Source: Lachnospira sp. (GTDB taxonomy: Bacteria; Bacillota; Clostridia; Lachnospirales; Lachnospiraceae). From it: a stretch of 49,152 bases of DNA. Each line of letters starts with the position of its first letter. The stretch's first letter is position 1. Positions 1 to 49,152 of this stretch are shown here, in pieces. Both the position numbers and the translations under genes were made by a program. The stretch lies in the NCBI GenBank assembly GCA_028693195.1, contig JAQUVV010000002.1, positions 1 through 49,152 of the forward strand, read 5' to 3'. Below the pieces are notes generated by a model. It was not told the DNA's origin, made no database searches, and saw only the letters and a list, made by a program, of their open reading frames with translations.

Positions 1-62
1 GATAGTTAGAGCGGCCACACATTTTGTTTATTCTGTCAAGTAATTTCTGGAATTTTACAAAA

Positions 63-100
63 AAAGAACAGGGTGCATATTTCTACATACTCTGTTCTTT
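63..100 (-). terminator. hairpin, possible minus-strand terminator
   Basis: aaagaacag...ctgttcttt inverted repeat; on the minus strand it is followed by a T run (ctgttctttttttgt). Confidence 0.5.
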
Positions 101-117
101 ATGTCATCCTTATCTAA

Positions 118-477
118 ATGACATTGGGGGTGGTATCCCATCCTTTTGGAAGTGTGGTCAGAAGTTTGTTGATTGCGATTCTTGAACTTGGAGTTGAGGA
201 AGTCATGGTGGTGGGACATACAGACTGCGGGGTACAGCATATTAATGCGGATGCAATGATTGAGCAGATGGTTGCGAGAGGAATATCGGAGCATGATATC
301 GAAGTCCTGAGAACAGGCGGAATACCGTTCGAATCATGGCTTGCTGGTTTTGACTCGGTAGAAGAATCGGTGCAGAATACAGTAGAGTCATTGAAGAAGA
401 ATCCGTTGATTCCGAAGGATGTAGTGATTTCGGGGTTTGTCATGGATTCTGTGACTGGAGAACTGATGCGATTATGA
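118..477 (+). pseudogene. beta-carbonic anhydrase, 5'-truncated remnant
   Basis: Translation VVSHPFGSVVRSLLIAILELGVEEVMVVGHTDCGVQ matches the central and C-terminal part of beta-CA (HTDCG motif). The N-terminal CxDxR Zn-ligand segment is missing and the sequence upstream is non-coding. Confidence 0.75.
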
Positions 478-576
478 TAACGATACTTTCCAATTGCACA
501 GTTCAAAAAGCCTCAATACAGCTGGATAATCTGAAATAATCATATATATAGCATGATTTGCAAAAGATATAGTAGT

Positions 577-623
577 ACATACTAAAAGAAGCAGGCCTTA
601 AAAGCCTGCTTCTTTTAGTATGT
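577..623. terminator. perfect 20-bp stem hairpin at the 3' end of citX
   Basis: acatactaaaagaagcaggc-cttaaaa-gcctgcttcttttagtatgt. The citX stop codon (598-600) lies in the loop. Confidence 0.7.
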
Positions 624-1107
624 CTATGATTTTATTCTGCATTTCTTCTACGGAATGTCTTCTGGCACGGGCACATTCCTGGGCCTGACAGTCGCAGATG
701 AGACATTTGCGAAAGACTGGACGAGAAAGTTTTTCTCCAGTGACATCAATAATATCAATGTCGTAAAGACGACCGATCTCGTTGGCTTCTTCTATGTCTG
801 TCATGACTTTCTTGACGAGGGCGGCACCACCATCAAAGGATAGAATCAGTTCGTCTCCAGTCTTATCATCAAAAACAATTCTTTCTAGAACAGAAATCTG
901 ATTCGTTTTTAATGCATCTTCAATGAGGCTGACACCGTGAGAAAAGCATGCATGGAGCTGCGAATTGGTCTTTACAGGACCTGGAATATTTAGGGCAAAT
1001 GAGAGCAATGGCTGATCATACTTTGCAAGTAGATACTGCTGGGTTTGGAAACGACGGTCTCTGCAGATCATCATATCATCTACGGTTACTTGTTCGCCTT
1101 CTAACAT
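598..1107 (-). CDS. citX: citrate lyase holo-[acyl-carrier protein] synthase CitX
   Basis: 169 aa; CitX-like (RDRRFQTQQYLLAKYDQPLLSFALNIPGPVK...CLICDCQAQECARARRH); next to citC. Confidence 0.85.
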   Translation of the reverse strand: MLEGEQVTVDDMMICRDRRFQTQQYLLAKYDQPLLSFALNIPGPVKTNSQLHACFSHGVSLIEDALKTNQISVLERIVFDDKTGDELILSFDGGAALVKKVMTDIEEANEIGRLYDIDIIDVTGEKLSRPVFRKCLICDCQAQECARARRHSVEEMQNKIIDILKEAGF

Positions 1108-1138
1108 AAGTATCCCTTCTTTCTTTAGAAGATTAAAA

Positions 1139-2296
1139 TTAGTAGTGTATCACATCATCAGATGCCTGAATTCTCGCAATGACAGGAGTAGCAGCTTCTG
1201 ATGTGAAATAACGATAGGTTGTTTCTGGTACCAGACTTTTTAGTAGCGTAAAATCCTGATTATGAATTGCAGCTCTGACTGTTGATGCACTAATGGCTTT
1301 GCCGTCTGATTCCTTTCTAGGAATAATCATACATTCAATTCCATGCTTTGGCAAATTGTCTTTCATGATTTGGTTATAAATTCCAGTTACGATGCTGGTT
1401 GGTTCTTCCCCTACATAACGTTTGTTAATGTGCAGATGCTCAGCAATCTGAACAAAGATGGATAAATCAAGGAGTGCATGACCTTCAATCACGGAATTCT
1501 CATCCTTTTGAAAATAACTCGGAAATGTGGTGCTACTGATAATGTATGGACCACTTTCATGATATATGATGTTATCAAACTGCTTGGTTCCTTCCATAAT
1601 CAGTTGTTTTCTTACTTGAAAAGGCACAAGACTGGCATCTTCGCTAACCATGAAAAGATGAACCAAGTCATTTTCTCGACAGGCTTTTTCAATAAGATAA
1701 AGATGACCGTTGGTAAATGGGTTAGCATTCATCACAATGGCTGCTATAGCAGGAGATGATGCTTGAATGGAAGTATTTTCTGTAGCTGCTGGGACTGAAT
1801 TCGATGGAAGATTACCTAGAAGCACTTGCCTTTGTTTTGATAGATGTTCAGAACAGATGCAGTTGGCATTGGATAAATTCTTTAAATAGTCCTGAAATCC
1901 GGTTCTCTTATTCTCCATAAACACTAACTGGTCATCAATGCGCTGAATTTCATAGAAGCCAAGGCTTGCAAAGAACTTTGCGGATGTACACTTGGTGTAT
2001 AGGAATATATGGGAGTTTCCACGCTCAAACTGAACTTCCATTAAGTGTGAAACGATTTCATTCATTAGACCTTCTCCCTGATGGGTGCTGCTGACAGCCA
2101 TGCAGCGCAGGGTGTTGCCAAAACAACTTCCAGTTGCAATGACGTCATAATTGGAATCGTACATGGCACAGGTGTAATCTAGATTTCCATCTCTGCGGAT
2201 TCCCTCTGCAATCAAAAGCTCATCTATTTGTGTATTCACTCGGGTATCTTTCTTTGATACCTGTGAAATTGAATATTCTGACATATAAATCTCCAT
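1139..2296 (-). CDS. citC: [citrate (pro-3S)-lyase] ligase CitC; likely start at the internal Met (MSEYSIS)
   Basis: N-terminal GNAT-like region plus C-terminal nucleotidyltransferase motif (MNANPFTNGHLYLIEKA; ISASTVRAAI). Confidence 0.85.
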   Translation of the reverse strand: MEIYMSEYSISQVSKKDTRVNTQIDELLIAEGIRRDGNLDYTCAMYDSNYDVIATGSCFGNTLRCMAVSSTHQGEGLMNEIVSHLMEVQFERGNSHIFLYTKCTSAKFFASLGFYEIQRIDDQLVFMENKRTGFQDYLKNLSNANCICSEHLSKQRQVLLGNLPSNSVPAATENTSIQASSPAIAAIVMNANPFTNGHLYLIEKACRENDLVHLFMVSEDASLVPFQVRKQLIMEGTKQFDNIIYHESGPYIISSTTFPSYFQKDENSVIEGHALLDLSIFVQIAEHLHINKRYVGEEPTSIVTGIYNQIMKDNLPKHGIECMIIPRKESDGKAISASTVRAAIHNQDFTLLKSLVPETTYRYFTSEAATPVIARIQASDDVIHY

Positions 2297-2472
2297 TCAT
2301 ATAAAAAATGTGTATAGGTTCAGCAGCATAGTTAAAACACTGTATATTTTCTAACGCCGAACAATTCTATTTTAACCTAATATAGTAGGGATTTCCAGTG
2401 GTTTCGAAGATTTCTGATAGTCAATTCAAATAATATGAAAAAAGAAAGATAAAAATTTAACAAAAGAATATA

Positions 2473-2541
2473 TTGACTTTTTATGTGTTCATGCTATTCT
2501 ATAAAAGACTTTTGCAAAACATATTTGCAAATATGTTTGCG
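2473..2541 (+). promoter_or_regulatory. putative xfp promoter with operator
   Basis: TTGACT-N16-TATTCT (2473-2500) followed by the perfect 20-bp palindrome AACATATTTGCAAATATGTT (2518-2537), inside three iterated TTTGC[A/G]-type boxes. Confidence 0.6.
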
Positions 2542-2638
2542 ATATGTTATTACTTTATGCTGATTCTAAAAACAGGCTTACAGCATAAGGTAAGTACAAA
2601 ACAGAATAAACTATGAATTTTAAGAAAAGAGGACAAAG

Positions 2639-5029
2639 ATGAGTACAGAAACAACATGTATTGAAAAGCAGCCATTGACCAATGAATATCTTGAGAAGAT
2701 GAATGCCTACTGGAGAGCAGCGAATTATTTATCAGCGGCACAGTTATATCTTTTGGATAATCCACTGCTTCGTGAGCCATTGACTCTAGACCAGATCAAG
2801 AAGAAAATTGTAGGCCACTGGGGAACAGTACCAGGCCAGAACTTTGTATACTGCCATATGAACAGGGCAATCAAGAAGTATGATCTGGATATGATTCTGA
2901 TTTCAGGCCCAGGACATGGTGGAAACTTCTTTGTATCCAATTCTTATCTTGAAGGTACATATAGTGAAGTATATCCGAACATCAGCCAGGATATGGATGG
3001 AATGAAGAAGCTCTGCAAGCAGTTCTCATTCCCAGGAGGAATCTCAAGCCACGTAGCACCAGAGACACCGGGATCTATTAACGAAGGTGGAGAACTTGGT
3101 TATTCTATTGCACATGCATTTGGTTCCGTATTTGATAACCCAGATTTGATTACGACCTGTATTGTAGGTGATGGAGAAGCTGAGACTGGCCCATTGGCAA
3201 CAGCTTGGCACTCTAATAAATTCTTGAATCCAGTAACAGACGGAGCAGTCCTCCCAATCCTGCACCTGAACGGATATAAGATCAGTAATCCTACAGTATT
3301 TTCCCGTATTTCCCATGACGAGATAGAGAGCTTCATCCATGGATGTGGATGGAAGCCATATTTCGTCGAGGGAGATGATCCAATGACCATGCATAAGAAG
3401 ATGGCTGAGACAATGGATACCATTATCGAAGAAATCAAAGCAATCCAGAAGGATGCCAGAGAAAATGGAAACACAGAAAGACCATTCTGGCCAATGATCG
3501 TACTTCGCACACCTAAGGGCTGGACAGGACCTAAGGTTGTCGATGGCAAGGAAATCGAAGGAACATTTAGAGCACATCAGGTTCCGATCATGATGGATCA
3601 GCCACATCACAAGGATATGTTAGAGGAGTGGTTAAGAAGCTACAAGCCAGAAGAACTGTTCGATGAGAATGGACAGCTGATTCCTGAATTGAAAGCACTT
3701 GTCCCAGAGGGAGATCACAGAATCAGTGCAAATCCTCATGCTAATGGCGGAAAGCTCTTAAGAGACTTAAGACTTCCTGATTTCAAGGACTATGCAGTAG
3801 AAGTCGCACAGCCAGGAGCAAAGGAAGGTCAAGATATGATCGAACTTGGCGGCTTCATTAGAGATATATTCAAATTAAATAAAGAGACTAGAAACTTCAG
3901 AATCTTTGGACCGGATGAGACCATGTCAAACAGACTTGGAAAAGTCTTTGAGGAAACAAACAGAGACTGGAACAATGCATTGAAAGATAATGATGAATTC
4001 TTAAGTAACGATGGATGTGTCATGGATTCTATGCTGTCCGAGCATATGTGTGAAGGCTGGTTAGAGGGATATCTGCTCACAGGTCGTCATGGATTCTTTG
4101 CAAGCTACGAAGCATTTATCAGAATCGTAGATTCTATGGCAGCACAGCATGCTAAGTGGTTGAAGGTATGCTCTCAGTTACCATGGAGACAGTCCATTTC
4201 ATCCCTGAACCTGATCCTTTCCTCTAACGTATGGCAGCAGGATCATAATGGATTTACTCATCAGGACCCAGGCTTCTTAGATCATATCGCCAATAAGAAG
4301 GCAGATGTGGTAAGAATGTATCTTCCACCAGACACCAACTGTCTGTTATCATGCTTTGACCACTGTATCAGAAGTAAGGACTATGTCAATGTGCTGGTAA
4401 CATCTAAGCATCCAAGACCTCAGTGGCTGACCATGGAACAGGCTGTTAAGCACTGTACACAGGGCGTCGGTATCTGGGAGTGGGCAAGCAATGACCAGGG
4501 ACAGGAACCAGATGTAGTTCTTGTTGGCTGTGGTGAAACACCGACTATGGAGGCACTTGCAGCAGTGACGATCTTAAGAGACAACATGCCAGAATTAAAG
4601 ATTCGTTTCATCAATGTAGTGGATTTATTCAAGCTTCAGTCCAGTGCACAGCATCCACATGGTCTGTCAGATACAGATTACGATGCACTGTTTACAAAGG
4701 ATAAGCCAATCATCTTTGCATTCCATGGCTACCCAACACTGATTCATGAGCTGACATACTTTAGACATAACAGAAATCTGCAGGTATTCGGATATCAGGA
4801 AGAAGGAACAATTACCACACCTTTCGATATGCGAGTTCAGAACGAGATTGACCGTTACCATCTGGTAGAAGCAGCAATCAATGCACTTCCACAGCTTGGA
4901 AATAAGGGAGCATATCTCTTACAGAAGATGAGAGATACATTAGTTGCCCATAAGCAACATATTGATGAGTATGGTATGGATCTTCCAGAAGTACGTGACT
5001 GGAAGTGGCATACACCAGAGAATAAGTAG
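2639..5029 (+). CDS. xfp: xylulose-5-phosphate/fructose-6-phosphate phosphoketolase
   Basis: 796 aa; characteristic phosphoketolase sequence ([58 protein letters not shown]). Confidence 0.96.
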
Positions 5030-5117
5030 AAAATATGTAAATGTATGGTTTTACCAATGAAAGAGTAATTAATTGTAAAAAATTAGTGAAAATTAATATA
5101 TTTTCTTGAAAAACAGA

Positions 5118-5194
5118 AGCATAGATGATATTATAGATATAACTTTTAAAAATGACTTTTATAAAAGTTGAAGCTTTATCATCTATGCTTTTTA
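5118..5194 (+). terminator. long hairpin terminator downstream of xfp
   Basis: agcatagatgat...atcatctatgct then TTTTT; nested aactttta/taaaagtt stem. Confidence 0.65.
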
Positions 5195-5225
5195 TTTGTT
5201 GTAATGCAAAACAAGGAGGATTGTG

Positions 5226-5831
5226 ATGTTTAACGTGAATGATTCTGAATTCAAGCCATATGGCAGAGTGATTCAGGGAGTGGAACTTGGGGATTTACTA
5301 AAGGCAATGGAACAGACACCATTACCAGAGGATGTGATTTATGTTCCATCAGAAGAGAAGCTGGAAGAACTTCCAGTGTATGAGCTGATGTCAAAGAGTA
5401 TTTATGGAGATATGCCAGTACAGATCGGATTCTGTAATGGACATAATCAGTATCTGAATGGATTAGAGTATCACAGAAATTCAGAAATCAATGTAGCTGC
5501 TACTGATTTGATTTTATTGTTGGGAAAGCAGCAGGATATTGAGTCAGATTATACATATGACACTGCGAAGGTAGAAGCATTCTTCGTTCCAGCGGGAACA
5601 ATGATTGAAGTATATGCAACAACTCTGCATTATGCACCTTGCGGAGTGGATGGTGCTGGATTTAGATGTGTAGTTGTTCTTCCAAAGGGAACGAATTATG
5701 ATGTGACACCATTCAGTCAGACTGGAGAAGACAGGCTGCTTGCAGCAACCAATAAGTGGCTGATCGCTCATGAGGATGCACATATTGCAGGTGCATTTGT
5801 TGGCTTAAAGGGTGAGAATGTAAAAATCTGA
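5226..5831 (+). CDS. DUF4867-like (cupin-like) protein
   Basis: ~200 aa ORF preceded by an aggagg RBS; DUF4867-type sequence (YHRNSEINVAATDLILLLG; EAFFVPAGTMIEVYATTLHYAPC); in a pentose cluster. Confidence 0.65.
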   Translation: MFNVNDSEFKPYGRVIQGVELGDLLKAMEQTPLPEDVIYVPSEEKLEELPVYELMSKSIYGDMPVQIGFCNGHNQYLNGLEYHRNSEINVAATDLILLLGKQQDIESDYTYDTAKVEAFFVPAGTMIEVYATTLHYAPCGVDGAGFRCVVVLPKGTNYDVTPFSQTGEDRLLAATNKWLIAHEDAHIAGAFVGLKGENVKI

Positions 5832-5959
5832 AAGCGAATGATTACATATAGAAATATAAAAGAATCACGATATAGCACGATATAGGAATAAAAAAGTTAT
5901 CAGTAAATGAAATGATAAGTATATTTAGGCGGAAGCCGTAAAATAAAAGGAGATAAATC

Positions 5960-7444
5960 ATGAACAATATGCCAGAATTAAAAATCGGAATCGTAGCAGT
6001 CAGCAGAGACTGCTTCCCAGAAACACTTTCTGTTACCAGAAGAAAGAATCTTGTGAAAGCTTATACAGATAAGTATGGAGCTGACAACATATACGAATGT
6101 CCAATCTGTATCGTTGAGAGTGAAATCCATATGATGCAGGCGTTAGAGGATGTGAAGAAGGCAGGATGTAATGCACTTTGTGTATATCTTGGAAATTTTG
6201 GCCCAGAAATCGCAGAGACAATGCTCGCAAAGTATTTTGATGGACCTAAGATGTTTATCGCAGCAGCAGAAGAGACTTCAGCAAATGGCGGTCTTGTTCA
6301 GGGACGTGGAGATGCATATTGTGGAATGCTCAATGCAAGCTATAATTTAAAGCTTCGTGGTGTGAAGGCTTATATTCCAGAATATCCAGTTGGAACAGCA
6401 GAAGAGTGTGCAGATATGATTCATGAGTTCGTTCCAGTTGCAAAGGCAGTATATGCATTACAGAATTTAAAAATTATTAGCTTTGGACCTCGTCCAACCA
6501 ACTTCCTTGCATGTAATGCTCCAATTCAGCAGCTTTACAATCTGGGTGTTGAAATCGAAGAAAATTCTGAATTGGATTTATTCGAAAGTTTCAATAATCA
6601 TGCAGGAGATGCAAGAATTCCAGATGTAGTGAAGAGCATGGAAGCAGAACTTGGTACAGGCAATAAGAAGCCAGAAATCTTAGAGAAGCTTGCTCAGTAT
6701 GAGATTACACTTCTTGACTGGATTGAAGCACATAAGGGTTCTAGAAAATATGTTGCAATCGCTGGAAAATGCTGGCCAGCATTCCAGACACAGTTTGGAT
6801 TCGTACCTTGCTATGTAAATTCAAGACTGACAGGTATGGGAATTCCTGTTTCATGCGAAGTTGATATTTATGGTGCTTTAAGTGAATTTATTGGAACGGT
6901 AGTCAGCAATGATGCAGTTACATTACTTGATATTAATAATACAGTTCCTTCAGACATTTATAATGAGGATATTTCAGGTAAGTTTGATTATACAATTAAG
7001 GATACATTTATGGGATTCCACTGTGGTAATACAGCATCCTGCAAGCTTTCATTCTGTGAGATGAAGAATCAGATGATTATGGCTCGTTCACTTCCAGTGG
7101 AAGTAACCAATGGTACTTTGGAAGGCGATATTAAGCCAGGAGATATTACATTCTTTAGATTACAGAGTACAGCAGATGCACAGTTAAGAGCATATGTTGC
7201 TCAGGGAGAAGTTCTTCCAGTTGCAACAAGATCATTTGGTTCAATCGGTGTATTTGCAATTCCAGAAATGGGACGTTTCTATAGACATGTTCTGATTGAG
7301 AAGAATTATCCTCATCATGGAGCTGTTGCATTCGGTCATTTTGGTAAGCAGTTGGTAGAAGTATTTAAGTATATCGGTGTTGAGGATATTGGATTCAATC
7401 AGCCAAAGGGAATGCTTTATAAGTCTGAGAATCCATTTGCATAA
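5960..7444 (+). CDS. L-fucose/L-arabinose isomerase family protein
   Basis: 494 aa with fucose/arabinose isomerase-like organisation (SFGPRPTNFLACNAP, GKCWPAFQTQFGFVPC, GFHCGNTASCKL); RBS aaggag; upstream of xylB. Confidence 0.8.
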   Translation: MNNMPELKIGIVAVSRDCFPETLSVTRRKNLVKAYTDKYGADNIYECPICIVESEIHMMQALEDVKKAGCNALCVYLGNFGPEIAETMLAKYFDGPKMFIAAAEETSANGGLVQGRGDAYCGMLNASYNLKLRGVKAYIPEYPVGTAEECADMIHEFVPVAKAVYALQNLKIISFGPRPTNFLACNAPIQQLYNLGVEIEENSELDLFESFNNHAGDARIPDVVKSMEAELGTGNKKPEILEKLAQYEITLLDWIEAHKGSRKYVAIAGKCWPAFQTQFGFVPCYVNSRLTGMGIPVSCEVDIYGALSEFIGTVVSNDAVTLLDINNTVPSDIYNEDISGKFDYTIKDTFMGFHCGNTASCKLSFCEMKNQMIMARSLPVEVTNGTLEGDIKPGDITFFRLQSTADAQLRAYVAQGEVLPVATRSFGSIGVFAIPEMGRFYRHVLIEKNYPHHGAVAFGHFGKQLVEVFKYIGVEDIGFNQPKGMLYKSENPFA

Positions 7445-7458
7445 GAAGGCGGGTTAAT

Positions 7459-8937
7459 ATGAATTATATAGGAATTGATTTAGGAACATCCTCAGTGAAA
7501 CTGATTCTGATGGATGAAAAGGGAACAATTCTGAATTCTGTGACGAGGGAATATCCATTGAGCTTCCCACATCCAGGATGGTCAGAACAGAATCCATATG
7601 ACTGGTATGATAACAGTGTTGCTGGAATCAAGGATTTACTGGAGGGACAGGACAAGTCTAAGGTGGCAGGCATCAGCTTTGGCGGACAGATGCATGGGCT
7701 GGTTGTTTTAGACGAGAATGATGAGGTTATTCGACCAGCGATTCTTTGGAATGATGGTAGAACAACAAAGGAATGTGAATATCTGAATGGTGTTGTCGGT
7801 AAGGATAAACTGACAGAATATACAGCAAACATTGCGTTTGCAGGGTTTACAGCTCCAAAGATTCTTTGGATGAAGGAGAATGAGCCGGATAATTTTAAGA
7901 AAATTAAGAAAATTATGCTGCCAAAGGATTATCTGGCATATCGTCTGACAGGTGTATTCTGTACAGATGTATCAGATGCATCAGGAATGCTTTTGTTTGA
8001 CGTAAAGAATCGCTGTTGGTCAGAGAAAATGCTGGATATCTGTGGAATCAATAAAGATATGATGGCTGAAATATTTGAAAGTCATGAGAAAGTCGGAACG
8101 GTAAAGGCAGATATTGCGGCAGAGCTTGGCATTTCAGAGCAGACGATTGTGGCTGCAGGAGCAGGTGATAATGCAGCAGCAGCAGTCGGAACTGGCACAG
8201 TTGGCGATGGAATGTGTAACATTTCTCTCGGAACCAGCGGAACTATCTTTATTTCCAGTAAGGATTTTGGTGTAGACAATAATAATGCATTACATTCCTT
8301 TGCTCATGCAGATGGTCATTATCATTTGATGGGCTGTATGCTTAGTGCAGCAAGCTGCAATAAGTGGTGGATGGATGGTGTAATTGAAACGAAGGATTAT
8401 GCAAAGGAGCAGAGCGGTATTACGGACGACAAGCTTGGTAATAACCATGTGTTCTATCTTCCATATTTGATGGGAGAGCGTTCACCACATAATAATCCTG
8501 CGGCAAGAGCTACATTTACGGGAATGACCATGGATACCAACCGAGAAGATATGACACAGGCAGTTTTGGAAGGTGTAGCCTTTGCAATTCGCGATTCTTT
8601 TGAAGTTGCCAAGAGTCTGGGAATCCAGATTACAGAAACGAAAATCTGTGGCGGCGGAGCAAAGAGTCCATTGTGGTGCAAGATTATGGCAAATGTATTG
8701 AATATTAAGGTCAATATGTTACAATCAGAAGAGGGACCATCTATGGGCGGTGCGATGCTTGCGATGGTTGCTAATGGAGAATATTCAGATGTAGAGGCAG
8801 CTGCCAGAGCGATTGTTCATATAAAGAGCAGCATTGAACCGGATAAAAGAATCGCTGCAAGATATGAAGAAAAGTATCAGCAGTTCAAGAGTATTTACCC
8901 AGCGATGAAGCCAGTATTTGATATTATTACAAAGTAA
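7459..8937 (+). CDS. xylB: xylulokinase (FGGY family)
   Basis: IGIDLGTSSVKLILMD, GGQMHGLVVLDE, PAILWNDGRT, GERSPHNNPAARATFTG. Confidence 0.95.
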   Translation: MNYIGIDLGTSSVKLILMDEKGTILNSVTREYPLSFPHPGWSEQNPYDWYDNSVAGIKDLLEGQDKSKVAGISFGGQMHGLVVLDENDEVIRPAILWNDGRTTKECEYLNGVVGKDKLTEYTANIAFAGFTAPKILWMKENEPDNFKKIKKIMLPKDYLAYRLTGVFCTDVSDASGMLLFDVKNRCWSEKMLDICGINKDMMAEIFESHEKVGTVKADIAAELGISEQTIVAAGAGDNAAAAVGTGTVGDGMCNISLGTSGTIFISSKDFGVDNNNALHSFAHADGHYHLMGCMLSAASCNKWWMDGVIETKDYAKEQSGITDDKLGNNHVFYLPYLMGERSPHNNPAARATFTGMTMDTNREDMTQAVLEGVAFAIRDSFEVAKSLGIQITETKICGGGAKSPLWCKIMANVLNIKVNMLQSEEGPSMGGAMLAMVANGEYSDVEAAARAIVHIKSSIEPDKRIAARYEEKYQQFKSIYPAMKPVFDIITK

Positions 8938-8967
8938 ATATGAATTACAATGAAAAGGAGAATGGCT

Positions 8968-9621
8968 ATGAAGTTTTTTATTGACACAGCAAATGTTGAG
9001 GATATCAAGAAGGCAAATGACATGGGAGTCATCTGCGGTGTAACAACAAACCCATCATTGATTGCTAAGGAAGGAAGAGATTTCAAGGAAGTTATCAAGG
9101 AAATTACTGCAATCGTTGATGGACCAATTAGTGGTGAGGTTAAGGCGACAACAGTAGATGCTGAGGGAATGATTGCAGAAGGAAGAGAAATTGCAGCGAT
9201 TCATCCTAATATGGTTGTTAAAATTCCGATGACAGTAGAAGGCTTGAAGGCGACTAAGGTGTTATCAAGTGAGGGGATTAAGGTCAATGTAACATTGATT
9301 TTCTCAGCAAATCAGGCACTTCTTGCAGCAAGAGCAGGCGCAGCTTTCGTTTCACCATTCTTAGGACGTTTAGATGATATTTCACAGCCAGGTATTAACC
9401 TGATCGAGGATATCGTAGCGATTTTCAGCAATTATGATATTCAGACAGAGATTATCTGCGCAAGTGTTCGTAACCCAATTCATGTGACTGACTGTGCTTT
9501 GGCAGGAGCAGATATTGCAACAGTTCCATATAAGGTTATTGAACAGATGACACACCATCCATTGACAGATGCTGGTATTGAAAAGTTCCAGAAGGATTAT
9601 ATTGCTGTATTTGGAGAATAG
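8968..9621 (+). CDS. fsa: fructose-6-phosphate aldolase/transaldolase family protein
   Basis: [36 protein letters not shown]; start chosen from aaaggag spacing. Confidence 0.88.
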
Positions 9622-9669
9622 AAACAGTGCGTTTTTATGACTCAGAAAAGATATATTACGAGGTAAAGT

Positions 9670-10857
9670 ATGATTGCTACAGAGAAGATAACGACGACAG
9701 ACGTGAAAAGATTCAATAAAAACCGTATTTTTCGTCTAATTCATTATGCAAACAGAATATCAAGACAGGAAATTGCGGAGGTTCTTCAGCTTTCACTTCC
9801 AACTGTTAATCAGAATTTAAAGATTTTAACAGATGAGAAGCTGATTACATTTGTAGGAAGTTTCGAATCAACTGGAGGTCGAAAAGCACAGATTATTACT
9901 GTGGATGGAATGTCTAAGTGTGCTGTTAGCATCAATATCACAGCAACAAGCCTGAAAGCTGCATTAGTAGATTTGAATGGAAAAATTGTTGATTTGGTAG
10001 AAGAGAGAATTCCGTTTTCTGACAATGAGGTTTATGAAAAGAATGTCGCAGCATTAGTGCGAAGAATGATCATGGGAAATCACGTCGAGGATGAGAATGT
10101 TCTTGGCGTTGGAATTACAATCCCAGGAGTTTTCAATCAGGATAATGATGTGGTGATTTCTTCTCCTCCGTTACGAATTAAGAATTATAGAGTAGAACGC
10201 ATTACCAAGTATATTCCATATCCATGTTATGTTATGAATGATGCAAGAGCAAATGCTTACGCAGAGTATTGGTTTGATCGACGACCAGAGAACGCGGAAG
10301 ATATTAATCTTAATATTTTCCATCCTTCGAATAGGGATTTATATCAGAATGGAAAGATATATGTTATGCTGAATACAGGAGTTGGTGGTTCCTACATTGA
10401 TCGTGAAAAGATTCAGACAGGTACACATAATCGATATGGTGAGTTTGGGCATATGACCATTCACCCAGGAGGAAACAAGTGCTTCTGTGGGAAAAAGGGA
10501 TGTTTTGAGGCCTATGTTTCAGCGAGAGTGCTATCATCCGACTTGGGGATTTCCTTAAAAGAATTCTTTGAACAGATTGAGAACGTTGCACAGTATCAGA
10601 GTATATTCGATGAATATCTGGATAATCTGACTACAGGAATTAACAATCTCTATACGATGTTTGATGGAGATGTTGTGATTGGTGGCCCGGTTGCAGAGTA
10701 TTTGAAGAAGTATCAAGACAGGATAAAGAATATGCTGATTGAGAAGTATTCTTTTGATACGGATGGATCATATTTTTCATTTGCACGATGCATGCCGGAA
10801 CAATCTGATTTAGGAGCAGCTTTAATGTTTCTTGGAGAGTTCATCAGGTCTATATAA
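9670..10857 (+). CDS. ROK family transcriptional regulator (XylR-like)
   Basis: N-terminal wHTH (RQEIAEVLQLSLPTVNQNLKIL) plus ROK domain with CxCGxxGCxE-type motif (CFCGKKGCFEAY). Confidence 0.9.
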   Translation: MIATEKITTTDVKRFNKNRIFRLIHYANRISRQEIAEVLQLSLPTVNQNLKILTDEKLITFVGSFESTGGRKAQIITVDGMSKCAVSINITATSLKAALVDLNGKIVDLVEERIPFSDNEVYEKNVAALVRRMIMGNHVEDENVLGVGITIPGVFNQDNDVVISSPPLRIKNYRVERITKYIPYPCYVMNDARANAYAEYWFDRRPENAEDINLNIFHPSNRDLYQNGKIYVMLNTGVGGSYIDREKIQTGTHNRYGEFGHMTIHPGGNKCFCGKKGCFEAYVSARVLSSDLGISLKEFFEQIENVAQYQSIFDEYLDNLTTGINNLYTMFDGDVVIGGPVAEYLKKYQDRIKNMLIEKYSFDTDGSYFSFARCMPEQSDLGAALMFLGEFIRSI

Positions 10858-10921
10858 TGAATAGATACACAAGAACTGGTTCGATGAGCATATAAAGCAG
10901 TCTCAGTGTGGAGAGATTAGA

Positions 10922-12742
10922 ATGGAAAAAGACATTCGAGGGTTGATTAAGAAACTGACAAATCACATTACATTGGAACACTGCGTCATAAGATTTATTA
11001 TGGCGTGGTGTTTTGTTAGTGTGCTCCAAACAGTAAATGCTTATATGGGCGGATATCACCAAATCGACCAGATCAATTTTATTAGAAACTTTCATTTTGG
11101 AACAACAATAATGTTGATTCTATGGATGTTTCTGTTGATATATGTATTGTTTGAGTTAGGAACTGTAAAATCAAAGAGAATATCAAATTATGTTGAAAAA
11201 TTAAGTCTACTTTTCATTTCTATAATATATGCCGTTCTTCAAGTGGTTATGGACACAGATATTTATTTCTGCATAGGGATGACAGCATTACTTGCGTTCG
11301 CGGTATGTTATTGTGTGAAGGATCGCTCTGCGTTACCTGCGAATATATCAAGGACCGCACTGATTGTAGGAATGATTGTTCTAGGAGTATTGTTTGTTGT
11401 ATTCACTGGGGGATGTACGATTGTTCGTTATCTATCTTATTCATCACCCAATTATGATCTTGGACTCTTTTCTCAAATGTTTCATTACATGAAGACAACT
11501 CTGACTATGAACAGTACCAGTGAAAGAGATATGCTGTTGTCACACTTTGCTGTTCATATATCACCTGCTTTTTATCTGATATTGCCCTTCTATGCATTGT
11601 TCTCATCACCAGCTACATTACAGTTGATGCAGGCTGTTGTCATTGCATTGGGACTGATACCATTGGCTGGAATTTGTAAGAATCATCAGATGTCTAGATT
11701 TGAGACGCTTCTAATGGGAATTGTTTATGTGTGTTATCCGGTTATGAGTGGAGGCTGTTTTTATGACATTCATGAGAATTTGTTCCTGCCAGTTTTTTTA
11801 TTGACGTTCCTATATTTTATAGAAAAGGATAGCTGGAGGGGAATTCTAATCAGTATGGCGTTGGTGTTCTCGGTGAAAGAGGATGCATCCATATATGTAG
11901 CATTCATTGCAATTTACATGATACTTGGTTTGAAAATGTATAAAAAAGGATTGGTTGTTTTGTCCTGTGCACTTGCATATTTTTCATTTACAACAATTCT
12001 GCTTAGTATCCTTGGCGATGGGGTCATGTCCTTCCGGTTTAATAATATGATTCTGGAAGATAACGGAAATATGCTAAGCATTATTAAGACGGTAATCATG
12101 CATCCTACATATGTAATGACGCAGATTATGCAGGAAGATAAAATCGAGTTCATTTTGCAGACTTTAGGACCACTATTGTTCATGCCACTATTTTCTAAGA
12201 AATGGTATCGATTTATCTTGGTTTGTCCATATATTCTGTTTAATTTGATGTCTGATTATACATATTTCCATAGCATTTATTTCCAATATGTATTTGGTTC
12301 CGGAACAATATTGATATACCTTGTGATTCTGAATGTGACAGATATGAGTGCAAAGGTGAAAATGCGTATGATTCCAATGCTGGCAGCGGCAGCAGTGCTG
12401 TTTTTCGTATCTATTATGTGGGTGAGGATAGATGCAGTTAAAGATTATCAAAAGTCCTATAATCAGGAAACTTATCAGATTCTTGAGGAAGGAATAAATC
12501 AGATACCCAAGGATGCATCTGTAATTGCTACTACATTTTTATGTCCAGCGCTGTCGGACAGAGATGAATTGTATGAGCTTTACTATACAGATCAGAAAGC
12601 AGAATATGTAGCATTGGACTTAAGAGTGGGGACAACAGAATACAACGTTCATACATATCTGGATAATCCGGAGTATGAGACGATTTATTATGTGCCAATG
12701 AAAATAGGTGTTTTTCGTGTGAAATCATGGAATGAGGAGTGA
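10922..12742 (+). CDS. DUF2079-like polytopic membrane protein
   Basis: 606 aa with many TM segments; YDLGLFSQMFHYM...HFAVHISPAFYLILPFYALFSSP...YDIHENLFLPVFLL motif set. Confidence 0.75.
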   Translation: MEKDIRGLIKKLTNHITLEHCVIRFIMAWCFVSVLQTVNAYMGGYHQIDQINFIRNFHFGTTIMLILWMFLLIYVLFELGTVKSKRISNYVEKLSLLFISIIYAVLQVVMDTDIYFCIGMTALLAFAVCYCVKDRSALPANISRTALIVGMIVLGVLFVVFTGGCTIVRYLSYSSPNYDLGLFSQMFHYMKTTLTMNSTSERDMLLSHFAVHISPAFYLILPFYALFSSPATLQLMQAVVIALGLIPLAGICKNHQMSRFETLLMGIVYVCYPVMSGGCFYDIHENLFLPVFLLTFLYFIEKDSWRGILISMALVFSVKEDASIYVAFIAIYMILGLKMYKKGLVVLSCALAYFSFTTILLSILGDGVMSFRFNNMILEDNGNMLSIIKTVIMHPTYVMTQIMQEDKIEFILQTLGPLLFMPLFSKKWYRFILVCPYILFNLMSDYTYFHSIYFQYVFGSGTILIYLVILNVTDMSAKVKMRMIPMLAAAAVLFFVSIMWVRIDAVKDYQKSYNQETYQILEEGINQIPKDASVIATTFLCPALSDRDELYELYYTDQKAEYVALDLRVGTTEYNVHTYLDNPEYETIYYVPMKIGVFRVKSWNEE

Positions 12743-12842
12743 AAAAGCGGATATGTTTTTTATTCTTTGAATTTGGACTTTATATTAAATCGATTTTATA
12801 GTATGATAAAAGTTGGGTAATTCAGTTGAAAGGATAAAGGTT

Positions 12843-14303
12843 ATGAAAATAGGATTTGATAATGAGAAATACTTAAAGATTCAGTCAGAACATATTATGG
12901 ATCGTATCGATAAGTTTGGAGACAAGCTTTATTTGGAGTTCGGTGGAAAGCTGTTTGATGATTATCATGCATCTAGAGTGCTTCCAGGCTTTGAACCAGA
13001 CAGTAAGCTGAAGATGTTATTGAAGCTGGCAGATCAGGCAGAAATAGTCATTGTAATCAGCGCATTTGATATTGAGAAGAATAAGGTTCGTGGAGATTTA
13101 GGAATCACATATGAAGAAGATGTTCTTCGTTTAAAGAAAGAATTTGAGGATATGGGGCTTTTTGTCGGCAGTGTATGTATCACACATTATACTGGACAGA
13201 AGTCAACAGACGCCTATAGACAGAGATTAAAGAAGATGGGAATCACGACGTATATTCATCATCTGATTGATGGTTATCCTGCGAATATTTCTCATATTGT
13301 CAGTGATGAAGGATTTGGAAAGAATGATTATATCATCACATCTCGTCCATTGGTAGTGATTACAGCGCCAGGACCTGGAAGTGGAAAGATGGCCACTTGT
13401 CTGTCACAGTTGTATAATGAGAATAAGCATGGGATTAAGGCTGGATATGCGAAGTTTGAGACATTTCCTATCTGGAATCTTCCATTGAAGCATCCTGTTA
13501 ATCTGGCATATGAGGCAGCAACGGCTGATTTGAATGATGTGAACATGATTGATCCATTCCATTTGGAAGCATATGGAGAAACAACGGTCAATTACAATCG
13601 TGATATAGAGATATTCCCTGTTTTAGATGCGATGTTTAAGGAGATTTATGGAAGTAATCCATATAAGTCTCCAACAGATATGGGCGTTAATATGGCAGGT
13701 AATTGCATCTTTGATGATGAAGCATGTCGTTATGCATCGAATATGGAAATTATTCGTAGATACTATAACAGTCTGAATAAGGCATCTATAGATGGAACTC
13801 ATGATCATGAGGTCTTGAAGATCGAATTGATTATGAAGCAGGCAGGTATTGTTCCAGAAGACCGAGCAGTTGTGGCAGCAGCCAAGAAGCTTGCAAATGA
13901 GAAGGATCTTCCAGTTGCAGCGTTAGAGCTTCCAGACGGTAAGATTATTACCGGAAAGACATCGATTCTTCTTGGACCATCTGCAGCAGTCCTTCTAAAT
14001 GCATTGAAGATTTTGGCGGGGATTGATCATGATACGCATATTATTTCACCAGCTGCCATCGAACCGATTCAGTCTCTGAAGGTGAATTACCTAGGAAGTA
14101 AGAATCCAAGGCTGCATACAGATGAAGTTCTGATTGCACTGTCTGTGGGAGCATCAACAGATGAGAATGCGGCTCGCGCACTAAAGCAGCTTCCAAAGCT
14201 TGCTGGATGTGATGTGCATACCACAAGTATTTTAACTGATATTGATCAGAAGACATTTAAGAGATTGGGCATGCATGTGACCAGTGAAGTATTTAATAAG
14301 TAG
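12843..14303 (+). CDS. DUF1846 domain-containing protein
   Basis: MKIGFDNEKYLKIQSEHIMDRIDKFGDKLYLEFGGKLFDDYHASRVLPGF; start with upstream aaagg. Confidence 0.92.
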   Translation: MKIGFDNEKYLKIQSEHIMDRIDKFGDKLYLEFGGKLFDDYHASRVLPGFEPDSKLKMLLKLADQAEIVIVISAFDIEKNKVRGDLGITYEEDVLRLKKEFEDMGLFVGSVCITHYTGQKSTDAYRQRLKKMGITTYIHHLIDGYPANISHIVSDEGFGKNDYIITSRPLVVITAPGPGSGKMATCLSQLYNENKHGIKAGYAKFETFPIWNLPLKHPVNLAYEAATADLNDVNMIDPFHLEAYGETTVNYNRDIEIFPVLDAMFKEIYGSNPYKSPTDMGVNMAGNCIFDDEACRYASNMEIIRRYYNSLNKASIDGTHDHEVLKIELIMKQAGIVPEDRAVVAAAKKLANEKDLPVAALELPDGKIITGKTSILLGPSAAVLLNALKILAGIDHDTHIISPAAIEPIQSLKVNYLGSKNPRLHTDEVLIALSVGASTDENAARALKQLPKLAGCDVHTTSILTDIDQKTFKRLGMHVTSEVFNK

Positions 14304-14318
14304 GATTTTTAATAAAAG

Positions 14319-14357
14319 AAAACTGCGACTTAAGAATATTTTAAGTCGCAGTTTTTC
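14319..14357. terminator. bidirectional terminator between convergent genes
   Basis: aaaactgcgacttaa-gaatat-tttaagtcgcagttttt. Confidence 0.85.
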
Positions 14358-14400
14358 ATTTTTGTAAGTCTGTTTTATGTACGAATATTGAGCAACGTGG

Positions 14401-15819
14401 TTACTTGAATTTCGCTTCTTTTAATTTATTCAAGTATTTATTCGTCTCAGCGACAACGACACCACTTAGTGCAACTACGGCAATTAAGTTCGGAATTGCC
14501 ATCAATCCGTTAAAGATGTCTGCAATGGTCCATACAGCTGATACAGTCATGTATGGTCCGATAAATACACAGGCAATATATAACCAGCGATAACCCTTTA
14601 AAGCTTTCTTCTTATCACCGATAAGGTATTCTAAGCATTTCTCACTATAGTAATCCCAGCCAAGAATCGTTGTAAATGCAAAGAATACAAGACAAAGCAT
14701 TAAGATAAAGGAAGCTACGACGTCTGGAAATGGAAGTCCCATCTGGAAAGCCTTCGTTGTAACAGCGACTCCTTCAAGTCCCATGTCCCATGCACCTGTA
14801 ATAACAATTGCAAGACCAGTCATGGTACAGATGATTAAAGTATCGATGACTGTTCCCATCATGGAAATCAATCCCTGCTTGGCAGGAGAATCAGTAGTAG
14901 CAGCAGCGGCAGCAATTGGAGCACTTCCCAGTCCGGCCTCGTTAGAAAAGATTCCTCTTGCAATACCTTTCTGCATGGCCATGATCATGGCACCGATTGC
15001 ACCACCGGCAGCAGCACGCAGACCAAATGCACTCTGTACAATCGTTACGACTGCATCAGGAATTGCGGAAGCATTACATACAAGAATAATCACGACAGCA
15101 GCAATATATACAAATGCCATGAATGGAACAATCACTTCTGCAACGGAAGAAATTCTCTTTAATCCACCGATAATTACGAGGGCAACACAGATTGTAAGCA
15201 GGATACCAGCAATTACGACAGTCCATGAATAGCTTCTGCCAAACAGGTTTACTGTCCAGGTATTCGTTGGATCAAAGAAGTTATTGACAGCACTGGTAAT
15301 ACCATTGATCTGTGTAAATGTACCTATACCTAATAAACCGACTCCAACACCGAAGAAGGCAAAGATTTTTGCAAGCCATTTCCACTTGTGCCCCATACCG
15401 TTTTCAATATAGTAGAAAGGCCCACCAATAATGGAACCATCTTCTTTTACAACACGATACTTGACGGAGAGAAGACATTCTGCATACTTTGTAACTGTTC
15501 CGACTAATGCAGCAATCCACATCCAGAACAGGGCACCGGGACCACCAGCAACAATTGCAGTAGCAACACCGACGATATTACCAGTTCCGATAGTTGCGGA
15601 AAGTGCGGTACAAAGAGCGGCAAAGCTGGATACTTCACCTGCACCGTCGGATTTTTCATTGGCAAGAAGATTCTTCACAGCCAATGGCAGCTTGCGAATC
15701 TGCAATCCTTTCAGTCGAATTGTCAGGAATAATCCAACAGATAAAATAAGTACAATCAGGGGAATTCCCCAGATAAAATCGTCCATTTTGACGAGTATTG
15801 CATTAATGGTACTAAACAT
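14401..15819 (-). CDS. AGCS family sodium:alanine/amino-acid symporter
   Basis: ALSATIGTGNIVGVATAIVAGGPGALFWMWIAALVGTVTKYAE; start MFSTIN after ggagga RBS. Confidence 0.93.
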   Translation of the reverse strand: MFSTINAILVKMDDFIWGIPLIVLILSVGLFLTIRLKGLQIRKLPLAVKNLLANEKSDGAGEVSSFAALCTALSATIGTGNIVGVATAIVAGGPGALFWMWIAALVGTVTKYAECLLSVKYRVVKEDGSIIGGPFYYIENGMGHKWKWLAKIFAFFGVGVGLLGIGTFTQINGITSAVNNFFDPTNTWTVNLFGRSYSWTVVIAGILLTICVALVIIGGLKRISSVAEVIVPFMAFVYIAAVVIILVCNASAIPDAVVTIVQSAFGLRAAAGGAIGAMIMAMQKGIARGIFSNEAGLGSAPIAAAAATTDSPAKQGLISMMGTVIDTLIICTMTGLAIVITGAWDMGLEGVAVTTKAFQMGLPFPDVVASFILMLCLVFFAFTTILGWDYYSEKCLEYLIGDKKKALKGYRWLYIACVFIGPYMTVSAVWTIADIFNGLMAIPNLIAVVALSGVVVAETNKYLNKLKEAKFK

Positions 15820-16092
15820 AATTTCCTCCAAGATGTAACATTTTTAAATAACCCATTAAAGATACCATAAAAGACAAGTGTTTGTCTAGCAAAGACAGAG
15901 AAAAACTGGAAAATCTAATATAATAAAGTGTATTAAATTTAGTACATTACCATAATGAATAGATTTAGCAAGGAAATTTTGTTAGAATGTGTTAATCGTT
16001 TATGTTTACATAGGATGCTCGTCTCTGTGTGAATATAACAACAATTATAGTTGCTTTCAAAGTTTGTGGTAGAAGCAAGAATGGAGGATTGT

Positions 16093-17280
16093 ATGATCGC
16101 AGAGAATATGGTAGGAATGGTGAAGAATAGTTCAGTGATTCGTCAGATGTTTGAAGAGGGAAATAGACTTGCGAAGCTTTATGGTGCAGAGAACGTATAT
16201 GATTTCTCATTGGGAAATCCTAATGTGCCAGCTCCAGCTGAGGTGAATGCGGCAATTAAGGAAATCGTTGATTCTGAGGAGTCAACATTTATTCATGGAT
16301 ATATGAGTAATGCGGGGTATGAAGATGTAAGAGAAGCAATTGCTCAGTCTTTAAATAAGAGATTTGATACACATTTTAATTTGACGAATATTGTAATGAC
16401 AGTAGGTGCTGCTGGAGGATTGAATTCTATTCTTAGAACAATCTTAAATCCAGGAGAAGAGGTCATGACATTCGCACCTTTCTTCGGAGAATACCGCAAT
16501 TACGTTGCAAACTTCGGGGGAAAGCTGGTTGTTGTTCCACCGAATACAGTTGATTTTCAGCCAAAGCTGGATGAGTTTGAGAAGATGATTACGCCAAAGA
16601 CAAAGGCAGTTATTGTGAATAATCCAAACAATCCAACAGGTGTCGTATATTCAGAAGAAACAATTAAGAAGCTTGCTGCAATTATGGAATCAAAGCAGAA
16701 GGAATTTGGCACGGAGATTTTCCTAATTGCAGATGAACCATATAGAGAATTGGCATATGATGGTGTGGAAGTTCCATATTTGACAAAGTATTACGATAAT
16801 ACGGTTGTTGGTTATTCTTATAGCAAATCTTTGTCTTTACCAGGAGATCGTATTGGATATTTAGTTATTCCAGACGAAGTTGCAGATGCAGAAGATATGA
16901 AGGCAGCAGCAAGTGTTGCAACACGTATCTTAGGATTTGTAAATGCGCCATCTTTGATGCAGAGAGTTGTTGCAAAGTGTTTAGATGCCAAGGTGAATGT
17001 AGAGGCATATGATAAGAACAGAACTGCATTATATAATGGATTGAAAGACTTGGGATTTGAATGTATTAAGCCGGAAGGAGCATTCTATCTGTTTGTGAAG
17101 TCACCAGTAGAAGATGAGAAGGTATTCTGTGAGGTTGCTAAGAAACATAACATTTTGATTGTTCCAGGTTCTACATTTGGATGTGCTGGATATGTAAGAA
17201 TGGCTTATTGTGTTTCTTACGAGACGATTGTCAATTCATTGCCACATTTTGCTGAGGTTGCCAAAGAACTGGGACTGTAA
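16093..17280 (+). CDS. pyridoxal phosphate-dependent aminotransferase (class I/II)
   Basis: NPNNPTGVVYSEE, YSYSKSLSLPGDRIGYLV; ggagg RBS before ATG at 16093. Confidence 0.9.
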   Translation: MIAENMVGMVKNSSVIRQMFEEGNRLAKLYGAENVYDFSLGNPNVPAPAEVNAAIKEIVDSEESTFIHGYMSNAGYEDVREAIAQSLNKRFDTHFNLTNIVMTVGAAGGLNSILRTILNPGEEVMTFAPFFGEYRNYVANFGGKLVVVPPNTVDFQPKLDEFEKMITPKTKAVIVNNPNNPTGVVYSEETIKKLAAIMESKQKEFGTEIFLIADEPYRELAYDGVEVPYLTKYYDNTVVGYSYSKSLSLPGDRIGYLVIPDEVADAEDMKAAASVATRILGFVNAPSLMQRVVAKCLDAKVNVEAYDKNRTALYNGLKDLGFECIKPEGAFYLFVKSPVEDEKVFCEVAKKHNILIVPGSTFGCAGYVRMAYCVSYETIVNSLPHFAEVAKELGL

Positions 17281-17367
17281 TACAAAAACATCAGTGTGAT
17301 TATGAATATTGAAAATAACATAAAGAGGCACTTTTATAGAAAGAGTCTTTCAGAAAGGAAGATGCAT

Positions 17368-18429
17368 ATGAAACCATGGGAAAAGAATATCAGAACTGTT
17401 GAACCTTATGTTCCTGGAGAACAGCCAAAGGTTGCAGGAATTATTAAGTTAAATACCAATGAGAATCCATATCCACCAACACCAAAGGCAGTAGAGGCAG
17501 CAGCACATTTTGATATGGACAGGCTGCGTCTATATCCAGATCCACAAGTGTCTGATTTGGTCAGTGCGATTGCAGAACATTACGGAATGGATAAGGATCA
17601 GGTGTTTGTAGGAGTGGGATCAGATGATGTACTTGCAATGTGTTTCATGACATTTTTTAATTCAGAGAAACCAATATTGTTTCCGAACATTTCTTATTCA
17701 TTTTACAGCGTATGGGCAGATTTATACCGCATTCCATATGAAAGACCTGCATTGGATGAGAATTTTAAGATTGTGCCATCAGACTATTATAAGGAAAATG
17801 GCGGTGTTGTATTCCCAAATCCCAATGCACCAACAGCTCTTTACATGGGATTAGATCAGGTAGAGGATATTATTAAACATAATCAGGATGTGGTCGTGAT
17901 TGTTGATGAAGCCTATATTGATTTCGGAGGCAAGTCCGCATTAGAATTAGTGAATAAGTATGAGAACCTGCTGGTTGTTCAGACATTTTCAAAATCACGT
18001 TCCATGGCCGGAATGAGAATTGGATTCGCGTTTGGTAATCCTGCATTAATCAAGGCATTAAATGACGTGAAGTTTTCATTCAACTCTTACACCATGAACA
18101 TGACATCTATTGCATATGGTGTCGAGGCGGTGAAGGATCAGAAGTATTTTGAGAGTACCTGTAAGAAGATTATTGCGACTAGAGAAAGGGCTGTACAGGA
18201 GCTGACAAAGCTTGGCTTTACATTTCCAGAATCCAGTGCGAACTTTATATTTGCGACACATAAAAGTGTTCCTGCAAAGGAAATTTTTGAAAAGCTGAAG
18301 GAAAAGAAAATATATGTACGATATTTCAATCAGCCATTGATTGATAATCATCTTCGAATCACCATTGGAACAGATGAACAGATGGAGCAGTTGTTTACAG
18401 CGTTGAAAGAAATCGTTTCAGAAATATAA
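17368..18429 (+). CDS. hisC: histidinol-phosphate aminotransferase-like
   Basis: IIKLNTNENPYPPTPKAVEAA, VGVGSDDVLAMCF, VVIVDEAYIDFGG, FSKSRSMAGMRIGFAFG; no other his genes nearby. Confidence 0.85.
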   Translation: MKPWEKNIRTVEPYVPGEQPKVAGIIKLNTNENPYPPTPKAVEAAAHFDMDRLRLYPDPQVSDLVSAIAEHYGMDKDQVFVGVGSDDVLAMCFMTFFNSEKPILFPNISYSFYSVWADLYRIPYERPALDENFKIVPSDYYKENGGVVFPNPNAPTALYMGLDQVEDIIKHNQDVVVIVDEAYIDFGGKSALELVNKYENLLVVQTFSKSRSMAGMRIGFAFGNPALIKALNDVKFSFNSYTMNMTSIAYGVEAVKDQKYFESTCKKIIATRERAVQELTKLGFTFPESSANFIFATHKSVPAKEIFEKLKEKKIYVRYFNQPLIDNHLRITIGTDEQMEQLFTALKEIVSEI

Positions 18430-18432
18430 GCC

Positions 18433-18566
18433 GCAGAGTATATGTCACGCCAACACAGGCACGCTTTCGCTACACCTCGCTCGTTGCGTTACATAATGCA
18501 CTAAAAGACAGTGCATAAGTAACGACGGCTCACTAGTACCTGCTTATGGCATAACACATACTCTGC
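18433..18566. repeat. ~134-bp imperfect palindromic element
   Basis: Outer arms gcagagtatatgtcacgcc / ggcataacacatactctgc; inner arms gttacataatgcac / gtgcataagtaac. Confidence 0.6.
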
Positions 18567-18642
18567 GACATACACGTAAATCAAGATTTATCGATGAATC
18601 GATTTCTTGCAAGTCCAGATAAACAAGGAAAGAGGTAAGACT

Positions 18643-19263
18643 ATGGCAGTGCCATTTGAGCAGAGAAATTTTCAAAAGGAACTGGATAGATTGATACTGA
18701 AACAGGAGACCGCGGGAATTGTTCCGCGGCTTTTGCTGCATAGCTGTTGTGCACCGTGCAGCAGTTATGTGATTGAGTATTTGTCCCAGTTTTTCCATAT
18801 TACGGTTTTTTATTATAACCCGAATATATCAAAAGAAGAGGAATATAGAAAGAGAGTTGCTGAACAGAAACGATTTATTCAGGAGTTTCCAGCAAAATAT
18901 CCAGTGGATTTTGTGGAGGGAGAATATGATACGGAACGATTTTATGATTGTGCAAAAGGGTATGAAACATGTAAAGAAGGTGGAGCACGCTGCTTTCACT
19001 GCTATGAGCTTCGCTTGAGAAGGACTGCACAGCTGGCGAAAGAGATGAATGTAGATTATTTTACGACCACATTATCCATTAGTCCGTTAAAAAATAGTGT
19101 TAAGCTGAATCAAATCGGGTTACAATTAGAAGAAGAGTTCGGTGTGAGATATCTGCTGTCTGACTTTAAGAAGAAAGAGGGATATAAGCGTTCTATTGAA
19201 CTTTCCAGAGAATATAATCTGTATAGACAGAATTACTGTGGATGTGTGTATTCTCAGGTTTAA
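18643..19263 (+). CDS. queH: epoxyqueuosine reductase QueH (DUF208 family)
   Basis: LLHSCCAPCSSYVIEYL, FYYNPNI, CFHCYELRLRRTAQLA, NYCGC. Confidence 0.92.
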   Translation: MAVPFEQRNFQKELDRLILKQETAGIVPRLLLHSCCAPCSSYVIEYLSQFFHITVFYYNPNISKEEEYRKRVAEQKRFIQEFPAKYPVDFVEGEYDTERFYDCAKGYETCKEGGARCFHCYELRLRRTAQLAKEMNVDYFTTTLSISPLKNSVKLNQIGLQLEEEFGVRYLLSDFKKKEGYKRSIELSREYNLYRQNYCGCVYSQV

Positions 19264-19379
19264 AGTACATTGCTTTTATAGAGGTAAATGTGCTATAATT
19301 TTCCATTATAGATACGAAGCAGAAATCTTGTATTTTTGTTGATTTTAGAATGGAATGAATTATCATAAGGAGGCTCGAT

Positions 19380-20003
19380 ATGGCAAAGAAGGGTAAGTTT
19401 GCGAAGTTTTTATTAGGTGCAGGTGCAGTGGCAGTTGCAGGTAAGGTCGCATATAACAAGTATAAGACTACAAAAGAGAAGTTCGTGAAAGAAGAGAACG
19501 AAAGTGTAGATAATGAAGTTAAGAAGTATAATGCAATCTGTGAGAACAAGGTCGTTGAGATTGAAGATGAGGAATTTGCAGGATGTGAATTAAAGTCAGT
19601 GGCATCTAAGACAGTTCTTGACTTAGGTCTTGCAGTATTTGAGAAGGATGTATATATCAATTTTTCAAGTACTGCCAGCAATGTGACGATTATTTTGCCA
19701 GAGGGCGTGAATGCAACATGTGATATCGATAAGACGGTCAGTGGTGTGCGTAATTTGGTAGATAATGTTGATGAAGACGGAATTCATACGGTATACATTA
19801 TTGGAAAAGCAGTTGCAAGCAATGTAGAGGTTATTCCAGTGAACTTCTATGTAGATGATGATGATGATTTTGAGGATGACAATTTCTCAGAGGATGAGTC
19901 AGAAGATACAGAAACAGTTGAAGAAAAAGCTGAGGAAACATCTAAAGAAGCTGATGAAGAAACCGATGACGACACATTAAAAGTTGAAGAAGTAACAGAA
20001 TAA
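19380..20003 (+). CDS. hypothetical protein with a very acidic C-terminal tail
   Basis: Good RBS (aaggagg); N-terminal hydrophobic segment; C-terminus DDDDDFEDDNFSEDESEDTETVEEKAEE... Confidence 0.7.
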   Translation: MAKKGKFAKFLLGAGAVAVAGKVAYNKYKTTKEKFVKEENESVDNEVKKYNAICENKVVEIEDEEFAGCELKSVASKTVLDLGLAVFEKDVYINFSSTASNVTIILPEGVNATCDIDKTVSGVRNLVDNVDEDGIHTVYIIGKAVASNVEVIPVNFYVDDDDDFEDDNFSEDESEDTETVEEKAEETSKEADEETDDDTLKVEEVTE

Positions 20004-20005
20004 TT

Positions 20006-20752
20006 ATGAAACATAGAGATAAAATGATTGAATATTTTTCAAATATAGATCGTAATTCAGTTGTATCCGCTAATAAACTTTATGAGGAGCACTTTGCCAG
20101 AATGACAGAGAGCTCCTTCTTTAAAGCAATGGAGCGGCTTGCAAAGGATGGAATCCTCATTCGCGTCGGAAAAGGGATGTATGCACCTGGAGATATTGGG
20201 CTTGCAGAGAAATCTGTAAAAAAGGGGAGCACAGCCGAAACGCGGGCTCAGGATGTGACAGAAGAAACAAGTTCTCCTGAAGAAGCACTTCTGAATTATT
20301 ACTTTGGTGAAAACAATGATAATGGATTGTTCGTTGGCTATCGTCTGTATAACAAGTATGCACTCACCCATGTAAAGAAAGATTCCATAGAATTATTTTC
20401 TAATATTGTTCAAAAAGAAAGCTGCAATCATGGGAACATTCATGTGAGAAAAGTCAATATAGAGTTAGATTTTGAGAACGCAAAAGTACTGGAAGCATTG
20501 GAAATTATGCAGCATTATTATGAAATTGAGGAATTGAATAAGATGAAATTTGCAAGATATGCAAGACAGTTTGCCAGAGGATATTCGGATGAAGCAGCAG
20601 TCTATGTCATTGAGCACGTGAAGTATAAGAAAAGCACCATTGCATTCATGAAGAAAATTCTGGAAATGTATAAGGTGAAGAATTCTCTTCAACAGTTTCT
20701 AAGTTATGCATCTACATATAAAGTTCCAGCAGTGCAACGAGTTGCAAGGTAG
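20006..20752 (+). CDS. wHTH protein, AbiEi-like N-terminal domain (tentative)
   Basis: N-terminal winged-helix pattern SFFKAMERLAKDGILIRVGKGMYAPGD, as in AbiEi-type antitoxin/DUF6088-like proteins. Confidence 0.5.
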   Translation: MKHRDKMIEYFSNIDRNSVVSANKLYEEHFARMTESSFFKAMERLAKDGILIRVGKGMYAPGDIGLAEKSVKKGSTAETRAQDVTEETSSPEEALLNYYFGENNDNGLFVGYRLYNKYALTHVKKDSIELFSNIVQKESCNHGNIHVRKVNIELDFENAKVLEALEIMQHYYEIEELNKMKFARYARQFARGYSDEAAVYVIEHVKYKKSTIAFMKKILEMYKVKNSLQQFLSYASTYKVPAVQRVAR

Positions 20753-20882
20753 CGAAGCGTGTTCCGGGGAACGGAGTGAGCTGAAATAAGAAACCAAATG
20801 ATATAAAAGAATTTTAAGAAATGACTTTACATTTAACATGACAGTGGTTATAATGATGTCTATTACAAAACAAACAAATATA

Positions 20883-20980
20883 AGCAGAGTAGAATTGTGT
20901 GCGTTAAGTGCCAGGTGAACAGGGAGTTGTCACCCGGACGAAAAGAGTTTCTTGCGGTACATGGTTCGCATCCCGCTGCT
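20883..20980 (+). ncRNA. tetrahydrofolate (THF) riboswitch
   Basis: agcagagtagaattgtgtgcgttaagtgccaggtgaacagggagttgtcacccggacg...cggtacatggttcgcatcccgctgct matches the THF riboswitch core (GAGUAGA, GCGUUAAGUG, GGUGAACAGGGA, ...GCAUCCCGCU); P1 agcag/ctgct; lies upstream of a FolT-like gene. Confidence 0.88.
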
Positions 20981-21045
20981 ACATAATCTGGATAATTTTA
21001 CCTCTTATGTAGGGCATATTGCTTATACAAAGGAGGTATTTTTTT

Positions 21046-22083
21046 ATGAAAACATTTATCAAAATGTTTATGGACTCCGCAAAGGAGTTTAAGAATCTGC
21101 GTTCTGTTGTATCAGTAGCGCTGTTAGTTGCACTTCACACGGTCATGGCACTGTTTCTTTCCATTCAGGTCACGACATCCCTTCGAATTTCCCTTTCCTT
21201 TTTAGCAAATGTAATGATTGGCTGCATGTTTGGTCCTGTGATGGGATTTGTAGCAGGTGGACTAGGCGATTTAATTCAGTTCGTTATAAAGCCAACTGGA
21301 CCTTATTTTATTGGCTGGACAATCAGTGCAGCGCTTGCCGGATTGATTTACGGATGCTTCTTTTATGGGAAAACACCAAAGCTTATTTTGGACCATGATA
21401 AAACAAAAACAGGGAAGCATGGACAGGAGCAGACAGATAAAATCAGTTTTGCTGAAAAAATGATTAATCTTGTGAACTCTTTACTGGCAGCAGGTACAGG
21501 TGCAGTTTTAATTGCAGCTCCATTCATGGAAATTACAAAAAAGGCAGCAGATGGAAGTAGTTCAACAATTCATGGTTCAGCCTTATATCTTCTTGGAAGA
21601 GGAATTGCTGGAGACGGAAGTAAGAATGCGATGATTCTTACAATTATTGCATTTGTAATGTGCGTATTTTTGATTGCGACACCTTGGCTTAGATGGTATA
21701 AGACGTCATTGACAGTTTCTGTTGCAGGAACATTTTTATTGATACTGGCAGTGTATTCAGATAAAAAAACGACATCTGCATTATTCGGATTCTGGATGAT
21801 GTGTGTATTGTTATTAATCTATGCAGTATTACAACTGTTGCAGGTGGCAAAGAAACATTCCATGGATTTTACATTCCTTGTGAGATGCATCATTGCGTTG
21901 ACATTTGATACAATATTGATTAACATTTTACTGGGAACTTACTGGGTGAGCTTCATGTATGGTAAAGGATTTGCATTTTACCTGACAACCAGATTGGTGA
22001 AAAATCTGGTGCAGCTGCCGATTAATATTATCCTGACTTATTACGTTCTTGGTATTTTGAAGAGAATTAAGGCAATTAAGTAA
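21046..22083 (+). CDS. folT: ECF transporter S component, FolT-like (folate), with long internal insertion
   Basis: LRISLSFLANVMIGCMFGPVMGFVAGGLGDLIQFVIKPTGPYFIGWTISAALAGLIYG and C-terminal SFMYGKGFAFYLTTRLVKNLVQLPINIILTYYVL are FolT-like; downstream of a THF riboswitch. Confidence 0.85.
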   Translation: MKTFIKMFMDSAKEFKNLRSVVSVALLVALHTVMALFLSIQVTTSLRISLSFLANVMIGCMFGPVMGFVAGGLGDLIQFVIKPTGPYFIGWTISAALAGLIYGCFFYGKTPKLILDHDKTKTGKHGQEQTDKISFAEKMINLVNSLLAAGTGAVLIAAPFMEITKKAADGSSSTIHGSALYLLGRGIAGDGSKNAMILTIIAFVMCVFLIATPWLRWYKTSLTVSVAGTFLLILAVYSDKKTTSALFGFWMMCVLLLIYAVLQLLQVAKKHSMDFTFLVRCIIALTFDTILINILLGTYWVSFMYGKGFAFYLTTRLVKNLVQLPINIILTYYVLGILKRIKAIK

Positions 22084-22168
22084 AGGACGTTCCCAACGTA
22101 GCAGAGGGGCATGTTTAGAAAATGAGACAGTCTCAACTACAATAACTGGTATAGAAATGGAGATTAAT

Positions 22169-22708
22169 ATGAAAAAGCTTATGATTGCATCAGATATTCA
22201 CGGATCTGCATATTATTGCAGAAAATTATTAGAAAGATTTGAAGAGGAAAAGCCAGACAGACTGGTCCTTCTAGGAGATATTCTATATCATGGACCTAGA
22301 AATGACTTGCCAGAGGAATATGCACCAAAGAAGGTTATTGAGATGCTAAATCCCTTAAAGAATCAGATTATCTGTGTGCGGGGCAACTGTGATACAGAGG
22401 TAGATCAGATGGTTTTGGATTTCAATGTGCTGGCTGAGCAAGCTTATATGAATTTTAATGATAGAGATATTGTTCTGGTTCATGGTCATAAGCTGGATGA
22501 AAAGAATATGCCAGCATTAAGAGACGGAGACATACTTATATGTGGACATACCCATGTGCCAAAGTGTGAGAAAAGAGATGGATATACTTATATGAATCCG
22601 GGATCTGTTTCGATTCCAAAGGAAGGAAGCGCTCATAGCTATATGATCCTTAAGGACAAGTTTGTCTGGAAGGATTTAGATGGAACTATTTATATGACAG
22701 AGGAATAG
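22169..22708 (+). CDS. yfcE: YfcE family metallophosphodiesterase
   Basis: IASDIHGSAYY, LGDILYHGPRNDLPEEY, VRGNCDTEVDQM, VHGHKLDEKNMPAL, CGHTHVPK. Confidence 0.93.
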   Translation: MKKLMIASDIHGSAYYCRKLLERFEEEKPDRLVLLGDILYHGPRNDLPEEYAPKKVIEMLNPLKNQIICVRGNCDTEVDQMVLDFNVLAEQAYMNFNDRDIVLVHGHKLDEKNMPALRDGDILICGHTHVPKCEKRDGYTYMNPGSVSIPKEGSAHSYMILKDKFVWKDLDGTIYMTEE

Positions 22709-22883
22709 TTATATAAAACATATCAGAAAGATTTAATATATTTTTAATTGTATTTACCTATGAGTATGATAAAGTATTGTTAGCTTGTAACGGTTCGAAG
22801 ATAAGTACAAATCCTGAGGCTTTTCAGGTATTTTAGATGAATCTTTGAATATTTATAATAGTAATAGTAGAAAGAGGTTACTT

Positions 22884-23288
22884 ATGGGTGGATTCAAGGA
22901 TAAAATGGCAAGATTCATGTATGGAAGATATGGGATGGATCAGCTTTCAAGGTTGCTGTCATATGTTTGTCTTGCATTATTGGTGATTACTATATTTGTT
23001 CATAATAATGTATTATATCTTCTGGCACTGGCGGGATTGATTTATACGTATTTCAGAGCATTTTCCAGGAATATTTCTAAGAGACATGCAGAGAACGATG
23101 CCTATCTGAAGATTCACTATAAGGTTGTAGGCAAGTTTAATCAGTTCAAGTATCGCTGTAAGGACAGCAAGACCCATCGGATTTTTAAGTGTCCAAGCTG
23201 CGGACAGAAGATTAGAGTGCCGAAGGGCAAGGGAAAGATTAGCATTAAGTGTCCGAAGTGTAGAATTGAATTTATTAAGAAGACTTGA
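22884..23288 (+). CDS. small membrane protein with C-terminal zinc ribbon
   Basis: Two TM segments then FKCPSCGQKIRVPKGKGKISIKCPKCRIEF (CPxC...CPxC). Confidence 0.75.
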   Translation: MGGFKDKMARFMYGRYGMDQLSRLLSYVCLALLVITIFVHNNVLYLLALAGLIYTYFRAFSRNISKRHAENDAYLKIHYKVVGKFNQFKYRCKDSKTHRIFKCPSCGQKIRVPKGKGKISIKCPKCRIEFIKKT

Positions 23289-23638
23289 TAGTCATTAAGT
23301 ATAAGAAGAGAAGGAAATGAGATCATAATGAAGATTTCGTTTCCTTCTCTTTTTGCTATAAAAATATTCATATTAAGGTAAAAATATGGTTTTTGTTAAG
23401 AAAAATAAGTGTTAATACAGATAAGGTATAATGTTGTATCTTTTTTAGTACAATGTTAAAAGTTTGATTAACAATGTTCTCAATAAGTGGTATATTTGTT
23501 GTGTATTATTTTCATAAATGTGCGAATTTACTAGAATATTTTGTTAAATTCACACAATAAAGATTATGAATGGGGATTCGTAATGGAAAATATATATTAG
23601 GTTGGGAGAACAATCCCAGAACAGGGAGGCATAAGGAC

Positions 23639-25564
23639 ATGGAATTATTGGTTACGTTATTGATTGGCGTGCCATTTGCCATAGCAGCAGTGCTAGCTAT
23701 TGTGAAAAATGACTGGTTAAGAGGAAAGATTGTGTACTTGGGAGGATTACTGATTGCAATACTGGCAGTCGTAACAGCAGCGATGTGGTATACAGGAAAG
23801 GAGACTGTGACCTTCAATTTGCCGGGAACAGAAGCTTTGAGCTGGATTGTTCTGGCAGGCGATTTTTTTCTGATGTTTCTAGTGATTTGGCTTTCCATTA
23901 AGCATCATAAGACGATTATCTGCGTATTGTCTATTGTCCAGACGTTAATGGTAGCGTGGGTAGAGCTCATGGGGCCAGATGTGTCAGAAAGCGCACATAT
24001 GCGTATTGACTGGCTGGCATTCATGATGATTCTCATTATCGGTGTGATTGGTGTATTGATTGGAATCTATGCAGTGGGATATATGAGAGGATATCATGTC
24101 CATCACAAAGAATTTCAGGATCGCAGAAATTTCTTTTTTGCAATTATATTTGTGTTCTATGGAGCGATGTTTGGGCTTGTTACATCTATGAATATTCTTT
24201 GGCTGGACTTCTTTTGGGAGACGACCAGTGTCTGTTCATTCTTGTTGATTGGATATACGAAGACAGAGGAAGCTGTGGATAATTCTTTTCGCGCGTTATG
24301 GATGAATCTTCTTGGTGGGTTAGGAATTGCCATTGCCATTGTCTACGCGGCTGTAACATATCACACTGTTAATTTGTATGATATTGTTGCAAATGGAGTG
24401 GCTGTTGCAGGTGGTGCTGACAAGGCAGCATTGATTCCAATTGCAATGCTTGCATTTGCAGCATTAACGAAATCTGCACAGATGCCATTCTCTCAGTGGC
24501 TGCTGGGAGCGATGGTAGCACCAACACCATCATCTGCTTTATTACATAGTGCAACCATGGTAAAAGCAGGAGTATATATGCTTCTTCGAATTGCTATTGC
24601 AATGAATGGGAATTTTGTAGGGCAGATGGTATACATTATTGGTGGATTCACATTCTTTGTGACATCACTGATGGCGATTGCACAGAATGATGCGAAGAAG
24701 GTGCTGGCATATTCCACCATATCGAATCTGGGACTGATTACAGCCTGTGCAGGGGTCGGCATGGAAGAAACAATCTGGGCAGCAGTATTCTTGATTATAT
24801 TCCACGCAGTTTCAAAGTCTATGTTATTCCAGTGCGTAGGTGCGATTGAGAATACAACAGGAAGCCGAGATATCGAGGATATGCAGGGACTGGTACTGCG
24901 CTATCCAAAACTGGGATTGATTCTGATGATTGGTATTGCAGGAATGTTCCTGGCACCTTTTGGAATGCTGGTTTCTAAGTGGGCAGCACTTCGTGCATTT
25001 GTAGATGCGCCAAGTACATTTTTAGTTGTATGCATTGTTTTTGGTAGTGCAACCACCATGTTTTACTGGACCAAATGGCTTGCCAAGATTCTTGGCGTTG
25101 GAATTGGTGGAAGAGAGGATATTACTCAGAATAACGAGTATGGCTCCATGTTCCTTCATGCAGCAATGATTATATTATTATGTTTAAGTTTTCCATTGGT
25201 TTCCAACTTCTTTGTAGAACCATTGGTGACAGATATGTTTGGGTACGCAGTATCCGTTATTGATGCGGGCAGTGTCATGATTATGGTCATTATGGTACTT
25301 GGTGTATTTATAGTGCCATTGGTCAGCTATCTATTGACACGAAACGTACCGGAGAAAGAAGTGCTTGCCTATATGGGTGGTGCAAATGCAGGTGATAATA
25401 TTCACTTTATTGATGCATTTGGAGAAGAAAAAGACCTGAAGGTATCGAATTGGTATCTGAGGTTCACATTTGGTGCAAGAAAGCTCTTTATGCCTTCTGT
25501 GATATTCACAACGGTAATCATTGTTCTATTTATTAGTCTGATTGTGGGAGGTGCATTACGATGA
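23639..25564 (+). CDS. echA: Ech-type hydrogenase membrane subunit A (NuoL/antiporter-like)
   Basis: LLHSATMVKAGVYMLLRI, KKVLAYSTISNLGLI; first gene of an NuoL-H-B-C-D-I-like operon; agggagg RBS before ATG 23639. Confidence 0.88.
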   Translation: MELLVTLLIGVPFAIAAVLAIVKNDWLRGKIVYLGGLLIAILAVVTAAMWYTGKETVTFNLPGTEALSWIVLAGDFFLMFLVIWLSIKHHKTIICVLSIVQTLMVAWVELMGPDVSESAHMRIDWLAFMMILIIGVIGVLIGIYAVGYMRGYHVHHKEFQDRRNFFFAIIFVFYGAMFGLVTSMNILWLDFFWETTSVCSFLLIGYTKTEEAVDNSFRALWMNLLGGLGIAIAIVYAAVTYHTVNLYDIVANGVAVAGGADKAALIPIAMLAFAALTKSAQMPFSQWLLGAMVAPTPSSALLHSATMVKAGVYMLLRIAIAMNGNFVGQMVYIIGGFTFFVTSLMAIAQNDAKKVLAYSTISNLGLITACAGVGMEETIWAAVFLIIFHAVSKSMLFQCVGAIENTTGSRDIEDMQGLVLRYPKLGLILMIGIAGMFLAPFGMLVSKWAALRAFVDAPSTFLVVCIVFGSATTMFYWTKWLAKILGVGIGGREDITQNNEYGSMFLHAAMIILLCLSFPLVSNFFVEPLVTDMFGYAVSVIDAGSVMIMVIMVLGVFIVPLVSYLLTRNVPEKEVLAYMGGANAGDNIHFIDAFGEEKDLKVSNWYLRFTFGARKLFMPSVIFTTVIIVLFISLIVGGALR

Positions 25565-26436
25565 TGAACTGGGAAATTCGAGTACTGATGACTGTACTTT
25601 TTGTTGTATTAGCACCATTCCTTGGAGGATTGCTAGATGGAATTGATCGTGTAATTACTGCAAGAATGCAGGGAAGAAAAGGCCCTGGAATTCTTCAGCC
25701 TTTTTATGATTTATTTAAGTTGATGAATAAGCAGCTTCTGGCTGTGAATCGAATCCAGATTCTGATGTTATTGTCTTATCTGGTATTTGTGATTCTTACG
25801 GGGATGCTGTTCTTTGGCGGTTTTGACTTGCTGCTTTGTTTCTTTTCATTGTCCACAGCGGCGATGTTTGTTATCTTAGCATCCACGTCAACACATTCAC
25901 CATATAATTCCATTGGCTCGGAACGAGAGCTGATGCAGATGATGGCATATGAACCAGCAGTGCTGCTGACAGCAGTAGGTTTCTATCTTTCAACGGGAAC
26001 CTTTAAGGTATATGAGATATTTAATACCAGCGTTCCTGCCATTGTGAAGGCACCGGGATTTTTCATAGGCTTTATATTTATTCTGACAATAAAGTTTCGA
26101 AAATCTCCGTTTGATATTAGTACATCTCATCATGCGCATCAGGAAATTGTCAAAGGTGTGACGACAGAGATGGCAGGACTGGATTATGCAATGTACAATC
26201 TGGCAGAGTGGTATGAGAATATATTTCTCTATGGAGTAGTTGGATTGTTCTTTGCCTGCAGTAATCCATGGAGTATGCTTTGGGCATTCATTGCAATTGT
26301 ATGTGTTGCATTTTTAATGACTTTGATTGATAACGTGTCAGCAAGAGTTCGATGGGAACTGATGTTGAAGCTGACTTGGGCAATTACACTTTTATCCGCA
26401 GGTGTGAATCTGCTGATATTGGAGTTTGTGCGGTAA
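25561..26436 (+). CDS. echB: Ech-type hydrogenase membrane subunit B (NuoH-like)
   Basis: GGLLDGIDRVITARMQGRKGPGILQPFYDLFKLMNK; overlaps the echA stop. Confidence 0.9.
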   Translation: MMNWEIRVLMTVLFVVLAPFLGGLLDGIDRVITARMQGRKGPGILQPFYDLFKLMNKQLLAVNRIQILMLLSYLVFVILTGMLFFGGFDLLLCFFSLSTAAMFVILASTSTHSPYNSIGSERELMQMMAYEPAVLLTAVGFYLSTGTFKVYEIFNTSVPAIVKAPGFFIGFIFILTIKFRKSPFDISTSHHAHQEIVKGVTTEMAGLDYAMYNLAEWYENIFLYGVVGLFFACSNPWSMLWAFIAIVCVAFLMTLIDNVSARVRWELMLKLTWAITLLSAGVNLLILEFVR

Positions 26437-26496
26437 AAAGAAAATATAGTTGCAGAGAAAGCATTTGCAGGCTGCAATTAGGAATGGGAGATTGTA

Positions 26497-26952
26497 ATGA
26501 AAAATATACATAAATCACCGTGGCTGCTACACTATGATGGTTCCAGCTGCAATGGGTGTGATATCGAGGTGCTGGCATGTACGACACCGGTATATGATAT
26601 TGAACGATTTGGAATTGTGAATACAGGAAATCCCATGCATGCGGATATATTCCTGATTACTGGAGGAATCAATAGTCAGAATGAAGAGGTTGTTAAGCAG
26701 ATTTATTCTCAGATGCCAGATCCGAAGGTGGTCATTGCAGTTGGAACCTGCGCATGTACAGGAGGAATCTTTAAGGAGTGTTATAACATCAAGGGCGGCG
26801 TGGATACGACGATTCCTGTGGATATTTATGTGCCAGGGTGTGCAGCCAGACCGGAATCCATTATTGATGGAGTGGTGAAAGGAATTGCATTATTCCAGAA
26901 GAAGCACGAGGATATGAAGAAGGTTGGAAAAGTATCAAATACTATGAATTAG
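26497..26952 (+). CDS. echC: Ech-type hydrogenase small subunit (NuoB-like)
   Basis: SSCNGCDIEVLA, VVIAVGTCACTGGIF, VDIYVPGCAARPESII: four Cys of the proximal cluster. Confidence 0.92.
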   Translation: MKNIHKSPWLLHYDGSSCNGCDIEVLACTTPVYDIERFGIVNTGNPMHADIFLITGGINSQNEEVVKQIYSQMPDPKVVIAVGTCACTGGIFKECYNIKGGVDTTIPVDIYVPGCAARPESIIDGVVKGIALFQKKHEDMKKVGKVSNTMN

Positions 26953-26966
26953 AATGGAGTAAACAT

Positions 26967-27395
26967 ATGGAAGATTATGGACGTAATATTATTACAATAG
27001 AATTAGATCAGCTCCTTTCTACTGCTACTGAGAAGAAGATGACAGGGTGGAGACTGGCTCAGATCTGTTCTGCATATGTGGATGGAAGGTATGAATTAAG
27101 TTATACATTTGGAAAAGAGTATGAGGTGGTTCATTATCGGATTGTGGTTGATAAGGAAACACTGGTGCCAAGTATCACACAGATTTATGATGCAGCATTC
27201 CTATATGAGAATGAGATGAAGGAATTGTTTGGGGTAAATATGGAACATATAGCGGTGGATTATAAGAATAAGCTTTATCGGATTGATGAGGAAGCACCAT
27301 TTATTCAGGGAACTGCCCAGGGAAAGACAGGTACTACATCAGGGAATGTGAATAAGGTGAATACTGTAGCTGATAATCAGAAGAAAGAGGTGTAA
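26967..27395 (+). CDS. echD: Ech-type hydrogenase subunit D (NuoC-like, 30 kDa)
   Basis: TQIYDAAFLYENEMKELFGVNMEHI motif of NuoC family. Confidence 0.85.
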   Translation: MEDYGRNIITIELDQLLSTATEKKMTGWRLAQICSAYVDGRYELSYTFGKEYEVVHYRIVVDKETLVPSITQIYDAAFLYENEMKELFGVNMEHIAVDYKNKLYRIDEEAPFIQGTAQGKTGTTSGNVNKVNTVADNQKKEV

Positions 27396-27398
27396 GAT

Positions 27399-28478
27399 AT
27401 GGCAAAGAGAAGTGTAATTCCGTTTGGCCCACAGCATCCCGTACTGCCAGAGCCAATTCATCTCGATTTGGTGATGGAAGACGAAACTGTTGTGGAGGCA
27501 GTACCTTCCATCGGATATGTACATAGAGGATTGGAAAGTCTGGTTCAGAAAAAGGATTTTAATGAGATGGTCTATGTGACCGAACGAATCTGTGGAATCT
27601 GTTCTTTTATGCATGGCATGGGTTATTGTAATGCCCTTGAGAATATTATGAATGTGGAAGTTCCAAGCAGGGCGAAGTATCTGCGTACCATTTGGTGTGA
27701 AATGTCAAGACTCCACAGCCATCTGCTATGGCTTGGACTTCTTGCAGATGCATTTGGTTTTGAGGCATTGTTTATGCAGAGTTGGAGAATCAGAGAGAAA
27801 ATCTTGGATATGTTCGAGATTTCAACAGGTGGAAGAGTCATATTCTCTGTGAATAAGGTTGGTGGTGTATTAAAGGATATGCCGGCGGATATGTTGCAGA
27901 ATTTCGTAGAAATCTTAGATGGAATGGAAAAAGAACTAAAGGCAACAACCAGTGTCTTTCTGAATGATTATTCTGTGAAAAGTCGTCTTGTGGGTGTTGG
28001 AAAGTTAAGCAAGGAAGATGCTTTAAAGCTGGGAGCAGTGGGACCGATGATGCGTGCCAGCGGAATCGCTATTGATATGAGAAAGACCGGATATGCGGCT
28101 TATAGTGATATTGATTTCGATATTATTACCAGTGACGAATGTGACAGCTACGCAAGATGTCAGGTTCGAATCGGAGAAATTTTTTAGGCGATACAGATTA
28201 TCAAGCAGGCTGTGGCTAAGATTCCAGCAGGAGATATCAGCGTCCCAGTGAAGGGAAATCCCAATGGAGAATATTTCATGCGTGTAGAACAGCCACGTGG
28301 AGAAGCATTTTACTATGTAAGAGCCAATGGAAGTAAGTTCTTAGATAGAATGAGAGTCCGCACACCGACATTTGCAAATCTGCCAGCAATGTTACAAACC
28401 TTGCAGGGAGCACAGTTCGCAGATGTGCCAATTCTGATTCTGACCATTGATCCATGTATCAGCTGTACGGAACGATAA
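27399..28478 (+). pseudogene. echE: Ech-type [NiFe] hydrogenase large subunit (NuoD-like), interrupted by an in-frame TAG at 28185-28187
   Basis: N-terminal RICGICSFMH and C-terminal DPCISCTER Ni ligands sit in the same frame (27399..28187 and 28188..28478), separated only by TAG (..RCQVRIGEIF*AIQIIKQAVAKIP..). Confidence 0.9.
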
Positions 28479-28514
28479 TAATATTTGCGGGAAAAGCAAG
28501 AATGGAGATAAAAT

Positions 28515-29144
28515 ATGTCAAAAGTAGCTAGTTTTACAGGAATTGCATTGAAGAATCTGTTCTCCAAGCCGGCAACAACAAAATATCCGGAGGTTCCAAG
28601 GGAATATCCGGAGCGAACTCGTGGACACGTAGCCATTAATATTGACGATTGTATCTTATGTGGCATGTGTATGAGAAATTGTCCTCCAGGAGCAATCAAA
28701 GTGGACAGAGCAGCTTCGACCTGGTCTATTCAGCGGTTTGACTGTGTGCAGTGTGGATATTGCACAGAGGTCTGTCCGAAGAAATGTCTGTCCATGGTTC
28801 CGGGATATCCAGAACCACAGCCAGAGAAGCAGGCAGAGGTACATCAGAAACCAGTTGTGGAGAAAACTGTGACTGCAACCGGAAAGACAGCTGCAACTGG
28901 AAAGACTGCTGTAGCAGGAAATGCGGCTGAGGATGGAAAGACAACTACGTCAGGAAGCGCAGGCTTACATCCACAGGCAGATACATCTGTGTGCGTATTC
29001 TGTACCTTATGTGCAAAAAAGTGTCCAGTAAGTGCACTAACGGTGGATAGAGAGCAGAAGGTGTGGAAAGTCGATGCAGATACTTGTATCGGATGTGGAT
29101 TGTGCGAGCAGAACTGTCCGAAGAAGTGTATTTCTATGATATAA
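28515..29144 (+). CDS. echF: Ech-type polyferredoxin subunit with duplicated 2x[4Fe-4S] modules
   Basis: CILCGMCMRNCP / CVQCGYCTEVCP / CVFCTLCAKKCP / CIGCGLCEQNCP: four CxxCxxCxxxCP motifs. Confidence 0.88.
   Translation: MSKVASFTGIALKNLFSKPATTKYPEVPREYPERTRGHVAINIDDCILCGMCMRNCPPGAIKVDRAASTWSIQRFDCVQCGYCTEVCPKKCLSMVPGYPEPQPEKQAEVHQKPVVEKTVTATGKTAATGKTAVAGNAAEDGKTTTSGSAGLHPQADTSVCVFCTLCAKKCPVSALTVDREQKVWKVDADTCIGCGLCEQNCPKKCISMI
28872..28943 (+). repeat. 4 x 18-bp imperfect tandem repeat inside echF (linker)
   Basis: actgcaaccggaaagaca / gctgcaactggaaagact / gctgtagcaggaaatgcg / gctgaggatggaaagaca. Confidence 0.7.
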
Positions 29145-29199
29145 TGAGCGCAAGAGAGCCATAGGGAGCTTGCTCACTTTTGGCGAACGGCGAATGTCG

Positions 29200-29249
29200 A
29201 TCACGATAGTTGCGAAGCAACGGTAAGCACCAAAGGTGCGAATTGTGAT
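29200..29249. other. structured intergenic element, predicted three-way junction
   Basis: Stem atcacgat/attgtgat enclosing two hairpins, gttgc-gaa-gcaac and gcacc-aaa-ggtgc. Confidence 0.55.
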
Positions 29250-29392
29250 ATAACAGGTGATATTGTGATAGAATTTTTATAATAATAGATGAGCAATTTA
29301 TATATGCGAAGTGAATAATGAAGGATAGGAAAGACACAAAGAAATAATCTAGTGAAATATGAAAATAAATCTAAAAGGGAGAATAATATAAT

Positions 29393-29734
29393 ATGCATGA
29401 ATATCATAAAGCAGTAGCCTGGGTGGAAGAAGCTTGTAAACAGGCAGAGGAAAAGAATGCAAAGAAAGTGACTGCATTAAATGTAACATTTGGGGAAAGC
29501 TCTGGATATTCTCCAGAAGTTGTGAAGAACTATTTTGATGAGGCAGCAGTTGGAACAATCTGTGAGGGTGCGAAGTTTCATGTGACTGTGACAAGATCTA
29601 TGTTAAAATGTCCAGCTTGCGGAGAAGTCTTTGAGAAGAAGCTGTTGGATTACAAGTGCCCAAACTGTGGAGTCGAAGGAAATCCAACGGAGTCTGGCAA
29701 TGAAGTGACACTGGACGGAATTGAAGTGGAATAA
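29393..29734 (+). CDS. hypA: hydrogenase nickel metallochaperone HypA
   Basis: MHEY N-terminus; zinc domain CPACGEVFEKKLLDYKCPNCG. Confidence 0.9.
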   Translation: MHEYHKAVAWVEEACKQAEEKNAKKVTALNVTFGESSGYSPEVVKNYFDEAAVGTICEGAKFHVTVTRSMLKCPACGEVFEKKLLDYKCPNCGVEGNPTESGNEVTLDGIEVE

Positions 29735-29754
29735 AATGAACTGGAGGAATCTAT

Positions 29755-30792
29755 ATGAAGTGGGGCATAATTGGTGCAGGCAACATTGCGAATAAATTTG
29801 CGAAAACAGTCAATGATATGAAGCAAAACAGTGAGGATGAGAGCCTGATTGCTGTTGCTGCAAGAGATCTAGAGCGTGCACAAACATTTGCAAAGGAATA
29901 TGGGATTCCGTCAGCTTGTGGTTCTTATGCTGAAATGCTTGAGCTGAAAGAGATAGAAGCAGTATATATAGCGACACCGAATAACCTTCATTATGAGCAT
30001 ACAAAAATGTGTCTTATAGCTGGAAAGCATGTGTTGTGTGAAAAACCATTCACAATGAATGCAGATGAGGCAAAAGAATTGTATGAATTGGCACAGGAAA
30101 AAGGCTTGTTCATAATGGAAGCCTTCTGGATTCGATTTCTGCCAGTATTGCAGAAAATGCGAAGCATCATCGAACGTGGAGAAATTGGATACGTGAAATA
30201 TGCACGCAGCGAATATGCATTTATCGCCAAAGGAGCAAGAAGAACAAGAAAATTCGAGGCAGAATTAGGCGGGGGTGCCCTGCTGGATATTGGAATCTAT
30301 AATTTGGGATTCATGCAGATGATTATGGGGGAAAATCCAACATCATTTACCAGTCATGTGCATATGAATGAATTTGACACAGATGATTTCAGCGTGATTA
30401 ACCTGATGTATGGAGCAAATACTTCAAATGTACAACGCCATTTGCCGGAGGAAGACCGAGCCTATGAGGAGAATACCAGCGCATACGGTGTTGTTACGAC
30501 TTCTATTGGATTGAGTATGGAAAGAAGAGCAGTTATTGTTGGAACTGAAGGAATGATTGAGCTGCCTGATTTTCAGAAGGCAGAATCTATGAGATTACAG
30601 TTGAACGACGGTACTGAATATGAGGTGAATATCCCATTTGACTTTACTGGATTCGAGTATGAGATTCGAGAGGTGAGCAGGTGCGTTAATTCTGGAAAAT
30701 GTGCATCGGATATATTCACACCAGAGATGTCTTTAGGAACATTGAAATTGTTGGACGATATCAGGGAAAGTTGGAAAGAAACAAGAGAGTAA
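29755..30792 (+). CDS. Gfo/Idh/MocA family oxidoreductase
   Basis: WGIIGAGNIANKFAKTV, VYIATPNNLHYEHTKMCLIAGKHVLCEKPF. Confidence 0.93.
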   Translation: MKWGIIGAGNIANKFAKTVNDMKQNSEDESLIAVAARDLERAQTFAKEYGIPSACGSYAEMLELKEIEAVYIATPNNLHYEHTKMCLIAGKHVLCEKPFTMNADEAKELYELAQEKGLFIMEAFWIRFLPVLQKMRSIIERGEIGYVKYARSEYAFIAKGARRTRKFEAELGGGALLDIGIYNLGFMQMIMGENPTSFTSHVHMNEFDTDDFSVINLMYGANTSNVQRHLPEEDRAYEENTSAYGVVTTSIGLSMERRAVIVGTEGMIELPDFQKAESMRLQLNDGTEYEVNIPFDFTGFEYEIREVSRCVNSGKCASDIFTPEMSLGTLKLLDDIRESWKETRE

Positions 30793-30957
30793 AGGTGATA
30801 TTCTACGTTGATTTGACTGCATAAATGATTGTGGAGTGTGAGATATATTTGAAAGATTGATTGTAATTATATAGGAAAAAAGCTATAATATATGTACAAT
30901 TATTGGTGCTCGTGACATTAGAAAAACATACTGGGAACAGTGAGAACGGAGGTCATT

Positions 30958-31542
30958 ATGGAAAGACAAGTAATTATTTCGGTTGGACGTGAGTATGGCA
31001 GCGGAGGACATGAGATTGCAGAAATGATTGCAAAGCATTACGGAATTCCTCTGTATGACAAAGAGATTTTTCAGTATCTGAACGAAGAAGGCAATATTGA
31101 TGAGACGATTGCAAAAGAATATGATGAGAAGCCAATGAGTTTGTTTACATATGCAACAGAGCGGGATGCATGGACGATGCCTCTTCAGGATAAGATTGCA
31201 AAGCTGACATTCGATTTCTTAAAAAAGAAAGCGCAGGCGGAATCTTTTGTGATTGTAGGAAGATGTGCAGAAGATATTCTTCGAGATAATCCAGCCCTGG
31301 TAAGTATATTTGTACGAGGTGATGTTGAAATCAAGAAGCAGCGTGTCATTCAGAAGTATCATTTGGAAGAGAAAGAGGCACTTCAGAAGATGAAGAGCGT
31401 AGATAAGATGCGTCGCACTTACCATAACTTTTATAGTGAAGGCAAGTGGGGAGATTCCAGAAACTATGATATCTGTATTAATAGCTCGAAGTTTGGAATT
31501 GAAGGCACTGTCAAGGCACTGATTGGATGCATTGGAGAATAA
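30958..31542 (+). CDS. cytidylate kinase-like family protein
   Basis: ISVGREYGSGGHEIAEMIAKHYGIPLYDKEIF; C-terminal YDICINSSKFGIEGT. Confidence 0.9.
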   Translation: MERQVIISVGREYGSGGHEIAEMIAKHYGIPLYDKEIFQYLNEEGNIDETIAKEYDEKPMSLFTYATERDAWTMPLQDKIAKLTFDFLKKKAQAESFVIVGRCAEDILRDNPALVSIFVRGDVEIKKQRVIQKYHLEEKEALQKMKSVDKMRRTYHNFYSEGKWGDSRNYDICINSSKFGIEGTVKALIGCIGE

Positions 31543-31554
31543 TATATATTAATA

Positions 31555-31590
31555 TAAGCGGTTGCATGAATGTTTCGTGCAACCGCTTAT
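31555..31590. terminator. intrinsic terminator
   Basis: taagcggttgca...tgcaaccgctta hairpin followed by a weak T-containing tract. Confidence 0.6.
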
Positions 31591-31628
31591 TTGCGTTATG
31601 AAAATCATTGTTATAATTGAAATTATCA

Positions 31629-32744
31629 TTAATTGGAGGCAAGCTTTTTAAAGAAATCATCAGGTGACAATACATCATGTGATAATCCTTTTTTATGAAA
31701 GAATCCCAAGTTAAAATTGTTCTTTGTACCACTGCTATATGAAACCATAAAGCGTTGTGAAAAAGTGATATCTTCCCAGTCCATAATTGTAAAGGGCTGT
31801 TCTTCGGTGATTCTTACATATATAGATTTGGTATGTATATTGGATTGATCCGGGGATAAGACCTGGGTGTATTCTGGATAGGTTCCGGTAAATCCAGCCT
31901 GAATCATCTTTTCATGAGTGTTGAAACGTAGATTAGTGATTTTCTCATTCTCAGATGGATTCATATAATGGCGGGCAGGATAGGAACTAGCACCTTTGAT
32001 TGCCTTTTTATATATTAATTGATACAGAGGATAACGACATCTCTTCGTCAGTCCATTCATCAGCATACGTCCAAGAAATTGTCCAAAGAATGGGGAGGAA
32101 AGCTTGCCATATAATTTACATAGGATATAGTAGCGGTAATCTTTGGCTTCTTTTGCAAGAGAAATCATCGTCTTAAGTCCGTCCCAAGTGTTATCGTATA
32201 ATTCTTCAAACAGAGCTGGAGTAGGTGCGAATGCTCGAAAAGGAGCGAATTCGATAAGGTGCATAATAGATTGTTCTGTTGAATTACATACATTACTGCC
32301 GTTGAAGAGGAATTTGTCATACATCGTTCCAATCATGTAAGTCATCTGACTCCACTGCTCATTACCTGATCGCCAGTAATGACAGATTTCATCAAAACGA
32401 TATAGATCTTGCTTGATTTCTACAGAAGAAAACCAGATTGTACAAGTGTTTTCATCTCCTTGTTTGACAACAAGCAGATGACGAGAATCAGCATTTGCTT
32501 GCTCTTCATAGGATACACAAGTTTCAGACATCAGAGTTCTGTCGAAATGTCCCACCAGAGTTGCTTGCCCTAGGATAAAATAGCATTCCATGGCATCGTT
32601 CATCATATATGGGATATAGATATTCTGTTTATAATCTGGAGTATTAACAGGAGACCAGATTTCAAAGGCGCCGTTATCGGTGAGATCTTTTATACAGTCT
32701 ACAAAGGATTTTCCATTCCAGGTGTTGGTGTTGTTTTGATTCAT
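31629..32744 (-). CDS. uncharacterised protein, possibly DUF3878-like
   Basis: Long ORF, start MNQNNTNTWNG; family assignment is from memory and weak. Confidence 0.6.
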   Translation of the reverse strand: MNQNNTNTWNGKSFVDCIKDLTDNGAFEIWSPVNTPDYKQNIYIPYMMNDAMECYFILGQATLVGHFDRTLMSETCVSYEEQANADSRHLLVVKQGDENTCTIWFSSVEIKQDLYRFDEICHYWRSGNEQWSQMTYMIGTMYDKFLFNGSNVCNSTEQSIMHLIEFAPFRAFAPTPALFEELYDNTWDGLKTMISLAKEAKDYRYYILCKLYGKLSSPFFGQFLGRMLMNGLTKRCRYPLYQLIYKKAIKGASSYPARHYMNPSENEKITNLRFNTHEKMIQAGFTGTYPEYTQVLSPDQSNIHTKSIYVRITEEQPFTIMDWEDITFSQRFMVSYSSGTKNNFNLGFFHKKGLSHDVLSPDDFFKKLASN

Positions 32745-33019
32745 AGGACTTCTAGTGCTTTCTTTTAAGGTATTATATAGGTTTACTGAAATTAATCTAG
32801 GAAAATTATAATTGATTTTAGGATGATTGACAATCAATCTTTTTGGAAGATTATATGTTGTTTTGGAAAAAATATCGAGAAATTAACAATTGAGAAGACC
32901 TTTCTTTTGATTAGAATTTTATATATAATAGTAAATATATGAATGTTTTCAGATTGCATTTATATAGGATTTTGAAAAAGCAAAGATCTGGTTGGCACAG
33001 TAAAGGGGCAGGATAAGGC

Positions 33020-33853
33020 ATGGTACAAAATATGAAAACACTATATATATCAGATTTAGATGGTACATTATTACAGAGTAGTCAATGTACATCAGATTTT
33101 ACCAATGAAACAATTAATCAACTAGTGCGTGATGGGATGCTCTTTTCCTATGCGACTGCGAGGTCTTTTATTACGGCATCGAAGGTGACGAAGGGGTTAA
33201 ATGCGGAAATCCCAGTTATTACATATACGGGGTCTATGATTATCAACAATAAAGACGGTTCTGTCATGTTAGATAATTATTTTGGAGAGGAAGTTCATGG
33301 AATCATTGACGATTTACTGCAACATGACATTTATCCTATTGTATATGCCATGGTTGACGGTCAGGAAAAAATGTCTTTTGTAGCGTCTAAAATGAGCCGA
33401 GGAGTTCAAGATTTTGTTGATTCCAGACAGAACGATCCAAGAATCAGGCCGGCTGAGAGTGTAGATGCGCTTCATAATGGAACTGCATTTTATATTACAT
33501 GTATCGATGAAAAGGGAAAGCTTACAGAACTTTATAAGAAGTATCAGAATCAATTTCACTGCATTTTTCAGGTGGATATTTATTCCAAGGAGCAATGGCT
33601 GGAGATTTTACCCAAATGTGTCTCGAAGGCACATGCAATTAAGCAGTTGATGGAGTATTACAAATGCAATCACCTGGTGGTGTTTGGCGATGGGAAGAAT
33701 GACATTGATATGTTCGAGATGGCGGATGAAGCCTATGCTGTGGCAAATGCAGTGCCAGAATTAAAGAAAATTGCGACATCTGTCATTGGCGGGAATAATA
33801 AGGATGGTGTGGCAAAATTTCTGGTTGAAAGATTTAACAAATTAAAAATGTGA
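33020..33853 (+). CDS. Cof-type HAD-IIB family hydrolase
   Basis: LYISDLDGTLLQSS, TYTGSMIINNKDG, VVFGDGKNDIDMFEMADEAYAVANA. Confidence 0.93.
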   Translation: MVQNMKTLYISDLDGTLLQSSQCTSDFTNETINQLVRDGMLFSYATARSFITASKVTKGLNAEIPVITYTGSMIINNKDGSVMLDNYFGEEVHGIIDDLLQHDIYPIVYAMVDGQEKMSFVASKMSRGVQDFVDSRQNDPRIRPAESVDALHNGTAFYITCIDEKGKLTELYKKYQNQFHCIFQVDIYSKEQWLEILPKCVSKAHAIKQLMEYYKCNHLVVFGDGKNDIDMFEMADEAYAVANAVPELKKIATSVIGGNNKDGVAKFLVERFNKLKM

Positions 33854-33939
33854 AAACATATAAGATTACCTTTATGAAATGTGTGTATTAATAGTAAACT
33901 TACAAATAAATATAAATGACAATTAGAATAGGAGCACAT

Positions 33940-34668
33940 ATGAAAATCTTAATTATTAGACACGGAGATCCGGATTATTCCATTGATTCATTGACAGAAA
34001 AGGGTTGGAGAGAAGCAGAACTTTTATCAGAACGGATATGTAAGCTGGATGTGAAGAACTTTTATGTTTCTCCGTTAGGGAGAGCAAAGGATACTGCGAG
34101 CCTGATATTAAAAAAGCTGAATCGGGAGGCAGAAGTGAAGGAATGGCTTCGAGAGTTTCAACCCAAGATAGAGAAACCACATATTGATGGGATGAGATGT
34201 GCGTGGGACTGGCTGCCTGCTGATTGGACGGAACAGAAATACTTTTATGAGAAAGATAGCTGGGCAGATGTAGAACTTATGAAGAATGCTCGTGTTCAGG
34301 AAGAGTATGACTGGGTTACAACGGAATTTGATGCACTGTTAGAAGAACATGGCTACAAGAGAGAAAAGCAATATTATCGTGTAGAAAAAGGAAACATGGA
34401 CACGATTGTTTTCTTTTGCCATTTTGGATTGGAATGCGTGCTGCTCAGTCATCTGCTTGGCGTATCGCCGATGGTTCTGTGGCATGGAATGTGTGCAGCA
34501 CCAACTTCAGTCACGACACTGGTTACAGAAGAGAGAAGAAAAGGAATTGCATCATTTCGAATGTCATCCTTTGGGGATATCTCACATCTGTATGTTGCTG
34601 GGGAAGAGCCTGCATTTGCTGCCAGATTTTGTGAGTGCTATGAGAATATGGATGAAAGACACGATTAG
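33940..34668 (+). CDS. histidine phosphatase family protein
   Basis: LIIRHGDPDYSIDSLTEKGWREAELLSER, YVSPLGRAKDTA; RBS ggag. Confidence 0.92.
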   Translation: MKILIIRHGDPDYSIDSLTEKGWREAELLSERICKLDVKNFYVSPLGRAKDTASLILKKLNREAEVKEWLREFQPKIEKPHIDGMRCAWDWLPADWTEQKYFYEKDSWADVELMKNARVQEEYDWVTTEFDALLEEHGYKREKQYYRVEKGNMDTIVFFCHFGLECVLLSHLLGVSPMVLWHGMCAAPTSVTTLVTEERRKGIASFRMSSFGDISHLYVAGEEPAFAARFCECYENMDERHD

Positions 34669-34673
34669 GAGTT

Positions 34674-34703
34674 ATACTACAAGTTCAATGACAAAAGGGA
34701 AAA
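34674..34703 (+). repeat. 30-bp direct repeat, copy 1
   Basis: ATACTACAAGTTCAATGACAAAAGGGAAAA; copy 2 at 35829-35858 differs by one base. Confidence 0.9.
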
Positions 34704-34784
34704 GATTCTTTAATATTGTTATTATAAAGTAACAGTGTTAGGGAATCTTTTTATTTATAAAAGAAAAACTAGCAAAATTTGCGT

Positions 34785-34813
34785 TTGACAGTACATCAAT
34801 ATTGATGTATTAT
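34785..34813 (+). promoter_or_regulatory. TA operon promoter with palindromic operator in the spacer
   Basis: TTGACA (34785-34790), N17, TATTAT (34808-34813); perfect palindrome TACATCAATATTGATGTA at 34792-34809. Confidence 0.75.
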
Positions 34814-34824
34814 GAGGATGAGAA

Positions 34825-35151
34825 ATGGTAATATACGACTATACTACAAGTGGTGGAAAGAATCTTATAAAAACATATATTGATAAGTTACCTAAAAAAG
34901 AACAACTGGAAATATATGAAATAAGAAATGAAATTCGAGAGCGTGGAATAGAAGCATTTGAAAAAATCAATACCAGACAATTACGTGGAAAACTATGGGA
35001 AATAAAGGTGTCGCAGACAAGAATGATGTATGTTGTCATCAATAAAGAAGGTGTTGCATTTCTTCATATTTGTAAAAAGCAAAAAGGAAAAGCAGAAATT
35101 AAAGAACTTTCAACGGCGATAAAAAGGGCTGAAAAAGAAAAAATAATTTAA
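34825..35151 (+). CDS. RelE/HigB-like toxin (Gp49/DUF891 family)
   Basis: LPKKEQLEIYEIRNEIRERGIEAFEKINTRQLRGKLWEIKVSQTRMMYVV...FLHICKKQKGKAEIKELSTAIKRAEK. Confidence 0.85.
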   Translation: MVIYDYTTSGGKNLIKTYIDKLPKKEQLEIYEIRNEIRERGIEAFEKINTRQLRGKLWEIKVSQTRMMYVVINKEGVAFLHICKKQKGKAEIKELSTAIKRAEKEKII

Positions 35152-35164
35152 GAGGTGGAACTGT

Positions 35165-35461
35165 ATGTTAAGAATGAGCGATGCAAAGGAAGAAAAGGAC
35201 TATATTCAGAAATTAATGGATTCTGATGCGAAACTTAGACAACAGCATGAGCTGTTTTTAGCTGAAATGAAATTTAAACAAGAATTGATAGATACAAGAA
35301 AAAATAATGAACTGACACAAAAAGACATAAGCGTTCGTTCCGGTCTTCCGCAGCAATCTGTGAGTAGATTAGAAAAAGGAAAGGGTGGAACGCTGGATAC
35401 GGTTATTCGATACCTGAGTTCTATGGGATATAGTTTGACAATTAAGAAAAGTAGAATATAA
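35165..35461 (+). CDS. XRE family antitoxin
   Basis: HTH segment IDTRKNNELTQKDISVRSGLPQQSVSRLEKGKGGTLDTVIRYLSSMG; adjacent to the toxin. Confidence 0.88.
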   Translation: MLRMSDAKEEKDYIQKLMDSDAKLRQQHELFLAEMKFKQELIDTRKNNELTQKDISVRSGLPQQSVSRLEKGKGGTLDTVIRYLSSMGYSLTIKKSRI

Positions 35462-35496
35462 AGGATTCGCAAAATTCAATTCTAGGAGGATAAATC

Positions 35497-35814
35497 ATGT
35501 TTCCATTAATTAATAAAAGAGACACAGGTATTAATTTACGGAAGATTATGGATCGACAGGAAATTTCAGTTAAGGATGTTCAGATATATCTGGGTTTAGG
35601 AAGTCCTCAGAGCGTATATCATTGGTTAAATGGACTAAGTATGCCAACGATTGATAACATGTATGCACTTAGTGAGTTATTTCAGTTGGCCATAGATGCT
35701 CTGATTTGTGGGAACAAGCCTAAATTGAAACGAAATTTTGATTCAGAGATTGACAGACAGAAAAAACGTATATATATGTATTGTAGAAAATTGAATCATG
35801 AATTAGTAGCATAA
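35497..35814 (+). CDS. XRE-like helix-turn-helix protein
   Basis: LRKIMDRQEISVKDVQIYLGLGSPQSVYHWLNGLSMPTIDNMYALSELF; aggagg RBS. Confidence 0.82.
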   Translation: MFPLINKRDTGINLRKIMDRQEISVKDVQIYLGLGSPQSVYHWLNGLSMPTIDNMYALSELFQLAIDALICGNKPKLKRNFDSEIDRQKKRIYMYCRKLNHELVA

Positions 35815-35828
35815 GTATGCAATCAATG

Positions 35829-35858
35829 ATACTACAAGTTCAATGATAAAAGGGAAAA
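35829..35858 (+). repeat. 30-bp direct repeat, copy 2
   Basis: ATACTACAAGTTCAATGATAAAAGGGAAAA. Confidence 0.9.
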
Positions 35859-35898
35859 ATTTATAGTTGTGATATGTGTAAGGATATAAGGAATGTAA

Positions 35899-35923
35899 GC
35901 GGAGCAGAAAACTGCTCCGTTTT
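35899..35923 (+). terminator. intrinsic terminator
   Basis: cggagcag-aaaa-ctgctccg-tttt. Confidence 0.85.
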
Positions 35924-36011
35924 GTAATATACATAGTTGTTTTATTAAAAATATGGTAAAATCAATACTATATTATATTTCACAGGAAGTGTGAATGGAA
36001 AGAGTTTATCA

Positions 36012-38735
36012 ATGAAGCAGAGCGTGGAAATTGCAGTTACAGGAATGGTACAGGGAATTGGATATCGACCATATGTGGCAAGGCTTGCAGAACAATTTCA
36101 CATAAATGGAACAGTACGGAACGCAGACGGAATTGTGTTGATTACTGCAGAAGGGAAGACCTCAGATGTGGATTCTTTTGTACATACACTGCGCAATGGA
36201 GCACTAGCAGGAGCACGCGTGGATTCTGTGGATGTGTGGGAAAAGAAATGTGATGCATATGCAGAGAAAGAATTAGATAATAGGCAAAGGTGTCATGAAA
36301 ATTACAATGGAAAGCGGACAGAGGATGATAAGCAGAGCTTTCGAATTATCCAAAGCAGTGAGAAGCATGGGGAAGGTCAAAGTGATGGTAGAACTGGTGA
36401 GGAAGTGCAGGCACCGATGATACCGATTGATTTACCAACCTGTCCACGTTGTGAAAAAGAATTGTTCGAAAAAGATAACAGACGTTTTCGATATCCATTT
36501 ATCAGCTGTGTGGCATGTGGCCCAAGATATAGCATTATTCGAAAAATCCCTTATGATAGAGAGAATACAACTATGAGGATTTTTCCTATGTGTTCAGATT
36601 GTGAGAATGAGTATACACAGAAAAATAATATTCGCAGACATGCTCAGACCATTGCATGTCACGAATGTGGACCGGTATTGAAGTTTTACAGTCCTCAAAT
36701 CATTGCTCGGAGTCATGATACAGAAAACATTGAAAGAGAATCTGAAAGTTTAATACCTTCATTAGGAAATGAAGCATACATGGAAGCAGTTCAGCTTCTT
36801 CAGTTTGGAGGAATACTTGCGGTGAAGGACATTGGTGGCTTTCATCTCACATGTCTACCAGATCATGCAAATACAGTGAAAAAGTTAAGACTGTTGAAGG
36901 GTAGAGAAAAGAAACCGTTTGCAGTGATGTTTCAGGGTGTTGAACAGGTGCGAAGCTGGGCAGAGGTATCACTACAAGAGGAACATCTGCTGACATCCGT
37001 TGCCAGGCCAATTGTATTGCTAAAGAAAAAGGCTGATCCAACGGGAGAAGACAATAGCCCATATCTTGGGGCAATGCTGCCTTGCAATCCGTTACAGATC
37101 ATGTTGATTCGTGATTGTGGACCTTTGATTATGACCAGTGCAAATGTATCTGGGGAGCCGATTATTACAGATGATAAGAAGATGATTGAGTGGTTTAGAG
37201 AGTTTTCCAAAGGCTCAGATTTTAATTCTGGTTTTGCTCCAGAGATTAACGTAGGAATTCTCTCTCATGACCGAGAAATTCTGTCGCCTTTGGATGATTC
37301 GATTGTAAGAGCGGTGCGAGGGAACAGGACTCAAATGATTCGCCGTTCCAGAGGATATGTCCCTGAACCAATTGAGATAAACATGATAGAAGATTGTGAT
37401 GATAAATTGAATAAATCGGACATGCTTATGGAAGAAAAGAATGATTCAGAAAAAGATTTAGAAAGTGATATGCGAGAGATATTTGCGGCGGGTGGAGATC
37501 TAAAATCCTCATTTTGTTTTGTGAATGGGAAGAGAGCATATATGAGCCAGTACCTAGGCGATTTGCAGGATGCTTCTATAATGGAATTATATGAGAATCA
37601 GTTGAGCAGGATGAGAGGTTTGTTTGGATTTCAGCCAAAGAATTTTATATGTGATTTACATCCGGGATATTTTTCTTCAAGACGATTAATGAGCAAGAGT
37701 CAAGCAATGCAGGTTCAGCATCATCATGCACATATTGCATCAGTCATTGCGGAGCATGGATTGAAAGGGAGAACTCTTGGAATAGCATTTGACGGAACGG
37801 GATATGGAACTGATGGCACAATCTGGGGAAGTGAGTTCTTGCTGTGTGCGGGAGCTACATTTGAACGAGTGGCGCATTTAAAACCTGTGAAATTAATAGG
37901 TGGGGATGAAGGAAGTAAGAATGCGAAAACCATATGCATGGGATTTCTTCATAATCTCAAGGATATGTGTGAAGCCACCACTTCTGCTTATATAAATGAA
38001 ACAATAGAGTTCGCGCAGGATGTGGCGGATTTGAATCAAGATCAATGCAAGATGATTGCAAAGGCAATAGACATGAATATCAACACGGTGACCTCCACAT
38101 CCATGGGAAGACTGTTTGATTGTGTCAGTGCATTGCTTGGAATCTGTACATATAATGATTATGAAGGTGAAGCAGCCATCGAATTGGAATACGAGGCATG
38201 TAAGGCATTGAGTGTCAAAGAAACAGCCAAATCACTAGGAAATTGCGATGATAGTGACTGGGAAAATCTTGTATATAGTCAAGAAGCCGCAGTCAGTCAT
38301 AGGCTACATATACCTATACAAGAAGAAAATCATGTACTTGTGGGAGATACAGCGGGATTGCTAGCGCAGATTTTGAAAAGACTGTTTCAAGAAAACAGGG
38401 AAAACGTAAAGATAGAAGCTTTGGAATCAAAGAATATCGGGAGGAACAGAGCAAGTCTGGCATTAGAACTTATTAATGCTATTGCAGATTGGATTCTGGA
38501 GACGGTTATAGGATTAGAGGGGAACCATGGTGGACAGCATCTGTTTGACCAGATTGCCTTGTCAGGAGGTACATTTCAGAATCGCATTTTACTGGATAAA
38601 ACCATTGAGCTTCTGGAAGCGAATGGCTATAATGTGTATATTAACGAGAAAGTGCCTGCCGGGGACGGTGGATTGTGCTTAGGACAGGCATATTTAGGAA
38701 GTATTCGTGCATTAAAACATGATGAAGGAAAGTAA
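36012..38735 (+). CDS. hypF: carbamoyltransferase HypF (start GTG 35991 or ATG 36012)
   Basis: Acylphosphatase domain (GMVQGIGYRPYVARLAEQF), HypF zinc fingers (CPRC...CVAC...CSDC...CHEC), YrdC and Kae1-like domains (HHHAHIASVIAEHGL, ALSGGTFQNRILL). Confidence 0.95.
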   Translation: MKQSVEIAVTGMVQGIGYRPYVARLAEQFHINGTVRNADGIVLITAEGKTSDVDSFVHTLRNGALAGARVDSVDVWEKKCDAYAEKELDNRQRCHENYNGKRTEDDKQSFRIIQSSEKHGEGQSDGRTGEEVQAPMIPIDLPTCPRCEKELFEKDNRRFRYPFISCVACGPRYSIIRKIPYDRENTTMRIFPMCSDCENEYTQKNNIRRHAQTIACHECGPVLKFYSPQIIARSHDTENIERESESLIPSLGNEAYMEAVQLLQFGGILAVKDIGGFHLTCLPDHANTVKKLRLLKGREKKPFAVMFQGVEQVRSWAEVSLQEEHLLTSVARPIVLLKKKADPTGEDNSPYLGAMLPCNPLQIMLIRDCGPLIMTSANVSGEPIITDDKKMIEWFREFSKGSDFNSGFAPEINVGILSHDREILSPLDDSIVRAVRGNRTQMIRRSRGYVPEPIEINMIEDCDDKLNKSDMLMEEKNDSEKDLESDMREIFAAGGDLKSSFCFVNGKRAYMSQYLGDLQDASIMELYENQLSRMRGLFGFQPKNFICDLHPGYFSSRRLMSKSQAMQVQHHHAHIASVIAEHGLKGRTLGIAFDGTGYGTDGTIWGSEFLLCAGATFERVAHLKPVKLIGGDEGSKNAKTICMGFLHNLKDMCEATTSAYINETIEFAQDVADLNQDQCKMIAKAIDMNINTVTSTSMGRLFDCVSALLGICTYNDYEGEAAIELEYEACKALSVKETAKSLGNCDDSDWENLVYSQEAAVSHRLHIPIQEENHVLVGDTAGLLAQILKRLFQENRENVKIEALESKNIGRNRASLALELINAIADWILETVIGLEGNHGGQHLFDQIALSGGTFQNRILLDKTIELLEANGYNVYINEKVPAGDGGLCLGQAYLGSIRALKHDEGK

Positions 38736-38939
38736 GCCTCGGCCTCAGAGAAGAAAAAGAGTTGAGAGACCGATGAATGAAGGGAAGCCTCGGTCTTAGA
38801 GAAGAAAAAGATACGAGAGACCGATGAATGAAGGAAATCCTCGGTCTCAGAGAAGAAAAAGAGTTGAGAGATCGATGAATGAAAGGAAGACTCGGCCTCA
38901 GAGAAGAAAAAGAGTTAAGAGACCGATGAACAATGAAAG
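38736..38939. repeat. tandem array, 4 x 51 bp, between hypF and hypC
   Basis: gcctcggcctcagagaagaaaaagagttgagagaccgatgaatgaagggaa repeated four times at 38736, 38787, 38838 and 38889 with substitutions only. Confidence 0.95.
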
Positions 38940-38953
38940 AGGGAAGGAAAATT

Positions 38954-39172
38954 ATGTGCGTAGCAATACCGGGAAAAGTGATTGAAATAAATAATGGAAC
39001 AGCAAAAGTGGATTTTAATGGAAATGTGGTAAATGCCGTAACTGGATTGGTAAATGTGAAAATCAATGATTATGTTCTAGTTCATGCAGGATGTGTGATT
39101 CAGGTTATGAAACAACAGGAAGCAGAGGAATTGATAGACTTGATGAGGGAAGTGGAAGGCTATGCAATCTAG
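38954..39172 (+). CDS. hypC: HypC/HybG/HupF family hydrogenase chaperone
   Basis: MCVAIPGKVIEINNGTAKVDFNGNVVNAVTGLV. Confidence 0.95.
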   Translation: MCVAIPGKVIEINNGTAKVDFNGNVVNAVTGLVNVKINDYVLVHAGCVIQVMKQQEAEELIDLMREVEGYAI

Positions 39173-40334
39173 AGAGGTGGAGCAGGGAACAGAACAGAAA
39201 GTGGAACAGGGGATTGATAGAGTTATCAATCAGCTTAAGAACTATGATGGGAATCTAGTGACACTGATGGAGGTCTGCGGAAGCCATACAGCAGCCATTG
39301 CGAAGAATGGGATTCCGTCTATAATCTCGGAAAAGATTCGACTGGTTTCAGGCCCAGGCTGTCCAGTTTGTGTGACGCCGACAGCCTACATTGATCGACT
39401 GATTGAACTGGCAAAGAAACCAGATTCCTGCGTGGTGACATTTGGTGATTTATTGAGGGTGCCTGGCAGCAGAGAAAGCTTGAATGAGGCAAAGTTAGAA
39501 GGAGCCAAGGTACATATGGTCTATTCTCCGATGGATACCATTAAGCTGGCAAAAGAACATCCGGAAATCCATTACATATTTGCGGCAGTGGGATTTGAGA
39601 CAACGACGCCGATATATGCATTACTGATTGAACAGCTGCTTGCACAGCATGTTGAAAATGTACAGATTCTGACGGCACTGAAAACGATGCCGGAAGCTAT
39701 AGACTGGCTTATGAGCCACGGAGCTAAGGTGGATGGCTTCTTAGCACCGGGACATGTCTGCGCAGTTACGGGAAGTGATGCATTTGCACCAGTAGCATCA
39801 AGATATCAGGAGCCAATGGCGGTTGCAGGATTTCAGGCAGAAGAATTACTGGTGGCAATCTACGGCTTAGTATATCAGGTGGAGAAGTTAAGAAAAGACA
39901 AACTACATACGGACATGCATATAGTGAAAGAGCAGGACGCAAAGCGGTCCGCGGAAATTTATGATGAAAACAGAGGTGCAGAATGGGTATTGAATTACTA
40001 TCCTTCTGTTGTTACATCAGAAGGAAATCTTATGGCACAGGAAAAAGTAGATACATACTTTGAAAAATGCGATGCCACATGGAGAGGGATGGGAAATATT
40101 CCGAATTCAGGTAAAGTTTTAAAGCCTGAATATCTGCGATTTGATGCAGGTAGTAGGAATCTTACTGAGGATCATAAGAAGAATCAGGGTTGCTGTTGCG
40201 ACCAGGTATTGATGGGAAAGATAGAACCGCAGAATTGTCCGTTATTTGGAAAGGCGTGTACACCACAGAATCCACAGGGGGCATGTATGGTGTCGGCGGA
40301 GGGAAGCTGTGCAACGAGATATAGTATTTCCTGA
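39162..40334 (+). CDS. hypD: hydrogenase formation protein HypD
   Basis: MEVCGSHTAAIAKNGI, LVSGPGCPVCVTP, VGFETTTPIYA, FLAPGHVCAVTG. Confidence 0.96.
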   Translation: MQSREVEQGTEQKVEQGIDRVINQLKNYDGNLVTLMEVCGSHTAAIAKNGIPSIISEKIRLVSGPGCPVCVTPTAYIDRLIELAKKPDSCVVTFGDLLRVPGSRESLNEAKLEGAKVHMVYSPMDTIKLAKEHPEIHYIFAAVGFETTTPIYALLIEQLLAQHVENVQILTALKTMPEAIDWLMSHGAKVDGFLAPGHVCAVTGSDAFAPVASRYQEPMAVAGFQAEELLVAIYGLVYQVEKLRKDKLHTDMHIVKEQDAKRSAEIYDENRGAEWVLNYYPSVVTSEGNLMAQEKVDTYFEKCDATWRGMGNIPNSGKVLKPEYLRFDAGSRNLTEDHKKNQGCCCDQVLMGKIEPQNCPLFGKACTPQNPQGACMVSAEGSCATRYSIS

Positions 40335-40452
40335 TCAATTACTACATAGATTTTCGGCTAAAGCCAAATGTTTGTGATGTATTGTAAGAATGGAGATTTC
40401 AATTAATACAAAAAAGAGGGGCATGCTAACAATAGCATGATGGAATTGTGAT

Positions 40453-41448
40453 ATGAAGATTACATTGGCACACGGAAGTGGCGGAAAAGCCACTGGGGAA
40501 CTGATAGATGAAATATTTGCGAAAGCATTTGATAATGAGATATTGTCTCAGATGGAGGATAGCGCAGTCATTGCTGGGAGTAAGAAGATTGCTATGACAA
40601 CGGATAGCTTTGTGGTGACCCCGTTAGAATTTCCAGGAGGAGACATTGGACGCTTGTGTATCTGCGGGACTGTCAATGATTTGTTAATGCGTGGAGCGGA
40701 GCCAAAGTATATTACCTGCGGATTTATTCTGCAGGAAGGAGTAGACACTGAACAGCTTAAGAGAATTGTAAAATCTATGGCAGAAACAGCAAAAGAAGCT
40801 GGTGTTCAGATTGTTGCAGGAGACACGAAAGTGGTGGAAGGCACTGGTGGAATCTTTATTAACACAGCGGGTGTAGGGTTTATTGATGAAAATGTCGACA
40901 TATCTGCAAAGAAGAGTCAGGATGGGGATGTGATAATTGTTTCAGGAAATCTGGGAGATCATCATGCAACAATTTTGGCTAGTCGTATGGAAATTGAGAA
41001 TTCCATTGTCAGCGACAATGCACCATTAAATGATATTGTGCATAGTCTGATTGCAGGTGGAATTGATGTCCATGTACTAAGGGATGTGACTCGAGGCGGT
41101 CTGGCAACAGTGTTAAAAGAGTTGGCAGGAAGCGGAAAATGTACCATAGAATTAGACGAAACAGCAATTCTAGTTAGTAGCCAGGTGAAAGATTTTGCGG
41201 GATTGTTAGGATTAGATCCATTGTATATGGGAAATGAAGGAAAGCTGGTTGCGATTATACCAGAAAATCAGGCAAATCAGGCATTAGAACTTATTAGGCA
41301 GGCAGAGTATGGGGAAGATGCAGCAATCATCGGATGTGTGAAAAAATCGGACATGGATGAAGCTGGAAAATTGATTTTAAGAACGAGAATTGGTGGACGA
41401 AGAAATCTAGATATTTTGCAAGGAGAGGGACTGCCAAGGATTTGCTAG
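40453..41448 (+). CDS. hypE: hydrogenase expression/formation protein HypE
   Basis: HGSGGKATGELIDEIF, TTDSFVVTPLEFPGGDIGRL, RDVTRGGLATVLKELA, terminal LPRIC. Confidence 0.96.
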   Translation: MKITLAHGSGGKATGELIDEIFAKAFDNEILSQMEDSAVIAGSKKIAMTTDSFVVTPLEFPGGDIGRLCICGTVNDLLMRGAEPKYITCGFILQEGVDTEQLKRIVKSMAETAKEAGVQIVAGDTKVVEGTGGIFINTAGVGFIDENVDISAKKSQDGDVIIVSGNLGDHHATILASRMEIENSIVSDNAPLNDIVHSLIAGGIDVHVLRDVTRGGLATVLKELAGSGKCTIELDETAILVSSQVKDFAGLLGLDPLYMGNEGKLVAIIPENQANQALELIRQAEYGEDAAIIGCVKKSDMDEAGKLILRTRIGGRRNLDILQGEGLPRIC

Positions 41449-41574
41449 TGTACTTATTACTGATATCTGGATAGACCTGTGTAGAATGGGGTGCTGATGT
41501 GAATGTACGCGTGAACATGGTTGTAAATTATATAGAGATAAGAAATATAGAGCAGTCGCAGCACGAGGAGAATT

Positions 41575-42399
41575 ATGAGACTAGATAAGTATCTGACACA
41601 ATCGCATATTGGAACGAGAAAAAAGGTTCACGGAATTCTCTCGGAGGGCATGGTAACTGTCAATGGACAGCGAGTGACAGATGCAACCTATGATGTAGAC
41701 GTGAATATGGATCAGGTTACTTGTGACGGGGAAATAGTGAAGCATGCAGGCACAGTCTGCTATATGTTCAACAAGCCGCAGGGATGCGTTACTGCTAGAA
41801 GTGATGAGAAAGAGAAGACTGTTCTTTCCTATTTTTCAGAAGAAGAGAAAGGTGGTCTGTTTATGGTAGGAAGATTAGACAAGGACACGGAAGGGCTTTT
41901 GCTATTGACCAATGATGGAGCGTTAGATCATTGGCTGATGAACCCAGAACATCATATGGAAAAGACATATTTTTTCTGGGCACTGGGAGAATTGTCAGAG
42001 GAGGATGTCAGTAAAATAGAATCTGGAATAGATATTCAAAGTCAGTATACGATTCGTCAGAATGAACGATTGAATAAATCGGACATGAAAGAAACGAAGA
42101 TTACAAAAACTGCTAAATTACAGATTTTAAAGCAGGGAATGGTTCATGAGTTTGCCGATGAAATTCCAATTCCGCTTCATGATGATCAGGTAGTATCTGG
42201 ATTGTTGACTATATCAGAAGGAAAGAAGCACCAGGTGCGAAGAATGCTTCGAGCAGTGGGGTGTAAGATTTTTCAGTTGAAAAGAATAGCAATTGGAGAA
42301 TTGCAGCTGGATGAGAGTCTGAAACCAGGGGAGTATCGGAGATTAACGGACGACGAGATTGGGAAATTGTATAAAATCAATATAAGGGAACATACTTGA
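41575..42399 (+). CDS. rsuA: 16S rRNA pseudouridine synthase (RsuA family)
   Basis: N-terminal S4-like MRLDKYLTQ, MVGRLDKDTEGLLLLTNDG, GKKHQVRRMLRAVG. Confidence 0.92.
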   Translation: MRLDKYLTQSHIGTRKKVHGILSEGMVTVNGQRVTDATYDVDVNMDQVTCDGEIVKHAGTVCYMFNKPQGCVTARSDEKEKTVLSYFSEEEKGGLFMVGRLDKDTEGLLLLTNDGALDHWLMNPEHHMEKTYFFWALGELSEEDVSKIESGIDIQSQYTIRQNERLNKSDMKETKITKTAKLQILKQGMVHEFADEIPIPLHDDQVVSGLLTISEGKKHQVRRMLRAVGCKIFQLKRIAIGELQLDESLKPGEYRRLTDDEIGKLYKINIREHT

Positions 42400-42424
42400 T
42401 ATGTCTGGCAGCATATGTTATAAT
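42396..42424 (+). promoter_or_regulatory. near-consensus sigma-A promoter
   Basis: TTGATA (42396-42401), N17, TATAAT (42419-42424). Confidence 0.75.
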
Positions 42425-42430
42425 GCTACT

Positions 42431-42502
42431 AGAAAAAGAGAGCAGTAGCAGATATGCTACACCACGAATCCCCCAGAGCTGCCACTCTGGGGGATTCTTT
42501 TC
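42431..42502 (+). ncRNA. candidate ~70-nt small RNA
   Basis: Starts just downstream of the promoter, contains hairpin gtagca-gata-tgctac, ends in strong terminator aatcccccagag-ctgcca-ctctgggggatt-ctttt. Confidence 0.55.
42467..42502 (+). terminator. strong intrinsic terminator
   Basis: AATCCCCCAGAG/CTCTGGGGGATT 12-bp perfect stem then CTTTT. Confidence 0.88.
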
Positions 42503-42638
42503 CGTTATCGGTGGAACAGTCCGAGGCTGGTTACCGTGAATCTCCATCCAACCATTTGCAGATATAATATTCTCGTATTATTTTCCCTTCATCAAAATAT
42601 AGTATAAATAACCCCACATTAGAATCTGGAATTATATC

Positions 42639-44165
42639 ATGCAGGAAAAATGCAAACAAAAAGCTGGGGGTAGGTGCATAGCCTGCGCGAATCAGTGTAT
42701 AGACTGCGTGTATCGCTGTATTCCTAGAAAACTGATGAAAGCTGGAATTGCTTTGTGGGTCGTTTTTAAAATAGTATTTATGATTGGAGTGATTGTAATC
42801 TGTATTCAGAAAGGAATATTTCCCACCATTGAGAAGTTGAATTATGGGAATCTTCAGACATTTCCAGGGGTTACCTATCAGCAGATGGAGGCAGATTATT
42901 GGGCGCGAAAAGAGTCGAATTCTGCAAAGACTTTGATGAGTACGGATGAGATATTTAATTTGAATCAGCGGTTACTGAGAACAAAAGCAACCCACATGTA
43001 TGACCTGGAAAATGAAAAAGAGCAGGTGGATGGAGTGGGGATTAGTAGCTCGCTTATAGCAGGAGTACAGGATTCTATGACGGAATTGTCCTGTTTATAT
43101 CAAGCGGATGGAAATCTTTTGACGGAGGAATTTATCATTAACTTGGCCATAGAGGCCAGAAATCCTTCTGCAAAAATTGTACAGAATGTTGAGTATTTAA
43201 TCTGTACCACGGAAACAGATTTAAGAGCATATCCGACAACATCGTTATTACTGGAGGATCCACTAGAACCAGATGAAGATTATAACCAGTTATCATCCAT
43301 TCGTGTAGGAGAGCCAATGGTGGCTATTTCAAAATCTTCCAGTGGTAGATTCTATTTAGTGAAGACCAGCAACTGTATGGGATGGGTGGAAGCAGAACAT
43401 GTAGGTGTATGTAGAGATAAGGAGCAGTGGTTATGTGCTTGGAAATTCAATGCGGATGAAATTATTCTTGTTACAGGGACAGAAATCCAGCTACCGTATT
43501 CGAATGTAACACCTCAATTTTCAGGGAAAGTGTTGTCTATGGGCGCATCACTACAGCTCGTTCCACAGAGTGAGATACCAGAAAGTGTGCAGGGAAGATC
43601 AGTCAGTTATAACTATGTGGTTTATATGCCAGCAAGAATGGAAGATGGAACATTTACGAAGAAAATGGCTCTTATTCCGAAAAATGCAGATATCTCCGTG
43701 GGATATTTGGAAATGACCCTGGAGAACATCATGAACCAAGTGTTTAAGTTTTTAGGAAATGTTTACGGATGGGGAGGAATGCTGCATTCACAGGATTGTT
43801 CAGGTCTGATTCGAGATGTGTATAAATGTTTTGGACTGGAACTCCCTAGAAATACGACTTGGCAGCAGGAGATGCCTGTGGAGAAAAAATCAATGACAGA
43901 ATTGTCTCGGCAGGAGAAAAAGAAAGTATTAGAGCAGCTTCCATCCGGTTCACTTCTTTTTATGGATGGTCATGTTATGTTGTATCTTGGAAAAGATCGT
44001 GGGGACTACTTTTGTATTAGTGCAGCCGGAACAGTGATGAATGCAGAGCGGACAGCATGGCTGCATTTGAAATGTATTTCTATTAATTCATTAACGAAAA
44101 CCTATCGGCCTGATAATACATCATGGATTGACAACTTGACATCTGCGCTCATAATCTGGAAGTAG
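42639..44165 (+). CDS. membrane-anchored NlpC/P60 family peptidase with SH3-like domains
   Basis: GNVYGWGGMLHSQDCSGLIRDVYKCFGLELPRNTTWQ (NlpC/P60 Cys), SGSLLFMDGHVMLYLG (His); N-terminal TM. Confidence 0.88.
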   Translation: MQEKCKQKAGGRCIACANQCIDCVYRCIPRKLMKAGIALWVVFKIVFMIGVIVICIQKGIFPTIEKLNYGNLQTFPGVTYQQMEADYWARKESNSAKTLMSTDEIFNLNQRLLRTKATHMYDLENEKEQVDGVGISSSLIAGVQDSMTELSCLYQADGNLLTEEFIINLAIEARNPSAKIVQNVEYLICTTETDLRAYPTTSLLLEDPLEPDEDYNQLSSIRVGEPMVAISKSSSGRFYLVKTSNCMGWVEAEHVGVCRDKEQWLCAWKFNADEIILVTGTEIQLPYSNVTPQFSGKVLSMGASLQLVPQSEIPESVQGRSVSYNYVVYMPARMEDGTFTKKMALIPKNADISVGYLEMTLENIMNQVFKFLGNVYGWGGMLHSQDCSGLIRDVYKCFGLELPRNTTWQQEMPVEKKSMTELSRQEKKKVLEQLPSGSLLFMDGHVMLYLGKDRGDYFCISAAGTVMNAERTAWLHLKCISINSLTKTYRPDNTSWIDNLTSALIIWK

Positions 44166-44323
44166 TAAAGAACAGAAATGAGACTGCTGTGAACCGTGGT
44201 AAACAGTAACAAATTGATATATTTACGTGTTGGTTTAGAATTACATAAAACCGACCATACTATGAATAAAAAGTGTAGGTGGAGAGAAAAATTTTTCATG
44301 TAAAGAGAACTCCACAAAGGAGT

Positions 44324-45670
44324 ATGATGGATTCAGTATGGTCAGACACAGTGGCAATGCCACATTTTCCGCAGCTCAGAGAAGATTTGAAAATAGATGT
44401 GTTGATTATTGGCGGTGGAATCACAGGCTTGTTATGTGCATATCAGCTCATGAAGGCTGGAATTTCTTACACATTGGTGGAAGCCGATACAATATGTAGT
44501 GGAGTCACGAAGAATACAACAGCCAAGATTACCTCTCAGCATGGTCTGATTTATAGGAAGCTGATTCGGGAGTTTGGTGCGGATCAAGCACTGCAGTATC
44601 TTCGGGTTAATGAACTTGCAGTTAGAGAATATGAGAAAATGTGTCAGACAATCAACTGTGATTTTGAGAAAAAAGATTCCTATGTGTATTCAATAAGGGA
44701 TAGGGCAAAAATTGAAGACGAGGTGAAGGCGCTTCATTCCATGGGCTTTGATGCAGAATTTGTACAGGAGGTAGATATTCCACTTGATATTTTGGGAGCA
44801 GTAAAATTCAAGAATCAAGCACAGTTTCATCCGCTGAAGTTCCTTGCTGAAATCGCGAAAGACTTACACATTTATGAACATACCAAGGTGGTTGAAATGG
44901 GAGAAGGATTTGCGAAGACAAATCATGGGATGATTATGGCAGATCGAATCGTGGTTGCAACCCATTTTCCAATCAATAACAAGCATGGTGCTTACTTTCT
45001 AAAAATGTATCAAAGCAGATCCTATGTGTTAGGTTTACAATTACCATCCAGTAGAGATTGTTGGGATGAAGATGTGTCATATCAGTCAATGCTCAATGTT
45101 CACGGAATGTATGTAGATGAGGATGACAATGGATTATCTTTTCGAAATTATAGGAATTTATTGCTTTTGGGTGGAGGTGACCACCGAACTGGTAAATATG
45201 GTGGTAACTGGAAGGTGCTTTCTGCATTTGCAAAGAAATACTATCCTGAGGCGATAGAGCGGTATGCATGGGCAACACAGGACTGTATGACACTTGATTC
45301 TGCACCATATGTAGGAATGTATGGAAAATATACGGAAGGCTTCTATGTGATGACGGGATTTAACAAATGGGGAATGACATCAGCAATGGCATCATCCATC
45401 ATTGTTCGTGACATGCTTCTTAATCGAGAAAATGCTTTTGTAAAGCTGTATGATCCGCATAGAACCATGATGCGTTCTCAGCTTATTATCAATGCATTTG
45501 AAGCAGTGAAAAGTATCCTTACATTTTCATCGAAAAGGTGTCCACATATGGGATGCACATTAAAGTGGAATGAGGTTGAACGTAGCTGGGACTGTCCATG
45601 TCATGGCTCTCGATTTCAGGAGAATGGTGAATTGATAGATAATCCTGCGACAGATGATTTAAAGGACTAG
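44324..45670 (+). CDS. FAD-dependent oxidoreductase with C-terminal Rieske domain
   Basis: IDVLIIGGGITGLLCAYQLMKAG; C-terminal KRCPHMGCTLKWNEVERSWDCPCHGSRFQENGELIDNPA (CPHxGC...CPCHGS). ATG after aaagga. Confidence 0.92.
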   Translation: MMDSVWSDTVAMPHFPQLREDLKIDVLIIGGGITGLLCAYQLMKAGISYTLVEADTICSGVTKNTTAKITSQHGLIYRKLIREFGADQALQYLRVNELAVREYEKMCQTINCDFEKKDSYVYSIRDRAKIEDEVKALHSMGFDAEFVQEVDIPLDILGAVKFKNQAQFHPLKFLAEIAKDLHIYEHTKVVEMGEGFAKTNHGMIMADRIVVATHFPINNKHGAYFLKMYQSRSYVLGLQLPSSRDCWDEDVSYQSMLNVHGMYVDEDDNGLSFRNYRNLLLLGGGDHRTGKYGGNWKVLSAFAKKYYPEAIERYAWATQDCMTLDSAPYVGMYGKYTEGFYVMTGFNKWGMTSAMASSIIVRDMLLNRENAFVKLYDPHRTMMRSQLIINAFEAVKSILTFSSKRCPHMGCTLKWNEVERSWDCPCHGSRFQENGELIDNPATDDLKD

Positions 45671-45796
45671 GTTTTATAAGGATTTTCTATGCATAAATGT
45701 AGTAGGAATATTTGAATTATAATAAATGTCAGCATACCGAATATATGAATAGAAATCAATCATAAGATAGTCTAAAGAGCAAAATGGTAAGAGTGT

Positions 45797-47602
45797 ATGG
45801 CAGAACAGAAAATTGAGAACTTGTTAAATGTCAGCTTAGAAGTAAATGAAGAAGAGCGAGAGAAATCTCCCAGTTTGAGCACAGGATTTAATGAAGTGCA
45901 AAGAACATGGGAGATTATTGTGCGCTTTCAGGGAAATATAGAAGAAATACTTGTGGATTATCCAGATATTCAGGTACGTACATTGAGCAATAACTATGCA
46001 ATTATTATTACGCCACAGCAGTATGTGGAATCTATTGCCAACGAGACTTATATTGAATTTGTGGAGAAGCCGAAGAGATTGTTCTTTGAATTGTCAGCAG
46101 GGAAGTCGGCAAGCTGTGTTAATCAGGTGCAGCAGGGAGTGAATAATCCATATCAGCTTTTTGGTGCAGGGGTGATTGTGGCAGTGATTGATACAGGAAT
46201 CAATCTGTCCAGCCAGCAGTTCCGGAATGCAGACGGAACGACGAGAATATTGAATATATGGGATCAGGAGACAGGAATTGAGTGGAATCAGGAGCAGATT
46301 AATCAATTCTTGCGGGGAGATATTCAGGAATCAGAGGGAAAAACATATTCAAGCCATAGAAAATCAAAGGTAAATGTAGAGCCTAGATCAGATTTGAGGG
46401 GAATGGTGAAAGAGCAGCAGATTCAAGGGAGTGACGTCCCAGGACGTGACTTACTTGGACATGGAACAGATGTTGCACAGATAGCCTGTGGTCGTGATGG
46501 GGTTGCCAGTCAAGCGGATTTGATCATTGTAAAGATGGGGATTGGAACCACAGATGGGTTCCCCAGAACGACGCAGCTCATGGAAGCGTTGGATTATGTG
46601 GTTCAAAAAGGAATTGAATATGGAAAACCGGTAGCAGTCAATATCAGCTTTGGAAATAATTATGGAGACCACACAGGAAGAAGTCTTTTAGAGACATATA
46701 TGAATGAGATTTCCAATCTTTGGAAATGTTCAATCTGTGTGGGAACTGGAAATGAAGGCTTAGGAGCAACACATAATGGAGGGGTAGTTTCAGGAACAGG
46801 GGAAACAGAAATCGAATTTGTGATTTCTGAATATGAAGCCTCATTCAATATGCAGATTTGGAAAAATTTCTGGGATGAGTTTGATGTGGAAATTATCGCA
46901 CCTGGAGAACGGAATCTGGGAAGAATCGGTCGTTATAATACAGTGAATCGAGTTAATGTGCTTGGTACAACAGTGTTGACATACAGAGGACTTCCGTCTC
47001 CATATTCATCACGGCAGGAAATTTATATTGATATGATACCGGAAGGTGCGAATGGATTCATTCTTTCAGGGGGGTGGAAAATTCGTTTTATTCCAATTCG
47101 CATTGTGGAAGGACGATATGACTGCTGGATGCCGTCTATTGGTTCTTTGAATATTGGAACAGGATTTTTACGTCCAGATGGAAGCCTTAGTATTACAATT
47201 CCGTCTACAGCTCAAAATGTGATTTCTGTTGGAGCCTACAATGGAAGAACCGGAACACCAGCGGCATTTTCGGGTCGAGGATATGTATCACAGATTGGTG
47301 GCTATGTCATGTCAAAGCCGGAACTGGTTGCGCCGGGAGTTGGAGTGCAGCTTCGAGTAGGAAAGAGTGTATCAGGGACGTCCTATGCAACACCGTTTGT
47401 TACTGGCGCAGCGGCATTGTTGATGGAATGGGGGATTGTGAAAGGTAATGATCCGTTTCTTTATGGAGAGAAAATGAAAGCGTGTCTAATAAAGGGGGCA
47501 CGTCCGCTGGGGTTATCCAGCCCACTTGCAGTAGGAAGCCAGCAAGGAATACAGGTGCCTAATTCAGTGACTGGGGATTGTGTTAAATTAGTGTTAGGTT
47601 AG
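45797..47602 (+). CDS. S8 family serine peptidase (subtilisin/Csp-like)
   Basis: Catalytic triad motifs VIAVIDTGIN (D), DLLGHGTDVAQIA (H), VSGTSYATPFVTGAAALL (S). Confidence 0.93.
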   Translation: MAEQKIENLLNVSLEVNEEEREKSPSLSTGFNEVQRTWEIIVRFQGNIEEILVDYPDIQVRTLSNNYAIIITPQQYVESIANETYIEFVEKPKRLFFELSAGKSASCVNQVQQGVNNPYQLFGAGVIVAVIDTGINLSSQQFRNADGTTRILNIWDQETGIEWNQEQINQFLRGDIQESEGKTYSSHRKSKVNVEPRSDLRGMVKEQQIQGSDVPGRDLLGHGTDVAQIACGRDGVASQADLIIVKMGIGTTDGFPRTTQLMEALDYVVQKGIEYGKPVAVNISFGNNYGDHTGRSLLETYMNEISNLWKCSICVGTGNEGLGATHNGGVVSGTGETEIEFVISEYEASFNMQIWKNFWDEFDVEIIAPGERNLGRIGRYNTVNRVNVLGTTVLTYRGLPSPYSSRQEIYIDMIPEGANGFILSGGWKIRFIPIRIVEGRYDCWMPSIGSLNIGTGFLRPDGSLSITIPSTAQNVISVGAYNGRTGTPAAFSGRGYVSQIGGYVMSKPELVAPGVGVQLRVGKSVSGTSYATPFVTGAAALLMEWGIVKGNDPFLYGEKMKACLIKGARPLGLSSPLAVGSQQGIQVPNSVTGDCVKLVLG

Positions 47603-47792
47603 TAAGGAGCCAGTAATTACAAGGGTTCCAGCTGATTTAGTCCAAGAAGAAATACTGTGAAATACAGTAGATTTTGACAAGGACGGGCCCGTTTTAAATC
47701 AAAATTGAAGAAAAATAACTTAGTAACACTAATTTAACACCAAGGGTATTTTGGGTGAATTGGTTTATTAAGTACACAGAAATCATTAATTT

Positions 47793-47861
47793 AGTAGGAC
47801 TAAATTAGCTCGTGGTAATTCGTTGCCACTATCTATAAGCTAATCTAGTCCTACTTTTTTT
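47793..47861 (+). terminator. long hairpin with T run (terminator or attenuator)
   Basis: agtaggactaaattagct / agctaatctagtcctact (one mismatch) then TTTTTTT. Confidence 0.75.
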
Positions 47862-47963
47862 ACGCGAGTAGCGATGAAAATGCCATGCTTGCATGAGCAT
47901 TTGAGGAGCACCGCGATAACTTGAGAAGCATTCTCAAGTGGTATAAGAAAAAGGAGGATTGGA

Positions 47964-48125
47964 ATGGCAATTAAGATAGTAGAGCTAATTGTAGTCATTG
48001 CAGTAGCAATTTGTTATGTAGGCATACTTGCTATATGCAGAGCATCAGGAGATGCGGAAAGGAGATATGAAGAATTAGCTGCAAAGAAGTTCTCTCCAAC
48101 TGGGGGTGAAGTCAATGCAGTTTGA
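47964..48125 (+). CDS. small membrane protein
   Basis: Strong RBS aaggagg; MAIKIVELIVVIAVAICYVGILAICRASGDAERRYEELAAKKFSPTGGEVNAV. Confidence 0.65.
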   Translation: MAIKIVELIVVIAVAICYVGILAICRASGDAERRYEELAAKKFSPTGGEVNAV

Positions 48126-48576
48126 TTTTAAAGGCTTACGAATAGAGCATGAAAAAGATTTAGTAAGGCTCGTGAAAGAAATCAATTCGGATATAGAATT
48201 TGAGAATATTACAAGAAGTAAAAAAGATAAGGAAGAACTGCTGAATCTGGATTATGTCATAAAGCGATATAAAAAGATTCGGTATCGTATCGAGAAAAAG
48301 GAATTTAGAGAAAAGAACGATTGCAAATATTGTTATTACTATGAAAACAAAATGTGCAAAGCGGTTCGAAAATGTCCTATTGAGGAAGAGGAAAAGAGAT
48401 TTACTCGAAGAAAACCTCATAAGCCTCGTTGTCCAAAAGATAAGGAGGGAAATTGTCCATATGGGAATGATGTGGGAACATGTTTTGGTTTCTGTTGGAA
48501 AGAGATTCTGGCAGAACATAACAAAGCTAAGAACAAACGAGAACAGAAAAGGAAGGAGCAACGATATGACGAGTAA
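48115..48576 (+). CDS. hypothetical Cys/Lys-rich protein
   Basis: CKYCYYYENKMCKAVRKCPIEEEE...KPRCPKDKEGNCPYGNDVGTCFGFC; overlaps the upstream small ORF. Confidence 0.65.
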   Translation: MQFDFKGLRIEHEKDLVRLVKEINSDIEFENITRSKKDKEELLNLDYVIKRYKKIRYRIEKKEFREKNDCKYCYYYENKMCKAVRKCPIEEEEKRFTRRKPHKPRCPKDKEGNCPYGNDVGTCFGFCWKEILAEHNKAKNKREQKRKEQRYDE

Positions 48577-49152
48577 ACTTGAAATAATCGGAATTGATCA
48601 TGGCTGGTCAATGATGAAAGGAACAAATGATGTTTTTGTAACTGGTGTAAAAGAAATAACAACTACACCTGCAATGTATGCAGATACACTTGAATACCAG
48701 GGCAGATATTACAGAGTGGGAACTACAAGGCAGGAAGTAAAGAATACCAAGACAGAGGATGACACATTTTATCTGTTAACACTGGCGGCAGTTGCAAAGG
48801 CTTTGAAACGAAGAGGACTGACAGAAGCAAAGGTGTTTCTTGCAGTAGGACTTCCATTAACAAGATTTGGAGCAGAGAAAGCAGATTTCATTAAGTATCT
48901 AACGGCAAATAAGTATGTGGAGTTTGCATATGAACAGATTACGTATTGTATTGAAGTAGTGAGTGCCGCAGTATTTCCACAGTGCTATGCAGCGGTGGCA
49001 GACAGAATTACAGAGTTTTCTAAGAAGACAGTTATTGTGGATATCGGAAGCTGGACCATTGACATTATGCCAGTGATTAACAAAGCACCGGATGAATCAA
49101 ACTGTATTACAATTCCAAAAGGTTTGATTACATGTATGCGTTCTGTAAATGA
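48566..49152 (+). CDS. ParM/Alp-like actin-like segregation protein, truncated by window end
   Basis: Frame open from ATG 48566 to window end: MTSKLEIIGIDHGWSMMKGTNDVF...VFLAVGLPLTRFG...KKTVIVDIGSWTIDIMPV (actin-like phosphate motifs); overlaps the upstream stop. Confidence 0.8.
   Translation, partial: MTSKLEIIGIDHGWSMMKGTNDVFVTGVKEITTTPAMYADTLEYQGRYYRVGTTRQEVKNTKTEDDTFYLLTLAAVAKALKRRGLTEAKVFLAVGLPLTRFGAEKADFIKYLTANKYVEFAYEQITYCIEVVSAAVFPQCYAAVADRITEFSKKTVIVDIGSWTIDIMPVINKAPDESNCITIPKGLITCMRSVN

Follow-up and report, generated by a model that had tools for sequence, protein, structure and literature searches.

A direct repeat flanking a Lachnospira toxin–antitoxin islet as a probable operator–promoter site of an XRE regulator

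The islet and its repeat copies

The window considered here is the whole stretch of DNA analysed, 49,152 nucleotides of contig JAQUVV010000002.1 from a Lachnospira sp. MAG. Between a histidine phosphatase gene and hypF it harbours a compact islet of three genes bracketed by a 30-bp direct repeat. The features are as follows.

33937–34668: histidine phosphatase gene, upstream flank
34674–34703, + strand: repeat copy 1, with operator dyad ACT-ACA-AGT at 34676–34684 and −35 hexamer ATGACA at 34688–34693; a complete promoter with the −10 below
34711–34716, + strand: −10 hexamer TAATAT of copy 1, exactly 17 nt past ATGACA
34702–34752, + strand: terminator-like hairpin overlapping copy 1, arm of 20+ bp (MFE −26.7, z −9.7)
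34785–34813, + strand: the toxin–antitoxin operon's own promoter, TTGACA-N17-TATTAT; a closely similar sequence precedes a 72%-identical orthologue in genome G334
34792–34809, + strand: perfect 18-bp palindrome TACATCAATATTGATGTA inside that promoter
34825–35151, + strand: toxin gene, Gp49/RelE-ParE type, 108 aa (Pfam Gp49 PF05973, E 5.1e-12)
35165–35461, + strand: XRE-type antitoxin gene, 98 aa (HTH_3, E 5e-7; weak Y4mF/HipB-type antitoxin match below cut-off)
35497–35814, + strand: second XRE gene, third gene of the islet, 105 aa, proposed regulator of the repeat (HTH_3, E 9e-6)
35829–35858, + strand: repeat copy 2, with the same operator, ATGATA, and GTTGTG at the −10 position; no promoter expected
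35901–35923, + strand: perfect 7-bp G+C-rich hairpin GGAGCAG-AAAA-CTGCTCC followed by TTTT, 42 nt past copy 2
about 36012–38735: hypF, downstream flank

The two repeat copies, the first of which reads ATACTACAAGTTCAATGACAAAAGGGAAAA, lie 1155 bp apart from start to start and are identical at 29 of 30 positions, with a single C/T difference; dinucleotide shuffles lead one to expect none. Their 20-nt core is ATACTACAAGTTCAATGACA. The first-pass annotation had described a 30-bp repeat enclosing a toxin, an XRE antitoxin and a further XRE gene, and this description is exact in both coordinates and gene content. Dispersal of the repeat across the genome, which the same annotation had set against its own reading, is not observed: the whole MAG (2.77 Mb in 324 contigs, ∼86% complete) contains just these two copies at no more than three mismatches over 30 bp. 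Its remark that no integrase or transposase is present holds for the open reading frames listed for 31–39.5 kb, among which neither was recognised. The two hairpins and the toxin operon's own promoter with its palindrome are additions to that annotation.

Pfam assigns a toxin domain of the RelE/ParE/Gp49 kind adjoining an XRE antitoxin, and by this domain content the pair is a type II toxin–antitoxin of the HigBA kind, within the RelE–ParE superfamily, for which neutralisation is predicted. The toxin found no match among PDB sequences, and an Rfam search of 33.8–36.1 kb returned no RNA family. The islet has a G+C content of 0.32–0.36, only slightly under that of its flanks, so that composition does not settle a foreign origin.

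Transcription from copy 1 is predicted to start near 34723, inside the overlapping hairpin. The 5′ arm of this hairpin spans the promoter spacer and the −10 hexamer, and a T-run comes directly after the 3′ arm, GTGTTAGGGAATC; transcripts starting at copy 1 would be without the 5′ arm. As a T-run but no start codon lies past the 3′ arm, the structure resembles a terminator for transcripts of the histidine phosphatase gene. The promoter belonging to the toxin operon itself conforms to the consensus and is better than copy 1, which may thus be dispensable; the palindrome within it is probably the operator of the antitoxin.

A −35 and −10 pair at fixed spacing downstream of the operator is a feature of copy 1 and of the motif family described below, and is absent from copy 2. 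No target gene follows copy 2, and the hairpin at 35901–35923, a probable terminator of the islet transcript, comes before hypF. Since the site after the XRE gene drives the neighbouring gene in most relatives, copy 2 is probably a remnant: either the relic of a promoter whose target gene would have been lost, or a bare operator.

The core motif in related genomes

A search with the second XRE protein yielded 35 loci in other Lachnospiraceae and related species. Most of these carry the core or a close variant, usually 5–50 bp past the XRE stop codon; in the remaining placements it lies upstream of the XRE gene or, in one locus (L025), on both sides. The order motif–XRE–motif is seen in L025 and L021, where one copy precedes the XRE gene and one the target, each being promoter-like. 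When the core alone was searched in 397 genomes of the family it was found at 29 places, compared with two for a reversed-pattern control, and the XRE gene lay within 1.5 kb in 18 of the 29 fetched motif loci, as compared with none among 29 controls retrieved through histidine phosphatase; the 29 places include neighbours in one locus, such as both window copies, and independent cases are fewer. The exact 28-nt repeat pattern had no match in GTDB contigs, which made the shorter core necessary, and the exact core had none in viral contigs. A limited literature search found no description of the motif, and an XRE regulon with this conserved operator–promoter is apparently undescribed.

A TA...T hexamer stands exactly 17 nt past ATGACA in 46 of the 57 instances with a good core score, many of which come from related loci, whereas the other spacings tested (8 to 31) account for at most 7 of the 57 each. 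On the grounds of this fixed distance the core is a promoter. Counted from the predicted start, the midpoint of the dyad falls near −43. All 57 instances have A as the first base of the −35, off the TTGACA consensus, which would suit a promoter dependent on assistance from its regulator. Many instances have a start codon ∼50–110 nt downstream, usually accompanied by a ribosome-binding site.

In many of the relatives, pairing links the spacer and −10 (CCTCCCTTAGAAT) to the ribosome-binding region of the downstream gene (ATTCTAAGGGAGG), and both arms change between loci, for example to CCTCCTACAAAAT with ATTTTGTGGGAGG in L115. Judged from single folds, an arm of at least 8 pairs is present in 71% of cases, compared with 37% already in shuffled controls. 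Nested in this way, a hairpin would keep transcripts derived from upstream from being translated, or would terminate them, and would spare those started at the promoter.

The genes placed behind the motif are diverse: a 220-aa family without a Pfam or NCBIfam match, a HicAB pair, an ORF6N protein, a PIN7-domain protein, an RNA ligase, metallophosphoesterases, a DUF6290-protein module, an AAA ATPase and, as judged by eye, an AbiE-like gene pair. In G334, which belongs to another genus, the 72%-identical toxin–antitoxin orthologue is likewise bracketed by motif copies; no motif was detected at the loci of the orthologues in G164 and G277. The G334 orthologue lies between two of four exact copies of the motif, all in one orientation within 5 kb of contig C6 (locus L143, G334:C6:124500-135500; reverse strand, positions 3073, 3981, 5053 and 7756), which precede or separate the toxin–antitoxin pair, a DUF6290/XRE module, an AAA ATPase and a HicAB pair. 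A terminator-like block (GATAGCGGCGAGCAAAGTC...) is repeated there too.

Two further loci deserve mention. One (L144, G332:C36:110500-116500) presents an XRE regulator, a motif copy, metallophosphoesterases, a second motif copy and an RNA ligase, with an adjoining nucleotidyltransferase-like gene; the set looks like RNA-repair genes under an XRE regulator. The other (L059, in G003) carries the AbiE-like pair after a motif variant at reverse-strand position 1501, and its 3 kb contain no XRE gene; the first 75 residues are without a Pfam match.

The third-gene XRE protein as candidate regulator

The product of the third gene scores 26.2 bits against HTH_3, with a cut-off of 23. This was its only Pfam match, and comparison with PADLOC and NCBIfam models assigned no family. 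It has no match among PDB sequences, and in phage and plasmid records only distant ones, the best being 48% (unannotated phage records) and ∼37% (Ligilactobacillus plasmids). Its recognition helix, QSVYHWL, occupies residues 38–44, and an AlphaFold model (mean pLDDT 84.5) places residue 42 inside this helix. The nearest solved folds include domains of BldD, C.BclI, C.AhdI, P22 c2 and lambda CI, all at E 0.001 or weaker. One homologue, at 4001–4313 of locus L055, is split over two reading frames and is probably broken or misassembled.

The identity of residue 42 is coupled to the outer bases of the operator. Proteins with Q-x-(V/I)-Y-H-W face an operator that begins with AT, and those with Y-R-W one that begins with G: His goes with AT in 28 of 29 cases and Arg with G in 15 of 15. 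The association has a Fisher p of 7e-11, a value that ignores the kinship of the sequences, and a matrix correlation gave r 0.69, reached in 0 of 2000 permutations. Arg occurs at this position in at least two sequence subgroups (GCVQSVYRW and CPQSIYRW). Because the outer bases of the operator follow the recognition-helix residue, the third-gene XRE protein is the likely binder of the repeat.

Operator–promoter site and alternative readings

The features above are best accounted for if the repeats are, or descend from, operator–promoter sites of the third-gene XRE regulator, a reading that we hold with considerable though not full confidence. A regulator dimer would bind the dyad near −43, adjoining the non-consensus −35 ATGACA, and would most likely help RNA polymerase to start transcription at copy 1. 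Activation is given here an even chance, with repression from the same site as the alternative. The transcript begun at copy 1 would run through the toxin, the antitoxin and the regulator's own gene, resulting in putative autoregulation, and the nested hairpin would stop transcripts from the upstream gene and let pass those begun at copy 1. The toxin–antitoxin pair would be served additionally by a promoter and a palindrome belonging to itself. Copy 2 would correspond to the site that, in most relatives, drives the gene just downstream of the regulator, and it has neither a −10 nor a target in this islet.

The first-pass annotation had taken the repeat for the footprint of an insertion. That claim largely gives way to the finding that the core is a promoter and operator beside XRE homologues in many genera and varies with their recognition helix; insertion duplication is accordingly not the sole explanation that a repeat of this kind admits. 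The part concerning recombination retains some probability. Past the core, the window copies agree over 10 further nt, as do only 3 of 1,817 pairs from different loci, and as these extra nucleotides fall in the spacer, where sharing is unusual for promoters, the 30 bp as a whole are not explained by function alone. The pair around the toxin–antitoxin genes in G334 shares 17 nt on the left, that is the opposite, side. A further locus, L049, holds motif copies at 102 and 2624 with long shared flanks (52 of 60 positions on the left, 47 of 60 on the right), which read as a local segmental duplication of the promoter together with upstream sequence. The shared flanks in the window, G334 and L049 indicate that local duplication or recombination does generate promoter copies. 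The two window copies probably have this origin, and deletion or exchange of the block between promoter copies is plausible.

A stronger version of the recombination argument has the block arrive as circular or linear DNA and join a resident repeat by homologous, or site-specific, recombination, leaving the two copies as its footprint. If circularised, the block would read regulator–motif–hairpin–toxin–antitoxin, which is the order regulator–motif–target of the relatives, but the same order is also expected from a simple autoregulated operon. The 10 nt shared past the core agree with such an entry, as does copy 2, whose different right flank and missing −10 are what a junction with host sequence would display. 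So does G334, where a toxin–antitoxin pair sits between motif copies with 17 nt in common on the left, at an unrelated genomic place. Against it, relatives show the motif with the features of a promoter and in front of single operons, and no recombinase was found nearby among the open reading frames listed for 31–39.5 kb. No empty site was seen either, which says little here, as no genome examined through both genes in the genus and the family was found to share the histidine phosphatase–hypF junction. Integration of a circle is compatible with the data and not needed to explain them; we regard entry of the block in either form as unlikely. Much less probable still is that an integron-like cassette system recombines at the repeat, in which case arrays like that of G334:C6 would be its cassette arrays. 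The four identical, same-orientation copies that separate toxin–antitoxin, XRE, ATPase and HicAB modules within 5 kb do recall one, but the −10 at a fixed 17 nt and the start codons downstream are features of promoters and not of attC sites, the operator tracks the XRE recognition helix, most array members share little outside the core, and no recombinase was recognised among the open reading frames of the array. Chance similarity, or a dispersed genomic repeat of unrelated nature, was also considered, the repeat being short and A+T-rich; it was rejected, and its probability is negligible, given the zero expectation in shuffles, the two copies in the MAG and the exact recurrence of the core beside homologous genes in other genera.

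The operator–promoter reading may extend beyond this islet. A portable control unit could exist in Lachnospiraceae, consisting of an XRE regulator and a near-invariant operator–promoter, often nested in a hairpin against read-through, placed over toxin–antitoxin, abortive-infection, phage-type and RNA-repair modules; the near-identical copies would also provide homology for the exchange of modules, and both readings of the repeat would then be true. This proposal is tentative, and we consider it possible rather than probable. Were the operator–promoter reading of the repeat right, an apparent insertion scar, a repeat in two copies, would be a reusable switch, and an XRE regulon over toxin–antitoxin and other conflict genes in common gut bacteria would have its DNA site, its regulator and its likely specificity residue named. 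Short direct repeats around toxin–antitoxin genes would then call for a check for shared promoters before being read as insertion footprints.

Parallels exist with lambda CI, P22 c2 and the C proteins of restriction–modification systems: the third-gene product is a small protein of the XRE/HTH_3 type, C.BclI, C.AhdI, P22 c2 and lambda CI are among its nearest fold matches, and operator copies surround its gene. Lambda CI acts at PRM from an operator at about −43, a position like that of the dyad described here. The differences are that the third-gene protein matches HTH_3 only, with no NCBIfam or PADLOC model, that a fixed promoter core, which recurs before many unrelated accessory genes, is fused to its operator, and that activation is putative here. 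In IS10-type elements and tightly controlled genes, hairpins block read-through. The motif resembles these in having a promoter in the 5′ arm and, in many relatives, a 3′ arm over the ribosome-binding site of the next gene, and the transcripts to escape would be those from the promoter itself, whereas the window hairpin has no start codon past its 3′ arm and is terminator-like. As in HigBA type II modules, a Gp49-type toxin comes first and an XRE antitoxin second behind their own promoter with an internal palindrome; unlike them, the islet adds a second XRE gene, its operator–promoter before the operon and an operator copy behind.
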